Shown piece after piece: positions 1 to 64,000 of a DNA stretch of 64,000 nt. A model generated the notes under the pieces. It had not been told where the DNA came from. It did not search any database and saw nothing but the letters and a program-made list of their open reading frames with translations. The position numbers were made by a program, and so were the translations under genes. The DNA is from Methanoculleus bourgensis MS2 (GTDB taxonomy: Archaea > Halobacteriota > Methanomicrobia > Methanomicrobiales > Methanoculleaceae): NCBI RefSeq assembly GCF_000304355.2, contig NC_018227.2:2542001-2606000 (forward strand), given 5' to 3'. Within the stretch, counting starts at the first letter, position 1. Every line of letters begins with the position of its first letter.

Positions 1-112
1 CACGGTGGGCTCATGTCCGGCCATGGCCGCCGGCGACCACTATGTTTATTTAGGAGACCGCGGGTAGTAGGGGGGCAGCTGGAACTCTCCGGCAGCGTGA
101 GGGAAGAAGAGT

Positions 113-1141
113 TTGCCAGTAGAAATTGTCACAGATAAAGAGACGTGGGATACGTTCATCGATGCCAGCCCATCCGGTCTCTTATTCCACAGGTGGGATT
201 TCCTAAAGATTACGGAGCAGCATACCGGGTATACAGCCCTTCCCTACGGGATCTACAAGGGCAGAGAACTCGTCGCTGTCTGCCCGCTCTTCTGCAGGCG
301 GAGGGGGGGTTTCTCTGTCGTGCTCTCCCCTCCGCCCATGCAGGCAGTTATCCCCTACCTGGGCATCGTGATGAACAGGGACTACGCGGCGGCGAAGCAG
401 AGCAAAAAGGAGTCGACACTGCAGGTGGTCACCGGAGGACTCCGGGAAGTTATCGGCGACCTCTCGCCAAACTACCTCTCGATAAAACTCGTCCCTGACT
501 ACCATGATATCCGCCAGTTCATCTGGGACGGTTACCAGACCCGGATCAACTACTCCTACACGATCGATCTTGCCCCTCCCCTGGAGACCCTCTGGAAGAA
601 CCTGAACGGGAAGTTACGGACAAACCTCCGTAAGTTTGAGAAGCACGGGTACTACCTGGAGGAGGGGGACGACCTCACATTGCTCTACGAGACGATACGT
701 CAGCGGTTCAGCCAGCCGGATATGGACATCCCGATGATCACACAACGCTACTTCGAGGATATCTTCCGGGCGTATCCCGATCACGTCCATGTCTATCACC
801 TCTACGACCGGGACGGAGACCTCAGGGGCGTCGGCACAACCCAGGAGTACAATCGGTATCTCCTCTGGGTCGGAGGCCCGAAGATCGATGGCACATCGGC
901 AAACGAGTACCTCCAGTGGCTCCTGCTCAGGGACGCGAAAGAGAAGGGTTTCCGGGAGTTTGAGAATACGGGTGCGAATAACCCGAACCTGAACATGCAC
1001 AAGGCGAAGTACAACCCGGACCTCTCCATTCATCTTGAGGTGAGCAGAGTGGATGCCATGGGGAGGGCGGCAGAGTGGGTCTACAGCAATATCGTCAACA
1101 GGCCCTGGGTTAAGAAGAGGATGGTCCCCTACATCGAGTGA
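113..1141 (+). CDS. FemAB-like GNAT acyltransferase, copy 1
   Basis: This 342-residue cytoplasmic protein has the double-GNAT look of the FemAB / BioF2-like (Acetyltransf_6) family. That family moves acyl or aminoacyl groups onto cell-surface precursors. The C-terminal half shows the typical order: a basic helix (KLRTNLRKFEKHGY, about residue 168), a conserved block RFSQPDMDIPMI, then a GTTQEY strand and an ANEYLQWLLL helix. The start is TTG, chosen because it lines up with the ATG of the paralogue at 1310. No strong ribosome site precedes it. The pairing with a paralogue and with CapK-like ligases suggests decoration of a surface glycan, which is inference. The acceptor is unknown. Confidence 0.8.
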   Translation: MPVEIVTDKETWDTFIDASPSGLLFHRWDFLKITEQHTGYTALPYGIYKGRELVAVCPLFCRRRGGFSVVLSPPPMQAVIPYLGIVMNRDYAAAKQSKKESTLQVVTGGLREVIGDLSPNYLSIKLVPDYHDIRQFIWDGYQTRINYSYTIDLAPPLETLWKNLNGKLRTNLRKFEKHGYYLEEGDDLTLLYETIRQRFSQPDMDIPMITQRYFEDIFRAYPDHVHVYHLYDRDGDLRGVGTTQEYNRYLLWVGGPKIDGTSANEYLQWLLLRDAKEKGFREFENTGANNPNLNMHKAKYNPDLSIHLEVSRVDAMGRAAEWVYSNIVNRPWVKKRMVPYIE

Positions 1142-1236
1142 GCGCATGCACCAGGCTGGCCCCATGCGGCCCGGGCCGCCTCTGGATCCCGGGGGAACAG
1201 TACAGACCCCTATAATTGACGGACAGCCAGGGAAGG

Positions 1237-1247
1237 GTATAAATATG
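1237..1247 (+). promoter_or_regulatory. TATA box for second FemAB-like gene
   Basis: GTATAAATATG lies 63-73 bases before the ATG at 1310, in an otherwise GC-rich spacer. It fits the archaeal TATA consensus and would give a leader of roughly 40 bases. Confidence 0.6.
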
Positions 1248-1309
1248 CCTTTGAGGTATCCTGCAACGGATGCGGTCTGGCATGACCGATAGGCCGGAAG
1301 TCAGGATCT

Positions 1310-2341
1310 ATGGCGCTCGAACTCGTAAACGACAGGGAAATCTGGGATGCGTTCGTTGATGCAAGCCCTTACGGGCTGCTTTTCCACAAGTGGGACTACA
1401 TAACGGTCACCGCACGGCATACGGGCTACCGGCTGCTTCCCTATGGGATCTACAGGGGGGATGAACCTGTCTGTCTCGCGCCGCTCTACTTCAGGAGCAC
1501 GCACGGGGTAAAGACGCTCTTCTCGCCGCCGCCCATGCAGGCGGTCATCCCCTACCAGGGTCTCATCCCGTCAGGGGAGTTTGATACGCTGAAGCAGAGC
1601 AAGAGGGAGGGGGTCATGGACCTCATCGCGAGCGACCTCTCTGCAGAGATCGACGCGATCTCACCGCACTACCTCTCCCTGACCTTCGTGCCGGGTCTCG
1701 TCGACGTCAGACAGTTTCTCTGGAGGGGGTATACCGCGAAGGTCCGCTACACCTACACGATCGATCTTGTGCAGCCGGTCGAAGCGATCTGGGGCGGTTT
1801 CCATAGCAAGTTGCGCAGCAAGATCTGGAAGGCCGAAGAGGCCGGAATGGATCTCGTGCGGAGCAGAGACATCTCGGCGCTGTATACCTCGATTGCCGAA
1901 CGGTTCAGCCAGCCGGATATGAACATCCCGATGATCAGCAGACGCTACTTTGAGGACCTTTTCCGAGCATACCCGGATCATCTTGCGGCCTACTACCTCT
2001 ACGACCGGGAAGGTGCGCTTGCGGGGACGGTCGCCACCCAGGAGTACAAACGTTTCCTGTTCTGGATGGGGGCGCCGCGGATCGAGAGCGCTCATGCCGG
2101 GAACGAGTATCTCCAGTGGCTCCTGATCCAGCGTGCAAAGGCTGAAGGCTACCCGGTCTTCGAGAACATCGGGGCGAACACGCCAGACCTGAACTTCTTC
2201 AAATCCCGGTTCTGTTCGGGTCTTGAGATCTATATGGAGGTCTGCAGTAGGGATATGGTCGGAGCCCTGGCTGAATGGGCATACAGTTCCATCATCAACA
2301 AACCCTGGTTGAAACGAAAAGTAGTCCCTTTTATCGAGTGA
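1310..2341 (+). CDS. FemAB-like GNAT acyltransferase, copy 2
   Basis: A 343-residue paralogue of the protein at 113, similar along its whole length. Conserved blocks include the N-terminal DASP(S/Y)GLLFH(R/K)WD, the SPPPMQAVIPY loop, RFSQPDMNIPMIS, and the C-terminal NIGAN/NTGAN and VPFIE/VPYIE ends. It is predicted to transfer an acyl or aminoacyl group to a surface polymer or its precursor. It has its own TATA box in the 168-base spacer, so it is probably transcribed separately from copy 1. Its stop lies 4 bases from the stop of the convergent ligase gene at 2346, leaving no room for separate terminators. Confidence 0.8.
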   Translation: MALELVNDREIWDAFVDASPYGLLFHKWDYITVTARHTGYRLLPYGIYRGDEPVCLAPLYFRSTHGVKTLFSPPPMQAVIPYQGLIPSGEFDTLKQSKREGVMDLIASDLSAEIDAISPHYLSLTFVPGLVDVRQFLWRGYTAKVRYTYTIDLVQPVEAIWGGFHSKLRSKIWKAEEAGMDLVRSRDISALYTSIAERFSQPDMNIPMISRRYFEDLFRAYPDHLAAYYLYDREGALAGTVATQEYKRFLFWMGAPRIESAHAGNEYLQWLLIQRAKAEGYPVFENIGANTPDLNFFKSRFCSGLEIYMEVCSRDMVGALAEWAYSSIINKPWLKRKVVPFIE

Positions 2342-2345
2342 CCAC

Positions 2346-3734
2346 TCAGAGATCCCCGATCTCGATCGGCAGTTTCTGGATGAGATACCGGAACTTGCCG
2401 CCTTCTGTGCGGGGGATCTCGTCGACAAACCGGACCTGCACGTCCACGCCGTCGCCGAGCTGCCACCGGAGTTCCCTGACCAGCTGCCTGGTATCCTCCT
2501 GGGTGTAGGTCGGCTTTCTGACGACTTTTATGATGAGCTCGCCCATCGTCTCCTGGTACATCTGGAACTGCCTGATATTCTCAAAAGCTCCCGATTCGTA
2601 GTTGATAGGGGTGACGGAGATCAGGTGTCCGTTCCGCGTCACGATGAACTCCTGGAGCCTCCCCTCCACCTTCTCAAGCAGGGGGTACTGCCTCCCGCAG
2701 GAGCACCGCTTCTCCGCGGCAACCGCCACATCCCTGGTCCGGTAGCGGATGAGGGGGCAGACGTAGTTGGTGAGATTGGTGGCGACGACCTCGCCGAGTT
2801 CGCCGGGGTTTGCCACGGGGCGGCCGTCCCGGCCGATCAGTTCGACGATCCCGTATTCGGGGAAGATGTGGTAGTGGGTGCTCTCCTCGCACTCCCCGGC
2901 GAGCACGGTCTGCTCGGAGTTGCCGTACCAGGAGAAGACGCGGCACCCGAACGCCTCTTCGAGGAGACTCCGCTGCCAGGGATAGAGGTTCTCGGAGCCG
3001 CAGAGGACCGCCCGCACCGTCGGGAAGGGGTCGATCCCGTGCTCCCTCATGAACCGGGCCAGGATAACGGCTGTAGAGGGATAGGCGTGGATGAACCGGG
3101 GTTTGAACCGCCGGATCTCGCTGATGTAGGCCGGCAGAGTCTCTTCGGTCATCTGGTGGGAGGACATGATCAACCACCGGCCGAAGAGCGCCCGCTTCCA
3201 GTAGATGCCGCTCGATGCCGTGTCCACCACATGCCCCCGAAGGACGACGCATTTGTCGCCGAACCGGTAGCCGACGCGGTCCCACTGGGTCTTCATGAAC
3301 GCCCACTCCCGGGCCCGGGAGACCCCCCGTTCGTAATAGAATCCCATGGGGGTGCCGGTGGAACCTGATGTACGTACGTACTCAAATGACGATTCCGGGT
3401 AGTTTCTGGCCTTGAGGTCGGGGAGGTTGGCCTGGACGATCTCCTTGGTCAGGAAGGGGAGGAGCCGGAGGTCCGCCGGGGTCCGGATATCCCCGGGCAC
3501 GAGGCCGCGGTCGTCGAAGACCCGGCGGTAGTAGGGGACGTTTGCGTAGGCGTGGGCGAGCAGGCGCGAGAGCGCCGCCGCCTGGTAGGCCGCGAGTTCT
3601 TCCCGGCTCCACCACTGGGACTTCCCAAGGAGCGTATACATCTCCCGGTAGACACGGTAGGAGGGTATCAGGCTGAGCGCTTTTACGGTGAGAGGGTTTG
3701 CGCCTGATACCCATTTCAGCAGACCGGCCTTCAT
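2346..3734 (-). CDS. CapK/PaaK-like AMP-forming ligase, copy 1
   Basis: A phenylacetate-CoA ligase-like adenylating enzyme (CapK / coenzyme F390 synthetase family). Motifs are the P-loop-like TSGSTGTPMGFYYERG, the adenylate-binding SWYGNSEQT, and the RYRTRD segment followed by a Cys pair (CSCGR). The family activates a carboxylic acid as acyl-AMP; members in capsule and glycan loci are thought to feed acyltransferases. I chose the ATG at 3734 because AAGGTG sits just before it and it falls after the upstream gene's stop at 3751. An in-frame ATG at 3776 would overlap that gene. The central region is almost identical to the neighbour at 3751 while both ends differ. Confidence 0.8.
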   Translation of the reverse strand: MKAGLLKWVSGANPLTVKALSLIPSYRVYREMYTLLGKSQWWSREELAAYQAAALSRLLAHAYANVPYYRRVFDDRGLVPGDIRTPADLRLLPFLTKEIVQANLPDLKARNYPESSFEYVRTSGSTGTPMGFYYERGVSRAREWAFMKTQWDRVGYRFGDKCVVLRGHVVDTASSGIYWKRALFGRWLIMSSHQMTEETLPAYISEIRRFKPRFIHAYPSTAVILARFMREHGIDPFPTVRAVLCGSENLYPWQRSLLEEAFGCRVFSWYGNSEQTVLAGECEESTHYHIFPEYGIVELIGRDGRPVANPGELGEVVATNLTNYVCPLIRYRTRDVAVAAEKRCSCGRQYPLLEKVEGRLQEFIVTRNGHLISVTPINYESGAFENIRQFQMYQETMGELIIKVVRKPTYTQEDTRQLVRELRWQLGDGVDVQVRFVDEIPRTEGGKFRYLIQKLPIEIGDL

Positions 3735-3750
3735 GTACGCACCTTCGGGA

Positions 3751-5193
3751 TCATGCAGGTATGTCTGAGGATCCATGCTCAATCTTCGCCATCTCTCTCT
3801 CACCAAAGTGCACCGGCAGGTTCTGGACGAAGTAGCGGTACTTGCCGCGGGTGGTGAGCGGAATGTTATCGACGTACCTGATAGTGACGGTAACGTCGTC
3901 GCCGCAACTCCGGCTCACCTCACGGTAGAGATACTCTGCATCTGAATCACCGAACGCCGGTTTTCTCACGACGTTCAGGACGACTTCCCCGACCTTCTCC
4001 TGGTAGAACTGAAACTGTTTAACGTTATCGAATGCATCGGTGTCGATGTTCATGGTGATCCCGGAGAGGAGCTCACCCTTGCCCGTCACAATGAAGTCCT
4101 GGATCCGCCCTTCCACGCGTTCGAGCAGCGGGTAGTGCCTGCCGCAGGTGCAGGGTCCCTGTGCCGCGGTGGCGAGGTCCATGGTCCGGTAGCGGATGAG
4201 GGGGCAGACGTAGTTGGTGAGGTTGGTAGCGACGACCTCACCCATCTCGCCGGGGTTTGCCACAGGCCGGCCGTCCCGGCCGATCAGTTCGACGATCCCG
4301 TATTCGGGGAAGATGTGGTAGTGGGTGCTCTCCTCGCATTCCCCGGCAAGCACGGTCTGTTCGGAGTTGCCGTACCAGGAGAAGACCCGGCACCCGAACG
4401 CCTCTTCGAGGAGACTCCGCTGCCAGGGGTAGAGGTTCTCGGAGCCGCAGAGGACCGCCTGCACCGTCGGGAAGGGGTCGATCCCGTGCCCGGTCATGTA
4501 GCGGGCCAGCAGGGCGGCGGTGGAGGGGTAGGACTGGATGAACCGGGGTTTGAACCGCCGGATCTCGCTGATGTAGGCCGGCAGGGTCTCTTCGGTCATG
4601 TGATGGGAGGACATCAGCAGCCACCGCCCAAAGAGGGTCTTCTTCCAGTAGACCGCGTCCTGGGCGGACCCGACGATGTAGCCGCGGAGGACGACGCATT
4701 TGTCGCCGAACCGGTAGCCGACGCGGTCCCACTGGGTCTTCATGAACGCCCATTCCCGGGCCCGGGAGGCGCCCCGCTCGTAGTAGAACCCGACCGGGAT
4801 CCCGGTGGACCCGCCGGTGGTGACATACTCAAAAGCGCCGTCCGGGTAGTTGCGGGCCTTGAGGTCGGGGAGGTGGGTCTGCAGGTCCTCCCGGGTCAGG
4901 AAGGGGAGGAGCCGGAGGTCTGCCGGGGTCTGGATATCCCCGGGCACGAGGCCGCGGTCGTCGAAGACCCGGCGGTAGTAGGGGACGTTTGCGTAGGCGT
5001 GATCGAGCAGGCGCGAGAGCGCCGCCGCCTGATAGGCCGCAAGTTCCTCCCGGCTCCACCACCGCGACTGCTGGAGGAGAGCGTAGGTCTTCCTATAGGT
5101 ACTGTAGGAAGGGAGGATGCCGAGAGCTTTCGCAGTGAAGGACTCCCGGCCGCAGATCCTCTCTCCCAGGCGTATCAAGACATTATCTCCCAA
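3751..5193 (-). CDS. CapK/PaaK-like AMP-forming ligase, copy 2
   Basis: A 480-residue tandem paralogue of the ligase at 2346, in the same orientation and directly upstream, so the two probably share a transcript. It keeps the adenylation motifs (TGGSTGIPVGFYYERG, SWYGNSEQT, RYRTMD) and the Cys pair CTCGR. There is no in-frame ATG near the N-terminus. The start is TTG at 5193, or a second TTG at 5178 preceded by GGGAG. Likely role is activation of an organic acid for transfer to a surface polymer, possibly by the FemAB-like proteins; that link is inference. A TATA-like TTATAA lies near 5237 on this strand. Confidence 0.78.
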   Translation of the reverse strand: MGDNVLIRLGERICGRESFTAKALGILPSYSTYRKTYALLQQSRWWSREELAAYQAAALSRLLDHAYANVPYYRRVFDDRGLVPGDIQTPADLRLLPFLTREDLQTHLPDLKARNYPDGAFEYVTTGGSTGIPVGFYYERGASRAREWAFMKTQWDRVGYRFGDKCVVLRGYIVGSAQDAVYWKKTLFGRWLLMSSHHMTEETLPAYISEIRRFKPRFIQSYPSTAALLARYMTGHGIDPFPTVQAVLCGSENLYPWQRSLLEEAFGCRVFSWYGNSEQTVLAGECEESTHYHIFPEYGIVELIGRDGRPVANPGEMGEVVATNLTNYVCPLIRYRTMDLATAAQGPCTCGRHYPLLERVEGRIQDFIVTGKGELLSGITMNIDTDAFDNVKQFQFYQEKVGEVVLNVVRKPAFGDSDAEYLYREVSRSCGDDVTVTIRYVDNIPLTTRGKYRYFVQNLPVHFGEREMAKIEHGSSDIPA

Positions 5194-5596
5194 TGTATCT
5201 TCTCGTTGACCAATGGATCTCGAAACAGCATTCTTATAATCGTCTCTTCACCAGCTCCCGGTCTTCCACTCCGGGGATCGTGGGCGGTGTATGCCCTGCA
5301 TCCTGCCCGGCGTGGTGACCGCTCCGGAGGGCGAAGATCCGCAGTTCACCGGGATAGTATACCCCCAAACAACGTATATATAAATTGGCATGCTGTCACC
5401 GGTTCCATTTGAAAACAGGGCCCTGTAGCTGCAGGGATATCCCACCGGGGTGGGTATGGCGGACTGTAGTTCTGATATCCCGGAAGTAAATGGCATGTTT
5501 TTCTGGGCTCTTTTCACGTATCGCCGATAAGGGAATAAGACCCGGTGATTGAATTGTTCTGGATAAGCTATAAATATGGAAAGCCCCTCTCAGGAT
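5194..5596. promoter_or_regulatory. Divergent promoter region, no gene
   Basis: This 400-base gap separates the minus-strand ligases from the plus-strand radical SAM gene. It holds two strong TATA-like stretches: GTATATATAAATT at 5374-5386, usable on either strand, and CTATAAATATGG near 5569-5580, which suits the plus-strand gene. I see no coding signal. Confidence 0.55.
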
Positions 5597-6865
5597 ATGT
5601 CTTGGCAAGGTAGGACGACGATCGCCGGAGCTGTGCACCCCGATAGGGGGTGTGTTCTCCGGGAAGGGGGGATAAGTATTCTTCAGAGGACTGTATCTGA
5701 TAGCAGTAGCGGAGCGGAGATCTTTGGGGGTCTCCCGACTGATAACGATGTTCTTGAGAGGGTTAGAGGACTGGCCGGCAGGTTACGCAGGGAGAACGGG
5801 TCTCTGCCGGAAAATCTTGATTTTACGGTTCCCATCGGGTGGGAGGAACGGATAGGGCATCTTGACGACCAACCCATCAGGCGGTTGATCATCTTCCTGC
5901 GCTCCACGGGGTGCGAGTGGGTTGAGAAGACCGGGGGCTGCACCATGTGCGGCTTTTACTGTGCGACATCCCGGGGCAGGGAGATCTCGGCCGAGGAGTA
6001 TATCGCACAGTTTGAGTACGTTATGGATGCCGTCGATATCGGGGATTACCCGGTTATATCGATCTACAACGATGGAAACATCTTTAACGAACGTGAGATG
6101 CCGGTTGCCGCCATCGAAAAGATCTGCTCATACATCGACGGGTATGAGAACATAAAAAAGGTGGTTGTTGAATCGAGGATCGATTATTCTCCCGACGAGC
6201 ACGTAGCGAAGATGAAGAAGGCCCTGAACGGGCGGCAACTTGAGGTGGCGTTTGGTTTTGAGTCTGCAGACCCCCAGGTAATGAACCTCTGCATCAACAA
6301 GGGTTTTTCAGCGAACAACTTCGGTCACTTCCATTCGAGGATGCAGGGGATGGGCGTTCTGACAAAGCCGCTCCTGCTCGTCAAACCGCCGTTCCTCACC
6401 GAGGCGGAGGCGGTAAATGATGTCCTGCAGACGGTGTCGTACTGTGTATCCCGTGGAATCGATTACGTGGACCTCGAGGTGACGACGGTCGAGAAGCACA
6501 CCGTCGTGCATGAACTCTGGAAGAATAACCTCTACCGCCCGCCGTGGCTCTGGAGCCTCATCGACCTTCTGCAGAAGTGCCGGGAGCGGTTCGGGGACCA
6601 TGCCCACGTCTATGTCAGCCCCTGGACCTACTCGGTCGAATCCCTCGACTGGGCCCGGAACTGCGGGGAGTGCGATGCCGAGATTGTCAAAGCGATCGAA
6701 CGCTACAACTGTCACTTCGATCTGGCGGTGTTTGAGGATCTCGACTGCTCGTGCCGGGATGATGGGTGGAAGGAAGCCATTGCGGTAGAAGATCCCCGGC
6801 CGATACCGGAGAGGATCTCCGAGCAGCTGGCGTACGTGCAGAACACCCGGCTCTCATCTGCGTAG
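5597..6865 (+). CDS. Radical SAM protein, RaSEA-like (archaeosine synthesis)
   Basis: About 422 residues. The cysteine cluster is FLRSTGCEWVEKTGGCTMCGF; the order GC...GGCTMCGF resembles the archaeosine radical SAM enzyme RaSEA (TIGR01210-like) more than the plain CxxxCxxC form. RaSEA acts with ArcS to turn lysine-preQ0 at tRNA position 15 into archaeosine. Later blocks NDGNIFNE, VESRIDY and GFESADPQVM fit the TIM barrel. The longest frame begins at 5576, but that ATG sits inside a TATA box, so the ATG at 5597 (MSWQG) or a later non-ATG start is more likely. The C-terminus adds Cys pairs (NCGEC, CSC). Family is firm, exact role less so. Confidence 0.72.
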   Translation: MSWQGRTTIAGAVHPDRGCVLREGGISILQRTVSDSSSGAEIFGGLPTDNDVLERVRGLAGRLRRENGSLPENLDFTVPIGWEERIGHLDDQPIRRLIIFLRSTGCEWVEKTGGCTMCGFYCATSRGREISAEEYIAQFEYVMDAVDIGDYPVISIYNDGNIFNEREMPVAAIEKICSYIDGYENIKKVVVESRIDYSPDEHVAKMKKALNGRQLEVAFGFESADPQVMNLCINKGFSANNFGHFHSRMQGMGVLTKPLLLVKPPFLTEAEAVNDVLQTVSYCVSRGIDYVDLEVTTVEKHTVVHELWKNNLYRPPWLWSLIDLLQKCRERFGDHAHVYVSPWTYSVESLDWARNCGECDAEIVKAIERYNCHFDLAVFEDLDCSCRDDGWKEAIAVEDPRPIPERISEQLAYVQNTRLSSA

Positions 6866-7385
6866 GCGGTCGCTTGGGGGTGGGCCGGGCGGTGTCGGTA
6901 GGTATCGCAATTGGGGGTTCTTACCTCACCTTGAAAGGTGATACCCGGAAGCCCCCACCCCGCCCGGCCTCCGGCCTCCTCCCCCGCCCCCAGGGGCGGG
7001 GGCAGTGCGTTGCGATATCCGGCGGGAGGAGCCGTGGATGGGGATGTGGTGAACCGGGCTTCAGGAATCTTCGATTGCCCGAGTCAGGTCAATTTTCATG
7101 AAAAATACCCATGCGGTGGTATCTTGGGCTTCACTGATGAAGACTCGGTAGCGGCTGCAGGATAGACTCGACCCGGCCTTTTCCCTGCTTGTCCCCGCAC
7201 ACCGGACCGTGGTGGCTCTTCGCCGACAAGGGAGGAGATCGGGGAGGGGGTCTCCCCGTATAAGACGATACTCTCAAACTCCTCCCTGCAACCCCCTCCT
7301 GAAAAAACCTGACCATGGACGATATAAACAGAACTCTGGGATCCGCCAATCACTCGGAACGGGGGCAAGCCGGGCCGCCCTTGCC
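6866..7385. other. Gene-free spacer with GC-rich repeat
   Basis: A 520-base gap between convergent genes. It contains copy 1 of a GC-rich dispersed repeat (6951-7022), described separately. A further stretch near 7203 (GGACCGTGGTGG) matches part of the repeat-rich region at 24.7 kb. No open frame here looks coding. Confidence 0.6.
6951..7022 (+). repeat. GC-rich dispersed repeat, copy 1
   Basis: About 72 bases that match copies at 24779-24857 and, inverted, at 25228-25302. All copies share CCCCACCCCGCCCG, a short inverted core (here GGCCTCCGGCC), CTCCTCCCCCGCCCC, its complement GGGGCGGGGGCAGTG, and end GCGATATCCGG or similar. The pairing of CCCCCGCCCC with GGGGCGGGGG would form a strong hairpin. 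Confidence 0.8.
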
Positions 7386-9527
7386 CTACAGCCCGACCGT
7401 GCCGATGTCAATCTCCCGGGGAGTCCCGGTATCGATCGACTCCCATGCCAGGAACGTCGCAAGCGTCGTCGAGACACTCCCGGCAAAATCCGGCACTTCG
7501 CCCTTCGCGAACGCCAGGAGTTCCCCGGCAAACCCTTTGTCCTGGGCGAGCCACCGCCTCTCCCTTGATGCCTTCCCGCCCCGCCGGAGTTCGAGGTCGC
7601 GGAAATCGGTGATCCTCCCCACAGCGTTGTCGCAGAAGACCTCGACGGTCTCCTTCGGGTACGAGGGGTCGCCGAGCGTCGTGTAGGTGACGGTGCCAAG
7701 CGAGCCGTCATCAAACGTCAGAGTCGCCTGGAAGTTGTCATACTTCCGGAGGCTCCCGGTCGGCTCGATCGCCCGGGCATAGACCTGGATCGGTCGTGCC
7801 CCGGTGATGAACTGCATGAAGTCGATGAAGTGGCAGCACTCCGAGATCAGCATGCCGCCCCCCTGCTCGTCGTCGTGCACCCAGTGGTCAGGCGGGATCT
7901 GCCCGGCGTTGACCCGGTAGTGCAGGACCGCAGGCGTACTCCGGTTCCCGAAGAACTCCTTCATCCTCTGCGCAAGCGGGGAGTGGCGCCGGTTGAACCC
8001 GACCATCAGCCGCTGCCCGGACTCGTTCCACGCCTCGACGACCCTCCTGAGTTCATCGATATCGGTCGCAAGCGGCTTCTCCACGAAGACGTCCTTTCCG
8101 GCATGCAGCGCGTCGATCGCCATCGGGGCATGGAGGTCGTTTCTGGTCGCGATCATCACTGCGTTGATATCAGGGTCTTTGAGGATCTCCTGGTAGTCTG
8201 TGGTGCAGTAGGAGAACCCGTACTTCTTCGCGACCGAGTGCGCCGAGAGCCCTGTCGCTGTCGCAAGCCCCGCGAGGTTCACGGGGAGCCCCGGCAGGTG
8301 GGGGTAGAGCGAGCTCAGGGCGTGGACCCCGGCACCGATACACCCTAGCGTCCTGACCCCGGCAGATTCCTTCCGCCTCCCCGGTTCCGGGAGGTAGGTG
8401 ACGGTGCCGGAGGCCCCCGTGCCGTTCGGGCTGTACTGCAGGAGAACCCCGATATACCGCTCCTTTCCTGTGTTGATGAGGTTGTAGGCCTCAGGTGCGT
8501 CCTCAAGTGCGAAGGTGTGAGTGATCAGGGGGTCGAGATCGATCCCCTTCTGCCGCACCAGTTCCAGGAACGCCTCCATGTTCCTCCGCTCCGTCCACCT
8601 GACGTAGATCGGATAATCGATCCCGCGCTCCTCGTAGTTCCGATCGTAGCGGCCGGGACCGTAGGACCGGGAGACAACGACCTCAGCCTCCTTCTCGTAG
8701 AAGATATCCCGGGGCACGTTCATGCCCACGTTCCCGACGACCACGACCCTGCCCTGATCCCTGACCAGGCGGCCGGCGGCCTCGATAGGGGCGCTCGACC
8801 GGGTGGCCGCGGTGATGATGACCGCGTCCGCCCCGAACGGCGAGAAGGCCTTCATCCTCCCGGAGAGGCCGTCGTAGTTTGAGACGGCATCGGCACCGAG
8901 GCTTGCTGCGAGCGAGAGTTTCTCTTGGTCGATATCGATCCCGATGACCCGGCACCCTGCTGCCTTGAGGATCTGGATGACAAGGAGCCCGATCAGCCCT
9001 AGCCCAATCACCGCGACATTCTCGCCCACCGTGACCCGAGCATTCCGGACACCGTGCATCGCGATCGACCCGACGGTCGTGAACGCCGCTTCCCTGAAAC
9101 CGACGCCTTCCGGGATCCTGACGCAGAGGTTCTTCGGCACCGAGACGTACTCGGCATGCACCGCATACCCGGCTCCGGCGCAGGCGACACGATCACCGAC
9201 CTCGAAATCGTCGGTCCCGGTCTTCACCACCGTTCCGGCACAGCTGTAGCCGAGCGGCTCCGGCTTTGAGAGACGGCTCATTGCCTGCCGGTACGCCGGG
9301 AGGGGACCGTCCGTACCGATCTTCTGGATAACCTTCTTCACGTCGTCGGGGCGTGCCTTCGCCTTCCCGATGAGCGACTGTCCTGCGAGGTTGATCAACG
9401 ACGACTCCGTACCTGCGCTGATGAGGGAGTAGGCGTTTCGAACGACGACTCCCCGCGTTACAGCGGGAACGGGGACGTCCTCCACCTGGATAGACCCTGA
9501 CTGCAGGTCAAGTAATACCTGTTTCAT
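7386..9527 (-). CDS. Two-domain oxidoreductase (Zn-type MDR + Gfo/Idh/MocA)
   Basis: A 713-residue fusion. Residues 1 to about 350 are a medium-chain dehydrogenase with a Rossmann motif (VIGLGLIGLLV) and the ICxGA-like CAGAGYAVHAEY region. Residues about 385-713 are a Gfo/Idh/MocA sugar dehydrogenase (LGCIGAGVHALS, EKPLATDID, GFNRRHSPL). Such bi-domain proteins are typical of exopolysaccharide and glycan loci, usually beside a heparinase-like or other toroid protein, as here. The natural substrate is not established. The start at 9527 overlaps the stop of the upstream gene by 20 bases, pointing to translational coupling. It is the last gene of the minus-strand operon. Confidence 0.85.
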   Translation of the reverse strand: MKQVLLDLQSGSIQVEDVPVPAVTRGVVVRNAYSLISAGTESSLINLAGQSLIGKAKARPDDVKKVIQKIGTDGPLPAYRQAMSRLSKPEPLGYSCAGTVVKTGTDDFEVGDRVACAGAGYAVHAEYVSVPKNLCVRIPEGVGFREAAFTTVGSIAMHGVRNARVTVGENVAVIGLGLIGLLVIQILKAAGCRVIGIDIDQEKLSLAASLGADAVSNYDGLSGRMKAFSPFGADAVIITAATRSSAPIEAAGRLVRDQGRVVVVGNVGMNVPRDIFYEKEAEVVVSRSYGPGRYDRNYEERGIDYPIYVRWTERRNMEAFLELVRQKGIDLDPLITHTFALEDAPEAYNLINTGKERYIGVLLQYSPNGTGASGTVTYLPEPGRRKESAGVRTLGCIGAGVHALSSLYPHLPGLPVNLAGLATATGLSAHSVAKKYGFSYCTTDYQEILKDPDINAVMIATRNDLHAPMAIDALHAGKDVFVEKPLATDIDELRRVVEAWNESGQRLMVGFNRRHSPLAQRMKEFFGNRSTPAVLHYRVNAGQIPPDHWVHDDEQGGGMLISECCHFIDFMQFITGARPIQVYARAIEPTGSLRKYDNFQATLTFDDGSLGTVTYTTLGDPSYPKETVEVFCDNAVGRITDFRDLELRRGGKASRERRWLAQDKGFAGELLAFAKGEVPDFAGSVSTTLATFLAWESIDTGTPREIDIGTVGL

Positions 9528-10716
9528 GCGAATTCCCCCATATCCCTGACTGGCTGAGGCAATCGAGCACTTCAGACGTCATGAAGAGATCAGGAAAGTT
9601 CTTCGACGGCTCCACAGTCGACGACCGTATCCTGAGCAACCGGCAGAGCGCCTTAAACGACCGTGTCTCAGCGGTCTCGCTATACCGCCTGCGGGCGACC
9701 TGCCGGTAGACTGCGTAGCCGAACCGGAACGCCCGGTGCCGTACCGGGTACTCCCCGATCGACGCCACCTTCGCTGCTGCAACGACCGACGGGGGCAGGC
9801 TGCTCCAGGAACTCGGTTCCCACCTGAGCGCAAGACCTTCCCGGACGGTCTCCTCAAGCCGGTTGAGGCAGAGGCCGGCGTGCTCCCGGTAGTGGCCATT
9901 ATTCCGGGACGTGTAGATGAAGGAGGCGTGCGCGAACGCGTACGCCCCCGAGAGGTGGTAGGCGAAGGATAACCCGCTCCCCGACCAGTTGAACCGCCCG
10001 CACGGGCACAGGGCAGCCTCGAGCCACTGTGCACCCCTCGCGAGGCTTTCGTCGATCCGGTCCTCCCTGAGCACGTCGTTTGCCTTTGCAAGGTAGTACA
10101 TGGTCACCCCCTGGTAGTGCACGCAGGGAAGGTCGAAGACGTAGGGATAGGTCCCCTTATCGATGGCATAGGGATAGACCCCGTCGTCCCGCTGGTGGCG
10201 GACGACGTTCTCCGCCGCCCGCATGGCAGCCGCACGGGCATCCCGGTCATCATACCGCTCCGCGTACCGCGCAAGGAACGCCCCACAGGAGGCATCGACG
10301 TTTAAGTGGTCGGCGGTATACTGCGCTGACTTCAGGAAGTAGCCCGGGCGCTTCTCGGCCGCGAGGACATGGTCCCGGGCCTTCACGAGCTCCTCCTCGT
10401 GGGGGTACCAGTCCGCCGCCTCCAGCAGAGCATCCCCGATAAAAGCAGTGATCAGGGCCGAAGGCTGGTTGTAGTTGACGTGGACCTCGTTCCAGGACCC
10501 TTCCGGGTTCTGGCATTCAACGACGTAGTTCAGGATCGGACCCACGAGCGGGTCGCCGCCCGCACGGAGCATCGCCTTGCAAATCTCGGCGTGCACCCGG
10601 TTGCGGACGATCCCGAAGACGGGGTCGCGGATGTATGCGGTCTCGCCGTCGACGACCGCCATCTCCCGGACCGCCCCGCTCATCCGGGTGACCAGTGACG
10701 TCACGCGCCCGTCCAT
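9508..10716 (-). CDS. Alpha/alpha-toroid protein of glycan cluster, unknown function
   Basis: A 402-residue soluble protein without a signal peptide. I recognise no named family. It contains repeated helix pairs with aromatic residues (QNPEGSWNEVHVNYNQPSALI, RHQRDDGVYPYAID, PCGRFNWSGSGLSFAYHLSGAYAF), as in six-hairpin glycosidases, polysaccharide lyases and terpene-cyclase-like toroids. Its place just before the bi-domain dehydrogenase, where other genomes carry heparinase II/III-type proteins, supports a role in glycan processing. That is inference. Its start overlaps the GT4 stop by 16 bases and its own stop overlaps the next start by 20, so the three are probably co-translated. Confidence 0.6.
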   Translation of the reverse strand: MDGRVTSLVTRMSGAVREMAVVDGETAYIRDPVFGIVRNRVHAEICKAMLRAGGDPLVGPILNYVVECQNPEGSWNEVHVNYNQPSALITAFIGDALLEAADWYPHEEELVKARDHVLAAEKRPGYFLKSAQYTADHLNVDASCGAFLARYAERYDDRDARAAAMRAAENVVRHQRDDGVYPYAIDKGTYPYVFDLPCVHYQGVTMYYLAKANDVLREDRIDESLARGAQWLEAALCPCGRFNWSGSGLSFAYHLSGAYAFAHASFIYTSRNNGHYREHAGLCLNRLEETVREGLALRWEPSSWSSLPPSVVAAAKVASIGEYPVRHRAFRFGYAVYRQVARRRYSETAETRSFKALCRLLRIRSSTVEPSKNFPDLFMTSEVLDCLSQSGIWGNSHETGIT

Positions 10717-11909
10717 GTTATCCTCTCGATCTGCTGCTTCAGTTTGAGGGCGATCGCCCTCCGGTCATAGTGCTCTGCGACGTACTCCCGCCCCCGGCGC
10801 CCCATCTCCTCCCTCCTCTCGGGGTCGTCCAGGAGCGAAGAGAGCGTCGCGGCGATCGCCTCCGGGGTGTTTTCGGCGATGACCCCGGCACCCGACTCTT
10901 TGGCGAGGTGGGCGATCTCGCCGTTCCCGCATCCGATGAACGGTATCCCGCACGCCATGTACTCGTATGCCTTGGTGGGAGCGGCATACTCGAGGGTCTC
11001 GAGTCGTTTCAGCGGCGCCACCCCCACAAGCGACTCAGAGAGCAGCCCCGGGATCTCCTCCCGGGGGAGGATGCCAGTAAATATGACCGAATCGGTCAGG
11101 TTCTCAGCCTTCACCAGCCGCTCGAGGTGCTCTCTCGTGTCGCCGTCGCCTACGATGAGGAGCTTCAGGTTGTAGGTGCCGTTCATCGACTTGACGGCGA
11201 GCGCTACCTTATCGAGGTCCTGTGCGTGCCCGACGTTACCGGCGTATATAATCTGCTGCTTCTTCCCGCTGTTTGTGGGGCGGAAGAAGTCGGTGTTGAC
11301 ACCGTTTGGCATCAACTCCATGGGAGCCGTGACCCTGTAGCGTGACAGGATCCTCCGCCCGAGTTCTTTGGTCGTGACACCCACGAGGTCAGCCCGGGCG
11401 AGGCACATTCCCTCAAACTTCCGGCTCACCTTCTCTTGGATGCTCCCCTCCCGGAGGAATCCAAGACTTATAGACGCATCGATCCAGAGGTCGCGGATAT
11501 CGAGGATCCACTTCACCCGGGTTGTCCGCCGGAGCACGTAGCCCGGGATCCCGGTGAAGAGAGGGGGTGCCGACGTGATGACCACATCAAACCGGTTCCG
11601 GGGGGAGCAAAGCCAGAGAAGAACGTGGAGCGGGAAGATGAGATAGTAGGCCATCCTGCTTGCGAACCCCGGGTCACCGGAGCCGGGCTGCCAGGTCCAG
11701 AGGCGTACAACCCGGACTCCATCGATCTCCCCTTCCCGGACCCGCCTCCAGGTACGCGGGAACGACCCCGTGGGGAACGTGGGGTGAGGTGCAAGCACAG
11801 TCACGTCGATACCCAGTCTTGCAAGATGCACAGCGGTATCGTAGATACGCGATGCGTTCCCGGACTTCTCAGGTGGAAAGTGTTGTGATACGATGCATAC
11901 CCGTTTCAT
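10701..11909 (-). CDS. Glycosyltransferase family 4
   Basis: A 402-residue GT-B glycosyltransferase, WcaI-like. The N-terminal domain begins VCIVSQHFPPEKSGNA and includes the region ITSAPPLFTG; the C-terminal sugar-nucleotide site is EYMACGIPFIGCGNGEIA. The ATG at 11909 (MKRVCIV) is chosen over the longer frame from 11939 because the extra residues are not conserved-looking and cover a hairpin at 11931-11947. It probably adds one sugar to a lipid-linked surface glycan in the cytoplasm. It is separated from wecC by about 400 bases, yet shares its strand and apparent pathway. Confidence 0.85.
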   Translation of the reverse strand: MKRVCIVSQHFPPEKSGNASRIYDTAVHLARLGIDVTVLAPHPTFPTGSFPRTWRRVREGEIDGVRVVRLWTWQPGSGDPGFASRMAYYLIFPLHVLLWLCSPRNRFDVVITSAPPLFTGIPGYVLRRTTRVKWILDIRDLWIDASISLGFLREGSIQEKVSRKFEGMCLARADLVGVTTKELGRRILSRYRVTAPMELMPNGVNTDFFRPTNSGKKQQIIYAGNVGHAQDLDKVALAVKSMNGTYNLKLLIVGDGDTREHLERLVKAENLTDSVIFTGILPREEIPGLLSESLVGVAPLKRLETLEYAAPTKAYEYMACGIPFIGCGNGEIAHLAKESGAGVIAENTPEAIAATLSSLLDDPERREEMGRRGREYVAEHYDRRAIALKLKQQIERITWTGA

Positions 11910-12315
11910 CTCGAATGGGCAAGGAGACCCCCCACGCAAGCGTGGGGAGGAATTGCCCCCTCAGTAATGTTTTCGTATTCTGAAGTCGATACCCCGGTTA
12001 TTAGCGCACTGACGCCGACTCCTGAAGAGGAGTTTTCAACCACACGACCACTTGCGTATGATGTGCGCTGTCGGGTGAGGAGCAAGTAGCCGGTGATTCC
12101 GTGGGTCCACGGATAATCGGTAGGGGCCGCGTCAACCGGCCTGCACGAATAAGGCTGGCTAGAGCAACCTTCGTGCGAATTAAATTGCATCGTTGTGGTC
12201 TCCATGAGATCCTCGCTGGAAGCCCCCTCCGTTAGGGGGGTAGTTGACGTAACTCCTCGTATTGCCAAGATGCGGTTCACGCAAAGACGGTCCTCTCTCA
12301 AACCCGTGCACAGGG
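11910..12315 (-). mobile_element. Possible decayed IS200/IS605-type remnant between wecC and GT4
   Basis: A 400-base interruption of the operon. Read on the minus strand, it ends with GGCAATTCCTCCCCACGC, then a GCGTGGGG arm and TTGCC, which resembles the right-end hairpin of IS605/IS1341 (TnpB-only) elements. A second hairpin, CCCCCT-CCGTT-AGGGGG, lies at 12223-12239. I find no TnpB catalytic or zinc-finger motif, so any transposase has been lost. A weak open frame (11906-12301) has no recognisable domain. The assignment rests on memory of such element ends and is tentative. Confidence 0.35.
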
Positions 12316-13689
12316 TTAGAGAAACCTCTCCCGCCCGTCAGGGGAGAGCAGGGGGACAGACGGCGGCGATGACGCTGTGATGGGCCGGGTCGCGTCTGTG
12401 GAATACAGGCCTGCCGGAGGGATACCTTCGTCCAGGGGCACCGGATGCACCAGCGAACCATCGCCCAGAACACGGACAGCAAAACCCTGGCTGGTCCACT
12501 GTTCATGGTCGAGGATGTTCCGGGCATCTATGACAAACTTCGTTCTCATCCGGAGCCCCGCCGGTTCGATCCCGCGGAAGCAGTCGTGGTCGGCGAGTAT
12601 GACGATACAGTTGCTCCCCGCTGCCGCATCAGCCATCTCCATGAGGGGGTGCGGGAACTCCCTCACGTAGGGGTCGTGGCACCTGATGGCATACCCTTCG
12701 TTCTCGGCGAGCTGGATGAACTTAAACGCCGGGCTCTCCCGGGTATCACCGACGTTGCCCTTGTAGGCAACACCGAAGATGCTGATAACCGGGTCCTTGA
12801 TGCCGGTGAGCAGGTCACGGGTGATGTGCAGCACATAATTTGGCATGGAATCATTGACCTCCCGCGCCGTGGAAACCATCCTGCACCGTGTCGAGTTCTC
12901 GGTCAGAAACCAGGGGTCGATGGCGATGCAGTGTCCCCCGACTCCCGGGCCCGGATTGAGGATCGAGACCCGGGGATGCTTGTTTGCAAGGCTGATGGCC
13001 TCCCAGACGTTGACACCGCACTCATCCGCGAGCTTTGCAAACTCGTTCGCGAGCGCGATATTCACGTCGCGGCAGGTGTTCTCCATCAACTTGACAAACT
13101 CAGCCGTCCGGGTGTCGGTCTGGTAGATCTCCCCGCAGACGAAGGTCTGATAGAGTGAGGTCGCCTGATCAGTGGAGTCCCGGTCGTACCCGCCGATGAT
13201 GCGGCTGTTGCAGACCATCTCTTTTAAGGTCCGCCCGGGGATTGCCCGTTCAGGGCAATGTGCGTATAAGAAATCCCTGATGGTAACGCCGCTCTTCTCG
13301 AGCCTTGGAATGACAACACGCTCACTCGTTCCGGGGGGGACGGTTGATTCGAGGATGACCAGGTTCCCCTCCCGGAGATGAGCAGCGATCGTGTCGGCCG
13401 CTCGTTTGACGTATGAGAGGTCCGAGACCTTTGTTGCCGGGTCCAGGGGCGTCGGCACGGCTATCAGGAAGACATCCGCGGCCCCGGGTTCTCTCTCTGC
13501 AACAAACCGGTCTTTTGCCTGCTGATAAAGGTCCTCGATACCGGGCTCCTTGAAGGGGAGTTTTCCATGATTCAGACAATCTACCACACTCTGTTTTACA
13601 TCGACGCCCACAACATCCGAGCCGTGAGCGGCAAGCAGCAATGCGGTCGGTAACCCAATGTATCCTAATCCCAGTACACAGATCTTCAT
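12316..13689 (-). CDS. wecC: UDP-N-acetyl-D-mannosamine dehydrogenase
   Basis: A 457-residue NAD-dependent UDP-sugar dehydrogenase oxidising UDP-ManNAc to UDP-ManNAcA. The N-terminal Rossmann motif is LGLGYIGLPTALLLA; the catalytic Cys lies in GPGVGGHCIAIDPWF, a spelling typical of the WecC branch; STVPPGTSE and VAYKGNVGDTRESP are family blocks. The product is a common building block of archaeal surface glycans. Its start is 23 bases from the wecB stop, so the pair should be one operon and work in sequence. Confidence 0.93.
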   Translation of the reverse strand: MKICVLGLGYIGLPTALLLAAHGSDVVGVDVKQSVVDCLNHGKLPFKEPGIEDLYQQAKDRFVAEREPGAADVFLIAVPTPLDPATKVSDLSYVKRAADTIAAHLREGNLVILESTVPPGTSERVVIPRLEKSGVTIRDFLYAHCPERAIPGRTLKEMVCNSRIIGGYDRDSTDQATSLYQTFVCGEIYQTDTRTAEFVKLMENTCRDVNIALANEFAKLADECGVNVWEAISLANKHPRVSILNPGPGVGGHCIAIDPWFLTENSTRCRMVSTAREVNDSMPNYVLHITRDLLTGIKDPVISIFGVAYKGNVGDTRESPAFKFIQLAENEGYAIRCHDPYVREFPHPLMEMADAAAGSNCIVILADHDCFRGIEPAGLRMRTKFVIDARNILDHEQWTSQGFAVRVLGDGSLVHPVPLDEGIPPAGLYSTDATRPITASSPPSVPLLSPDGRERFL

Positions 13690-13712
13690 GCGAATCTTCC
13701 TTTCCTCTGCAG

Positions 13713-14792
13713 TTATTGGGACCGTGCGGCAGCACAGACCATCACGATCATTTTTCCGGCGATTCCATCCCCATACGGGTTTCTCCAGGCGCGTTTCCAG
13801 GCGGTTGCGGAGCGGACTCCTTCAAGGATCTTCTTTGCATCGGCGCCGACCAGGATGTTCGATCCGACGTCAAGCGTCTCGGGCCGCTCCGTATCGTAAC
13901 GCATCGTGGCGCACGGGACACCGAGAACACAGGTCTCTTCCTGAACACCGCCGGAATCGGTCAAGACGAGTTTCGCCTGCGACTCCAGCTGCAGGAACTC
14001 TAAGAACCCGAAGGGTTTGGTGAGGTTTAGTCCGTCGACCCCGAACCCCATCTCCTTGATCCGCTTCTCGGTCCTCGGGTGGACCGGGAAGACGACCGGC
14101 AGGGAGAACTCCTTCTGCACCCCCTCGAGCCCTTTCAGGATCTCCTTGAGGCGTGCCCGGTTGTCCACGTTCTCCTGTCGGTGGGCGGTAACGAGGAAGT
14201 ACTTACGGGGCTCGAGGTCGAGGTCTTTGAGGATGTTAGCCTTTTTCTTTGCGATGTCAAGGTTCTGGTACACCGCATCGACGACGGTGTTGCCGGTCAC
14301 ACAGATCTTGGTGTCATCGATGCCCTCCGCAAGGAGATTCTCCCGGGCGCTCTCTGTCGGAGCAAAGAGGTAATCTGAGATATGGTCGGTGACAACCCGG
14401 TTGATCTCCTCCGGCATCTGGCGGTTGAAACTCCGGAGACCTGCCTCGATGTGGCCTACCCGCATATGAAGTTTCGATGCCGCGAGAGCCCCGGCCATGA
14501 CGGTGTTCGTGTCCCCCTGCACCAGGACGATCTCGGGGGACTCCTTTGCCAGAATTTCCTCGACGCCGGTCATGATCTTCGCAGTCTGGCCCGCATGGGT
14601 TCCGGAACCCACGTCGAGGTTGTAATCAGGGTCAGGTAGTTCAAGCTCCTCAAAGAAGAGCCGGTCCATCTCGTAGGAGTAGTGCTGTCCGGTGTGGAGT
14701 ATGAAGTAGTCAAGACCTCTTTGCTCGCACTCCCTGATAACCGGAGACATCTTGATGATTTCGGGCCGTGTGCCGAGTAGTATGCCGATCAT
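13713..14792 (-). CDS. wecB: UDP-N-acetylglucosamine 2-epimerase (non-hydrolysing)
   Basis: A 359-residue epimerase that interconverts UDP-GlcNAc and UDP-ManNAc, supplying WecC. Family marks are GTRPEIIKMSPVI at the N-terminus, VQGDTNTVMAGALAA, GHIEAGLRSF and the C-terminal DSGGVQEETCVLG. The start is set at the ATG at 14792 (MIGILLGTRPEI); the longer frame from 14846 adds 18 residues with no family match. It lies 34 bases after the GT2 gene in the same operon. Confidence 0.93.
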   Translation of the reverse strand: MIGILLGTRPEIIKMSPVIRECEQRGLDYFILHTGQHYSYEMDRLFFEELELPDPDYNLDVGSGTHAGQTAKIMTGVEEILAKESPEIVLVQGDTNTVMAGALAASKLHMRVGHIEAGLRSFNRQMPEEINRVVTDHISDYLFAPTESARENLLAEGIDDTKICVTGNTVVDAVYQNLDIAKKKANILKDLDLEPRKYFLVTAHRQENVDNRARLKEILKGLEGVQKEFSLPVVFPVHPRTEKRIKEMGFGVDGLNLTKPFGFLEFLQLESQAKLVLTDSGGVQEETCVLGVPCATMRYDTERPETLDVGSNILVGADAKKILEGVRSATAWKRAWRNPYGDGIAGKMIVMVCAAARSQ

Positions 14793-14826
14793 TCTGCACC
14801 CCTTCGCTGCATCGTAACCCTCCTTC

Positions 14827-15981
14827 TCACTCCCGCAATCTTGCAATGAGAGCGAGCACCAGGCCCACTATGAGAGCGACGGTCCCGGGGATCAGGAGGA
14901 GCGATGCAAGCATGCCCTGCCCGATCGAGAAAAGGCCGGTTTCATTGAATCCCTGGAGAAACAGGAGCAGAAGATACACACCTGCGAGCATCGTGGCAAG
15001 CCCGGGCAGACCTATGTGCAGGAGGGGTTTCCTCTCCACTGTGAGCCAGAGTATTGATCCGAGCACCTCTATTCCATGGGATACGGGGTTCATCGTGGAC
15101 GTATCAAAATCACCATATTTACAGTTGATTGGAGTCTCCCCGATGCGCAGGCGCTCCTCCTGCGCGACCCTGAGCATCTCCGATTCGATCGAGAAATCAT
15201 CTTTTTTCAGTGTATGAAACATCGATTCTATGGTCTTCCTGCTCAGCGCCCGGAACCCGCACTGCGAGTCGGTGATCGAATTGCCGTTGCTGGAGACAAG
15301 ATCGAGCACCGCCCGGCCAAACCTCCGGTATGCGGGCATCTGGTCGAAGGTCCGGAACCCGATGACGAGGTCGGCGGTACCGGAGAGGATTGGCTCAACG
15401 AGGGCGGGTATCTCATCGGGGTTGTGCTGGCCGTCTCCGTCCATAAAGACCAGGCAGTCATAGTCGTGCTCGACTGCATACCGAAGTGCATTCTTTATCC
15501 CCCTTCCTTTTCCCATCTGGGCTCCGTGCGAGATCACGGTCGCTCCGGCATCCCGGGCGACCTTCACGGTATTGTCTGTACACCCGTCATCTATTACGAG
15601 AACCTCGTCGACGTGCAACCGGGCCATCAGGACAACCGAACCGATTGCAACCTCTTCGTTGAAACAGGGAATCGCTGCAAGTGTTCTCTTGTTACCCAAC
15701 CGGCGGGACCGGATGGAGGCAGGTTCAGCGGTCTCGTTCACCACCCGCCGGTATCCGGCCGCCGTCGGCGCCCGCAGAGGGTTGATCTGCTCCTGGACCT
15801 CACACCGGAGAGTGGGAACATGTATCCGGGTTTCCTGATCGAGTTTCCAGGATACGCGTCGTTCGATCCATCTGTCTGTCTCTGCATCTATGCACTGTGG
15901 CAATGGCACAGCTGTTTCTCCGGCGAACCATTCTTCCTGATGAGCGGATGGTCTCGCCAGAACCGGATCCTTGTCGTACAT
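14827..15981 (-). CDS. Glycosyltransferase family 2, DPM1/DPG-like, membrane-anchored
   Basis: A 384-residue protein. Residues about 100-310 form a GT-A domain: AAIPCFNEEVAIGS, LVIDDGCTDNT, and the DXD-type site FMDGDGQHNPDE. Two C-terminal membrane segments follow (about 315-337 and 350-380). This layout fits polyprenol-phosphate sugar synthases, which load dolichol phosphate for surface glycan assembly. The N-terminal 100 residues match nothing I know. The first ATG has a purine-rich GGGGGAAAG before it, but an in-frame GTG nearer residue 80 is possible. It is the first gene of the glycan operon. Confidence 0.8.
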   Translation of the reverse strand: MYDKDPVLARPSAHQEEWFAGETAVPLPQCIDAETDRWIERRVSWKLDQETRIHVPTLRCEVQEQINPLRAPTAAGYRRVVNETAEPASIRSRRLGNKRTLAAIPCFNEEVAIGSVVLMARLHVDEVLVIDDGCTDNTVKVARDAGATVISHGAQMGKGRGIKNALRYAVEHDYDCLVFMDGDGQHNPDEIPALVEPILSGTADLVIGFRTFDQMPAYRRFGRAVLDLVSSNGNSITDSQCGFRALSRKTIESMFHTLKKDDFSIESEMLRVAQEERLRIGETPINCKYGDFDTSTMNPVSHGIEVLGSILWLTVERKPLLHIGLPGLATMLAGVYLLLLFLQGFNETGLFSIGQGMLASLLLIPGTVALIVGLVLALIARLRE

Positions 15982-16423
15982 CCACTTTCCCCCTTGACGT
16001 ACTGAAACGGGACTGTGCCGGGATATATTAATATGTTATTATTAACTATAAATGATTGACAAAGTATATTTATTAATTAAAGTTGGTTGATGACAGGCCC
16101 CTTATCTCTCTCCTGGGGTAGTTATTTGTTTCGAGCAAGGAGGGGAAGCCCGATATCGTATATTGACCAATGGTGGGGGGCTCGGGCACTCTGATTCACA
16201 GGATGCCTGTATTTATTGCATATCTCAAACCATAACGCTTAATTTAGGTTATCCTGGATGAAGGGCCTAAAATTTGATTTCGCCTGCCGCACCTTCTCTG
16301 GAAGATCAAACGTCTCTCACTGAATTCTTTAAAAATACCGATAACGAAAAGAATCTGCTTCCCGATCACACCCGCCCCCTATTGCCCGATCAGTTAATAT
16401 TATATATTATTCTGTAGCCCGGA
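15982..16423. promoter_or_regulatory. AT-rich promoter region upstream of glycan operon
   Basis: A 440-base gap with a strongly AT-rich block at about 16025-16085 holding several TATA-like words on both strands (TATATTAATAT, AGTATATTTATTAA). Read on the minus strand, these are the likely promoter of the GT2-wecBC-GT4 operon, with a leader near 80-100 bases. The rest, to the truA stop, shows no gene. Confidence 0.5.
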
Positions 16424-17230
16424 TCAGTCGTGCAACTCCTCCTCTGGTGCAAGGAGTGCTGATACCTCAGCCATAAGGGTATAGTAGCGGTGGCGTCGGT
16501 CGGCACGGTACCGGCGGCTCTTCTCGTCGATCGGGAGCGGCGTAAAAGGAATCCCGTAGCTGATATCCCAGAGCACAAGCCCCTCTGGTGGGGCCGCAGG
16601 AAGCCTCCGTCCAGGGGGCTCGGCAAGGAGCCGGGCGATGTCCCCAACGTCGGCCTCGCCTCTCCCCACCCGCTCGAGCGCGGTTGCCATGCCCCTGACC
16701 ATATTCCAGAGAAAACTCACCCCGGTCACCTCAAAGACGGCGAACGGCCCGTTCTCAAAGACCCGTGCGCTGAGCACATTCCGTTCGGGGTCCCGGCCAC
16801 CGGCGCGGGCGAACGCCGAGAAGTCGTGTCGCCCGACAAACTCCCCTGCTGCCTCATGCATGAGAGCGACGTTGCCCGGGACCGGGAAGAAGAAGTAGCG
16901 GTAGGTCCGTGACATGGCACTGTATCGCGGGTGGAACCTGTCCGGCACCCCTGCCCATGCCGTACACCAGATATCCTCTGGAAGCACCCGGTTCAGTGAC
17001 CGGATCGCCCGGTCCGGTTTTTCGGTAAAAAACGAGCAGACCTGGCACCTGGCATGCACTCCACGGTCGGTGCGGCCGGCCGTGACAAATCCTGCCTCCC
17101 GCCAGTCTTCGAAGAGGCCCAGGCGTCTGCAGGCCGCGATGAACTCCCCCTCCACGGTGCGAAGCCCAGGCTGCATCTGTGAGCCGAAGAAACGGTCCCC
17201 GAAGTACGAGAAGCGAATTGCCAGTTTCAT
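16424..17230 (-). CDS. truA: tRNA pseudouridine(38-40) synthase TruA
   Basis: A 268-residue TruA-family enzyme isomerising uridines 38-40 in the tRNA anticodon arm. The N-terminus ([25 protein letters not shown]) and the catalytic Asp in [10 protein letters not shown] (about residue 53) are typical, as are [14 protein letters not shown] and FLWNMVRGM. Length matches the family. Its start overlaps the stop of the PHP gene by 4 bases (ATGA), so the two are co-translated. Confidence 0.93.
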
Positions 17231-17892
17231 CGGTCTACCGTTTGCCGTATCCGGCGGAGAGCGCCTTTGATGGACTGCCGGGTGTAGGTGTGCAGCGGGG
17301 TCATTCTCCCTCCGGCCATCGTCCGCCCTTCCCGGATCGCGGTGAGGATGGAGGCCACGTCCGGCTCTGCCGCAACGTACGTGACCCCGAACCCGACGTA
17401 ACGGGCGTTGTGAGCGTCGCTTCCTGCAACCCCGGGTTTCCTGTATCTCCGTGCGGCAACCGCGGCCTTCCGGTTCGCCGACCCGGTGATGTAGCGGCTG
17501 TTGAAGACTTCCACAGCATCCACGGCCCCGATGCTGGTCGCAAGTTTCCTCCCGACGCCGTGGCGCCAGCGGTGGTAGGGGTGCGGGAGGATCAGGAGGG
17601 CTCCCCGCGCCCGGGCCAGGGCGACGGTCTCGAGGAAGTCGCGGCCTGCCGGCAGGGGTTCCGTGACCCCGAGAGCGAGCAGGTGGCCCTGTCTCGTTGA
17701 TATCTCAGTGCCCGGGATCACGGTCACGGTGGTGTCGCACTGGAGGGCGTAGCGGGCGCCATCCACCGTATCGTGATCGGTGATCGCGACGGCGTCAAGG
17801 CCAATCGCCTCCGCCCTGCGCAGAACCTCCTCCACACTGCTCTCTCCGTCCCTGGAGAACCTGGTATGGATATGCAGATCGCACCGCAGCAT
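17227..17892 (-). CDS. PHP-domain phosphoesterase
   Basis: A 221-residue PHP protein, a metal-dependent phosphoesterase of the YciV/TrpH-like type. Metal ligands are visible in [26 protein letters not shown] and [10 protein letters not shown]. The start is the ATG at 17892 ([10 protein letters not shown]); the frame open from 17943 adds residues that overlap the divergent promoter. Substrate is unknown; family members degrade nucleotide phosphates or histidinol phosphate. It is coupled to truA by a 4-base overlap. Confidence 0.85.
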
Positions 17893-17935
17893 GAGATCAG
17901 AATATTTGTCATCCGCTGGATAATAATTGAGATGT

Positions 17936-19360
17936 ATGCGCATTCTCCTGCCGACCGGTTCGGCAACGGTCGGAATTGTGAAGGCGGCGGTTCGCCGGGC
18001 GAGCGACCGCTATGAGATAGATGTGGTGGTCACCGGCGATATAGCGTCGTTCCTCGCGCCCGGCGACCTCAAGCGGCTGCTTCGCGGCGGCGACTACGAT
18101 ATGGCAATCGTCTCCGGGATGTGCACCGCATCCTTCGCCGACGTCGAGCGCGAGACCGGTGTCCCGGTCTACCGGGGGCCGCGGCATGCGGCAGATCTCC
18201 CGCTGGTGCTCCCGGTTCTGGAACAGATCAGGCTCTCAAAGACCGTCCCCGCTGATGAATTCCTGGCAGATACGCGCCGCGAAGAGGCCTGCCGGCAGGT
18301 GGCGCTCCGGGAAGAGGGGGCGGACCCTGACTTCATCATCAGGGGCGTAAAGATTGGCGGAGGAGCGCGGATGAAGGTGCTTGCCGAGATCATGGACGCG
18401 CACAGGCGTGACGACCTGGAGGGTGAGGTCAGGCGTTTCTTTGCCGACGGGGCCGATATCGTGGACCTGGGGTTTGGCTTCGATGCGACGCCTGAGGATG
18501 TGGAGCGGTGTTTTTCGGCGCTTGAGGGTATCGAGGGGCCCCTGGCGGTCGATACGCAGGATCCTCTCCTCATCGCGGCGGCGCTCTTCCGTGCCGACCT
18601 GGTGCTCTCCCTGCACGAGGGGAATATCCCTGTCGTGGGCGAGGCGGTGGCTGATGCCGGGGCGGCCGCGGTCGTGGTGCCGCGCGAGCAGACGCTTTCT
18701 GAGAACCTTGCGGCGGCAGAGGAGGCAGGGATCTGCTGTCTCATCGCTGACCCCCTCCTCCAACCGGTGGGGTCCGGGCTCACCGGTTCGCTCCGGGGGT
18801 TTTTGGGGGTTTCCTATCCGCTCTTCTTTGGGGCCGGGAACGTCGTGGAACTCCTGGACGCCGACTCTCCGGGGGCGAACGCGCTGCTTGCGGGGATGGC
18901 GCACGAGGTCGGTGCCGCCGTCATCTTCACGAGCGAGCACAGCGACAAGACCACGGGATCGGTGGCTGAGATGCGGCGGGCAACCGAGATGATGGCGTTG
19001 ATGACCGGCCGCCCGTACCCCAAGGACCTGGGGATCGACCTCCTGATTCTGAAAGAGAAGCGGCGGCGGCGGGAACCCCCGCTGGAGTACGAGCGCGTCA
19101 TGGAGGCGTGCCCCACGCCTGATGAGATCACCTACGACCCCCTCGGGTGCATCCGCATCGGTATCGAGGGGGATTTTGTCGTGGCGGTCCACCGGGGCCA
19201 CGCCGTGCGGGGGAAGCACTGGGAGGACGTCTTTTACACGCTTCTTGAGAACGGGAGCCTTTCGCGCCTCGACCACGCCGCCTACCTCGGCAAAGAACTC
19301 TTCAAGGCAGAACTCGCTATCAGGCTGAAGAGGAGCTTCGAGCAGGACGGGCCGTTCTGA
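17936..19360 (+). CDS. Dihydropteroate-synthase-like protein (TIGR00284 type)
   Basis: About 474 residues. The N-terminal 120 residues form the archaeal leader domain ([18 protein letters not shown]). A pterin-binding TIM barrel follows ([42 protein letters not shown]). The C-terminal domain ([22 protein letters not shown]) resembles DUF4346. Archaeal members are linked to tetrahydromethanopterin metabolism, but the reaction is uncertain. The ATG at 17936 begins MRILLPTG; a second ATG 9 bases earlier is possible. It is divergent from the PHP gene with 43 bases between starts. Confidence 0.8.
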
Positions 19361-20048
19361 ACGACCGTGATATGGTCGCGTGAGGCAAGGGGGTGGAGAT
19401 GGGGCACTATTGGACCATTGCATCTAATATTGCCTATGCACTACCGCCTCACGCGGAAAGCCACGCGTGAGGACGCGAAGGGTTCCAATTGGGAGGAGAT
19501 ACACGGACTTCGCGCGAGAGCGCGAGCGGCTCGATCACCCCCTATGCTGAAAACTCACGCAGAAGTGCGCGAAGGACGCGAAGATTGGTCTTGGACACCT
19601 GCAACGCCCCTTCGCGCTCTTCGCGTCTTCGCGTGAGGCAGTGCGGTAATAGAGGGTACCGACATCTCACGCGGGAGACCGCGAAGAGAGACGGGAGATC
19701 TCTACATTTAAACAAGCACTATGATCTCACGCGAAGTTCGCGAAGCGGCAACCCGGGGTGTGTGGGAATATGGGATGCCCTGGATCATTACTGATCCCCT
19801 GCAGCTGATACATCGGTATTCAGCGGTTTGCCCCTCGCCGTGCCTCATAGGTCTCCCCCTCATAGTATAGCAACAATTATATAATCACGGAGTTATCTCA
19901 TCGCGCGTGACAGCGATGAGCGGTGCTGGGCCCGTTTGAGGGCGTGATCCGTGTCGACGCGAACCACCGGCGAGTGGAGGTGCGTTCGAATTCTGCAGTC
20001 AGGAAACCAGCTGCTCTCCCTGTCAGGTTCAATAGATGTGGTGAAATT
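19361..20048. other. Gene-free spacer with CGCGAAG-type repeats
   Basis: A gap of nearly 690 bases. From about 19410 to 19760 it is filled with short interleaved words CGCGAAG, CTTCGCG and CTCACGCG, in both orientations. They form part of a dispersed repeat family described separately. The last 120 bases lead into the secreted cupredoxin gene and include a TATA-like ATTATATAATC near 19870. No coding frame is convincing. Confidence 0.6.
19410..19762 (+). repeat. CGCGAAG dispersed repeat family, copy 1
   Basis: It opens with CATCTAATATTGCCTATGCA, which is repeated almost exactly at 57319 (CATCTAATATTGTCCATGCA). Then follow CTCACGCG plus many CGCGAAG / CTTCGCG words. A third, shorter relative is at about 31870-31985. 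The inverted words would allow extended pairing in RNA. Confidence 0.65.
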
Positions 20049-20921
20049 ATGAGAAGAAATCCTGTTATACCCTGGCTCGCGGCAGCCCTGGCCATCGGCC
20101 TCATCGCTCTGCCTGCCCTGGCGGCGACGGTCGCAGTCGAGATACGGGGAGGGGCGTATCACCCTGCCTCGCTCACGGTCGAGGAGAACACGACGGTCAC
20201 CTGGACGAATTACGATACGGTAAGTCATACCGTCACCGGCACAGGAGGGGCCTTTGACTCCGGGCCGATAGAGCAGAACGAGACGTTCAACTACACATTC
20301 ACCGGTACGGGGACCTACCCCTACGGCTGTACGCTCAACGCCTCGACGCAGCGAACGCCCATGCAGGGTGTCGTCATCGTCGTCCCGGAGGGTATGATGG
20401 TCACCCCCGGGGAGGAGCCGGAGGGCGTGACGCTGGCCGATGTGATCGCGCAGGACGAGAACCTGACCACCTTTACGGCGGCAGTTGAGAAAGCAGGGCT
20501 TGCGCAGACGGTGTTTGCGAGCGGTGGACCGTACACGCTCTTTGCTCCGGACGATGCCGCCTTCGAGACCCTCGGCAACGAGACCCTTGCAGGAATCCTA
20601 AACGACACCGTGATGCTGGACACCCTGCTCATGTACCACATGGTGGAGGGGAACTACACCGCCGAAGACCTTATGGCCGAGGTGAACGCTACCGGGAACG
20701 AGACGGTTCTTTCGACGCTCACCGGTGACACCCTCTCTATCAGCGTGGCGAACGGCACCCTCATGGTGGAGAACGCAACGATCGTCGCGTCCGATATCAC
20801 GGCCGACAACGGTATCATCCATATCATCGATAGGGTTCTGCTGCCGCCGGGGAGCGGGATCGGCGAGGCGCCGGAGAATGTGACCCCAGAGGTCACGCCG
20901 GCTGAGCGTGTCATCCCCTGA
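20049..20921 (+). CDS. Secreted cupredoxin + fasciclin-domain protein
   Basis: A 290-residue exported protein. Residues 1-25 are a signal peptide (PWLAAALAIGLIALPALA). Residues 28-115 form a plastocyanin/halocyanin-like cupredoxin with His60, Cys94 and Met105 in ligand positions. The second His, normally three residues after the Cys, is replaced by Asn97, so classical type 1 copper binding is doubtful. Residues about 130-275 are a fasciclin (FAS1) domain (LFAPDDAAFETLG, DITADNGIIHIIDRVLLPP), an adhesion fold. The ATG at 20049 is preceded by GGTGAAATT. It is probably an extracellular adhesion or redox protein. Confidence 0.82.
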   Translation: MRRNPVIPWLAAALAIGLIALPALAATVAVEIRGGAYHPASLTVEENTTVTWTNYDTVSHTVTGTGGAFDSGPIEQNETFNYTFTGTGTYPYGCTLNASTQRTPMQGVVIVVPEGMMVTPGEEPEGVTLADVIAQDENLTTFTAAVEKAGLAQTVFASGGPYTLFAPDDAAFETLGNETLAGILNDTVMLDTLLMYHMVEGNYTAEDLMAEVNATGNETVLSTLTGDTLSISVANGTLMVENATIVASDITADNGIIHIIDRVLLPPGSGIGEAPENVTPEVTPAERVIP

Positions 20922-20929
20922 AGCACTCC

Positions 20930-20940
20930 CTCCCTTTTTC
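20930..20940 (+). terminator. Poly-T terminator
   Basis: TCCCTTTTTC, a T5 run 14-18 bases after the stop at 20921. Archaeal RNA polymerase ends at such T tracts. Confidence 0.4.
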
Positions 20941-21013
20941 CCCTGGATCCCCGACCGGGCATGCACACCGGACGCGAGGGCTTATGTTTACTTCTTCCCT
21001 AGTATTCAGTAGA

Positions 21014-21385
21014 ATGGCTGTACACGGGATCAGCAGGGATCTGCTTGCTATGCTCTTCGAACTTGGGCGGGAACATCACCCGAACGAATTCGTTGCGGTG
21101 CTGCGGGAGCGCGACGGCATCATCCGCGACCTCGACCTGGTGCCCGGCACGATCGTCAGGGAAGAGAGCGCCTCGTTCCGCATCGATATGCTCCCGCTGG
21201 ATATTCACCAGGCCGGCAGCGCCCATAGCCACCCCAACGGCGTCCTCTCTCCGTCATCAGCGGATCTCAGGTTCTTTCCCACGGTAGGCCGCTACCATAT
21301 CATCGTCGGGTATCCCTACAGGGAGAGGGACTGGCGATGCTACCGGGCAGACGGCAGCCCCACGCACCTCGAGGTGGTCGAGTGA
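21014..21385 (+). CDS. JAMM/MPN-domain metalloprotease-like protein
   Basis: A 123-residue protein with the JAMM motif complete: an upstream Glu (HHPNEFVAVL), then SAHSHPNGVLSPSSADL giving HxHx7Sx2D. Single-domain archaeal JAMM proteins remove ubiquitin-like SAMP modifiers or act on related conjugates. Whether this one does is inference. The ATG at 21014 (MAVHGISRD) is chosen; an earlier in-frame ATG at 20984 adds ten unlikely residues. Its stop overlaps the GTG start of the next gene, so the two are co-translated. Confidence 0.82.
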   Translation: MAVHGISRDLLAMLFELGREHHPNEFVAVLRERDGIIRDLDLVPGTIVREESASFRIDMLPLDIHQAGSAHSHPNGVLSPSSADLRFFPTVGRYHIIVGYPYRERDWRCYRADGSPTHLEVVE

Positions 21386-21825
21386 TCCGCGTGGTCGCAA
21401 CCGGGACGTTTGACATCCTCCACCCCGGGCACCTCTACTACCTTGAAGAATCCCGGAGGCTCGGCGACGAACTCTACGTGATTGTGGCGCGGGACGCGAA
21501 CGTGAAGCATAAGCCAAGACCGATCCTTCCAGAGGATCAAAGGCTCCGGATGGTCGGGGCATTAAAACCGGTCGATCATGCGCTCCTCGGGGACCTCCAT
21601 GATATGTTTAAGCCGATCACTGAGATTGGGCCGGATATCATCACGCTTGGGTTTAACCAGCATTTCAGTGAGGAGGGGCTCCGGCAGAAACTCACGGATC
21701 GCGGGCTTGGCGCGGACGTCGTCCGGATATCAGGGTATCCCGGTCCGCTCGCCAGTTCGTCAAAGATCATTGAGCATATCCTCAACACCCGGGGGCCCAC
21801 CCGTCCCGCCGGAGAGGGGGAGTGA
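21382..21825 (+). CDS. ribL: FAD synthase RibL (archaeal nucleotidyltransferase)
   Basis: A 147-residue cytidylyltransferase-fold enzyme. Motifs are GTFDILHPGHLYYLEESR near the N-terminus and SSSKIIEHI near the end. The length and sequence fit RibL, which joins FMN and ATP to make FAD. The start is GTG in a GTGA overlap with the JAMM gene, so it does not begin with ATG. The tail (TRGPTRPAGEGE) is short and disordered. Confidence 0.87.
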   Translation: MIRVVATGTFDILHPGHLYYLEESRRLGDELYVIVARDANVKHKPRPILPEDQRLRMVGALKPVDHALLGDLHDMFKPITEIGPDIITLGFNQHFSEEGLRQKLTDRGLGADVVRISGYPGPLASSSKIIEHILNTRGPTRPAGEGE

Positions 21826-21846
21826 CCCCGGGCCGGGACGGCAGTC

Positions 21847-22527
21847 ATGCAGCGGGTCGGCGTCAGGAGTGATGGGGGGTCCGATGACCGGCCGGGCTGG
21901 CTGAAGGTCTCGGTCCCGTTCCTGCTCTGCGGAGTCGTATTCGTCGGAGCGGGTCTCATTCTCCCGACAGAGCAGTGGCTCCTGCTCTTCTGCATGATGG
22001 TCGCCTACGTCGTCCCGCCGCTTGGCCGGGAGACGATCATCCCGGCCGGTATTCTCCTCGGCATTCCCTGGTGGCTGATCGCGTTCACCCTGGCGTTCCT
22101 GGATTTTGCCGGCGGGCTCTTCATGGCCTGGAACTTTCCGCTGGTCCTGCGCATCCCGTATGTCGGCCCGTGGATCCAGCGCTTCATGGCGGCGGGCAGG
22201 ACCTACCTGGACCGGCGGCCGTGGCTTGAGCGGTTCTATTTTCTTGGTCTCATCATCTTCGTAAGCATCCCCTTTGACGGGTCGGGGAGCATCGTCGGCT
22301 CAATCGTCGGGAGGATGCTTGGGATGACGAAGACGGAGGTCCTCTCCTGCATCACTATCGGCGGGGTTATCGGGAGTTTTGCCATCGCGCTCGGCATCGA
22401 TTATATCACGAATCTCATCCCGGCAGAGGCCGGACCCTGGGTCTCGTTCGCCGTCTTTCTGGTGATCGGCACCGCGCTCCTGGTGATGTACCGGAGTTAC
22501 TCGCGGATGCGGGAGACAGACGCCTGA
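21847..22527 (+). CDS. Small multi-drug export family membrane protein
   Basis: A 226-residue integral membrane protein of the Sm_multidrug_ex family (PF06695). After a short polar N-terminus, hydrophobic segments lie at about 22-42, 46-60, 68-90, 125-145, 155-180 and 190-215. Family marks are VPPLGRETIIPAGILLGIP and SIPFDGSGSIVGSIVGRMLGM. The family name comes from a few exporters; no substrate can be read here. It begins 21 bases after ribL and is probably in the same operon. Confidence 0.75.
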   Translation: MQRVGVRSDGGSDDRPGWLKVSVPFLLCGVVFVGAGLILPTEQWLLLFCMMVAYVVPPLGRETIIPAGILLGIPWWLIAFTLAFLDFAGGLFMAWNFPLVLRIPYVGPWIQRFMAAGRTYLDRRPWLERFYFLGLIIFVSIPFDGSGSIVGSIVGRMLGMTKTEVLSCITIGGVIGSFAIALGIDYITNLIPAEAGPWVSFAVFLVIGTALLVMYRSYSRMRETDA

Positions 22528-22719
22528 CCGCCTGCGGGTGGTCTCGCGGGGGCCAGGGGTGCTGCAACCCGAATAGAAAGGATATTATACCCCTCCATGG
22601 ATTAATCAACCATCCGGTCCGGCTCCTTCCGGACCAGGATCCGGGACGCGGCAGCATCTGCCCCATCCGGAGCAGCGAGGGGCGGCAGTCCGGGTCTGCC
22701 GTCCCGGGACGATCAGGGT

Positions 22720-24336
22720 ATGGAACCGCATATGATAAACACCCCCCCAGCCGTTGAACCTCTACGGTCTCGGGACGGCGATCGGGACCGCCGGGGCGGA
22801 GAGGATACTGCCGCCGGCGGGATGTTGTTTGACAGATCAGGCGTTACTTCCGCGATGCTTGAGCAGGTGATCGAGGCCTCACTCTCCGGGATCTGCATCG
22901 TCGACCAGCAGGGACGTATTGCCTTTGCCAACAGGGCGCTGCTTGCCGCCTGGGGCTATGACCGCCAGGAACTGGTTGGAAAGCCTGCAGACCTCCTCTG
23001 GCTCTCCCGGAGGGATGGGCCGGACTGCGTGGGCTGTGCCCTCTCCACCAGACGGTGGGGCGGGACGGTAGTTGCCCGGCGGAAAGACTCGTCGCTCTTT
23101 GATGCCCGGATCTCGGTCAGCACCGTCCGTGATCCCAAGACTGCTGATACCTGGCTCCTCCTCTCCTGTCTCGACGTCACCATGCAACGAACGGCGGAGA
23201 ATGCATCCGGTCACCGCCGCGACCTCGAGCGGGCTATCGCTGCAATGCCCGCACGTTTCATGGATCCCGCGCGGATCGATATGGCGATCGATGATTCGCT
23301 CGAGGACCTTGGCCGCGCATGTGGGGCATGCAGGATCTCTCTCTCCCTCTTCAACGATCCCAGGACGCTGCTCGGGACAACGCACGAGTGGTGCATGCCC
23401 GGGCAGAAGCCCGGTCGTGGGGAGTTTCAGAAGTTTCTCACGAGCGATCTCCCCTGGTGGGCCGTGCGGATCCTGGAGGGTGAGACCGTACTTGTGGATG
23501 GGAAACCCGGGGATAGGCGGATGCCCGGGCGGGAGCGCGAGTTCCTGAAGCGGCGCGGCATTACCGCGACACTGATGGTCCCGCTCCGGCTGGAGACGAG
23601 AGTCGTCGGGTTTGTCGGGGTTGACCGGGACACCGACGGTCGGTTCGCGGACGAGGATGTCGCGCTCCTGGATGCGGCCGTCCATATCATCGCCGGTGCG
23701 CTTGAGCGCAAGCAGTCAGAGTATGTCTTCCGGGAGTCAGAGAACCTCTACCAGATCGTCCTAGATGCCATCACCGATGCCGTCACTGTCGTCGATACCG
23801 GGCTCACCATCCTCCTTGCGAACGATGCCTTCGTCGCCTGGTGTGAAGAACTCGGGCTGGAGACGAATGTCGCCGGGAAGAACCTCTTTTCTGTCCTGCC
23901 GTTCCTCTCGCCCGCTACAAGGCAACAGTACGAACGGGTCATACGGACCGGGCGGTCGCTGACATCAGAGCGGTCCTTCAAGGTTGGCGACCGGATCATA
24001 ACCCTCCGGGAGATACGGATCCCAATCTTCGAGCGCGGTGAGGTCACCCGGGTCATCACCGTCGTCCGTGATATCACCGCCCAGAAGGAGGTTGAAGACC
24101 TGAAATCAAAGGCATATGCCCAGATCGAGCGGAACATGGAGCAGTTCGCCCTGCTTGCCGACCATATCAGGAACCCGCTCCAGGCGATCACGGGGTATGC
24201 CGAACTGATGGATGATCCCGGGACGACGGAGAAGATCCGGCAGCAGGTGCAGCGGATCAACGCGATCATCGACCAGCTCGATGAGCGGTGGGCTGAATCG
24301 CGGAAGCTCTCGATGTTCTGGCGGAGATACTCCTGA
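22720..24336 (+). CDS. PAS-GAF-PAS sensor with H-box but no kinase ATPase domain
   Basis: A 538-residue cytoplasmic sensor. The order is PAS (about 45-150, with two Cys in GPDCVGCAL), GAF (about 165-330, ending VALLDAAVHIIAGALE), PAS (about 340-450), then a dimerisation helix with the H-box HIRNPLQAITGYAELM (about residue 485). The chain stops about 50 residues later at SRKLSMFWRRYS, so the HATPase domain (N, G1, G2 boxes) is absent. It may be a phosphorelay intermediate, a pseudokinase or a partner for another kinase. A TATA-like GATATTATACC lies near 22580. Confidence 0.78.
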   Translation: MEPHMINTPPAVEPLRSRDGDRDRRGGEDTAAGGMLFDRSGVTSAMLEQVIEASLSGICIVDQQGRIAFANRALLAAWGYDRQELVGKPADLLWLSRRDGPDCVGCALSTRRWGGTVVARRKDSSLFDARISVSTVRDPKTADTWLLLSCLDVTMQRTAENASGHRRDLERAIAAMPARFMDPARIDMAIDDSLEDLGRACGACRISLSLFNDPRTLLGTTHEWCMPGQKPGRGEFQKFLTSDLPWWAVRILEGETVLVDGKPGDRRMPGREREFLKRRGITATLMVPLRLETRVVGFVGVDRDTDGRFADEDVALLDAAVHIIAGALERKQSEYVFRESENLYQIVLDAITDAVTVVDTGLTILLANDAFVAWCEELGLETNVAGKNLFSVLPFLSPATRQQYERVIRTGRSLTSERSFKVGDRIITLREIRIPIFERGEVTRVITVVRDITAQKEVEDLKSKAYAQIERNMEQFALLADHIRNPLQAITGYAELMDDPGTTEKIRQQVQRINAIIDQLDERWAESRKLSMFWRRYS

Positions 24337-24677
24337 GGCAGTCTCCAAACTCTCTGCGGACCATCTCTCGGCGCTCCTCCCGGGGAGGTGTTTCGCATGA
24401 AAATCGCAGTTAGATTGAAACGGGGTTCTGTTCATCGCATTTCCAGGCGCAGATCTCCCCGGGTATACGCCCGGGCACTGCCTCCGCCCCCTCAGGGGAT
24501 GGGCGGGGTGGGGATGGGCGGGTACCGCCTTGCGTGAGACAGGGGAGGGGGGCCGGCCCCATTGGCGCAAACTTACCACATGGTGCACTGCGTTCCGGGT
24601 TGGCTATCGGCGAGGTTCAAGCTCTGTTGAACCCCCATGTCGATTCTGGTGAACGCGGAGTATCCCCCGGCTCACCC

Positions 24678-24722
24678 GGGCAGTGGACCGTGGTGGGCAT
24701 CGCCCCGGGGGGTGGGACCGGG
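24678..24722 (+). repeat. Inner inverted repeat, left arm
   Basis: About 45 bases starting CAGTGGACCGTGGTGGGCAT and continuing through a C/G-rich core. It matches the reverse complement of 25076-25122 with few differences. Confidence 0.75.
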
Positions 24723-24778
24723 GAGGGGGCTCCCGCCCCTCCCCGCACAAGGCGGCGGAACCCGTAGATCCTTCCTCG

Positions 24779-24857
24779 TAGCCCCCACCCCGCCCGCGCT
24801 TCGCGCTCCTCCCCCGCCCCTACCGGGGGCGGGGGCAGTGTGTGGCGATACCCGGGG
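24779..24857 (+). repeat. GC-rich dispersed repeat, copy 2
   Basis: Same unit as 6951-7022. The short core is GCGCTTCGCGC and the main stem is CCCCCGCCCC / GGGGGCGGGGGC around TACC. It is in the same orientation as copy 1 and inverted relative to copy 3. Confidence 0.85.
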
Positions 24858-25075
24858 AAAACCCTGTCTGGGGCATGGTAACCTCCCGGAGCGAACCGGT
24901 CGGGCGCTCACCGATTGCCCCCCCGACAAGGATCACGACTGTTTTCCGAGGAGGTGGCGGGCTATTGACCGCAGACTAACCAGTAATACCCAAAACCGAC
25001 CCTCATCTCCTGAATCGAGCGTCATTCTCATGAATCTCCATACCGAAAGTTAGTGCGTATGGGGGCCGGCCCCCC

Positions 25076-25122
25076 CGTCAGCCCCACCCCCGGGGGCGAT
25101 ACCCACCATGGTCCACTGTATG
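25076..25122 (-). repeat. Inner inverted repeat, right arm
   Basis: Reverse-complement partner of 24678-24722, about 350 bases away. Both lie inside the outer pair formed by copies 2 and 3 of the GC-rich repeat. Confidence 0.75.
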
Positions 25123-25227
25123 GGGAGATCCCGGGGAAGAACCAGTTTCTAGCTGGTTCTCGCTGGCCGATTCTTCCCGGTCTTTCGGGAAACCGGCGTC
25201 AGCACCACCCCCTGGCGCGGCTTTCCA

Positions 25228-25302
25228 CCGGATATCGCCATGACTGCCCCCGCCCCCGGTAGGGGCGGGGGAGGAGCGCGAAGCGCGGGCGGGGTGGGGG
25301 GA
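25228..25302 (-). repeat. GC-rich dispersed repeat, copy 3 (inverted)
   Basis: Reverse-complement copy of 24779-24857. It is nearly identical in the core (GCGCTTCGCGC) and the main stem, and its edge reads GCGATATCCGG as in copy 1. Confidence 0.85.
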
Positions 25303-25535
25303 CGGAGGGGAGCGCTCCGCGGGGGATGGGACGAAGGCCCGATATGATCTGCTAATTTGGAATCGGTGTACTAGGGGCCGCTCCAGGACACGGGGCTTCC
25401 CACCGGATAGCCCCCCGCTCCCCTGGGTGCGCAGTGCTATGGATCGTAGTCCCTAGCAGGAGAAGACCGCAGGTCCTGGACTTGCGGCGTTCTTCCGGAA
25501 CGGAGCACGAGTATCGCCCTCCGGAGCACCCCGCT

Positions 25536-26219
25536 TCACTCTGTGCCCTGGAGCGAACCCCAGACCAAATTCCGCTCGAGGATGACCCAGTAACGCCGCA
25601 GTTCGGCCTCCGCAGCCCTGTGGTCGGGGTAGTGGTTGTCGACCAGCCGCCAGAAACGCGTCGAGTGGTTCTGCTCCCGGAGGTGGGCCGCCTCGTGGAC
25701 AACGATATACTCCCGCAGGGCGTCGGGGAGGGCTACGACGCGCAGGTTGATGTTGAGGTTGCCGAGCGTAGAGCAGCTCCCCCACCTGGTTCTCTGGAGT
25801 TTTATTGCAATACGCCCCGGCCCCTTCCCCGTAAGGTCAGGGTAGGCCTTCAGGCGGTCGGTGACCTCCTCCCTCAGCATCCGGGTGAGGCTCCTTTTGA
25901 GGGCGGAGACGGATGGAGAGGTGACGTCCCCGGAAACCTCGTCGACCGCAAACCGCACACCGGGGACCATGCGGTAGAACCGCCCGTGCAGGAGGAGCTG
26001 ATCCTCCCTCCCGCGCCCTCCGGCTGCCAGCCGGTCAAACCTCTCGCGTTGCTCCTCGATCCAGACCACGTTGCGCTGCAGGAACCCCCCGACGTCGAAT
26101 GACGGGGGCGCGACCACCCGCAGGGTCCCATCCGGCCGCACCTGGAGCCGGGCAGACCGTACCGCCTTCCGCACAACGGTCGTGCCTGCCGGAACCCGTT
26201 CCTCCTCTCCCCGGTTCAT
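25536..26219 (-). CDS. YgjP-like (DUF45/SprT-type) zinc metallopeptidase
   Basis: A 227-residue protein of the M48-related YgjP/DUF45 family. The zinc site HEAAH is in YIVVHEAAHLREQNHSTRFW, and the family strand TRWGSCSTLGNLNINL precedes it. Homologues are often linked to restriction or DNA-repair genes, but no substrate is established. The ATG at 26219 (MNRGEEER) is chosen; the frame opens at 26291, but those residues overlap the divergent promoter. The next gene is divergent at 26282. Confidence 0.8.
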   Translation of the reverse strand: MNRGEEERVPAGTTVVRKAVRSARLQVRPDGTLRVVAPPSFDVGGFLQRNVVWIEEQRERFDRLAAGGRGREDQLLLHGRFYRMVPGVRFAVDEVSGDVTSPSVSALKRSLTRMLREEVTDRLKAYPDLTGKGPGRIAIKLQRTRWGSCSTLGNLNINLRVVALPDALREYIVVHEAAHLREQNHSTRFWRLVDNHYPDHRAAEAELRRYWVILERNLVWGSLQGTE

Positions 26220-26281
26220 GATACCAGATACTGGGAAGGGGGGTGAGAAAAAACCCGTGATCGGCACGTACACTATACCTG

Positions 26282-26923
26282 ATGACAACAAAGAAGTACT
26301 GTGGGGCTTCCGCTCACGGAAGGGCGGGCACAGAGGGTGGTAGCATAAATAAGAGAGAACTCAAGATCGGCGACATCGCGCAACTCACCGGGATCTCCGA
26401 GCGGGATCTCCGGACACTTATCCAGACCTACGACAGCCTCTTTACCTACCGGACCATCGGCCCAGTCAAGATCTTCCCCGAGAACGCGGTCCTGATCGTC
26501 AGGAAACTTATCGACCTCTCCGGCAAGGGTTTCACGCCTGAAGAGATCGCCCTGGAGGTTCGTTCCGGCGGCGTCCCGGCCGCCCCTGAGGAACCGGCGA
26601 CTGAGGTCGACCAGACCGGTCTCCAGCTCCCGCCCGAGGTGGTGATCGACATCCGGGTGATGCAGGAGACCCTGGCCCGGCAGGAACGCCGGATCGCGCA
26701 CCTGACCGCCGAGATCGAGCGGGAACGGGAAGAGAGGAGGGAAGAGACCGACCGGCTCCGGCAGACCATCGACGATCTTCAGGAGCAGCTCGCGGTTGTC
26801 GCGGAGTGGGTGGACTACTTTGACCTGCAGATGGATGAGGTCACCCTGCCGGTGCTTGAACGGATCAGACGGGCTTTCGGGAGAGAGACTGACCCCGGAA
26901 GGCGTTCCGGCCGCTCCGGTTAA
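26282..26923 (+). CDS. MerR-like helix-turn-helix protein with coiled coil
   Basis: A 213-residue likely DNA-binding regulator. Residues about 27-90 look like a MerR-type winged helix (LKIGDIAQLTGISERDLRTL, then KIFPENAVLIVRKLIDLSGKGF). Residues about 125-175 form a charged coiled coil (RQERRIAHLTAEIEREREER). There is no effector domain. The first ATG is used, but conserved sequence only begins near residue 25, and no clear ribosome site marks the start. It is divergent from the peptidase at 26219. Confidence 0.65.
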   Translation: MTTKKYCGASAHGRAGTEGGSINKRELKIGDIAQLTGISERDLRTLIQTYDSLFTYRTIGPVKIFPENAVLIVRKLIDLSGKGFTPEEIALEVRSGGVPAAPEEPATEVDQTGLQLPPEVVIDIRVMQETLARQERRIAHLTAEIEREREERREETDRLRQTIDDLQEQLAVVAEWVDYFDLQMDEVTLPVLERIRRAFGRETDPGRRSGRSG

Positions 26924-27059
26924 CGGGAATGCCGCTCCGGGCACCGTAAAATCACGGGCATGCGATCTCGGGGCACCAGACGCAGGCTCGCCGGGAACCC
27001 GCTACGCATCTGCAATATAGGTAATACTATATAGCACCATATATCGAAAAAATAACAAA

Positions 27060-27067
27060 TTTTAAAT
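27060..27067 (+). promoter_or_regulatory. TATA box for small membrane protein
   Basis: TTTTAAATAGG sits in an AT-rich stretch (27015-27070), about 27-34 bases before the GTG at 27094. A second TATA-like word, ACTATATAG, is at about 27029. Confidence 0.5.
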
Positions 27068-27093
27068 AGGATCCCCGCTATCCGGCATGCGAG

Positions 27094-27405
27094 GTGATCA
27101 AGATCTACCAGCAGAGAATGGCTGCAGCATTGACCGTCGCCATCCAGGTGCTTGTCATCGCCGGATTTGTTGCCTGCATCGTTGTCGGACCACAGGATCA
27201 ATCCTCCCCCATAGCCTCACCGGATGATGAAACCCGGAACGTAGGCTACCGGTCCGCGAGCATCTCACCGGCTGCCTACGACGTCGTCGTCCACCAGTCG
27301 GGGACCTGGCCGGTGGATCCCCTTCCGGAGACCACCGAGATCGGCAGCCCCGGATCGGGCCTCATATCTTTTCCGGTGCACCCCGGCCCGCCTATCGCAT
27401 CATGA
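27094..27405 (+). CDS. Small membrane-anchored protein, unknown
   Basis: A 103-residue frame. One N-terminal hydrophobic segment (ALTVAIQVLVIAGFVACIVVG, about 11-31, one run broken here by a Cys) anchors a polar, Pro/Ser-rich outer region. No family is recognised. The GTG start falls inside GAGGTGATC, which looks like a ribosome site itself; the next ATG (27118) is an alternative but too far from that site. The frame overlaps the convergent UPF0216 gene by 14 bases. A promoter and a signal anchor support it; lack of homology knowledge keeps confidence low. Confidence 0.45.
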   Translation: MIKIYQQRMAAALTVAIQVLVIAGFVACIVVGPQDQSSPIASPDDETRNVGYRSASISPAAYDVVVHQSGTWPVDPLPETTEIGSPGSGLISFPVHPGPPIAS

Positions 27406-27823
27406 CCTGCATGGCCGTCGGGTACCGGTTCATGATGGCGTACACGATGGGCTTTGCAATCCAGAGCCTCCCGCCCTGCATCCTCCGGAGGGGGCTGATC
27501 TCTTCCAGGCACTGGAGGGCCTGAAGGGCAGCCTCATCAGCGAGGAAGAAACTGTCCGGGACCGTTGAGTCGAAGTAGAAGAGGATCGGGAGCCGGAGCC
27601 GTACCTGCAGATCCCGGGGGAGGGCCTGCTCCATCCGGAGGAGGGCGTCCCGGTCGAAGTTGTACTCGCTCCCGCCTTTCGTGACGGACGATGGGTGTTC
27701 TTCTCTCAGGAGATGGGAGAGGCGTTTTCGCTCCGCAACAACCCCGTCGTTGATCCTGCCGATCTCGAGCCGCATCCACCGCATGAGGGTCGGCTCGTCG
27801 CCTGCTGATGGTTGCACCGGCAT
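27392..27823 (-). CDS. UPF0216 (DUF61) protein
   Basis: A 143-residue protein of the archaeal DUF61 family. It has the N-terminal LRWMRLEIGRIN-like helix, a central RLRLPILFYFD strand and the C-terminal GGRLWIAKPIVYAIMN. Function is unknown; the family is almost limited to archaea. The ATG at 27823 (MPVQPSAGDEP) is preferred to the frame opening at 27871. It is divergent from the M28 peptidase and converges with the small protein at 27094. Confidence 0.78.
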   Translation of the reverse strand: MPVQPSAGDEPTLMRWMRLEIGRINDGVVAERKRLSHLLREEHPSSVTKGGSEYNFDRDALLRMEQALPRDLQVRLRLPILFYFDSTVPDSFFLADEAALQALQCLEEISPLRRMQGGRLWIAKPIVYAIMNRYPTAMQVMMR

Positions 27824-28003
27824 GTATGCTCCTTGTGATGGTTCTTCCCGGACCCCGGGTATACACACCAATCTCCGTCATGAGGTATATACCTGGCCCC
27901 GGAGGGGCTGCCTGCGGCGGCAGAGCTCGTGGCTCCCTTTCCGGAATACCCACGACAAGAGGTCCCTTCACCCCGATCGTGTGCCCCCCGCCGCCCGGGC
28001 GAA

Positions 28004-28013
28004 AGTATATATC
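28004..28013 (+). promoter_or_regulatory. TATA box for M28 peptidase
   Basis: AGTATATATC, about 38-47 bases before the ATG at 28051, which would give a leader of about 15 bases. Confidence 0.55.
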
Positions 28014-28050
28014 ACCTGATTGCGAATCGGCATTCTTTGTGCGACCCTTC

Positions 28051-29019
28051 ATGAAACGTGATCCCGCGTATCACCGACACACCAGATCCCGGAGATCGCT
28101 ACCCTGCGCTCTGCTGATCGCCGGCATGGCAGTCCTCCTCATGGCAGCTCCGGCGGGCGCCACCGGCGCGCCTGCGTATGACCCCGCCATCGCTGATATT
28201 ATCGCCGAGATCAATGAGTCTGAACTCCAGCACACGACATTCACCCTGCAGGAGATCCCGACACGGGCGTTCGGGTCTGACGGCAACCGGGCCGCGGGAG
28301 AGTACCTCTATGCGAGGCTTGCCGATATACCGGGGCTTGAGGTGGAGTTCCAGGGAGGTGAACGCAACAACATCATCGCCACGCTCCCCGGGAGCGCCGA
28401 CGCCTCCGGCGGGGTCGTGATGGTGGGGGCACACTACGACAGCACGTCTTCAGACCCGACCCGGGCACCCGGGGCCACCGATAACGGGTGCGGCGTCGTG
28501 ATCGTCCTGGAACTCGCCCGGGTGATGAGCGGGCACTCGTTTGACCGGACGGTGCAGTTCGCGCTCTGGAACGCAGAAGAGGATGGACGCTACGGCAGCA
28601 CCGACTACGTAGCGGATGTCTCGGTCCCGCTTGTCCTCTACCTCAACTACGACTCGACCTGCTACGACCCGGAGAACCGTTCGGTCCTTGATATCATCTA
28701 CGACGAGCGATCCGCGGATATCGCGGCGCTCATGGCGGACCACAACACCCTCTATGCCACGAACTTTACCCTGACCCGGAACATCCACACCTGCGCCTCA
28801 GACCATACACCCTTCCAGGCACGGGGATTTCCGGCGGTGACGACTCACTCGGAGGAGCACGGTCCTGCTCATACCCCGGACGACACCATCGACCGGGTAT
28901 CGTTTGACTACGCAATGAGGAACGCTCAACTCGGCCTCTCGGTGCTGGCCAGGGTGGCTGGTCTCCAGGACGGCGGGGATGGGGCTGCCATCATCCCGAA
29001 GGCCCCGCCTGCCGGGTAA
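28051..29019 (+). CDS. Secreted M28-family zinc peptidase
   Basis: A 322-residue exported aminopeptidase-type enzyme. The signal peptide is near residues 15-38 (LLIAGMAVLLMAAPAGA, after Arg-rich RSRRS). The di-zinc ligands are all visible: His in GAHYDST, Asp in GATDNGCG, Glu-Glu in NAEEDG, Asp in YDSTCY and His in GPAHTPDDT. It lacks the protease-associated domain of longer homologues. It probably degrades peptides outside the cell. The upstream frame to 27808 is an artefact of open GC-rich sequence. It stands alone with its own TATA box. Confidence 0.85.
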   Translation: MKRDPAYHRHTRSRRSLPCALLIAGMAVLLMAAPAGATGAPAYDPAIADIIAEINESELQHTTFTLQEIPTRAFGSDGNRAAGEYLYARLADIPGLEVEFQGGERNNIIATLPGSADASGGVVMVGAHYDSTSSDPTRAPGATDNGCGVVIVLELARVMSGHSFDRTVQFALWNAEEDGRYGSTDYVADVSVPLVLYLNYDSTCYDPENRSVLDIIYDERSADIAALMADHNTLYATNFTLTRNIHTCASDHTPFQARGFPAVTTHSEEHGPAHTPDDTIDRVSFDYAMRNAQLGLSVLARVAGLQDGGDGAAIIPKAPPAG

Positions 29020-29114
29020 CAACCGCACGAGACCTCAGAGAAGGAGCCTTCCCGGTATCGGTCGTCTCCCGGGACACTGCCGCTCTCCTCCTGGTGCTAG
29101 ATCTCCTGGGGAGA

Positions 29115-29144
29115 TGTGGTTTACAAAAACCTATTATAACCACA
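29115..29144. promoter_or_regulatory. Inverted repeat around TATA box of methyltransferase gene
   Basis: Perfect arms TGTGGTT (29115-29121) and AACCACA (29138-29144) enclose CTATTATA, a TATA-like word, 33-46 bases before the ATG at 29177. Outer A/T stretches (ACAAAAA, TTTTTGT) extend the symmetry partly. A repressor bound here would block the TATA-binding protein. Confidence 0.45.
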
Positions 29145-29176
29145 TTTTTGTTAACTCCCGTCCCATCAAAGAATAG

Positions 29177-30043
29177 ATGACCGCCTCAAGCGTGGATGCG
29201 AAGCTGGACTGGAACGAAGTCTGGCGCTCCAGGATGGAGACAAGTACCGCCCTGAAACGAAACAAAGGATGTTCGGACTTCTGGAACGATAGCAAGAGAG
29301 CCAGGAGCCGTGCCGCCTCCTCCACCGGGGACGACTGTGAGCGCATCGCCTGGGTAACCTCTTCTCTTCCGGTCACCCCCGGGGCCCGCATCCTCGATAT
29401 TGGGGCAGGCGCCGGTGCGATCGCGGTCCCCCTCTCCCGGCGGGCGGCGGCGGTCACGGCGGTCGAACCGGCGCGTGCGATGCGTGAAGTCATGGAGCAG
29501 GCCGTCAGGGAAGCCGGGATCGAGAACATCACGATCGTAGGCAGGCACTGGGAGGAGACCGACCCGGAACGCGACCTCAACCCGCCCTATGATGTCGTCT
29601 TTGCGTCATTCTCGCTCGGGATGCCTGACCTGAGAGCGGCGATCGAGAAGATGAACAGGGTCTGCTCGGGGACTGTTGCGGTCTTCCATTTCGCCGGGCT
29701 GCCCTACTGGGAGCAGGTCATGCTCGATACCTGGCCGGACCTCCACGGGGTGGCGTATCAGCCGGGGCCGAAGGCTGACGTCATCTTCAACCTCCTCTAC
29801 CAGATGGGTATCTACCCTGACGTCTCGGTCTCCTCGTATGAGCACACGCTCAGCGTCCCCGACCTTGATGCCGGGGTGGATGCACTCAGGGGGCGGCTCC
29901 TCGTCGAGACCTCTGAGCAGGAGGATACCCTCAGGGAGTATCTTGCCGCCCGTCTCATCGAGGAAGACGACGGGCTGGTGCTCAGGCACCGAGTGCACCG
30001 TGCCTGCCTCAGGTGGGAATCGTATCCTACCGGAGGTGCCTGA
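29177..30043 (+). CDS. Class I SAM methyltransferase
   Basis: A 288-residue methyltransferase. Motif I is ILDIGAGAGAIAVPLS (about residue 74), followed by AVEPARAMREVM and a post-motif FASFSLGMPD. An N-terminal block LDWNEVWRSRM matches the start of the broken relative at 38413-39092 (DWNELWKAI), so the two are one family. Substrate is unknown. In other methanogens this family lies near metal or cofactor genes, but nothing here narrows it. The start is supported by a TATA box about 40 bases upstream. Confidence 0.75.
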   Translation: MTASSVDAKLDWNEVWRSRMETSTALKRNKGCSDFWNDSKRARSRAASSTGDDCERIAWVTSSLPVTPGARILDIGAGAGAIAVPLSRRAAAVTAVEPARAMREVMEQAVREAGIENITIVGRHWEETDPERDLNPPYDVVFASFSLGMPDLRAAIEKMNRVCSGTVAVFHFAGLPYWEQVMLDTWPDLHGVAYQPGPKADVIFNLLYQMGIYPDVSVSSYEHTLSVPDLDAGVDALRGRLLVETSEQEDTLREYLAARLIEEDDGLVLRHRVHRACLRWESYPTGGA

Positions 30044-30236
30044 ACCGCCTCAAAGGGGCCCGCGGGCAGGGTATTGGGCTGCCGGTGTAATTCTTCGAAC
30101 AGCGCGGAGGGGATGCGCTCCCGAGGTTACCCATACCTCCTGGTCCGGTGGTTGAGGTCACCCCTCGCTCCGGGTGAGGGCGGGGCCTCCCCTCAACCGC
30201 TGAAAAACCCGGGCCTTTGATCCTACGAGAGTACGC

Positions 30237-30262
30237 TTTTATACGGTCGAAACTAACGTTAG
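30237..30262 (+). promoter_or_regulatory. Promoter and palindromic operator of glutamine synthetase gene
   Basis: TATA-like TTTTATAC (30237-30244) precedes a perfect 10-bp palindrome, CTAACGTTAG (30253-30262), which ends 6 bases before the ATG. The expected transcription start is within or just after the palindrome, an ideal repressor position. It does not match the NrpR operator I know (GGAA-N6-TTCC). Confidence 0.55.
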
Positions 30263-30268
30263 AAAATT

Positions 30269-31774
30269 ATGAGAGATTCTGAGATCCTGATGAACCCCAA
30301 CGATCTGGTCGTTTTCCTCAAAAAGGGACCAGCAGAGTTTACCAGGGAGGATATTATCAGGTTCTGCGAGGAGAACAGGGTTGAGATGGTCAACTTCCGC
30401 TACGCTGCCGGGGACGGCAAACTCAAGACCCTCAACTTCGTCATCTCCTCAAAGGAACACCTCGACACCATCCTCTCGGATGGGGAACGCGTCGATGGCA
30501 GCAATCTTTTCTCGTTTATTGAGGCCGGAAGCAGCGACCTTTACGTCATCCCGCGCTACAGGACGGCTTTCATGAACCCCTTCGCCGACGTGCCGACGCT
30601 TGAACTCCTCTGCTCCTTCTACGACAGTGACGGAAGGCCGCTCGAGAGTTCGCCTGAGTACGTGCTCCGCAAGGCAGACGAGGAGTTCACCCGCCGGACC
30701 GGATGCACCTTCAAGACCCTTGGCGAACTTGAGTATTATGTCATCAGCCCGCGCGAGGATCTCTATCCCGGCCGCGACCAGAAAGGCTACCACTCGGCCG
30801 ACCCCTTCGTCAAGTTCGCGGACCTGCGGGACGAGGCGATGCGTCTCATCGCCCGGGCCGGCGGCAGGGTCAAGTACGGCCATTCGGAGGTCGGGTGCTT
30901 CTGCAACGGCGAAACCTACTACGAGCAGCACGAGATCGAGTTCCTGCCGATGCCGGTCGAGCAGGCGGTCGAGCAGGTGGTCATCGCCAAGTGGATCCTG
31001 CGGATGCTCGGCAGCCGGTACGGGGTTGAGATCAGCTTCGCCCCGAAGATCACCGTCGGGAAGGCAGGGAGCGGCATGCACTTCCACATGCTCGTCGAGA
31101 GGGATGGCCGGAACCTTGTGGTCGAGGACGGCAGATTAAGCCCGCTTGCCCGGAAGATGATCGCCGGTATCCTTGATGCCGCCGACGCCCTGACAGCCTT
31201 TGGGAACGGCATCCCTACCTCCTACCTCCGCCTCGTCCCCCACCAGGAGGCGCCGACGACGATCTGCTGGGGCGACCGCAACCGCTCGGTCGTGGTCCGG
31301 GTGCCCCTTGGCTGGATCGGTGCCGACGGCATGACCCTTGATGCCAACCCCTGTGAGGACCGCTGCCGGGAGGAACGGTCGTCGAAGCAGACGTTCGAGT
31401 ACCGGGTCGCCGACGGTTCGGCCGATCCCTACCTGACCGTCGCCGGGCTTATCGTTGCGTCGCTGCACGGGATCACCATGCCCGGTGCGCTCGAGGCGGC
31501 TGAGCGGCTCTATGTCAGCGGGAATATCTTCCGGCCCGAGTTTAAGGAGCGCCTTGCAGAGTTTGACCAGCTCCCCGCCTCCTGTGTCGAGTCTGCCGAG
31601 GCGCTCGAGGCAAAGCGGGCGATCTTCGAGGAGAACGGGGTCTTCCCGGCAGGCATGATCGAGAGCAGGATCTCCACCCTGAAGGCCTTCAACGACCGTG
31701 GCCTGAGTGAGAAACTCTACGGCAACAACGAAGCGATCCGGGAACTGGTCGAGCAGTTCCTCCATGTGGCGTGA
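30269..31774 (+). CDS. glnA: Glutamine synthetase (type I-like)
   Basis: A 501-residue protein with the beta-grasp N-terminus and catalytic domain of glutamine synthetase, which makes glutamine from glutamate, ammonia and ATP. Visible blocks are YGHSEVGCFCNGETYYEQHEIEF with the metal-binding E residues (one run broken at the Cys), GSGMHFHMLV, VPHQEAPTTICWGDRNRS and the C-terminal SRISTLKAF. It is longer than typical 440-residue GSI and some motifs are loose (HQEAP for GYEAP), so a glutamine-synthetase-like ligase is possible. No ribosome site precedes the ATG, and the TATA spacing suggests a leaderless mRNA. Confidence 0.8.
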   Translation: MRDSEILMNPNDLVVFLKKGPAEFTREDIIRFCEENRVEMVNFRYAAGDGKLKTLNFVISSKEHLDTILSDGERVDGSNLFSFIEAGSSDLYVIPRYRTAFMNPFADVPTLELLCSFYDSDGRPLESSPEYVLRKADEEFTRRTGCTFKTLGELEYYVISPREDLYPGRDQKGYHSADPFVKFADLRDEAMRLIARAGGRVKYGHSEVGCFCNGETYYEQHEIEFLPMPVEQAVEQVVIAKWILRMLGSRYGVEISFAPKITVGKAGSGMHFHMLVERDGRNLVVEDGRLSPLARKMIAGILDAADALTAFGNGIPTSYLRLVPHQEAPTTICWGDRNRSVVVRVPLGWIGADGMTLDANPCEDRCREERSSKQTFEYRVADGSADPYLTVAGLIVASLHGITMPGALEAAERLYVSGNIFRPEFKERLAEFDQLPASCVESAEALEAKRAIFEENGVFPAGMIESRISTLKAFNDRGLSEKLYGNNEAIRELVEQFLHVA

Positions 31775-32181
31775 GAGCCTGGAAAACGGGCTCCTGCGGA
31801 ATACTTTTTTGATGACTGATCCCGGGGCATCCTTCTCCTGGATGATTGCAGTTAACATTTCAGGCGCCCCGTATCCTCACGCGGAAGAGCGCGAAGCCTT
31901 GACGCCCCTGTAGCCCCTCCCCGCCTGCGGCTGACGATCCACCCCACATCCACAAAATGAGGTGAAATGGTCCACTCCTGACACCCGGCACCGGCAGCGC
32001 GTGACAGTCTCCTGGCCGGTGATGCGGCATGGGCAAGGTATTATTAGGAGGCGATCCAGAGGGGGTGGCTCTCCGGAGTGAGGCGGGGTCCTGGCCTGGG
32101 AGAGGAGGCGGCCTCAACAGATAGCGAGAGGCCGTGCAGAACCGCGAGGGTCCCGCCTGTCCGGGCGGTGGAGGAATGCAT
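31775..32181. other. Gene-free spacer with CGCGAAG-type repeat relative
   Basis: A 400-base gap after glnA. Near 31871 it reads CTCACGCGGAAGAGCGCGAAG, split here as CTCACGCGGAAG plus AGCGCGAAG. Near 31962 it reads GAGGTGAAATGGTCCACT, the same order seen at 57352 and 57468. No gene is seen. Confidence 0.55.
31870..31985 (+). repeat. CGCGAAG dispersed repeat family, copy 2
   Basis: It starts with CTCACGCGGAAG and ends with AGGTGAAATGGTCCACT. The latter matches AGGTGAAACGGTCCACT near the end of the 57-kb copy. It is shorter than the other copies. Confidence 0.6.
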
Positions 32182-32496
32182 ATGAAAGGCGGAGCAGAAG
32201 AGAGGATGGCAGGAGAACCGGGACCGGTCACGTTTACGTGCTACCGGATCACCCCCGGCGAGGAGGAGGGTGCCCCGAAGGAGGATATGAACGCCTACAG
32301 CGTCGTGGTGCTGCTGCCCGGCGGGGAGTTCAGGCACCAGGTCGTCTGGGCAGGGGCCCCTGAGGATGTGGGTGACGCGATCCGGGTCCCGCCCGGCTCA
32401 AGGGTGATCATGACCGAGATGGCAAACGCACTCATCTGGGACAGTGGGCCGGTGGAGGCTGAGAAAGTGGCCCCGGAGGCTGCACCCGCCCCCTGA
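32182..32496 (+). CDS. Small hypothetical protein
   Basis: A 104-residue acidic protein without membrane segments or a family I recognise. It has alternating strand-like segments (PVTFTCYRITPG, AYSVVVLLPGGEFRHQVVW) and ends in an Ala/Pro/Glu tail. The ATG at 32182 is preceded by GGTGGAGG seven bases away, a strong ribosome site that decides the start over ATGs at 32134 and 32176. It lies alone between glnA and an NTF2-like gene. Confidence 0.55.
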   Translation: MKGGAEERMAGEPGPVTFTCYRITPGEEEGAPKEDMNAYSVVVLLPGGEFRHQVVWAGAPEDVGDAIRVPPGSRVIMTEMANALIWDSGPVEAEKVAPEAAPAP

Positions 32497-32590
32497 TCTT
32501 TTCTCGCGAGCGGGCCGGCAGGAGACCGGGTTCTGGTCTATCGGTCCGCATTTTGCGTTTGAGAGGAGAACGATTTACCGAGGGTAGGAC

Positions 32591-32977
32591 ATGGTTACTG
32601 ACGAAGTGAGAAAGGCCATCGATGCGAATAACAGGAGATTCTCTGAAGGATTCCTGAAGGGCGATGCCTCAATAACGGCATCCATCTTTGCCGAAGATGC
32701 TGTAGTCTTCCCCCCGGATGCTCCCATGGTCCAGGGGCGAGGGGCGATCGAGGAGTTCTGGAGAACGATCATGGCGTCGGGCGTGAAGGCGGTAGAATTA
32801 ACCACGATCGAGATCTCCGGAAGCGGCGATTACCGGCACGAGAGGGGAACCGGCATCATCAGGGTCCGTCCCCCGGGTGGAACGCCCGCAGGGCAGAAGA
32901 TTAAGTTCGTTGTCGTGTGGAAGCATACAGCGGATGGCTGGAAGAATATCTGGGATATCTGGAATGCCTCTCCCTGA
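32591..32977 (+). CDS. NTF2-like / SnoaL-fold protein (DUF4440 type)
   Basis: A 128-residue cone-shaped NTF2-like protein. Typical features are the N-terminal helix (AIDANNRRFSEGFLKGDAS), FAEDAVVFPPDAPMVQGRGAIEEFW, and the C-terminal FVVVWKHTADGWKNIWDIWN. Such proteins bind or isomerise small ligands, or act as simple dimers. No substrate can be read. A GAGGAGAACG stretch precedes the gene by about 20 bases. Confidence 0.75.
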   Translation: MVTDEVRKAIDANNRRFSEGFLKGDASITASIFAEDAVVFPPDAPMVQGRGAIEEFWRTIMASGVKAVELTTIEISGSGDYRHERGTGIIRVRPPGGTPAGQKIKFVVVWKHTADGWKNIWDIWNASP

Positions 32978-33202
32978 TACGAGGGACTTTCGAGTGTTAC
33001 AGGGTTTTTCGCGGTTTTACCGACAGGTGATTCTGAGATCGGCGCGCGGTCTCAGGTCGAAAACTCCCCGGTGCTCCCGACTACCGAGGTCTCAGTCTCT
33101 CTTTTGCGCTGTGCGACGCTCCGAAGGAGTGTGAGCGCTGGTTTTCCCATGTGATAATTATGCGGAATGGCAATACAATGCCCGGAACGTCATAGTTGTG
33201 GA

Positions 33203-33838
33203 TTATCCTCTTTTGAGATCGAGAATCATAGAGCCCACCCCGATTAAGGAGACTGCGATGATAAGGAGTATGACCATGTTGAAGTGATCGGATACTATGG
33301 GCAGGTTACCGAAGAAGTAGCCTGCCAGGATGAAGCCCGAGACCCATAACGCTCCCCCAGATACATTGTACACGAGAAACCGGGAGTAATCCATCCTTCC
33401 GGCTCCTGCAAGAAACGGTGCCAGGGTCCGGACGAATGGAATGAACCTGGCTATAACTATCGTCTTTCCCCCGTATTCCCTGAAATATACCTCGGTTCTT
33501 TCGATATGCTCTCTCTTAACAAGAGGGATACCTTTCGAAATAAAGCGGGTGCCAAAGGATTTCCCGATCCAGTAGTTTATTGTATCACCCGCAATCGCAG
33601 CCAGGGCCAGTAGTGCGATGGAGAGGAGGATGTTCAGGTCTCCATGAGCAGAGATTGCGCCTACAAGGAACAGGAGCGAGTCGCCCGGGAGATAGGGAGC
33701 GACGACAAGACCAGTCTCGAGAAATATTATGAAGAAGATAATGAGGTACGCAAATAACCCGTACTTTTCTATAAACAGAGGCAGGAAGATATCGAAGTGT
33801 ATGGCGGTATTGATGATATGCTGAACTTGCTCAAACAT
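33203..33838 (-). CDS. DedA-family membrane protein (VTT domain)
   Basis: A 211-residue integral membrane protein. The DedA signature is complete: FLETGLVVAPYLPGDSLLF, then re-entrant regions, ending RFIPFVRTLAPFLAGAGRM and a last hydrophobic helix (MVILLIIAVSLIGVGSMIL). DedA/VTT proteins move lipids such as polyprenyl or phospholipids across the membrane. In an archaeon with nearby glycan genes, recycling of the dolichol-type carrier is an attractive but unproven role. Confidence 0.88.
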   Translation of the reverse strand: MFEQVQHIINTAIHFDIFLPLFIEKYGLFAYLIIFFIIFLETGLVVAPYLPGDSLLFLVGAISAHGDLNILLSIALLALAAIAGDTINYWIGKSFGTRFISKGIPLVKREHIERTEVYFREYGGKTIVIARFIPFVRTLAPFLAGAGRMDYSRFLVYNVSGGALWVSGFILAGYFFGNLPIVSDHFNMVILLIIAVSLIGVGSMILDLKRG

Positions 33839-34077
33839 TCAACCTCTGTTTACACCCACACCTAAAACCTTTGCTGTGCCGATACCACCGGGTTTCTGTT
33901 GAGGCTCCCCGGAGTTGAAATCCGTGATATCGGGTTCTCCCGGGGTATAGGACCTCCCAGATGGGACCGGGAGTCCCGAGAGGCTCCCTGGCCGCCCAGG
34001 TGCCATCCTGCGTGGCCCGCCTGTGCAGAGCCAGAGGGTATATGTAGGGGTGCGCCCCTCGTGCCCGGGGTGATCGA

Positions 34078-34770
34078 ATGACAGGTGTTACCCAGCAGAT
34101 GGCGAATGTTACCGAGTACAGTGCAGTCAACCTGATGGCTGATGCCGGGGTGGACCCGAGGCGATGGAGCCGGATGCCGGACGACGCAACGATTAAAAAG
34201 ACGGTTGCGGCGATCGAGGCACGGGGCATCAGGGTAGTCCTTGCAGAGACGGCAGAGGAGGCGCTCCGGGCTGTCATGGACCTGATTCCTGAGGGGGCCG
34301 AGGTCATGAACGGCTCCTCGACGACCCTGACCGAGATCGGGTTTGACCGGGTGCTCAGGGAGAACCCGAAGGGATGGCGGGATTATCACGCGGTCATCAC
34401 GGCCGAGAGCGATGAGAAGAGGCGGCACGCTCTCCGCCGCAAAAGCGTGGCCGCCGACTACTTCCTCTCCGGGGTCCAGGCGATCGCCGAGTCGGGCGAG
34501 GTCGTTGGGTGCGACAAGACCGGGAGCAGGATGGGGGCGTGGCCCCACGCAGCGGCTCATCTCATCCTCGTCTCGGGGGCAAACAAGATCGTGCCGACCA
34601 TCGACGATGCGCTCCAGCGGTGCCGGGAGTATGCCCTGCCGCTCGAGGACCAGCGTGCCCGGCGCGTCTACGGCACTTCCAGTGCGATCGGAAAGTACGT
34701 GATCCTCGCCGAAGAGGTTAGTGAGGGGAGGATAACCCTGGTCCTGGTCCGGGAGCGCCTCGGTTACTGA
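34078..34770 (+). CDS. LUD-domain (LutC/DUF162) protein
   Basis: A 230-residue LUD-domain protein. Typical segments are NGSSTTLTEIGFDRVL, SVAADYFLSGVQAIAESGEVVGCD (broken here at the Cys pair) and VSGANKIVPTIDDALQRCRE. In bacteria LutC is one subunit of a lactate oxidation complex. The usual LutA/LutB partners are absent here, so the function is open. A reading frame of 603 codons runs antisense to it and is an artefact. Confidence 0.82.
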   Translation: MTGVTQQMANVTEYSAVNLMADAGVDPRRWSRMPDDATIKKTVAAIEARGIRVVLAETAEEALRAVMDLIPEGAEVMNGSSTTLTEIGFDRVLRENPKGWRDYHAVITAESDEKRRHALRRKSVAADYFLSGVQAIAESGEVVGCDKTGSRMGAWPHAAAHLILVSGANKIVPTIDDALQRCREYALPLEDQRARRVYGTSSAIGKYVILAEEVSEGRITLVLVRERLGY

Positions 34771-35034
34771 ACCGGCCGGCCCCGTGCATTCAGCTGCCGG
34801 GTGTGCAATCTTTGGGGCAAACGGCATCCCTGCGACGGATAATCCTCCCATTTGAAGTGCGGATTTGATCATGGTCACAACACCTGCCCGGTGTGCCCTG
34901 GCGCTGCGGAGATCCTGTCGTTCCCCGGTCAGACCCTGCGACGGGGGTGCGGACGTGGCTATGGCGACGCACCCCCTCCTTTTCCCCATCCGGGGGTGCA
35001 GTATTATCTGACCTCCCGTGCCACTTTTCAGTAC

Positions 35035-35859
35035 ATGGAGATCGTAGATATTCTCAACACTACTACCATTCCGCTCTCTGACATTACGCTTGAATCGGTT
35101 CTTCTCGCCGTTATCGTCGCCGTGATTGGGTGGATCGTTGTGCGAGTGCTCATCTCTGCCTTCACAAAGGCACTCTCCCGCGCTTCGCACCTGCCCGAAC
35201 TGGTCATCGAGTTTCTTGTCCGCTTTCTCTCGGTCCTGCTCTACGTGATCCTCGTCCTGGTTGTCCTCGCGACGCTCGGGGTCGATGTCTCCTCTGTGGT
35301 GCTCGGGCTCTCGGCGGTGATAGGGCTCATCCTCGGCTTCGGCCTCCAGGACACCATCACCAACCTGGCCGCCGGGGTCTGGGTGGCGGCTCTCCGCCCC
35401 ATCGATAAGGGCGAGTTCGTCGAGATCAAGGGCATCTCCGGGACGGTCACCTCGGTCGGCATCATGGCAACCGAGCTCGTGAAGGCCGACAACACTTACA
35501 TCACCATCCCAAACTCCCTCGTCTGGGGGAGCCCGGTGATCAACTCCAGCCGGATGGATACCCGCCGTGTCGAGGTCAAGGTCGGGATCGCCTATGACAG
35601 TGACCTTGACCTGGCCGTCAGGGTCGCCACCGACCTGATGGCCTCCCACGAAGCGGTACTCCCCTCGCCCCAACCGGCGGTCGTCGTCAGCGAACTGGCT
35701 GACTCTTCGGTGAACCTCTCCCTGCGGGCGTGGACGGAGACGTCAAACTACTGGCGGGTCCGGGGGGACCTGACCCGCGACATCCTCCGGGCATTCCGTG
35801 AGGGCGGGGTTGAGATTCCCTTCCCGCAGGTGGACGTTCACCTGGATAGGGCTCAATAG
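35035..35859 (+). CDS. Small-conductance mechanosensitive channel, MscS family
   Basis: A 274-residue MscS channel. Three membrane helices occupy about residues 18-40, 58-80 and 83-115; the third contains the pore-lining pattern SAVIGLILGFGLQDTI followed by NLAAGV. Next come the beta domain (DKGEFVEIKGISGTV, ITIPNSLVWGSPVINSS) and the alpha/beta C-terminus. It releases osmolytes under hypo-osmotic stress. The ATG at 35035 is chosen because the frame upstream (to 34852) is Cys/Gly-rich and not channel-like. Confidence 0.88.
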   Translation: MEIVDILNTTTIPLSDITLESVLLAVIVAVIGWIVVRVLISAFTKALSRASHLPELVIEFLVRFLSVLLYVILVLVVLATLGVDVSSVVLGLSAVIGLILGFGLQDTITNLAAGVWVAALRPIDKGEFVEIKGISGTVTSVGIMATELVKADNTYITIPNSLVWGSPVINSSRMDTRRVEVKVGIAYDSDLDLAVRVATDLMASHEAVLPSPQPAVVVSELADSSVNLSLRAWTETSNYWRVRGDLTRDILRAFREGGVEIPFPQVDVHLDRAQ

Positions 35860-35865
35860 ATCTCT

Positions 35866-35876
35866 TCTATTTTTTG
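35866..35876 (+). terminator. Poly-T terminator after MscS gene
   Basis: CTATTTTTTG, a T6 run 10-16 bases after the stop at 35859. Confidence 0.5.
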
Positions 35877-36230
35877 CGAATTCGCGTCAGGGGCCTTCCC
35901 GGTCCGGCAGGACTCTCTATGGGCAATCGTCCCCGTGGTTTAAGGGCTCTCTCCCTCAACGCAGAGGTTCTGGCGATCCCTCCTCCCCGGAAACAGATCG
36001 CGGGTGTGTCCTGATATGGGGCGTCTGTCACCGGGATGTTCTCTGACCGGGTTCATTCCTTGCCCGCATTGCGGGCTGAAAAAGCCCCAGGATGCTCTCG
36101 GTGCGAGGGGCAGGGGTCTCATGGTGTCGTCTTCCGAATACCAAGCAAGCAACTCCGGTTAAGGAAAGGCGCGCTAATATCTACCAAATTAACACCGAAT
36201 GCTACTAAAATCGATTTTTTTAAAAGAAGG
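35877..36230. other. Gene-free spacer
   Basis: About 350 bases between the MscS terminator and the promoter of the next gene. It contains a small hairpin (GCCCGCATTGCGGGC near 36061) but no convincing gene. An open frame from 36036 runs into the next gene, but its first 80 codons are not protein-like. Confidence 0.5.
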
Positions 36231-36232
36231 CT

Positions 36233-36243
36233 ATTTATAATAA
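36233..36243 (+). promoter_or_regulatory. TATA box for internally repeated membrane protein
   Basis: ATTTATAATAA lies 33-43 bases before the GTG at 36276. It leaves a leader just long enough to hold the GGAGGT at 36264-36269. Confidence 0.6.
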
Positions 36244-36275
36244 ACGGTGTAAAAAGGTATGGCGGAGGTAGAATT

Positions 36276-36617
36276 GTGGCAATAACCGCGATAATGAACA
36301 TAATCGGTGGACTGGTCTTGTGTGCAGGAATTATAGGGGCCCTGCCCGTTCTCGGTGGCTTCCTTGAGAAGGCAGGCAAATTCCTGGGCGGTTTCCAGGT
36401 CATCATAGGGATCATCATGATGATCCTCGGACTGCTGGGGATCTTCTCACTGCAGGGCATAGTTGCCTTCCTGGTCGGGGTCATCCTCCTGACCGGTGCG
36501 TTCCATGTGATTCCAGCTCTCGGTGCGTATCTCGAGAAGTTCGGTACGTGGCTGGGCGGCTTCCAGACGATCATCGGTGTCATCGCGATCATCATCGGTA
36601 TCCTGGGGCTTCTCTGA
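36276..36617 (+). CDS. Small membrane protein with internal duplication
   Basis: A 113-residue protein made almost wholly of hydrophobic helices. It contains two copies of one motif: PVLGGFLEKAGKFLGGFQ then VIIGIIMMILGLLGI, and PALGAYLEKFGTWLGGFQ then TIIGVIAIIIGILGLL. The start is GTG at 36276, decided by GGAGGT six bases before it and by the TATA box position. No family is recognised. Four helices with pseudo-twofold symmetry suggest a small channel, scaffold or lipid-associated protein. Confidence 0.65.
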   Translation: MAITAIMNIIGGLVLCAGIIGALPVLGGFLEKAGKFLGGFQVIIGIIMMILGLLGIFSLQGIVAFLVGVILLTGAFHVIPALGAYLEKFGTWLGGFQTIIGVIAIIIGILGLL

Positions 36618-36640
36618 ACAGATTCACCTACAGGGGTGAA

Positions 36641-36712
36641 GGTGGCAGAGCGGGAATTCCCGGGGCTAAAAGCCCGGGATGGACGCAAAGCCCCCCTCTT
36701 TCTTTCAAGACC
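36641..36712 (+). ncRNA. Possible structured RNA element with GEMM-like core
   Basis: A hairpin (arms CCCGGG at 36659-36664 and 36673-36678, closed by CT-AAA-AG with one bulge) is followed by GGACGCAAAGCC (36681-36692). This 12-base word is the conserved strand in c-di-GMP class I (GEMM) riboswitches. A second small hairpin, GACC-GGTAT-GGTC, follows at about 36710-36722. No plus-strand gene lies downstream, and other GEMM parts are missing or altered. Identity is uncertain. Confidence 0.2.
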
Positions 36713-36848
36713 GGTATGGTCTTTGACGCTATTTCTCAGTATACACTTATAAGGAGAACCTGGCTCCAAAGAGACGGGAGACAGTACAACATTATCGTGA
36801 ATATTCACCGCCCGACTTCGGCCCGGTCACCGGGAGGGCTCTCCTCGC

Positions 36849-38318
36849 TCATTCGGTATGCTCGAAGTCGATGAAGCCCCTGTACGGGTCGGTCGCCATC
36901 AGCCGGACACGCACCCTCTGGCCGACCCGCAGACCCCCCTCGCCCAGCACGACCCTTCCTTCGGCCGGCGGGTCGATCAGCCTGACGTACGTCCCCTTCT
37001 CTGAGGCACCGGTGACGAACGCCGCAAACGAGTCGCCTATCCTATCCCGGAGCAGGACCGCGGCCGCAGCCTTCCTGACGAATCGCTCGACCTTCTGGGA
37101 CGCCTTCTCGCGGTCGGTCATCCGGAGGGCGAGGTCGTCGAGTTCGGAGGGGGCATAGGGAGGGTAGCGCCCTCCGTCGATGACCGATTTAATCAATCGC
37201 TGGATGATGAGGTCGACGTAGCGCCGGTTCGGGGCGGTGCCGTGGGTGTAGTCGGTGACGGCGAGGGCGAAGTGGCCGACCGGCTCGTCGCCCGGCCGGA
37301 ACGCCACGTACTCACCTGCTCCCATCAGTTTCACCACGGTCAGGGAGAGGTCGGGGAAGCGGTCGGGGTCGGCCGCCTTCTGCCGGATGAGGAACCGGGT
37401 GAGCGCCTCCGCGTCCGGTGTAGCGGGCAGGGCCTCGCCGTGTTCCGCCGCCTCTCTCACGATACCATCCCAGTTCTTTGGTGTGCGGACGACCCGGTGG
37501 ATCATGGGAAGACCGGCGTCACCTAAGAATGCGGTTATGCTGCCGTTGGCCGCGACCATGAACTCCTCGATCAGGCATCGCGCGAGGTTCTGCTGCTGGA
37601 CGACGAGACCCAGGACCCGGCCGTCCGCCACGACCGGTTCTGCCTCGATCGTCTCGAGGGCAAGCGCTCCCTGTTCTGTCCGGCGCTTCTTCATGCGCAT
37701 GGCAGCCTCATGTTGGAGGAGAACCTGCTCCGCGAGGCCCGGTGTCTCCCCGACCGTCCTGGGGATGGAGGCGGTCCCCTCCAGCCAGTCGCCGACCTCC
37801 TCGTAGACGAGTTTTGCCCGGTTCCTGACGATCGCCCGGTAGATGTCTCCGGGCCTTGTGCTCCCATCCGGGAGGACAGTGTACTCGATGACGATCGCCA
37901 TGTGGTCCTGGCCGGGCAGGAGCGAGGTGAGGCCCGCAGAGAGGCGGTCGGGGAGCATCGGGAAGGTCTCGACGCCAGTGTAGACCGAGGTCCCGTTATG
38001 GCCGGCGTGCCGGTCTGTCTCTGATCCCTTAGGAACGTAGAGGTCGACGTCGGCGATCGCAACCCGAACCCGGATCTCTCCGTTCGGCCTTTCTTCGCAG
38101 ACTTCGATCTGGTCGAGGTCCCGTGAATCATGGTTATCGATCGACGACCAGAGGAGCGACCGGAGATCGCAGGGGTCGCCTGGGGTGCCCGGGATTACTT
38201 TCGCGGCAAGAGCGCCGACTTCCCGAACGACGGGCGCCGGGAATGCCGGGATGAAGCCGTACTGATCCATCGCTGCCCATGCGATGGCGTTCAGGTCGAC
38301 ATGGGGATAGTTCTGCAT
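36849..38318 (-). CDS. RNase II/R-family (RNB-domain) exoribonuclease
   Basis: A 489-residue RNB protein. The catalytic Asp cluster is in DLRSLLWSSIDNHDSRDLDQ, matching the family DLR...IDPxDARDxDD pattern with Asn-His for Pro-Glu. Later blocks are AIADVDLYVPKGSE, FPMLPDRLS, EEFMVAANG and VRTPKNW, with a C-terminal S1-like strand set (GTYVRLIDPPAEGRVVL). N-terminal cold-shock domains are absent. It is expected to degrade RNA 3' to 5'. The start at 38318 is chosen because the ATG at 38345 overlaps the TATA box; a leaderless mRNA is likely. Confidence 0.87.
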   Translation of the reverse strand: MQNYPHVDLNAIAWAAMDQYGFIPAFPAPVVREVGALAAKVIPGTPGDPCDLRSLLWSSIDNHDSRDLDQIEVCEERPNGEIRVRVAIADVDLYVPKGSETDRHAGHNGTSVYTGVETFPMLPDRLSAGLTSLLPGQDHMAIVIEYTVLPDGSTRPGDIYRAIVRNRAKLVYEEVGDWLEGTASIPRTVGETPGLAEQVLLQHEAAMRMKKRRTEQGALALETIEAEPVVADGRVLGLVVQQQNLARCLIEEFMVAANGSITAFLGDAGLPMIHRVVRTPKNWDGIVREAAEHGEALPATPDAEALTRFLIRQKAADPDRFPDLSLTVVKLMGAGEYVAFRPGDEPVGHFALAVTDYTHGTAPNRRYVDLIIQRLIKSVIDGGRYPPYAPSELDDLALRMTDREKASQKVERFVRKAAAAVLLRDRIGDSFAAFVTGASEKGTYVRLIDPPAEGRVVLGEGGLRVGQRVRVRLMATDPYRGFIDFEHTE

Positions 38319-38343
38319 CTCTGTGAGAGATTTACCTGGGGGC

Positions 38344-38352
38344 ATATAAATA
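38344..38352 (-). promoter_or_regulatory. TATA box for RNB gene
   Basis: Minus-strand TATTTATAT, centred about 30 bases before the ATG at 38318, giving a leaderless transcript. Confidence 0.6.
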
Positions 38353-38412
38353 GCCCGGGAACGTGAGGCCCTCCGGGAGAGGCGGTCTGCTGCTTTATGA
38401 GCCTCTCCGGCG

Positions 38413-39092
38413 TCAGGGCTGCGGAGTGCCCCGGAGGTGCAGAGACTGTGGACGGTGGAGCGCTCTCCGGCGCTGATCGCTATCGACCGGCCATCTGTCG
38501 TCCTTTTCCCACCAGACCGCTGCAGTCGGCCGTACGGTTGTCTCGACGTACTCCCCGGTTTCGTTCCGGGAGAGCGCCCGGTCGAAGTAGTCCAGGACCG
38601 CCGAGAGGTCCGCGAGATCGGGACTGTGCATCGCCGCCCAGGTCCGGGCGGCCTCTTCAGGGGAGTCGTAGAACCCGATGGAGAACGCCGCGACAGCGAC
38701 GTCGTGTGGCTCGATATCCCTGCCGATCACGGCGTCCTCCCAGCGCAGCCGGACGCAGGAGTAGTTCGTGCACCCCTCCGCCGCCATCCGCTCCCGGAGG
38801 ACGGAGAGCATGCCCCCGTGGGATCGAGGGCCGTGACGTAGGCGGCGGTCCGGGCAATCGGCACAGCAAGCCTTCCCGTCCCCGCACCCACATCGAGCAC
38901 GGTCTCGCCGGCCGCGAGATCCAGGATCGCAAGTTCCTGTTCCGTCGCGCGCTTCTCGCCGCGGGTGGCCCGCCGGTAGGCGGCGGCGCGTTTGTTCCAG
39001 ACGGCGGCGGGATCGCGGATTTTCTCGATATGTTCGGGCGAACGTATGTGAATCGCCTTCCAAAGCTCGTTCCAGTCGATGATCCGGTGCAT
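38413..39092 (-). pseudogene. Broken SAM methyltransferase (frameshift plus internal deletion)
   Basis: The 5' part, from the ATG at 39092, encodes DWNELWKAI and motif I ETVLDVGAGTGRLAVPIA up to VTALDP. The sequence then changes frame near 38815-38825 and resumes as GGMLSVLRERMAAEGCTNYS. After AAFSIGFYD it jumps straight to SPEEAARTWAAMHS, so roughly 65-75 residues present in the intact relative (29177) between these points are missing. It ends PTAAVWWEKDDRWP plus unrelated residues. Two independent lesions make a pseudogene more likely than a sequencing error. Confidence 0.8.
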
Positions 39093-39397
39093 AGGTCTTC
39101 CCCTCTTTTCAGTCGTAATATACGGTCTAATCGTTCATGGGATGGACCCCTGGCTCAGTTTCTTCCCTGCCCGGGCAGGCGTTAAGGGTGTGAATCAGCC
39201 ATTGCCAGGGTCGCCTGTGTAAACCGGCAGGGGAATTTTTCTCTGCGTTCCGGATGGAAGCTTCTTCATTTAAAGTTTCTGCCCGTTCTGCGCTCGTTAA
39301 AACCCGGCGATGCCAGATCAGTTCCCGATAATTTTCTATTACGTCAAATCTTGGTTGTCGCAACTATGGTGTCTCATGAGCGCCGTACCCCCCTATA
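39093..39397. other. Gene-free spacer
   Basis: About 300 bases between the broken methyltransferase and the transposase remnant. It becomes AT-rich towards 39320-39350. I see no gene or clear terminal repeat. Confidence 0.4.
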
Positions 39398-39871
39398 ATG
39401 AAAAAGTATGTCGTGACTCTTACCTGCGACGAACGTGACGCACTTTCAGCGATTATCTCAAAAGGCAGACATTCATCGCAGAAAGTGATCAACGCCCTCA
39501 TTCTCCTTGGGTGCGATGAAGGCGAGTACCAAACATGCTATTCGACGAATGAAGAACTTTCCCGGGTGCTCAACATCAGCATGCGGAAGATCAGCCGGGT
39601 TAAGAAACGGTTTATCATGGGAGGTTTTGCAGAGGCTCTGGCCGGGAAAAATCCGGATCGTGACCACAATAAAAAAATTGATGCCGATTTCGAGGCAAAA
39701 CTCATTGCGTTGTATTGCAGTGAACCTCCTCCGGGTTACTCCCGCTGGTCACTACGTTTATTGGCCGACAAGGTTGTCGAACTTCAGTATATCGATTCTA
39801 TCTCCCATGAAAGCGTCCGCCAGATTTTGAAAAAAACGAATTCGAGTCCCCGAGAGCCCCGGTTTAAGTGA
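39398..39871 (+). pseudogene. Truncated IS630-family transposase (N-terminal part)
   Basis: A 157-residue frame with the helix-turn-helix N-terminus of IS630 transposases: YVVTLTCDERDALSAIISKG, STNEELSRVLNISMRKISRVKKRF, and PPPGYSRWSLRLLADKVVEL, ISHESVRQILKKT. It stops at that point, before the DDE catalytic domain. In a shifted frame the next bases read SPEQNGNIV, close to the usual IPPEQNGEFV junction, then homology ends near 39910. The element is therefore dead. Its lower GC sets it off from its neighbours. Confidence 0.8.
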
Positions 39872-39910
39872 TGTCTCCGGAGCAGAACGGCAATATCGTT
39901 GACCGGCCCG

Positions 39911-40348
39911 TATCAGGTGGCAAATATATCGCTCCGGCAGCGGATAATCTGAACCCCCCTGCAACCAGGGTCTTGCTCGAAGAGTTACTCGTATCGATAC
40001 AATCCGGGGCAGATAGAAGTGTGGGTGATGTCGGGGAATGGAATGACGGCTCATCTAAATTGATGATTTATGGCAGGCGATGCTCGGGGAGGAAGTGTCA
40101 TGTTGCTATGCGACGTTTTGTTTTTGACAATGTGCCGAATCTATTGTCCGTATTCTCTCGACCAGTTAATTTATTATATTTAACCCATTTTCCCCGCATA
40201 TATACCTGCACCCTCTTTTTCAAAACGATCGTAATTTAGCTTTTTTTAGTGTTATACCCATTCTTTATCTCGCGAAGGATCCCGCCAATTCCACCGTTCC
40301 GACACCTCGTGCAGAAGAAAAATGGATACCTATATTAGTAATAATGCG
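39911..40348. other. AT-rich gene-free spacer
   Basis: About 440 bases between the transposase remnant and the PGF-type gene. The open frame from 39868 to 40239 has only its first dozen codons related to the transposase; the rest looks random. Base composition is lower in GC than the flanks. Confidence 0.4.
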
Positions 40349-40378
40349 TTTAAGTAAAATACAAATATATTACTTGAA
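40349..40378. promoter_or_regulatory. Inverted-repeat operator candidate before surface-protein/ABC operon
   Basis: Arms TTTAAGTAA (40349-40357) and TTACTTGAA (40370-40378) match at 8 of 9 positions, with an AT-only-but-one centre AATACAAATATA that itself contains a TATA-like word. It lies 29 bases before the GTG at 40407. A metal- or nutrient-responsive repressor binding here would control the transporter genes. Confidence 0.5.
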
Positions 40379-40406
40379 CAAACCATTAAATTCGGAGGTA
40401 CATGTT

Positions 40407-41498
40407 GTGAATAAACATGATTTTTGGCTGAAATCTTTTCTGATCTCCTGCCTGTGTATCATACTGTGTATCGTCCCGGCAGCGGCTGAAGACGTTACCG
40501 TGGAACGAACTCTTTCTGCTACAGATATTGCGCAAGGCAACACCCTGGATGTGACGCTCTTCGTCGAAGGAATTCTGGCCGGCGGAGTTGTGGAGACGAT
40601 CCCTGACGGGTTTGTCTTTGCCGGGACAGATCATCCGGCAGACAGGTACGGCACTTCCGGGCAGAAAGTCTTGTTCTCGGTGATCGGTGAGAACGAGATC
40701 GTCTATCGCGTGCAGGCCCGGACGGCTGGCACCGGGACCTTTTCCGGGGCCTGGGATGACATCGTCAACATGACGAACGGCACGATCCCCGAGAGCCAGG
40801 TCACGGTCAGCCAGCCAGACCGGGGTAATTCCGGTGATGACGGCGGCAGCTCGTCGGGCGCGGCCACGACGACCGCCTCGGCTGAAGATACAGGGGAGAG
40901 ACAGGTCATCCTGATCGAAGAACAGGAGATCACAGAGATGGTCGTCTCCGGCACTGAGCTCCCTGATGACCTGAGCGCCTCCTGTCATCAGATCGATCTG
41001 CCCGCGACGGTCCCGACGGCGCCCGGAGAGGTCTACAGTTACTACAATATCACCATTCCTGCCGTGAACGGGTCTATCGAGGGCGTGGTGATCCGTTTCA
41101 GCGTCCCGGTGGACTGGGTGGAGAACCAGACCTTCAGCGCCGCCGAAGTCTCCCTGTACCGGTATGAGGACGGCTGGACCTCCCTCAACACAACCCTGAC
41201 CGGAACGGCGAACGGTTCATACACCTTTGAGGCCGAATCCCCGGGATGTTCCATCTTTGCAATCTCAGGAAAAGAGATGGATGAGGTCGCGGCCACGTCA
41301 GTCCCGACCACGCAGCCGACCACCGCTGCCACGCCGAAGGCGCAGGACACGCTGGCTGCGAGTGCAACGGGAGAGGAGAACGAGCCCGACAAAACTTCGG
41401 TCCTTCCTCTTCTCGGCGGCCTTGCAGTAGTTGTGATCGTGATCGGTGCCGGCGCCTGGTATCTCTACCGTGGACGCGACACAAAGAAGGAGGAGTGA
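40407..41498 (+). CDS. PGF-pre-PGF-type surface protein with stalk and C-terminal anchor
   Basis: A 363-residue exported protein. The GTG at 40407 follows GGAGGT by seven bases, which fixes the start. A signal peptide spans about residues 8-28 (SFLISCLCIILCIVPAAA). A beta-rich domain with few motifs follows, then a PGF-pre-PGF-like domain (VSLYRYEDGWTSLNTTLTG, ESPGCSIFAISG). Next is a Thr/Pro/Ala stalk and a final membrane helix (LLGGLAVVVIVIGAGAWYLY) with a basic tail. It ends 3 bases before the ABC binding-protein gene, so it probably acts with that transporter at the cell surface. Confidence 0.75.
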   Translation: MNKHDFWLKSFLISCLCIILCIVPAAAEDVTVERTLSATDIAQGNTLDVTLFVEGILAGGVVETIPDGFVFAGTDHPADRYGTSGQKVLFSVIGENEIVYRVQARTAGTGTFSGAWDDIVNMTNGTIPESQVTVSQPDRGNSGDDGGSSSGAATTTASAEDTGERQVILIEEQEITEMVVSGTELPDDLSASCHQIDLPATVPTAPGEVYSYYNITIPAVNGSIEGVVIRFSVPVDWVENQTFSAAEVSLYRYEDGWTSLNTTLTGTANGSYTFEAESPGCSIFAISGKEMDEVAATSVPTTQPTTAATPKAQDTLAASATGEENEPDKTSVLPLLGGLAVVVIVIGAGAWYLYRGRDTKKEE

Positions 41499-41501
41499 AC
41501 A

Positions 41502-43280
41502 ATGATAGATAGAAGGAAACCAGGCATTATTCTGCTGTGTTGTGCCGTCTTCTTCCTCGCCTGCTGCGTGCCGGCCTCCGCCGCCGTCCCAGGCGACACT
41601 GACGGTGACACTCTCGTCTCGGAGGGAGAACTCTCAACGGCGATCCAGGGCTACCTGAACGCCACGTATGCAGGCGGCAGCGGCGGCCTCGATCGGGCCG
41701 CTCTCTCTCTTGCCGCCCATAACACCCTGAACATCCCGTACGGCCAGATCGTCGTTGCGGTCAGCGGCGAACGCGATCTCCTGCAACCGGCGTATATCGA
41801 CGCGAAAGGCGTCCCGGAAGGCTCCCTTATCTATGAAGGGCTCGTAACCAGAACGCGCGACAAGGGCCATATCGGCTGGCTTGCGACATCCTGGGAGTCC
41901 TCGGCCGACGGGACGACCTGGACATTCCATATCCCCGAAGGAGCGACCTGGCACGACGGCGAACCGGTCACTGCGAGCGATGTGGTCTTCTCATACGACT
42001 ACCTCAAGGAAAAAGGTCTCAAGAACAGTGGCGTCCTGAAGCACGTCACCTCGGTAGAACCTCTCGACGACACCACGGTGGTCTATTACTGCGACTGCTG
42101 CATGCCCCTTTTCCCCGACATCCTCTCGACCGGGCCGGGCGTTGCGATCTTCCCCGAACATATCTGGTCGGCCATTGAGAACCCGGCCAAGCAATCGGAT
42201 CCTGAGTACATCGGTTCAGGCCCCTTCAAGTACGTCTCGAGCGTCTCCGGGGATTCCTACAAACTGGAGGCATACCGGAACTATCACGGGACGCTGCCCT
42301 ACGTCGATAAGGTCGTGCGGAAACTCTACTCCTCTCAGGACACCCAGATCCTCGTCCTGAAGCAAGGCAAAGTCGACTACGTCTACGATCTGGCTCCTGC
42401 CACCGCCCGCTCGCTCCAGAGCGAGAAGGGGATCGGCGTGACGCAGATTCCGGCGGGAGGGAAGGCTTACGAAGTCGCTTTCACCTGTGACGTCTATCCG
42501 GCAAACATCACGGGGTTCAGGCAGGCCCTCAGCCACGCGGTGAACCGGGACAGAATGTGCGGTCAAATCGACAGCCTTGCGACCGAGCCGACCGATACGG
42601 TCTTCCTGGTCCCCTCCCTTGCAGGCGACCAGGTGAACGAGGACACAAACGGCCTGTATGATTACGACCTTGACAAGGCAAAGAAGATGCTTGCCGACGC
42701 CGGTTTCACCCTGAAGACCGAAGGCGGGAAGAACGTCCTGTACGGGCCCGACAACACGCCGGTCACAATCACCATCCCACTCGGCGACAAGGCGTCGATC
42801 AACAAGGTCGACGAAAAGATTGTCCTGGTCCTGAAGGAAGACTGGGATGCCGAACTCGGTATCCGGATCGAGGTCGAGAACCTCCAGGCCGACTCCTCTG
42901 CGTACAAAAAGCGAATCGGCGAGACCGCTGTCCACTTCGACGGTATGCCCGGTTTCTTCCACGACGACATCAGCCGCCTAGATAATTTCCAGAAGAGTCC
43001 GCGCGGCCATAACTACTACCACTTCGACAATGCCACCTTCAACGATCTGATCGACGAACTCAGCAATACCATGGACGCCGTAGAGAGGCAGGCGATCGGA
43101 GACGAGCTTCAGGTGATCCTCTCCGAGCAGGTTCCCTGTATCCCGGTCTGTTCGATGGATTCCTTCAACGCCTACCGTTCTGACCGGTTTGCCGGCTTCG
43201 ATGATCTAATCCTCGAAGGCGGCGGCGACATCAACATCCTCTCGCACATCAAGCCGGCAAGTACGGAGGTGAACAGGTAG
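41502..43280 (+). CDS. ABC transporter substrate-binding protein, peptide/nickel family
   Basis: A 592-residue SBP_bac_5 protein. After a signal peptide (IILLCCAVFFLACCVPASA) it has an EF-hand/dockerin-like segment, GDTDGDTLVSEGELSTAIQGYL (spans the Cys-free residues 30-51; written here only as GDTDGD...EGELS), unusual for this family. The family core includes GLVTRTRD, TWTFHIPEGATWHDGEPVTA and VSRDRM-like NRDRMCGQ. An odd CDCC run follows YY near residue 188. The ligand could be a peptide, nickel chelate or other small molecule; none can be assigned. A hairpin-T terminator follows. Confidence 0.85.
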   Translation: MIDRRKPGIILLCCAVFFLACCVPASAAVPGDTDGDTLVSEGELSTAIQGYLNATYAGGSGGLDRAALSLAAHNTLNIPYGQIVVAVSGERDLLQPAYIDAKGVPEGSLIYEGLVTRTRDKGHIGWLATSWESSADGTTWTFHIPEGATWHDGEPVTASDVVFSYDYLKEKGLKNSGVLKHVTSVEPLDDTTVVYYCDCCMPLFPDILSTGPGVAIFPEHIWSAIENPAKQSDPEYIGSGPFKYVSSVSGDSYKLEAYRNYHGTLPYVDKVVRKLYSSQDTQILVLKQGKVDYVYDLAPATARSLQSEKGIGVTQIPAGGKAYEVAFTCDVYPANITGFRQALSHAVNRDRMCGQIDSLATEPTDTVFLVPSLAGDQVNEDTNGLYDYDLDKAKKMLADAGFTLKTEGGKNVLYGPDNTPVTITIPLGDKASINKVDEKIVLVLKEDWDAELGIRIEVENLQADSSAYKKRIGETAVHFDGMPGFFHDDISRLDNFQKSPRGHNYYHFDNATFNDLIDELSNTMDAVERQAIGDELQVILSEQVPCIPVCSMDSFNAYRSDRFAGFDDLILEGGGDINILSHIKPASTEVNR

Positions 43281-43303
43281 ATTCGCGACGCCAGAGGGTT
43301 TGA

Positions 43304-43336
43304 GAGAGGCTTCATAGGACCTCTCCCCCTCTTTTT
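43304..43336 (+). terminator. Hairpin plus T-tract between binding protein and permease genes
   Basis: Arms GAGAGG (43304-43309) and CCTCTC (43320-43325) with a 10-base loop, then CCCCTCTTTTT. It lies 24 bases after the binding-protein stop and 43 before the permease start. Partial read-through would give more binding protein than permease. Confidence 0.65.
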
Positions 43337-43378
43337 GCACATCCCGGACGGGGATGTGCCTGCGTCAGACCGACGACC

Positions 43379-44365
43379 ATGAGAGCGGCATATCTTCTGC
43401 GAAGGCTCCTGTACTCAGCGGTGGCCTTCGGCATCAGCGTCACCATCATGTTTGTCATCCTCCGCCTCATGCCGGGGGACTACATCACCCTGTACCTGGA
43501 GGGGATCTACGTCATCGCGCCGCCTGAAGTCGTCCAGGCGTACAACCAGGCTTATGGCCTGGACCGTCCTCTCATCGACCAGTATTTCAGTTATTTTCTC
43601 GGGATACTCCAGGGAGACTGGGGCTATTCCCTGAGTTACAGCCGTCCGGTTCTGGATGTGATCTCTGAGAAACTGGTCTGGACCCTCGTGATCCTCCTCC
43701 CGGCGACAATCCTCTCCATCATCGCCGGCATTGCGATCGGGGCGTATTCCGGGTGGAAACGAGGCTCAAAGGTCGACGTCGCTCTCCTGAACGGGATGAT
43801 CTTTCTCCGGGCGATCCCCTCATACTGGCTCGCTCTCATGATCCTCCTCGTCTTCGCCTTTTATCTTGATCTTTTCCCGCTCGGTGGCTACGTGAGCCTC
43901 AGCGCCCTCGACACCGGGATCGACCCCCTCGACGTGCTGAACCATGCTGCCCTGCCAATCTTCACACTCTTCCTCTTCTCGGTGACCGGGACATACTACC
44001 TGATGCGGAACTCGATGCTCATGACGGCCGGCGAAGACTACATCGTCACGGCCCGGGCGAAGGGCCTCGATGATATGACGATTCTCCGGAGGCACGCCCT
44101 GAAGAACGCCATGCTCCCGATGGTGACAAGGGTCGCCCTCCAGTGTGCCGGGATGCTCACCGGGAGTATCTTTGTCGAGACGATCTTCTCCTGGCCGGGT
44201 ATCGGAATGCTCACCTTTGAGGCCCTTCAGGTCCGCGACCTCCCCTTGCTCCAGGGGATCCTGCTGATGGACACGCTCATCGTTATCGTGGCGAACATCG
44301 GCGCCGACATGATCTACCCGTTCATCGATCCACGCGTGGAGGTGGGGAACGATGCCCGGGCGTAA
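43379..44365 (+). CDS. ABC transporter permease, DppB/NikB type
   Basis: A 328-residue permease with about six membrane helices. The family N-terminus is YLLRRLLYSAVAFGISVTIM and RLMPGDYITLY; the coupling EAA loop is DYIVTARAKGLDDMTILRRHALKNAMLP. It forms the membrane channel together with the next gene, whose ATG overlaps its end by 14 bases. Confidence 0.92.
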   Translation: MRAAYLLRRLLYSAVAFGISVTIMFVILRLMPGDYITLYLEGIYVIAPPEVVQAYNQAYGLDRPLIDQYFSYFLGILQGDWGYSLSYSRPVLDVISEKLVWTLVILLPATILSIIAGIAIGAYSGWKRGSKVDVALLNGMIFLRAIPSYWLALMILLVFAFYLDLFPLGGYVSLSALDTGIDPLDVLNHAALPIFTLFLFSVTGTYYLMRNSMLMTAGEDYIVTARAKGLDDMTILRRHALKNAMLPMVTRVALQCAGMLTGSIFVETIFSWPGIGMLTFEALQVRDLPLLQGILLMDTLIVIVANIGADMIYPFIDPRVEVGNDARA

Positions 44366-45176
44366 CACCGCCCTGTACCTCAGCCTCGGCGTCGTCCTCG
44401 CGTACTGTGCGGTCGCCCTCTCTGCGCCGGTGATCGCGCCGTTCGATCCCTTCGTGATCTCGGGGCCGCCCCTCGCCCCCCCTGACGCCACGCACCTCCT
44501 TGGGACAAACGACCTTTCCCAGGATATCTTCAGCAGGCTGATCTGGGGCACGAGGGCGACCATGGTCCTCGGCTTCCTTGGTGCCGTGGTCTCGGTCGTC
44601 ATGGGTACGGCCGTTGGTATCGTTGCCGGGTACTATGGCGGCAGGGTCGACGAGGCCGTCATGCGTTTTCTCGACGTGATGATGACCATTCCGTTCTTCC
44701 CCCTTCTGCTCGTCCTCACGATCTTCTTCAGACCGGGGATCTACGTGACTGCCGTGATCATGGGGCTCCTCGGCGGTCTCGGCAGCGTGCGGATCATCAG
44801 GTCTCAGGTCCTCTCTCTTGCCGTTGCTGATTTTGTCGTCGGAACAAAGGCGCTCGGTGCCCGGGACGGTTATATCATGGCGCGGCATATCCTCCCAAAC
44901 GTCCTCCCTCTTGTCGGCGTGAAGTTCGTCACGTCGGCTCAGCATTTCATGCTTGTCGGGATAGGTCTTGGTTTTCTCGGGATGGGGGACCCGAATGTCG
45001 TGGACTGGGGGCAGATGATCGAGAGGGCAAGCAAGAACGGGGGCATCGTCCTGGGTCTCTGGTGGTGGCTGATCCCGCCGGGCCTGGCGGTGACGGTTAT
45101 CTCCCTTGCCCTTGCGTGGTTTGCCTATGCCTGTGAGGAGCGAATCAATCCACGTTTCCAGGTGATGCGGGTATGA
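44352..45176 (+). CDS. ABC transporter permease, DppC/NikC type
   Basis: A 274-residue second permease. It has one N-terminal helix, the segment HLLGTNDLSQDIFSRLIWGTR typical of DppC (the D-x-x-GRDxxSR block; here QDIFSR), and the EAA loop DFVVGTKALGARDGYIMARHILPN. It ends with the LGxxxQDWG-like PNVVDWGQMI. Overlaps of 14 bases upstream and 4 bases downstream tie the operon together. Confidence 0.92.
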   Translation: MPGRNTALYLSLGVVLAYCAVALSAPVIAPFDPFVISGPPLAPPDATHLLGTNDLSQDIFSRLIWGTRATMVLGFLGAVVSVVMGTAVGIVAGYYGGRVDEAVMRFLDVMMTIPFFPLLLVLTIFFRPGIYVTAVIMGLLGGLGSVRIIRSQVLSLAVADFVVGTKALGARDGYIMARHILPNVLPLVGVKFVTSAQHFMLVGIGLGFLGMGDPNVVDWGQMIERASKNGGIVLGLWWWLIPPGLAVTVISLALAWFAYACEERINPRFQVMRV

Positions 45177-46120
45177 GGATGGATGATCCGCTTCTTTGTG
45201 TGCGCGGGCTGAAAGTCGGGTTTCCGACAGCCGATGGCGTGGTAAAGGCGTCTAATATCGTCGATCTCACGATCCGGGCAGGAGAGACCCTCGCCCTTCT
45301 CGGCGAGACGGGTTCGGGGAAGACCGTGCTCGGGATGGCGATCCTGCGCCTTCTCCAGCCGAACACCCGGATCGAGGGGGAGATCCTCTACCGCGGCAGA
45401 GACCTTCTTTCTCTTCCACAAGAGGAGATGCAGAAGGTTCGGGGGCGTGAGATCGCCGTTGTTCTCCAGAATTCAGGGACCTCACTCAACCCGGTCCTCA
45501 GGGTCGGCGACCAGATTGCTGAAGCGATCACCCTTCACCGCGGGCTGAAAGGGGCGGAGGCAGAGACGGCGGCCGTGGAGCTCCTCGACCAGGTCAGGAT
45601 AGCCGATCCTGCCAGGATGGCCCGGGAGTACCCTCATCGTTTCAGCGGCGGGATGCGCGAACGGGCTCTCATTGCTCTTGCCCTCGCCTGCAACCCGTCT
45701 TTCCTGATCGCGGACGAGCCGACGAGGGGCCTGGACGCCGTGACGAAACGCGAGATCCTCAACCTTTTTTCAGAGGTCAACCGGGGGCGCTCGGTCCTCT
45801 TCATCACCCACGACATCGAAGCCGCCGCGAGCCTCGCCGCGCGCGTTGCGGTGATGTATGCCGGGGAGATTATCGAGATCGGGCCGGTCGATGCGATCCT
45901 CTCCTCACCTGCGCATCCCTATACCCGGGGTCTCCTGGAGTCCCTGCCTGCAAGGGGCATGCGACCGATCCCGGGATCGGCTCCATCGTTGATCGCCCCG
46001 CCGCCCGGGTGCCGGTTCTTCCCCCGGTGCTCCTGTGCGGTCGGGCGGTGTGAAATAGAACATCCGGGGCTCGTAGAAGTCGGGCCCGCCCATTATGCAC
46101 GGTGCATGCTGTATGATTGA
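45173..46120 (+). CDS. ABC transporter ATP-binding protein, DppD/NikD type
   Basis: A 315-residue ATPase. Walker A is GETGSGKTVLG, the signature is FSGGMRERA, Walker B is FLIADEPTRG (Gly replaces the usual Thr after RG-L; reads ADEPTRGLD) and the H-loop is FITHD. The C-terminal oligopeptide extension with a Cys cluster (CRFFPRCSCAVGRCEIEHPG) is typical of this subfamily and may bind an iron-sulphur cluster. It heterodimerises with the next gene product. Confidence 0.92.
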   Translation: MRMDDPLLCVRGLKVGFPTADGVVKASNIVDLTIRAGETLALLGETGSGKTVLGMAILRLLQPNTRIEGEILYRGRDLLSLPQEEMQKVRGREIAVVLQNSGTSLNPVLRVGDQIAEAITLHRGLKGAEAETAAVELLDQVRIADPARMAREYPHRFSGGMRERALIALALACNPSFLIADEPTRGLDAVTKREILNLFSEVNRGRSVLFITHDIEAAASLAARVAVMYAGEIIEIGPVDAILSSPAHPYTRGLLESLPARGMRPIPGSAPSLIAPPPGCRFFPRCSCAVGRCEIEHPGLVEVGPAHYARCMLYD

Positions 46121-46973
46121 CGTTTGTGACCTGAAGACCTATTATTCGACGGGTTTCCTCCACCGGACCTCGGTCCGGGCGGTTGACGGGGTATCGTTCG
46201 GGATCGAAAAGGGCGAGACGCTCGGGCTCGTCGGTGAGAGCGGGTGCGGGAAGACAACGCTTGGTCGTTCTCTCCTCCGCCTCATCGAACCTACCAGCGG
46301 CCGCGTCATCTTCGACGGCACCGATATCATGGCTCTTTCTCGAAGGGATCTTCGACGATTCAGGCCGCGGATGCAGATGATCTTCCAGGATGCCTATGCC
46401 TCGCTCAACCCGAGGATGCGCATCCGTGAGAGTATTGCCGAGCCACTCAGGATTCACGGGCTCGAAAACCGTGCAGGTATCGGCCGCCGGGTGAGAGACC
46501 TGATCGAGATGGTGGGGCTCAATGAGGAACACCTAAACCGCAGGCCGTACGAACTCTCCGGAGGGCAGAATCAGCGGGTGGTCCTGGCCCGCGTTCTTGC
46601 CATGGAACCCGAATTCATCGTGGCCGACGAACCCACGGCGGGCCTTGATGTCTCGGTCCAGGCCCAGATCCTCACGCTCTTCCGCGATCTGGGCCGGGAC
46701 TATCATACGGCCTGCCTCTACATCTCCCACGACCTCGGGGTCGTCAGGGCGATGAGCGACCGGGTTGCCATCATGCTGAAGGGAAGAATTGTCGAGCTCG
46801 GACCGACTACGGATGTCCTTGATCACCCCTGCCACTCGTATACACGCCGGCTCGTCGCCGCACCGGGCGCCGACAGAGGGTTTTCCCGGCCTGCGCCGTG
46901 TCCGGCCCCTTCCGGGTCGCCGGCCATGGTTGAGGTGCAGTCAGGCCACTGGGTGGAGGCGGCGGCATGGTGA
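46113..46973 (+). CDS. ABC transporter ATP-binding protein, DppF/NikE type
   Basis: A 286-residue ATPase. Walker A is GESGCGKTTLG, the Q-loop is MIFQDAYASLNPRM, the signature is LSGGQNQRV, Walker B is FIVADEPTAGLD and the H-loop is ISHD. The ATG at 46113 overlaps the previous stop by 8 bases; an ATG 18 bases earlier is in frame but less likely. It is the last gene of the transporter operon. Confidence 0.92.
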   Translation: MIDVCDLKTYYSTGFLHRTSVRAVDGVSFGIEKGETLGLVGESGCGKTTLGRSLLRLIEPTSGRVIFDGTDIMALSRRDLRRFRPRMQMIFQDAYASLNPRMRIRESIAEPLRIHGLENRAGIGRRVRDLIEMVGLNEEHLNRRPYELSGGQNQRVVLARVLAMEPEFIVADEPTAGLDVSVQAQILTLFRDLGRDYHTACLYISHDLGVVRAMSDRVAIMLKGRIVELGPTTDVLDHPCHSYTRRLVAAPGADRGFSRPAPCPAPSGSPAMVEVQSGHWVEAAAW

Positions 46974-47228
46974 ACGTTCGCGGGGTATCTGTCGGCCGGC
47001 AACCGCCATTGTATATCCTCTCAGGTGAGCGTGAGGTGGAGGTGCCCGTCTCTCAAAGCCTGTTGCAGCCGGTCCGGTCCCGCCCGTCGGGGGCGGCAGG
47101 GAAGTACTGGTTCGGCAGGTTCCGGCATGGTCGATGAGAAGGCGGGGCATGCCGGTGGTCCAGGGTTTGGTGGAGACCGGCGTGCCTGCCGCCGGAATCC
47201 GGAAAAAAGGACCAAACCTCCCCGGCAC

Positions 47229-48593
47229 TCAGTTCTTGAAACTATGAATCGGTGCGGGAATCCGTCCGCCGCGGTTTATGAAGTCAGCGCAGCCGAACCT
47301 GTTTATCCTCTGGACCGGTGCATGCCCGAGCAGCCCGCCGAACTCGACGGTGTCGCCGACATCCTTACCTATCACCGGGATCAGCCGGACAGCGGTCGTC
47401 TTCTGGTTGATCATCCCGATTGCGGCCTCATCCGCGATGATACCGGATATTGTCGAGGCGGGTGTGTCGCCCGGAATTGCGATCATATCGAGGCCGACTG
47501 AGCATACGCAGGTCATCGCCTCGAGTTTTTCGAGCGTGAGGGCGCCGCGGTTCACCGCATCGATCATCCCCTGGTCCTCGCTGACCGGGATGAATGCACC
47601 CGAAAGTCCGCCGACAAAGGAACTCGCCATAATCCCTCCCTTCTTCACCTGGTCGTTTAAGAGAGCAAGAGCGGCCGTCGTCCCTGGTGCACCGGCTGAC
47701 TCGAGCCCCATCTCCTCGAGGATCCCGGCGACACTGTCTCCGACGGAGGGTGTGGGGGCAAGAGAGAGGTCCACGATCCCGAACGGGATCCCGAGTCTCT
47801 CCGATGCCTCCTGGGCGACGAGCTGCCCTGCGCGGGTGACCTTGAAGGCCGTCCTCTTGACCGTCTCGCAGAGAACCTCGAAGTTCTCTCCCCGGACACC
47901 CTCGAGTGCATGCTTGATGACCCCCGGGCCGCTTACGCCCACGTTGATGACCGCATCAGCCTCGGAGACACCGTGAAACGCCCCGGCCATGAACGGGTTG
48001 TCGTCAGGGGCGTTGCAGAGGACGACCAGTTTCGCACAGCCAAGGGAGTTATGCTCCTTCGTCGCCTCGGCAGTCTCCCGTACAACCTCTCCCATCAGTT
48101 TTACGGCATCCATGTTGATCCCGGTCTTCGTCGAGCCGACGTTTACCGAACTGCAGACCCTCTCGGTCGAGGCGAGAGCTGCCGGGATTGAGCGGATGAG
48201 AGCTTCATCGGTCGGGGTCATTCCCTTTGAGACGATGGCCGAGTATCCACCGAGGAAGTTGACCCCCGTATCCCGTGCGGCCCGATCAAGTGTCTGTGCA
48301 ACCTCTACATAATCCTCCGGGGACCTGCAGGCGCACCCGCCGACAAGTGCGATGGGGGTTACGGATATTCTCGTGTTTACAATCGGAATCCCGTACTCGA
48401 GCTCAATCTCCCTCCCGGTTGAGACGAGGTCCTTTGCCAGCCGGGTGATTTTATCGTATATCTTCCTGTTTAAGGCATCGAGATCGGAGTCGCAGCAGTC
48501 AAGAAGGCTGATGCCGAGCGTGATAGTCCTCACATCGAGCCTCTCCTGCTCGATCATCTTGTTCGTCTCGTTTACCTCGAAGATAGTGACCAT
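47229..48593 (-). CDS. UPF0210 (DUF711, PFL-like) protein
   Basis: A 454-residue protein of the UPF0210 family, distantly related to glycyl-radical-enzyme folds. Blocks include [25 protein letters not shown] followed by a Cys pair, [33 protein letters not shown] and [19 protein letters not shown]. Its biochemical role is unknown to me. It follows a small ACT-domain gene by 9 bases, a pairing found across bacteria and archaea, which suggests ligand-controlled activity. Confidence 0.85.
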
Positions 48594-48602
48594 GACAATA
48601 CC

Positions 48603-48875
48603 TCAGATACGGTGCATTTTTGTAAAGATATCTTCCCGCTGGCACCGGATCTTAACGCCGATCTCATCGCCAAGGTCTTCAAGTTCGGTCACCATCCCGG
48701 CATAGGGTTTTGAAGATCCGCTGGTATCGACGATCATCATCATGTTGAAGTAGCCCTGCACGATCGTCTGCGAGATATCCTCGACGTTGACCCGGTTATC
48801 GGCAAGATACGTGCATATCTTCGCGATAATCCCCACTGCATCCTTCCCGACGACGGTAATGATTGTCTTGCTCAT
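48603..48875 (-). CDS. ACT-domain regulatory protein (UPF0237)
   Basis: A 90-residue ACT domain of the UPF0237/GcvR-like type: ITVVGKDAVGIIAKICTYLAD, VNVEDISQTIVQGYFNMMMI and a C-terminal helix-strand. ACT domains bind amino acids or related small molecules. It is directly upstream of the UPF0210 gene and should be co-transcribed. The start is preceded by GGGAAGAGAGC. Confidence 0.87.
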   Translation of the reverse strand: MSKTIITVVGKDAVGIIAKICTYLADNRVNVEDISQTIVQGYFNMMMIVDTSGSSKPYAGMVTELEDLGDEIGVKIRCQREDIFTKMHRI

Positions 48876-49284
48876 GCTCTCTTCCCGTTCTTGTGCTGGT
48901 TATTGATTGGATGTGCCGGTGATTCAAGGTTTGCCGGGGAGCATCGTCGTGAGGCCGTTCACCCGCAGATCCCTGACCGCGGAGTGGTGTTATCCGGCTT
49001 CTTCCGGTGCCCGCTGGGCCCGCCCGAAGACGATCGCGAGAAGGAGGAAGACGGCCCGGGCCGCCGTTCTTCTGAACAGGCGATGGTGCCGGGCGAAACG
49101 TTCATGCACCATAATTCAATCCCTCTGCGACTGCAGTCGTGGGGGATCGGGTGCCCTGTAGGAGGGCCTGCCTGTTCTGCGTAGCGGCGCTCGTACGTGA
49201 GGGCAGGTCCGTGTAAGTCAACTCGCGCTGACTTAGAAGAGGGGTGTCGGTGCTATGTCAACATAGGTTGACGTAGCCTTCCCT
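48876..49284. other. Gene-free spacer with three hairpin-like repeats
   Basis: A 400-base gap. Near 49112-49160 AATTC-AATCCCTCTG-CGACTGCAGTCG-TGGGGGAT resembles an IS605/IS1341 right-end hairpin. Perfect arms TAAGTCA (49214-49220) and TGACTTA (49229-49235) follow. Then CTATGTCAAC (49253-49262) and GTTGACGTAG (49267-49276) form a third inverted repeat just before the next gene. No coding frame is convincing. Confidence 0.5.
49253..49276. promoter_or_regulatory. Inverted repeat directly before immunity-like gene
   Basis: Ten-base arms with a single mismatch and a 4-base loop, ending 9 bases before the GTG at 49285. The GTCAAC half-site also occurs at 49217-49222. It may be an operator or a transcript hairpin. 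Confidence 0.45.
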
Positions 49285-49815
49285 GTGGTATCTCAAAATA
49301 CTGGAGGCTCATACTATCTGCTCGTGAAGAAGTACAGCAGAGAGGACCAGATGGCGATGGCAACCTGGGCCGCGGACTGCGCCGAGCGGGTGCTTCCGCT
49401 CTTTGAGGGGGCATATCCGGAGGACGACCGGCCGTGCAACGCGATCGAAACATGCCGGACGTGGGTCCGTACGGGCGTATTTACAATGGCCGGGATCCGC
49501 GGGTCATCCCTCGGCGCCCATGCCGCCGCCCGCGATGCGAAAGAGAATGACGCGGCCTGTTTTGCGGCGCGAGCCGCGGGCCAGGCGGTGGCGACCGCAC
49601 ACGTCCCCCAGCACGCCTACGGGGCGGCTTATTATGCCCTCAAAGCCGTCGCGGCGGCGGACCCGGCGAATGCCGGGGTTACTGTTGCTGCGGAATGGGA
49701 TTGGCAGGCAGGAAGGCTTCCGGAGGGGCTGAGGGAGGAGATCATGAGTAGAATTGTTGTTCAGGAGCGTGGGAGCAGGGTTTCTGTTAAACTGAGGAAG
49801 GGGGAGGGATTTTGA
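49285..49815 (+). CDS. Imm5-like putative immunity protein
   Basis: A 176-residue helical protein resembling the putative immunity family Imm5-like (RefSeq putative immunity protein). Recognisable blocks are AMATWAADCAERVLPLFEGAYPEDDRP (broken here at the Cys), AHAAARDAKENDAACFAARAAGQAVATAH and HAYGAAYYALKA. Such proteins are named for occurrence near polymorphic toxins, but homologues also stand alone. No toxin is adjacent. The start is GTG at 49285; another GTG at 49324 is in frame and closer to where similarity begins. Confidence 0.6.
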   Translation: MVSQNTGGSYYLLVKKYSREDQMAMATWAADCAERVLPLFEGAYPEDDRPCNAIETCRTWVRTGVFTMAGIRGSSLGAHAAARDAKENDAACFAARAAGQAVATAHVPQHAYGAAYYALKAVAAADPANAGVTVAAEWDWQAGRLPEGLREEIMSRIVVQERGSRVSVKLRKGEGF

Positions 49816-50131
49816 GGATTTCATTTCCGTTTGTTGTGATATAGGGGCTGTTTTGCTATGGTGAGGTCGTGAGGGGAACAGTATAGGGACGATGGTTCTC
49901 TTCACCGGTATACGACCCTAGTATCTCGTAGTAGGGAGTGTCTTTCTGCCTTATGGGCGTGTCCTGAGGATAGAAATATGTGAATTGGTGGATATTGAAG
50001 GCGAATGTGACAATATTTGATCTGGAGCGGTTACAGCACCCAACTAGAGTAAAGTAACAGGTTTAGTATTGATGAGAACTATTTGAATTGTACTCTCATG
50101 AGCGTTTAAACCTCTATTTGAATGTATTTTT
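49816..50131. other. AT-rich spacer at left edge of the island
   Basis: About 315 bases. GC falls sharply here and stays low to about 53.7 kb. No gene or clear repeat is seen. Confidence 0.4.
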
Positions 50132-50548
50132 CTAGGGTCCCTTTACTGGATTTAATTGGCATTTTAAAGCGGAATCATCTATATATTGAAACGATTGCGG
50201 TGCAACAAAGTTCGAGCTAAATTTTTTGGGATCGATAGGCTCTTCAAACAATTCGAAATTGGTTATTTCTATTGCATATCCTTTTTCTTTTCCAGAGAAG
50301 TACATGTCGAAGTCCTTCTTAGTTAGTCCAGAATACTCATGCAATTGCTTCCAGAGGTTCTCTGGGTGGTCATCAAGGATTCTCCCGATCCTAAATTTGC
50401 CGATAATTTTCTTCACAGGAGATGTTGAATAAATGTAGACCTCAGAAACCGACCGATCTTTGAATATTACCTTGCGAAATTCGTATCTCTTTGTTCCATT
50501 GATAACTTTCTGAACGTGTCTTGGCTTAATGGACAGTATAACTCTCAT
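50132..50548 (-). CDS. ASCH-domain protein
   Basis: A 138-residue single ASCH domain (PUA-like fold that binds RNA or modified nucleotides). Family marks are SIKPRHVQKVINGTKRYEFRK at the N-terminus (one base-binding loop), VYIYSTSPVKKIIGKFRIG and the conserved later region GYAIEITNFELFEEPIDP. Its start overlaps the stop of the PIN-GNAT fusion by 23 bases, so the two are translationally coupled and probably work together. Codon use is AT-rich compared with the chromosome, pointing to transfer. Confidence 0.82.
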   Translation of the reverse strand: MRVILSIKPRHVQKVINGTKRYEFRKVIFKDRSVSEVYIYSTSPVKKIIGKFRIGRILDDHPENLWKQLHEYSGLTKKDFDMYFSGKEKGYAIEITNFELFEEPIDPKKFSSNFVAPQSFQYIDDSALKCQLNPVKGP

Positions 50549-52043
50549 TTATTCCACCTTGCTGCTTTACCCATCTGTACTCCGTATTATCGATTTCGGT
50601 GATTGATTGTGGTGCCCATGAGAGAACGTTAGCACTTCTTAGTTCATTGATTGTTACACAGTGTGGCAGATGGAAATGATGCCTAAATAGAATGATAGTC
50701 AGCGGCTTATTAGATCTTTCTATTGCGTCGCGGGAGTAAACACTTCTTTTTCCTATTATTCGAATGATATCATCGGGGTCTGAAGTGTCCAAGAAGAAAT
50801 TATCAACGACACCTATTGAGGTTATTGCCTTCATATCAGCTGATCGGTAAAATAAAATGATATCTCCGGGCTCTATCTTTTTGATCCGGCTGTGAGTCAA
50901 GTAAGCCTTTCGAATGGTATTCCCTTCTATACCAAACTCTCCAGAGTGTTCGTAGATTTTTGTTTGCCTTCCTCTTGGGAAATCGGTGAAAAGTAGGTCG
51001 TGAAACGCTGGTCGAATGGGAATAATAAATTTTCTTATCGAATCCCCGTCGTAAAAACTTGGGTAATACAACTGTGATATCTGAACTGGCAAAAGAGAGG
51101 AGACATCGTGTCCTCGGGCACAGAGACTTTTCACGTAAACATCTTCCTGCCTATTTTCATGCTGGAGAATGCTTGATTTACGAAAGCCATATTCTGATAC
51201 CAGATCGATAAGGCGGTCCCCTTTGGGCTGAGTGAAGTGGGTGAGATAGATCTCGGTAATATTATTTTTTAGTGCGATATCTATTGAGACTTTTAAGAGT
51301 AATTCACCGATCTTATACCCCACATGTTCAACCTTCATCGTTGCAATTTTCAGTCTTTTCTTTTTTGGGAGGCGAGGAATCGATGGAATAGGCTCATCTT
51401 CAATTTTATAGATGAGAATAGCCCCAAGGCTTCCATCGGTTCGTCTATGGACATAGCATTCTCTCCCCTCTTGAGCCTTTTCTATGAACCATTCATCGAA
51501 TCCAGGGTAGTCTACTCTCAACGAGTCGAAGATTGGATCCTGTGGATCCAGATTGTGCATATTATCTTTTACAAGCGCAGGAGGTGTAGGGCTGATCTCT
51601 CGCGAGGGTAGGCACCTGTTGAAATCATATAGTGCTTCGGAGATGAGGAATACACGTTCTCCAACTCCTATTGTGTGCGCCTTTTTGTGAATTTCTCTAT
51701 CTTCGGTGATGAAAAACTCAACTGCATTTTTGTATACAGCGTATAGGAGAGCATTATCGACGTCATCATGCGAATTTTTTGCAGGTCCAATGCTCTCACA
51801 AAATGAAGTATCATTATTAGGATTTGGTGGCCGCTCTAGGTGGGAGTATGCCTCGATTTTCGAGAGATTTACTTCTCTGCGTTTGATATTGGAGTCTCTT
51901 CGCAACTCGGAAACTGAGAGAGGGTGGATTACCAGTTCTGCTCGCAATTTGTTGAGTGTTTGGAGCAGTTTGGCTAACTCGCGTGAAAGAACATGATCTT
52001 GTTCACGATCGATGAAGATATTGGTATCAAGTAATATCCTCAT
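50526..52043 (-). CDS. PIN nuclease - GNAT - PUA-like fusion protein
   Basis: A 505-residue fusion. Residues 1-150 are a PIN ribonuclease domain with all four acidic residues: Asp6 (LLDTN), Glu46 (VSELRR), Asp96 (DVDNALLYAV) and Asp115 (TEDREI). Residues about 165-310 look like a GNAT acetyltransferase (IATMKVEHVGYKIGELLLKV, then the SEYGFRKS end). Residues about 320-490 look PUA/EVE-like (GDIILFYRSADMKAITSIGVVD). The design pairs RNA cleavage with acyl transfer and RNA or nucleotide recognition. A toxin or phage-defence role is inference. It heads a two-gene unit with the ASCH protein. Confidence 0.75.
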   Translation of the reverse strand: MRILLDTNIFIDREQDHVLSRELAKLLQTLNKLRAELVIHPLSVSELRRDSNIKRREVNLSKIEAYSHLERPPNPNNDTSFCESIGPAKNSHDDVDNALLYAVYKNAVEFFITEDREIHKKAHTIGVGERVFLISEALYDFNRCLPSREISPTPPALVKDNMHNLDPQDPIFDSLRVDYPGFDEWFIEKAQEGRECYVHRRTDGSLGAILIYKIEDEPIPSIPRLPKKKRLKIATMKVEHVGYKIGELLLKVSIDIALKNNITEIYLTHFTQPKGDRLIDLVSEYGFRKSSILQHENRQEDVYVKSLCARGHDVSSLLPVQISQLYYPSFYDGDSIRKFIIPIRPAFHDLLFTDFPRGRQTKIYEHSGEFGIEGNTIRKAYLTHSRIKKIEPGDIILFYRSADMKAITSIGVVDNFFLDTSDPDDIIRIIGKRSVYSRDAIERSNKPLTIILFRHHFHLPHCVTINELRSANVLSWAPQSITEIDNTEYRWVKQQGGINESYTVH

Positions 52044-52416
52044 CTGTCATCAACGAATGTTTACGAATTAGGCCATTAATAATCATTCTTCATCTGTTCG
52101 GGCGCCTTGAAACTGCTGAATTGATATTCTCGCTACCATATGTGCATATTTTATCGTATTTGATAGTGAACCCGTCTGTTCCGAGTCATCTAAAGCCACA
52201 AAGTAGGATCAAATGGGGCGCTCCCCTGATGAGAAAGATATAGGGAGCTCATGGAAAATTCACGTACTCTGCTCGGTGGTAATCCCCTTCTCCGGAGGTA
52301 TGCTCTACAGGTGCTCTTGGTCGCTCGGCGCCGAGATACCCCATCCCTCTTCTAGAGTGGTCTTCAATCGGAGGCAGACAACCACCTTCACTTCGGGGAG
52401 TGGCCCCTTTTTGGTC
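52044..52416. other. Spacer inside the island
   Basis: About 370 bases between two minus-strand genes. The first 150 bases are AT-rich, probably the promoter of the PIN fusion. No gene of its own is seen; plus-strand frames here are shadows. Confidence 0.45.
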
Positions 52417-52956
52417 TCAGTACAACTGACCTCCCTTCCAAAAGAATGGCTTATTGAAAGGCCTCTCGTACTTCTCCAACACGCTTGGATAGAGTGCATC
52501 GTATCGGATTTCGCTCAAAGGTATGTTGAACATAAATGGACCATCCTCCATTGTTCCATCATCAAGCTCGGCATATGCGTCAAGCTCTATAATTACGAAA
52601 ACAGGAACGTTCCTCTGCACAGAGAACTTTCGGTAGCGCTCTAATTGTCCGGGCTTAAATAACTCCAACATTCCCTTTTTATTAAACGAAGCAGGAGAGC
52701 GGTATTTGCACTCCACTGCAAAGGTACCGCCGCCAGGGCCATTGTACCTGAATATCAAATCCGGGTTCAGACTGCTCTCTACATATCTCTGCTGGTTGAC
52801 TTTTGCAGAGTGGGTTTTTTCCACCACTGTAAACCATTTTGTAGAGAAGAGCGACTCAACATGATCTTCAAAGCGCTTTCCGATGATATGGGGATCACTT
52901 GAGATGGTCTCATCAACCTTGTTCAGGAAATCACCCACTTTCCCAAAAAAACCCAT
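52417..52956 (-). CDS. PD-(D/E)XK nuclease-like protein
   Basis: A 179-residue protein with a restriction-endonuclease fold core: Glu30 in the first helix (GKRFEDHVESLF), Asp66 (LNPDLIF), then Glu82-Cys83-Lys84 in FAVECKYR, giving D-x15-ExK. This is the pattern of Mrr-like and type IV restriction or repair nucleases. The N-terminal helix (FGKVGDFLNKVDE) may mediate contacts. No helicase or methylase partner is present. AT-rich composition places it in the island. Confidence 0.72.
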   Translation of the reverse strand: MGFFGKVGDFLNKVDETISSDPHIIGKRFEDHVESLFSTKWFTVVEKTHSAKVNQQRYVESSLNPDLIFRYNGPGGGTFAVECKYRSPASFNKKGMLELFKPGQLERYRKFSVQRNVPVFVIIELDAYAELDDGTMEDGPFMFNIPLSEIRYDALYPSVLEKYERPFNKPFFWKGGQLY

Positions 52957-53173
52957 TATGCATCACTAAAATCATCCTTGGCTGACGAAAGTGATATATT
53001 TTTTCTTTTACTCTCGGATGAATCACAACCCATGTAATAAAAGCCATGTGGAAGCAGTTTATCAGCGAGTACAAGTTTGATACTTAGAGATTAACTCTCG
53101 AAGCGTTACATGGCAGGGATAGCGATGGGAGAGTTGAGCATACGGTTAATGGTATCAAGTGCGATGACTGATC
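52957..53173. other. Divergent spacer inside island
   Basis: About 215 bases between divergent nuclease genes. It is AT-rich, with TATA-like words (GATATATTTTTTC near 52992), and likely holds both promoters. Confidence 0.4.
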
Positions 53174-53719
53174 ATGGATCACATCACAGAGTACTTCTTT
53201 TGCAGCCCCGAGTTACTTCAAAATGTCGAAGAACTACAGGAGATCTATTCTTTGATTGAAGCAGTCGCATGGCAAGAGGAGTTTTCGATCGTTGTTGACG
53301 GACAGAAGTATAAGCATCAATCCGGATACAATAAGGCATTCTCCCAGCAATTTGCTCAAAGAGGGTGGATAAGTCAACCGAAACTCTGTGAGAATCCTAG
53401 GTTGATTGGCGACTTCCAGAAAAACAATGTTTTTGTTGAAATTCAGTTTGGTAATAGTGCAACCATTTACCGGGACTACTATAAATTTCACTATGGCCTG
53501 ACTCATGGCTTACTAGCGCTTGCGGTGCTTGTTGTTCCTGCAGATTCGAAAGTGTTCTTCCCCACTCGATATGCTAGCGTTTCCAACATGGCTGACTTTT
53601 ACCTGGCCGCTCGCTGCTTCAGGCTGCTACCCATTCCGGTGCCGATCGTATTGATAGGGTTACTGCCCGGAAGCGAGGGCTCGGCACCAGACCGTAAGTA
53701 TAACGCTAAAACCGAATGA
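53174..53719 (+). CDS. BglII/BstYI-type restriction endonuclease-like protein
   Basis: A 181-residue protein. Asp80 in LIGDFQKNN and Glu89-Ile-Gln91 in VFVEIQFGN reproduce the spacing of the BglII active site (Asp84, Glu93, Gln95), a rare variant in which Gln replaces the usual Lys. BglII cuts AGATCT and BstYI RGATCY. This protein is shorter than BglII (223) and BstYI (203). The usual companion methyltransferase is absent within this window, so it is either an orphan, silenced, or active on a sequence already protected in this host. Function is inferred. Confidence 0.68.
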   Translation: MDHITEYFFCSPELLQNVEELQEIYSLIEAVAWQEEFSIVVDGQKYKHQSGYNKAFSQQFAQRGWISQPKLCENPRLIGDFQKNNVFVEIQFGNSATIYRDYYKFHYGLTHGLLALAVLVVPADSKVFFPTRYASVSNMADFYLAARCFRLLPIPVPIVLIGLLPGSEGSAPDRKYNAKTE

Positions 53720-53979
53720 TCTTGTCAAGATTTAAACCCAAAATCCCCTCAGTATGAAGACTGAATCTACTCCTGTTTCAAAAGAGTTCATATGTGCTGT
53801 AAACACACTGGCATGGTTGAATGAAAAACCTTTGAGTAAATTCTCATTAAGAGTTGTAGTTGCCGGTGGAGCAATACCGACTCCTTTGGGGGATTGTATG
53901 ACCCATGCCTCGACCAGGAGTGATCGTGGCGACCAAACCCTCGCATCCATCTCGTAGTCGCCTTCATCTGCGCCGGCTC
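53720..53979. other. Spacer at right edge of island
   Basis: About 260 bases in which GC returns to the chromosomal level. Small frames on both strands show no family signal. Confidence 0.4.
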
Positions 53980-54330
53980 TCAACCCACTTCCCGCAGATC
54001 CCCCCGTATCCGCCGCCGCATGTACGATCCCACCACCGCGCCTAGGACACGGTAGACTGGGTTGACCAGCACGTCCACGTAGTAACGCCTCCCCTTCTCC
54101 AGCCACCCCTTTCCGGCCCAGTAGGCGTGGTCCGTGGGAGCCAACTCGCCCAACTCATCGCAGGGCGCCCGCCCGACATGAAACGCCATCAAGTCGAACA
54201 ATCCCGGCTTTGTCCGCGTCCCCCTCCAGAGTGCGGCAAGAAAGGCATCTGCCGCCGCCTGCAACTTCCATGAGGCACCCTTTTGAGTACCGGCAGGAAC
54301 AATCGGGCACAGTCCTTCATTGTGAATTTG
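53980..54330 (-). pseudogene. C-terminal fragment of a flavodoxin-family reductase
   Basis: An open stretch encoding WKLQAAADAFLAALWRGTR, PGLFDLMAFHVGRA and AYWAGKGWLEKGRRYYVDV. This resembles the C-terminal region of NAD(P)H-dependent FMN-reductase / flavodoxin-family proteins. Upstream codons stay open (to about 54330) but the flavin-binding N-terminal domain is missing, and no proper start is present. It is probably a remnant left at the island edge. The family call is from memory and moderate. Confidence 0.45.
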
Positions 54331-54437
54331 AGACCTCCGTTATATGCAGACAGTCTCCCTCCCGATAGGCTCCGCTCATTCTCGACCGCTCCAATACTGC
54401 AAAGGGGGTAATGGGGAGAAAGTATCCCCGGCAGACC

Positions 54438-54842
54438 TCAGGGCGCAGGGGCGGGAACCACGAGGAACGTGGAGTACCCGTCGCTGGTGTTCCTTGTCAC
54501 GTGACCTCTGCCCGAGGTGTCTTCCAGCAGGACCAGATCCCCGGGACCGAACCGCCTGACTGTCCCGTCCGTCGTCTCCATCTCCACCTCGCCCGACAGG
54601 AGGGCGAGGAACTGCCGGGTGGGGGCCGGGTGCAGTTCGCCGATCCAGCCGGGCTCGAATGTGTAAAAGCGATACTTCGACGCGGCCCTATCCTCGGAGA
54701 CATAGAACGGGGCGGCGGGCGGCGCTGCACGCGCGAGGCTCTGTTCGACCGTCACGACATCGAAGTGAGAGTCACCCTGCGAGTCCGTGTAGATTCGGTG
54801 ATATGTCAGCCGGGTGAGATTGGAGGTGGACGTTTTCGTCAT
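54438..54842 (-). CDS. Cupin-domain protein
   Basis: A 134-residue single cupin. The strands ELHPAPTRQFLALLSGEVEME and FGPGDLVLLEDTSGRGHVTRN correspond to the two cupin motifs. The metal site is partial (HPxPxxQ and H), so metal binding is plausible but not certain. Likely a small-molecule binding or sensing protein. Nothing nearby gives its substrate. Confidence 0.78.
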   Translation of the reverse strand: MTKTSTSNLTRLTYHRIYTDSQGDSHFDVVTVEQSLARAAPPAAPFYVSEDRAASKYRFYTFEPGWIGELHPAPTRQFLALLSGEVEMETTDGTVRRFGPGDLVLLEDTSGRGHVTRNTSDGYSTFLVVPAPAP

Positions 54843-55042
54843 GATTTCCCTCGGTGCAATCTGCAGGTCGGGACGACCTTACCGACAGGGTTACAAGACT
54901 GGCCAGGGAAGAATAAATGTTACGACGGATCCCTGGTCTCAGGATATTGGTCGCTGCGTTCTGATCGTGGTCCATGGATGACCGAATTGCACATGGGGTA
55001 TGGAAAAGGTTAAGCCCCACTCCTGTATCTCTACGTTACCGT

Positions 55043-55798
55043 ATGCCGGATGGGATCCTGGTCTGGGTTTACTGGCTGATCGGGCTTTCTCTTGTCACCT
55101 ACCTCTCGGTCTATATCGTGCGACGATACCGCGAATACGCCTTTGCCGCCCTCACTGGCTTCTTCATTATATACCTCGGGGCCTCGCAGATCCTCGCTAC
55201 GCGTATCATTGTCTTTGACCTCGGCCTGGTCACCTTCTTTGCCCCTGCCTCCGTCTTCGTCTACCCCTTCACCGCACAGGTGATCGATATGATCAACGAG
55301 GTCTACGGTGAGAGAATGACGTATGTGGCGATCCTGATCGCTTTCGCCACCCAGATACTCCTGATGATCTTCCTCGCCATCGGAAATACCCTCGCCCCAG
55401 CCCCCTTTTTCGGCTATGAGGAGGCCTGGCAGAACATCTTTGCCCTCTCCCTGCGGATCACGGCAGCAAGCTGGATGGCGTTTCTGATCGCCGCCAACCT
55501 GGACGCCTATATTTTTGCCAGGCTGAAACGGAGGTTTCTGCGGCGGGAGGAGGCCTTCTCAGGCAACGCGCTCGTAAACCCGTACGTCTGGCTCCGTTCC
55601 AGTGCGAGCGATGCGATAAACCTCACACTCGACTCCCTCATCTTCGTGACACTGGCTTTCTCCGGGGTGGCTCCGTTGCTACCGCTGATCATCGGCCAGA
55701 TCGTTGCTAAAAACATCATTGGTTTTCTGGATAATCCCTGGTTTGTCTGGTACAAGAGCATGCTGCGGAAAGAAGAGGCCGGGCTGGAGGTTGCGTAG
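55043..55798 (+). CDS. Queuosine/archaeosine precursor transporter (YhhQ/VUT family)
   Basis: A 251-residue membrane protein with about six helices. Family marks are GASQILATRIIVFDLG, FVYPFTAQVIDMINEVYGE and the later SDAINLTLDSLIFVTLAFSG. The family imports preQ0/preQ1 or queuosine. In archaea this would feed archaeosine in tRNA, the pathway of the RaSEA-like enzyme at 5597. The ATG at 55043 (MPDGILVWVY) is chosen; the longer frame from 54974 adds 23 polar residues without support. Confidence 0.87.
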   Translation: MPDGILVWVYWLIGLSLVTYLSVYIVRRYREYAFAALTGFFIIYLGASQILATRIIVFDLGLVTFFAPASVFVYPFTAQVIDMINEVYGERMTYVAILIAFATQILLMIFLAIGNTLAPAPFFGYEEAWQNIFALSLRITAASWMAFLIAANLDAYIFARLKRRFLRREEAFSGNALVNPYVWLRSSASDAINLTLDSLIFVTLAFSGVAPLLPLIIGQIVAKNIIGFLDNPWFVWYKSMLRKEEAGLEVA

Positions 55799-55909
55799 GA
55801 CGTCACGCAATCATCGATATCGTGCAGGACCGAGGAAACCTCTATATACTCGGTTATACGCTGGCTCGCTCGGGAGTACTTACCCGCTGAAGTGTATGGG
55901 GAGGTTGTC

Positions 55910-56197
55910 ATGTTCATCAATATCGTGGAGTTTCCGCCGATCAAGGAAGGAAAAGATGCTGAATTTAAGGGGTGGTTTAAGGAGTCCAACGCGGCCTTTA
56001 TGAAATATGACGGGTTTATTTCACGAAGGCTTCTGGTCTCGGATAAAGGATCGTACGCGGCGATCGTCGAGCACCGGAGTAAGGACACGTTCATGAAGAT
56101 GCATACGAGCAAGGAGCATGCGATTCTGCGTGCGAAAGGCGATCTCCTGATGGACGGGAACCCGAAACCACACTTCTACGACGTTGTCGACCTGTAG
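55910..56197 (+). CDS. Antibiotic-biosynthesis-monooxygenase-like (ABM) small protein
   Basis: A 95-residue dimeric alpha/beta-barrel type protein: MFINIVEFPPIKEGKDAEF, FKESNAAFMKYDGFISRRLL and HRSKDTFMKMHTSKEHAI. ABM-domain proteins act on quinones or haem or simply bind small ligands. GGGAGG lies seven bases before the ATG at 55910, which fixes the start. It stands alone. Confidence 0.78.
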   Translation: MFINIVEFPPIKEGKDAEFKGWFKESNAAFMKYDGFISRRLLVSDKGSYAAIVEHRSKDTFMKMHTSKEHAILRAKGDLLMDGNPKPHFYDVVDL

Positions 56198-56628
56198 TTT
56201 GGGTGAAAAGGTGTCTGTGGTAGTCTAGCAGCGTGATATCGGAAGTGGGGGGTTGTAAGATTTGCAGATACCCATTTCCTCAAATAACGGTGCGATGGGG
56301 GGGGGATTTGAGCCACTTTGAAGCGAGGTTGTAGCTACAGGATGATCGGTCATCAGGGATCGTGTTTTCCCGCGTGGATTGATTCCATGCTCCTGTCGGC
56401 TATGGCCTCTCCTCATCGCCGCGTATGGCCGATGTGGCGTTCAGGTATGGAATGCACATCTATGCTGGTTCCGCAGAAGAACACTTGAACTACATCCTTA
56501 ATCCCACGCATGTCAACGGCGCCTGTGAGGACAGGCGGATCGCCTACGTAGTCAGGCGCACCGCTTCCGACAACCTTCATCTTCCCCGAAATCCCACTAA
56601 GGTATCAACAGAGGGTTCCGGGAGCAGT
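56198..56628. other. Gene-free spacer
   Basis: A 430-base gap before the shikimate kinase. The kinase frame stays open to 56425, but those 68 codons look non-coding. A run of eight or nine G near 56297 is the only notable feature. Confidence 0.4.
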
Positions 56629-57129
56629 ATGCATCACCACAAAAACATCATTCTCATCGGCATGCCCGGTGCAGGGAAGAGCACCGTGGGCGTCATCCTC
56701 GCAAAATCTCTCGGCATGCAGTTTATCGATACGGATATCCTGATACAGGAACGGGCCGGGAAGATGCTCCAGGAGATCCTTGACGAAGACGGGCCTGATG
56801 CGTTCAAGCGGATCGAGGAAGAGACGATCCTCTCCCTTCAGCCCCGCCATGCAGTGATCGCGACGGGCGGCAGCGCGGTGTGCAGCGGGGATGCGATGGC
56901 ACACCTGAAGTCGGCAGGGGTGGTCGTGTACCTCGAGATCGCGTATGACGAGATGGAAAAGAGGCTCAAGAACATCACGACCCGGGGGATAGTCCTCCTT
57001 CCGGGCCAGAGTCTCCGCGGGATGTACGATGGGCGCATCCCGCTGTACGAGAAGTACGCCGATCTCACCATCGCATGTTCGGATGAGGACCTTGAATCTT
57101 TGGTCCGGCGCGTGATCGAAGCGTTGTAA
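56629..57129 (+). CDS. aroK: Shikimate kinase, bacterial AroK type
   Basis: A 166-residue P-loop kinase. Walker A is GMPGAGKSTVG, followed by FIDTDILIQERAG (the shikimate-binding DTD), the GGSAVCS loop (usual GGG-x-V) and the ADLTIACSDED end. It phosphorylates shikimate in aromatic amino-acid synthesis. Many archaea instead use a GHMP-type shikimate kinase, so this bacterial form may have been acquired. It lacks the usual lid Arg context (RPLL is replaced by GIVLLPG), so a related small-molecule kinase is possible. GGGAG precedes the ATG. Confidence 0.7.
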   Translation: MHHHKNIILIGMPGAGKSTVGVILAKSLGMQFIDTDILIQERAGKMLQEILDEDGPDAFKRIEEETILSLQPRHAVIATGGSAVCSGDAMAHLKSAGVVVYLEIAYDEMEKRLKNITTRGIVLLPGQSLRGMYDGRIPLYEKYADLTIACSDEDLESLVRRVIEAL

Positions 57130-57245
57130 AGAGTCCGGACGGTGCTAGGGTCCATGCAATCCGGGGATAGGGAGATCTCATTCAAACGTCAGAACCGATA
57201 TGTCGTGAATATCTAGTTTTAGCACAAAAAGAAGCGGTTAACGAG

Positions 57246-57307
57246 GGGCTCGGGGCGATTCGAACGCCCGGTCTTCGCCGTGTGAAGGCGACGTCATAAC
57301 CAGTTAG
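57246..57307 (-). pseudogene. 5'-truncated tRNA-Val (CAC)
   Basis: On the minus strand this holds part of the D loop (CTAACTGGTTATGAC), a full anticodon arm CGCC-TTCACAC-GGCG with anticodon CAC, a T arm GGGCG-TTCGAAT-CGCCC and the 3' acceptor strand CGAGCCC. The matching 5' acceptor strand GGGCTCG and 5' D stem are missing; their place is taken by AAATGATACA from the adjoining repeat. The discriminator base would be C instead of the expected A. It cannot make a functional tRNA. Confidence 0.8.
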
Positions 57308-57500
57308 TGTATCATTTCATCTAATATTGTCCATGCAATACCATCTCACGCGAAGGGCGCGAAGCCGCGAAGTTCGGTTGCTGGGCGGCATAGTCCCCTT
57401 CGCGTTCTCACGCGTGCTTCCGCATGAGGTGGCGATCGCTCACCCCGCATCAGGACCCGCACCATAAGGTGAAACGGTCCACTAGTGGTCTTTGTCATCT
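57308..57500 (+). repeat. CGCGAAG dispersed repeat family, copy 3
   Basis: It starts at the tRNA breakpoint with CATCTAATATTGTCCATGCA, then CTCACGCGAAGGGCGCGAAG, and closes with AGGTGAAACGGTCCACT near 57467-57483. The first part matches the 19.4-kb copy and the last part the 31.9-kb copy. Confidence 0.7.
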
Positions 57501-57569
57501 TAAATTGCTGTGTTGCACAATTCCATCCCCTGCATTTCACTCACGCGAAATCCGTGTGGTTGCTACCCC

Positions 57570-57962
57570 CTACCTCCCCTCCCTCCGCGACGGGCACCCC
57601 TCACTGAACCCGCAGGTCGCGTGACACGTCTTTGCGGGGAGGTTGTCCCTCTTCTCGGCCCAGCGCACCAGCGGAACGATCGCTTCGCAGAGCTGGCGCC
57701 CGTCCTCAGTCAGCGAGTATTCCACCCGGGGCGGGATCTCGGGGAACGCCTCCCGCTGGATCAGCCCTTCCCTCTGCAGTTCCTTCAGGGTGTCGGTGAG
57801 AGACTTCGGGCTGATCCCGCCGAGGATCTCCATGATGTCGTTGAACCGCAGCCGCTCGTGATGGCCGAGGATGCTGATGATCAGGATGGCCCATTTCTTC
57901 GCTATCGTGGTGATGATCCCCTCAAGGGGGCAGAGGCAGATCCGGTCGCTATCCTTCTCCAT
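57570..57962 (-). CDS. Cys-rich HxlR-family transcriptional regulator
   Basis: A 130-residue winged-helix HxlR protein: CPLEGIITTIAKKWAILIIS, FNDIMEILGGISPKSLTDTLKELQREGLI and VEYSLTEDGRQL. It has an N-terminal Cys pair (ICLCP) and a C-terminal cluster (TCHATCGFSEGCPS). Three to five Cys at both ends suggest metal or redox sensing. The start is the ATG at 57962 (a GTG six bases earlier is also in frame), without a ribosome site. It is divergent from a tiny Cys/His-rich gene across an AT-rich, palindrome-bearing spacer, so it may regulate both. Confidence 0.85.
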   Translation of the reverse strand: MEKDSDRICLCPLEGIITTIAKKWAILIISILGHHERLRFNDIMEILGGISPKSLTDTLKELQREGLIQREAFPEIPPRVEYSLTEDGRQLCEAIVPLVRWAEKRDNLPAKTCHATCGFSEGCPSRREGR

Positions 57963-57974
57963 AGTCACTACATT

Positions 57975-58030
57975 ACTATATACTTTGTATTATTAATACT
58001 ATCCAAACTATTGTGATAGTGTATACAAAG
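57975..58030. promoter_or_regulatory. Divergent promoter with inverted repeats
   Basis: ACTATATACTTTGTAT (57975-57990) and TAGTGTATACAAAG (58017-58030) are imperfect inverted partners. Between them lies GTATTATTAATAC (57987-57999), a near-palindrome. The block is AT-rich in a GC-rich genome and sits between the HxlR gene and the small Cys/His-rich gene. It fits an HxlR operator overlapping both TATA boxes. Confidence 0.55.
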
Positions 58031-58048
58031 CGAAGGAGGTGAATGTCG

Positions 58049-58222
58049 ATGTGTACACCGGTTCATCACCAGGGCTGCTCGTGTCATCACGGTTCCTGTG
58101 GATGCATGCAGTCCCTCACGATTGAGGAGGAGATCGCGATGCTGGAAGCCCAAAAGAAGCGGATGCAGGTCATGATCGATATGACAGACCGAAGGATCGA
58201 GAGCCTGAAGAAGAGGGCCTGA
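58049..58222 (+). CDS. 57-residue Cys/His-rich protein with coiled-coil tail
   Basis: A small gene too short for usual cut-offs. It begins MCTPVHHQGCSCHHGSCGCM (first 20 residues), with five Cys and four His, then a helical, highly charged tail (EEEIAMLEAQKKRMQVMID and DRRIESLKKRA). GGAGGTGA lies six bases before the ATG, an ideal archaeal ribosome site. An ATG two codons upstream is also in frame but too close to that site. The pattern suggests metal binding plus self-association. It is divergent from the Cys-rich HxlR regulator, its likely controller. Confidence 0.7.
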   Translation: MCTPVHHQGCSCHHGSCGCMQSLTIEEEIAMLEAQKKRMQVMIDMTDRRIESLKKRA

Positions 58223-58338
58223 ACGATTCGTTCTTTTTTCGTGGGCGGGTCTGGTCCTCCGCTCCGGCACCCGTGTCCACCCTCACAACCACCGGACCGA
58301 AGCAACTATGAATACTCCCCACCAAAATGCGAGTATCC

Positions 58339-58632
58339 ATGCAATCCCGGGAAGAGATCGTTGCGACCCTGCAGCGCCTCAAGGATGACATCGCCGCACG
58401 GTTTTCGGTCAGCCGGATCGGTACCTTCGGCTCTGTCGCTCGCGGTGAGCAGACCGAGGCAAGCGACATCGACATCCTCGTCGAGTTCTCCCGGCTGGTC
58501 GGGTTCTTCGCCTTCCTCGAGCTCGAAGAGTACCTCTCACTGCATCTCGGCGCTCCCGTCGACCTGGTGACTCCCGATGCCCTCAAACCCGCCATACGGG
58601 AGCGGGTGGCCGCCGAGGTCGCCTATGCCTGA
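58339..58632 (+). CDS. MNT-type nucleotidyltransferase (MntA-like), solitary
   Basis: A 97-residue minimal nucleotidyltransferase. The active site is IGTFGSVARGEQTEASDIDILVEF, giving GSxARG and SDxD (shown in two parts: GSVARGEQ and SDIDILV). MNT proteins usually pair with a HEPN ribonuclease, forming a toxin-antitoxin system in which MNT AMPylates HEPN. Here the next gene is a convergent ATPase and no HEPN frame is found, so the module is incomplete or acts elsewhere. The start ATG at 58339 (MQSREEIV) is favoured over an ATG four codons earlier. Confidence 0.82.
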   Translation: MQSREEIVATLQRLKDDIAARFSVSRIGTFGSVARGEQTEASDIDILVEFSRLVGFFAFLELEEYLSLHLGAPVDLVTPDALKPAIRERVAAEVAYA

Positions 58633-58673
58633 ACGGTCGGCAGGTAAGTAACTGCCCCAGGTCCTCCAACACC

Positions 58674-59972
58674 TCACACCGCCCCGAGCAGCCACTTCCA
58701 GAGCGGGACGCACCTGATACCCTCGACCTCCCCTGCCGTATCCTTCGTGATGAGCACAAGGTCCCTCACCCTATCGCCGAACGCCCCGGCAAATTCCCGG
58801 AGGGCGTCCGTCTCCCGCTCCGGGAGGGCGTCGGTGTATGAGACATTAATCGCGGCCAGGGTGTTGTCAGGGTTGTTCAGGACAAAATCCACCTCCCCCT
58901 CTCCCTTCCAGTAGTAGGGTTCAAACCCGCGTCGCTTCAGTTCGAGGAACACCAGGTTCTCAACACGCTTCCCCTCATCCGCCGAGAAGTTGAACGAAAC
59001 GGCGTTTCTGAGCCCGTTGTCGATGCAGTAGATCTTTTTGTTGTTCCGGGCCTGGGTCTTCAGAGAATAACTGAAGTACCGGACCTCGAAGAGAACCTTT
59101 GCCATCTCAGCATACCGGATGTACTCCCTGATCGTAACTGCATCGATTCCCAGCACCTGCTCCAGCTGTCGGTAGGAATACGGTGAGGCGATGTTTGTCA
59201 GGAGATACGCCAGGAGATCGCTCATCGCCCGCTGGTTGCGCACCTCGTTCACCTGGACAATGTCGCGGTAGACGATGCTATCGTAGTATGCCTTAAGGAG
59301 GTCTTTTCTGACCATCGCGTCGGTCTGCCGCACAACCTGCGGAAAACCGCCTTCGCTCAGGTACTGCCTGAGCATCTGCATAAGGATATACTTCCGATCA
59401 GCCAGCGTGATGGGGTCGGTTGCAACCTCCACCCCGTTGAAGAGGAGATACTCGTTGAAATCGAGCGGGTAGACCGGGATCGCCAGGTATCTCCCGCTGA
59501 TCAGCGTCGATAACTCCGAGTCGAGGAGATAGGAGGAAGACCCGGATATCACCAGCCTGAACTGTTTCCGGTCGTATACCGATTTGATCCAGCGTTCCCA
59601 TCCCGGGATGTTCTGGATCTCATCAAAGACCAGGAAGGCTCCTTCTTCGCCGCAGACCTCTTTGCGGTAGGTCTCAAGGACCGTCTCGAGCGGCCGGTCA
59701 AGCCTTGCTATCTCCGGCTCGTCACAGTTGACGAAGAGGACCTTCCTCGGCTCGACGCCCTGGCCGTGGATCAGGTCGTCAACAACCTGGTAGAGCAGGG
59801 TGGTCTTGCCTGACCGTCGCACGCCGCTCAGGACCACGATCTCCCCGGAGGCGAGGTACCTCTTGATCTTTGAAAAATAGCGTTCCCGACGCACGCCGGT
59901 CGCGAAGTCCCTGCCGCTCCACCAGGGATTGAGTGATACCAGGAGTTCAAGAAGATCGGTCATACTCTTCAT
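58674..59972 (-). CDS. AAA ATPase with DUF4143 domain
   Basis: About 432 residues. The AAA_14 part has Walker A SGVRRSGKTTLLYQ and Walker B AFLVFDEIQNIPGW; the DUF4143 part spans about 215-400 and includes KIYCIDNGLRNAVS and LELKRRGFEPYYWKGEGEVDFV, a nuclease-like core with E-V-D. The family is widespread in archaea with unknown function. Several starts (59963, 59972, 59990) are possible; TATA spacing and inverted repeats covering the frame's beginning at 60020 favour a start at 59963-59972. Confidence 0.8.
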   Translation of the reverse strand: MKSMTDLLELLVSLNPWWSGRDFATGVRRERYFSKIKRYLASGEIVVLSGVRRSGKTTLLYQVVDDLIHGQGVEPRKVLFVNCDEPEIARLDRPLETVLETYRKEVCGEEGAFLVFDEIQNIPGWERWIKSVYDRKQFRLVISGSSSYLLDSELSTLISGRYLAIPVYPLDFNEYLLFNGVEVATDPITLADRKYILMQMLRQYLSEGGFPQVVRQTDAMVRKDLLKAYYDSIVYRDIVQVNEVRNQRAMSDLLAYLLTNIASPYSYRQLEQVLGIDAVTIREYIRYAEMAKVLFEVRYFSYSLKTQARNNKKIYCIDNGLRNAVSFNFSADEGKRVENLVFLELKRRGFEPYYWKGEGEVDFVLNNPDNTLAAINVSYTDALPERETDALREFAGAFGDRVRDLVLITKDTAGEVEGIRCVPLWKWLLGAV

Positions 59973-60000
59973 GTGGGTATAACCAGCCATAAATGTATGT

Positions 60001-60054
60001 TTTTGAGTGGTTATAATCACTCAAAAATTCTAATGTTCATGGGGTTATAACCCC
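60001..60054. promoter_or_regulatory. Two inverted repeats between DUF4143 ATPase and endonuclease Q genes
   Basis: TTTTGAGTG (60001-60009) and CACTCAAAA (60018-60026) are perfect 9-base arms around GTTATAAT. GGGGTTATAACCCC (60041-60054) is a perfect 14-base palindrome. Both centre on TTATAA, a TATA-like word, in the divergent spacer. They look like paired operators. Confidence 0.6.
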
Positions 60055-60115
60055 CTATAGATCCAGGGCCGGCGCCCCGCACCCTCATCTTGGATAAGCA
60101 CCAACCCTTCTCCAG

Positions 60116-61276
60116 ATGCTCCTCAACGCCGACCTTCACATCCACTCCCCCTACTCGATGGCCACCTCGCGGTCCATGACGCCGGAGTCGCTCCTTGCAG
60201 CCGCCCGGATGAAAGGCCTCGACATCCTCGGGAGCGGCGACGCCCTCCACCCCGCGTGGCGTGCGGCGTGGCGGGACCGTCCCGAAGACGGCTCCGGGAT
60301 CGTGGTCGTCCCCACCGCCGAGGTCGAAGACCGGCACCGGGTCCACCACCTCATCCTCGCCGAATCCTTCGACCAGTTCGCCGAACTCGCTGAGGTCTTC
60401 GCCCCCCACAGCAAGAACGTCGCGACCGCGGGCCGGCCCCACGTCGCCCTCGGCGGTGAAGTGATCGCCTCCGCGGTCCACGACCTCGGCGGGCTCATCG
60501 GCCCCGCCCACGCCTTCACCCCCTGGACATCCCTCTACGCCCGGTTCGAGAGCCCGGCCGGGTGCTACGGCAGCGAACGGATCGACTTCCTCGAACTCGG
60601 GCTCTCTGCCGACACCTCCTACGCCGCAGGCATCCCCGACCTCGCCGGTATCCCTTTCATCTCCAGTTCCGATGCCCACAGCGCAACCCCGGTCAGGCTC
60701 GGCCGGGAGTTCACCCGGCTCGATGTTGGGGTGCCCGGGGTGCGGGGGGTCCTCGACGCGGTTGCCGGCGCGAGGATCACCATGAACGCCGGGTTCTTCC
60801 CTGAGGAGGGGAAGTACAACCGCACCGCCTGCATACACTGCTTTCGCCACTACTCCCTCAAAGAGGCTGAGGCGCTCGGGTGGCGGTGCCCGGAGGACGG
60901 GAAGCGGATCAAGAAAGGCGTCGCCGACCGGGCGGCGGAACTCGCCGCCGCGGCCCCGCCGGAGCGCCGCCCCCCGTACCTCCACATCATCCCGCTCGGC
61001 GAGATCATCGCCCGGGTCCTCGGCACCGCATCCCCGGCAACCCGGCGGTGCGGCGCCCTTTACGCCGAACTCCTCGCGGCGTTCGGGGACGAGATCACCA
61101 TCCTCACCGCCGCTCCCACCGGGGATATCAGGGCGGTCCACCCGGGTGTGGGCGACGCGGTCGAGGCCCTGAGAATCGGCCGAATAACCCTTCATCCTGG
61201 TGGAGGGGGTCGCTATGGGGGGTTTTCGTTCGACGAGCCCGCGGCAGGAGGCCGGCCGCCCCACGGGTCGATCTGA
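60116..61276 (+). CDS. endoQ: Endonuclease Q
   Basis: A 386-residue EndoQ protein (TIGR00375 type), which nicks DNA 5' to deaminated bases such as uracil and hypoxanthine. The PHP-like catalytic core includes NADLHIHSPYSMATS, SGDALHPAW, GPAHAFTPW and SSSDAHSATP. A zinc site follows (CIHCFRHYSLKEAEAL, then WRCPEDG), then helical C-terminal domains (IIPLGEIIARVLG). It is an archaeal repair enzyme that starts alternative excision repair. It is divergent from the DUF4143 ATPase across a spacer with two palindromes. Confidence 0.88.
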   Translation: MLLNADLHIHSPYSMATSRSMTPESLLAAARMKGLDILGSGDALHPAWRAAWRDRPEDGSGIVVVPTAEVEDRHRVHHLILAESFDQFAELAEVFAPHSKNVATAGRPHVALGGEVIASAVHDLGGLIGPAHAFTPWTSLYARFESPAGCYGSERIDFLELGLSADTSYAAGIPDLAGIPFISSSDAHSATPVRLGREFTRLDVGVPGVRGVLDAVAGARITMNAGFFPEEGKYNRTACIHCFRHYSLKEAEALGWRCPEDGKRIKKGVADRAAELAAAAPPERRPPYLHIIPLGEIIARVLGTASPATRRCGALYAELLAAFGDEITILTAAPTGDIRAVHPGVGDAVEALRIGRITLHPGGGGRYGGFSFDEPAAGGRPPHGSI

Positions 61277-61326
61277 TACCGTTATAATGGATTTATGCCT
61301 CGCATTTTGGTTTTCCGGCACGGGGT

Positions 61327-61351
61327 AAAGTTTATTTATGCCTGGAGGCAT
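61327..61351 (+). promoter_or_regulatory. TATA box and short inverted repeat before lipoprotein gene
   Basis: AGTTTATTTATG (61329-61340) runs into ATGCCT-GG-AGGCAT (61338-61351), a 14-base inverted repeat, ending 11 bases before the ATG at 61363. Position fits promoter plus operator with a very short leader. Confidence 0.45.
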
Positions 61352-61362
61352 CGTTCCACCCC

Positions 61363-61959
61363 ATGAAACGAATGTTTGGTATCCTTGCCCTCATGGTGGT
61401 CGCCAGCATCATGATCGCAGGGTGTGTACAGCCGGGAGGTAACGAGACGGTGACCCCCGCCCCTACAACGCCGGCGGTCACCGAGACCCCGCTGGCAACA
61501 GAGACGCCACTGGCGACAGAGACCCCAATGGAGACTGAGACCACTCCGATGGAGACCGTGACCACGGAGGAGACTGAGACCACTGCTACAACTGAGACGA
61601 CCGTGACCACGGAGGAGACCGCGACCACCGCCACAACTGAGACGACCGCGACTCCAATGGAGACTGGGACCCCACCGCTGCCGCCGGCCGGTGAGGAGGG
61701 TGCTATCTCGATCACCGCGAGCGGGTTTGACCCGGATACGCTCACCATCCCGACGGACACCACGGTGACCTGGACCAACGATGCCGACACGAACCAGACC
61801 ATCACGCTCACGGGTCCGACCGGGTCCGTCGACCTCGGGACGCTTGAGTCGGGCGACTCGGTCAACTACATCTTCACTGAATCTGGCAACTACGCCTACG
61901 TATCAGAGGAGACCGGATTTGACGGGACAGTCACCGTCACCGGAAACACAACCGCATAA
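61363..61959 (+). CDS. Cupredoxin-like lipoprotein with Thr/Glu stalk, no copper ligands
   Basis: A 198-residue exported lipoprotein. The signal peptide ends in a lipobox (SIMIAGC, lipidated Cys at about 21). Residues about 30-110 are a low-complexity stalk of repeated Thr, Glu, Pro and Ala (TETPLATETPMETE-like units). Residues about 115-198 form a plastocyanin-like domain (SGFDPDTLTIPTDTTVTWTN). The usual copper ligands are gone: Gln for His in TNQTIT, and YAYVSEETGFDGTVTV in place of the Cys-His-Met loop. It is probably structural or adhesive and anchored outside the membrane. Confidence 0.78.
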   Translation: MKRMFGILALMVVASIMIAGCVQPGGNETVTPAPTTPAVTETPLATETPLATETPMETETTPMETVTTEETETTATTETTVTTEETATTATTETTATPMETGTPPLPPAGEEGAISITASGFDPDTLTIPTDTTVTWTNDADTNQTITLTGPTGSVDLGTLESGDSVNYIFTESGNYAYVSEETGFDGTVTVTGNTTA

Positions 61960-61961
61960 TC

Positions 61962-61970
61962 CCTTTTTCC
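61962..61970 (+). terminator. Poly-T terminator
   Basis: CCTTTTTCC, a T5 run 5-9 bases after the lipoprotein stop at 61959. Confidence 0.4.
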
Positions 61971-62003
61971 CGCCGGTACCGGGGGATGCAGGGCGAATCT
62001 CCC

Positions 62004-63335
62004 CTACGCCCGCCGGTACGCCGCGGCGGCCTGCACCAGCCCTTCCGCAAACCCTGCCGTGAAGTAGGCGTGGGTGTACTGCCCGACCGCGTTCTGCGCG
62101 ACGAGTCCGTCCCGGCCGCCGTCGATCCCCCGGCCCCGGGCGAGTTCCAGCGCAAACCTCGCATCGGGAGCACAATCGAGCCGTGAGTAGTGGTACTCCT
62201 GGCCCCGGAAGGCGGAGCCCTGCGCAAGCACCGGTGTCGTGCCGACCACCCTGGCCTCAACGTAGCCGAGAGCCTGGAGGCGGTCGGTCATCACCGCCGA
62301 CGCCGGGAGAACCCCCGCCATCGGGTAGTCGCCATCAGTGGTCGTGAGCCGCTCTGCCAGGTAGATGAGCCCCCCACACTCGGCGAAGACCGGCATACCG
62401 TCGTCGGCCGCCTGCCGCACATCCTCCCGGCACCGGGAGGCGGCGAGCGCCTCTGCGTGGAGTTCTGGGTAGCCGCCCCCGAGGTAGAGCGCGTCCACCT
62501 CCGGGAGCCGGTCGGTCATCGGCGAGAAGAAGACAATCTCCGCTCCGGCCCGCACGAGACGGTCGAGGTTGTCGGCATAGTAGAAGCAGAACGCCGCGTC
62601 GTTCGCGACACCGAGGCGGACCCGCGCCTCCGGCCGGTCGGGGTCCTCCGGCGGCACCGGGAGGGGCGGGGCCGACCGTGCAAGGTCGATGATCCCGGGC
62701 AGATCGCAGGTCTCCTCCACCACCGCCCCGAACCCCCCAAGCACCCCGGTCTCGGCCGCCATCTCGAGCCCGAGGTGCCGGCTCCCGACCGTGAGGTCTT
62801 TTCGCCGGGGGACCCAGCCGCAGGCAGGGACGCTCTCCGTGGCCGCGATCATGGCCCGGTGGCGGGGGCTCCCGACCCGGTTGAAGATGACCCCCGCGAC
62901 CCTGACATCCGGGTCAAACCCCGCATACCCGAGGGCCATCGCATGCACGCTCCGTGACGCGCCCCCGGCGTCCACCACGAGGAGCACCGGCGCGTCAAGG
63001 ACCTTCGCGACGTGGGCGGTGCTCGCGGTATCGCTCCCTTCAAGCCCGTCGTAGAGCCCCATCGCACCCTCGACGACGGCGATATCGGCCCCGGCAGAGG
63101 CACGGACGACCGTCTCCCGCACACCCGCCTCCCCCATCATGAACGGGTCGAGGTTGCGCGACGTCCTGCCGCAGATGGCCGAATGGTGCGTGGGATCGAT
63201 GAAGTCCGGGCCTACCTTGAAGGGCTGGACAGCAAGCCCCCGGGCGGCGAGCGCCGCCATCAGGCCGCTTGCAAGCGTAGTCTTGCCGCACCCGCTGTGG
63301 GTTCCGGCGATGATGATTCGTGGAATCGGGCGCAT
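62004..63335 (-). CDS. Cobyrinate / Ni-sirohydrochlorin a,c-diamide synthase
   Basis: A 443-residue CbiA-family amidase. The ATP-binding N-terminus is GTHSGCGKTTLASGLMAAL, followed by FKVGPDFIDPTHHSAI and EGAMGLYDG. The glutaminase domain has the catalytic Cys in FAECGGLIYLAE and VEARVVG near the end. CbiA amidates the a and c side chains of cobyrinate; the close relative CfbB does the same on Ni-sirohydrochlorin for coenzyme F430. Sequence alone does not settle which. The divergent CbiM suggests metal-tetrapyrrole synthesis. The ATG at 63335 (MRPIPRIII) is chosen over the frame from 63368. Confidence 0.82.
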   Translation of the reverse strand: MRPIPRIIIAGTHSGCGKTTLASGLMAALAARGLAVQPFKVGPDFIDPTHHSAICGRTSRNLDPFMMGEAGVRETVVRASAGADIAVVEGAMGLYDGLEGSDTASTAHVAKVLDAPVLLVVDAGGASRSVHAMALGYAGFDPDVRVAGVIFNRVGSPRHRAMIAATESVPACGWVPRRKDLTVGSRHLGLEMAAETGVLGGFGAVVEETCDLPGIIDLARSAPPLPVPPEDPDRPEARVRLGVANDAAFCFYYADNLDRLVRAGAEIVFFSPMTDRLPEVDALYLGGGYPELHAEALAASRCREDVRQAADDGMPVFAECGGLIYLAERLTTTDGDYPMAGVLPASAVMTDRLQALGYVEARVVGTTPVLAQGSAFRGQEYHYSRLDCAPDARFALELARGRGIDGGRDGLVAQNAVGQYTHAYFTAGFAEGLVQAAAAYRRA

Positions 63336-63469
63336 AACGTAGGAGTAGTGTTGAATATCGTATAACATAAATATGACCTGTGATAACCTGGATATATCAA
63401 ATTAATTTGCCTTACAACAAATAACTTTGATTGATTCGCCGGCACGGCCGACCTGAGGTGGATAGAAAC

Positions 63470-64000
63470 ATGCACATCATGGAAGGATTCTTACCAAGTC
63501 CCTGGTGGGAGATCTGGTTCCTCATCTCCCTGCCCTTCATCATCATCGGAGTCTACCAGTTAAACAAGCTTGTACAGGAGAAACGGGAAGCCCTGCCGCT
63601 CCTTGCGGTCGCAGGGGCGTTCGTCTTCGTCCTCTCCTCGCTCAAACTCCCCTCGTTCAACGGGAGCTGCTCCCACCCCACGGGGACCGGGCTTGGGGCC
63701 GTCCTCTTCGGTCCCTGTATCGCCGGGGTCCTCGGGCTGATCGTCCTCGTCTTCCAGGCGGTCTTCCTTGCGCACGGCGGGCTCACCACCCTCGGGGCGA
63801 ACGTCTTCTCGATGGGGATCGCGGGTCCGGCCGTCGCCTATGCCATCTATAAGGTCGGGACCCGTGTGGGCGCAAACACCTACGCGACGGTCTTTGTCGC
63901 CGCAGCCCTCGCCGACCTCTTCACCTACGTCGTCACCTCGATCCAGCTTGCGCTTGCGTTCCCGGGGACCACCGGGTTTGTCGGGGCATTCACGGCCTTC
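63470..64000 (+). CDS. cbiM: CbiM-type cobalt/nickel transporter component, partial
   Basis: The 5' 177 codons of a CbiM gene that runs off the window. It starts MHIMEGFLPSPWWEIW, the family N-terminus whose Met-His-Ile forms the metal site, and continues with the FNGSCSHPTGTGLGAVLFGP motif (in two parts: PSFNGSCSHPTGTG and GAVLFGP). GAGGTG lies seven bases before the ATG. CbiM is the substrate-binding membrane part of an ECF importer for Co or Ni. CbiN/Q/O partners would lie downstream. It is divergent from the diamide synthase. Confidence 0.92.
   Translation, partial: MHIMEGFLPSPWWEIWFLISLPFIIIGVYQLNKLVQEKREALPLLAVAGAFVFVLSSLKLPSFNGSCSHPTGTGLGAVLFGPCIAGVLGLIVLVFQAVFLAHGGLTTLGANVFSMGIAGPAVAYAIYKVGTRVGANTYATVFVAAALADLFTYVVTSIQLALAFPGTTGFVGAFTAF

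Follow-up and report, generated by a model that had tools for sequence, protein, structure and literature searches.

A divergent HxlR regulator and a Cys/His-rich small protein of Methanoculleus bourgensis, proposed as half of an efflux module in methanogens

Thiol sensors of the HxlR/DUF24 family such as YodB, HypR/YybR and QsrR have an N-terminal CP sensing cysteine, an ACTAT/ATAGT-type inverted repeat with a 7-bp spacer and a divergent target gene. YodB of Bacillus subtilis has the operator TACT-N7-AGTA and forms Cys6-Cys101′ disulfides across the dimer (PMC8063818). The locus described here, an HxlR gene head to head with a gene for a short Cys/His-rich protein, shares the CP cysteine, the repeat type, the divergent target gene and the fold family. 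It differs in being archaeal, in having tandem operators 23 bp apart, in conserving a doubled N-terminal CxC and a C-terminal CxxxC as a set, and in that the target is not an azoreductase gene but the small Cys/His protein together with, in relatives, an ABC-2 exporter.

The usual cargo of DrrA-type exporters is organic compounds or lipids. In relatives of the pair the exporter ATPase scores above the drrA cut-off (TIGR01188) and the permease belongs to ABC2_membrane (PF01061), as in DrrAB; the operon, however, opens with the small Cys/His coiled-coil protein or a cupin, and the permease is far below the drrB cut-off. Small proteins of the DUF5320 family (PF17253) end in a similar helix, EEEI..LE..K..L...L..I..RI..LKK. 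The C-terminal end of this model is matched only by distant relatives in the phylum that have similar helices, one of those tested exceeding the cut-off, whereas the protein of M. bourgensis, with its Cys/His-rich head, gave no match at E up to 1. Finally, Methanosarcina mazei contains MtrI, likewise a small Cys-containing methanogen protein, which has an oxygen-related role and binds the Mtr complex in an oxygen-dependent manner (PMC12774963); MtrI differs in being a 68-residue protein of four helices and a zinc-ribbon encoded by a stand-alone gene. In the literature searched, on HxlR in methanogens, in Methanosarcina and in connection with metals, on DUF5320 and on how M. bourgensis is regulated, the module is not described, and the small-protein family has until now been undescribed and unannotated.

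The pair lies in the window, by which we mean the whole 64,000-nucleotide stretch analysed, from the closed 2.79 Mb chromosome of M. bourgensis MS2. Its features are (window positions):

57570..57962, minus strand: HxlR/DUF24-family winged-helix regulator of 130 residues (PF01638, four invariant Cys, alignment with HypR)
57975..57991, unstranded: predicted operator O1, ACTATATACTTTGTATT, a conserved motif reading ACTAT-N7-ATAGT with two mismatches
Overlapped by O1: TATA-like CTATATAC, putatively that of the small gene
57990..57999, minus strand: TATA-like element GTATTAATAA, putatively that of the HxlR gene
57998..58014, unstranded: predicted operator O2, ACTATCCAAACTATTGT, one mismatch, starting 23 bp after O1
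58035..58042, plus strand: Shine-Dalgarno sequence GGAGGTGA, 6 nt before ATG 58049
58049..58222, plus strand: small Cys/His-rich protein of 57 residues with a C-terminal coiled-coil helix at residues 25-56 (conservation, dN/dS, structure prediction, heptads)

The first-pass annotation, made from the sequence alone, had seen an HxlR regulator with Cys clusters at both ends, and both points hold. The regulator matches PF01638 with an E value of 2.5e-24 (85.4 bits; curated cut-off 20.8), while its scores of 64 and 60 bits with the RrpA/RrpB models of NCBIfam (NF047367/NF047364) are below the cut-offs of 185 and 175. Translation likely starts at ATG 57962 rather than at GTG 57968, because this Met is conserved in at least 90% of the relatives and the upstream start is absent in several of them. 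In the resulting 130-residue numbering the clusters are C9xC11P near the N-terminus and C113xxxC117 near the C-terminus (C11/C13 and C115/C119 in the 132-residue numbering from GTG). All four cysteines are invariant in 20 of 20 pair-linked relatives and are among 37 invariant columns of the alignment. C11 (C13 in the longer form) is the conserved N-terminal CP cysteine of the DUF24 thiol sensors of the YodB/HypR type and aligns with residue 14 of HypR (4a5m). The CxC/CxxxC set is a candidate four-Cys sensor with a putative thiol-switch function. An AlphaFold model of the regulator, calculated from an alignment of two rows, was of low quality, with a mean pLDDT of 53, and no conclusion was drawn from it. 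A four-Cys HxlR is not confined to loci with the small protein, as was at first considered: CxC and CxxxC are also found in the HxlR proteins of two loci with a cupin instead (L195, L196).

For the short gene an ideal ribosome site, five Cys and four His within the first 20 residues and a coiled-coil tail had been claimed. The counts are correct, GGAGGTGA stands 6 nt before the ATG, and this sequence or a variant of it occupies the same place at most pair loci; a start at ATG 58043 (59 residues) was discarded since the ribosome site abuts that codon. Structure prediction gives the helix 25-56 a pLDDT above 90 and leaves the head disordered, and the hydrophobic residues of the helix fit a 4-3 heptad pattern. 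Both the Cys/His-rich head and the coiled-coil helix of 32 residues are retained in homologues; across the small proteins the heads contain 17% Cys and 8% His and the helix part 0.1% Cys. Comparison of the window gene with two Methanoculleus relatives gave dN of 0.022 and 0.074 and dS of 0.17 and 0.41, hence dN/dS of about 0.13-0.18. The small gene is under purifying selection, and on conservation and dN/dS a chance open reading frame was rejected. By composition the protein is a candidate metallothionein-like protein or metallochaperone, which would bind metal through Cys and His. The spacing of Cys and His varies so widely among homologues that no defined metal site can be named. A search of the PDB with the small-protein profile returned only chance matches to coiled coils.

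A search of a collection of genome contigs with the small protein found only two close relatives, and the distribution was therefore drawn from a survey of 232 Methanomicrobiales genomes, searched with the single sequence and then with a 25-row profile. The small gene was found in 32 of these genomes at 34 loci (a match in G161, sitting inside a 638-residue frame, was dismissed as spurious). Lack of conservation of the frame in relatives had been named beforehand as what would speak against a genuine unit; given this distribution the reading stands. At 27 of the 34 loci the small gene has an intact HxlR gene as its head-to-head neighbour, and outside the order two further pairs occur (L113 in G248, L117 in G461). 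At three loci an intact HxlR gene is lacking: it is truncated in L083 and absent in L087 and L103. In L083 (G075) the small gene has remained intact and the paired operators are lost. In the second copy in G126 (L085) the small gene is interrupted by stop codons within its Cys head, with the HxlR gene, operators and exporter intact. In G159 a second paralogue of the small gene (L093, 5849-6076) has no HxlR gene of its own and is followed by an open reading frame of 246 residues; a frame of the same size after the small gene of L092 encodes a 4Fe-4S protein.

The spacer between the two genes (57963-58034) has a GC content of 26% versus 59% for the window, and it contains, as the first-pass annotation had read from its letters, paired inverted repeats. 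Aligned spacers have a common block of about 57 bp with the consensus CATAGTnACTnnnnTACTATAAACTTnnTAnTATTAATACTnTCCAAnngATaGTAAT. In 28 loci ACTAT-N7-ATAGT occurs 8, 32 and 49 times at no more than 0, 1 and 2 mismatches, compared with 0, 0.34 and 4.15 times in dinucleotide shuffles, which ignore the relatedness of the loci, the motif having been discovered on the same set of 28 spacers. The operators are supported independently by three findings. The diverged loci L183 and L185 have two copies exactly 23 bp apart (positions 59 and 82) with other sequence in between; outside the order, G248 has copies at the same 23-bp spacing and G461 has kept O1 without mismatch; and the paired operator is absent in all three loci without an intact HxlR gene (in L087 a decayed form of the promoter is still readable). 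The M. bourgensis genome has a single match to the longer pattern ACTATNNACTTNNTANTATTAATACTNTCC, and controls have none. At the sequence level the window has a predicted inverted-repeat operator in a divergent promoter, as do the DUF24 sensors. O1 would overlap the TATA box of the small gene, and O2 would lie near its transcription start, which was placed from the TATA-like element. The TATA-like element of the HxlR gene has a core, TTAATACT, conserved over 28 loci; the HxlR transcript would have a leader of only a few nucleotides.

When neighbouring genes were clustered, an ABC ATPase of 305-309 residues and then a permease of about 250 residues proved to be frequent after the small gene. 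This order is found at 18 of the 34 loci in Methanomicrobiales (G126 twice, G006, G143, G176, G111, G194, G186, G156, G011, G177, G152, G178, G191, G179, G153, G148 and G195), all of them with a divergent HxlR gene except G186, and at several loci the small gene and the ATPase gene overlap by 4 bp (ATGA). Outside the order it recurs with HxlR in G248 and G461 and, with an ArsR-family regulator instead, in G480. Because the exporter genes directly follow the small gene at 18 of 34 loci, we propose that the unit is probably an exporter operon under HxlR control, with the gene of a small metal- or thiol-binding protein in first place. Its parts can be exchanged. A Cupin_2 protein stands in for the small protein between HxlR and exporter in L187-L189, L195 and L196, while L183-L185 and L197 have other short Cys-rich proteins in the slot of the small gene. 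Among distant relatives of the small protein, L116 is preceded by an ArsR-family regulator, and L119 is preceded by a PadR-like sequence (read by eye) and adjoins a P-type ATPase with two heavy-metal (HMA) domains; what these relatives with metal-linked neighbours have in common with the small protein is mainly the helix and the abundance of Cys and His. Regulator and accessory protein thus vary around a constant exporter, which speaks for a role in export rather than in regulation only.

In M. bourgensis itself the pair stands alone, with no exporter genes adjacent to it in the window. The nearest exporter homologue of this genome is located at 1.5148 Mb, about 1.08 Mb from the pair, downstream of purE, and the operator is absent there. 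In the sister genome G078 about 5 kb separate the same purE-exporter block from the pair, and five other genomes have the pair close to purE. In the HxlR tree the window groups with G078 and next with G126 and G110, which are from other families; the cupin-linked HxlR proteins of other Methanoculleus are separate. Since the operon is still complete in the tree neighbour G126, it is simpler to assume that the window pair has lost an exporter once adjacent to it.

Several features adjoin the pair. At 57240-57307 on the minus strand lies a tRNA-Val-like relic (anticodon region read by eye) with three copies, 81-85% alike, elsewhere in the genome; ARAGORN called no tRNA in the window. It is possibly an old integration scar. 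A 26-bp interspersed repeat around ATTGTCCATGCAATACC (57305-57330) has about 39 further matches in the genome. At 58327-58632 an open reading frame encodes an MntA-like nucleotidyltransferase (NF047752, 44 bits, under the cut-off of 60); immediately downstream there was no sign of a HEPN partner gene, and what follows, on the opposite strand, is the gene of an AAA/DUF4143 ATPase (58674-60020).

The first-pass annotation had taken the pair for a small metal or redox response unit. The regulatory part of this claim is well supported by the pair, the four cysteines, the operators and the joint loss of operator and regulator. What could not be seen from the window is that at about half of the related loci the unit also takes in a DrrA/ABC-2 exporter; the pair is then likely to be less a two-gene response unit than the portion of an efflux operon that supplies regulation and an accessory protein. 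On balance we favour the view that the window pair represents one half, regulator plus accessory protein, of an efflux module under HxlR control in methanogens. What is seen directly is the conserved pair, its cysteines, operators that are lost jointly with HxlR, and an operon-like order of ABC genes in relatives. In the mechanism that we infer, an HxlR dimer on the tandem operators O1 and O2 would repress, rather than activate, the small gene and its own gene. Engagement of CxC and CxxxC by a soft metal ion or by some thiol-reactive compound, comparable to that of Cys6 and Cys101′ across the dimer of YodB, might shift the DNA-binding helices and so lift repression. The small protein, with flexible Cys/His heads on a coiled-coil oligomer, may then capture this metal or compound within the cytosol and, at exporter-linked loci, hand it to the co-transcribed DrrA/ABC-2 exporter or act beside it. 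In Methanoculleus, where exporter genes are no longer adjacent, it could serve as a buffer or as the partner of an unlinked exporter. Only tentatively do we go further, to a hitherto undescribed methanogen system in which a small oligomeric Cys/His protein, controlled by a four-Cys HxlR sensor, would deliver a soft metal, or a complex of thiol and metal, to a DrrA/ABC-2 exporter.

Against an efflux module speak the lone pair of M. bourgensis and the missing operator at 1.51 Mb, the organic compounds or lipids that DrrA-type exporters usually carry, and, for metals, the variable Cys/His spacing and the restriction of metal-linked neighbours to distant relatives. The main rival is a redox or electrophile unit without metal. 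HxlR would here be a YodB/HypR-like switch that responds to oxygen, disulfide or quinone-like stress, the small protein would serve as a redox partner or as a pool of sacrificial thiols, and adducts or damaged lipids would be cleared by the exporter. The second Cys of CxCP aligns with the sensing Cys of HypR (and, by alignment offset, of YodB), the operator is like the YodB site, methanogens are strict anaerobes, and in some Methanoculleus relatives a cupin fills the operon slot of the small protein. Many homologue heads, however, are rich in His as well as in Cys and thus better suited to metal binding, and the distant relatives beside the HMA P-type ATPase (L119) and behind the ArsR-family regulator (L116) point the same way; we regard this rival as unlikely.

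That the pair stands alone in Methanoculleus and in many other genomes of the order would also agree with a stress-induced regulatory protein that, like MtrI, has no part in transport and whose helix binds a large enzyme complex in order to protect or inhibit it. Given the operon-like exporter arrangement at about half of the loci and the different layout of the four-helix MtrI, such a role appears distinctly improbable. An ordinary auto-regulated HxlR, beside which the short frame would be a fortuitously conserved leader or spacer peptide, could explain why the small gene is short and its head variable in sequence. This explanation, already disfavoured by the low dN/dS and by the conservation of helix and Cys over more than 30 genomes, is hardly credible, since the small gene is intact where HxlR is broken or absent (L083, L087) and present where there is no exporter.

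HxlR regulators and ABC-2 exporters are known kinds of protein; new is the proposed HxlR-controlled ABC-2 efflux module, which includes an undescribed family of small proteins. This link is hidden in the window copy, because the exporter genes are not beside it. The family is now joined to a regulator, an operator and a probable transporter, so that its function becomes directly testable, and the loci that have lost operator and regulator together offer a natural test of the regulatory link. The proposed handing over of cargo, if true, would mean that a metallochaperone feeds an ABC-2 exporter and that an HxlR protein senses metal. Knowledge of thiol sensing in methanogens would grow if an HxlR of these strict anaerobes sensed metal or redox state through a four-thiol site. 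Together the pair and the exporter suggest an unrecognised system for the disposal of a toxic metal or thiol-reactive compound.
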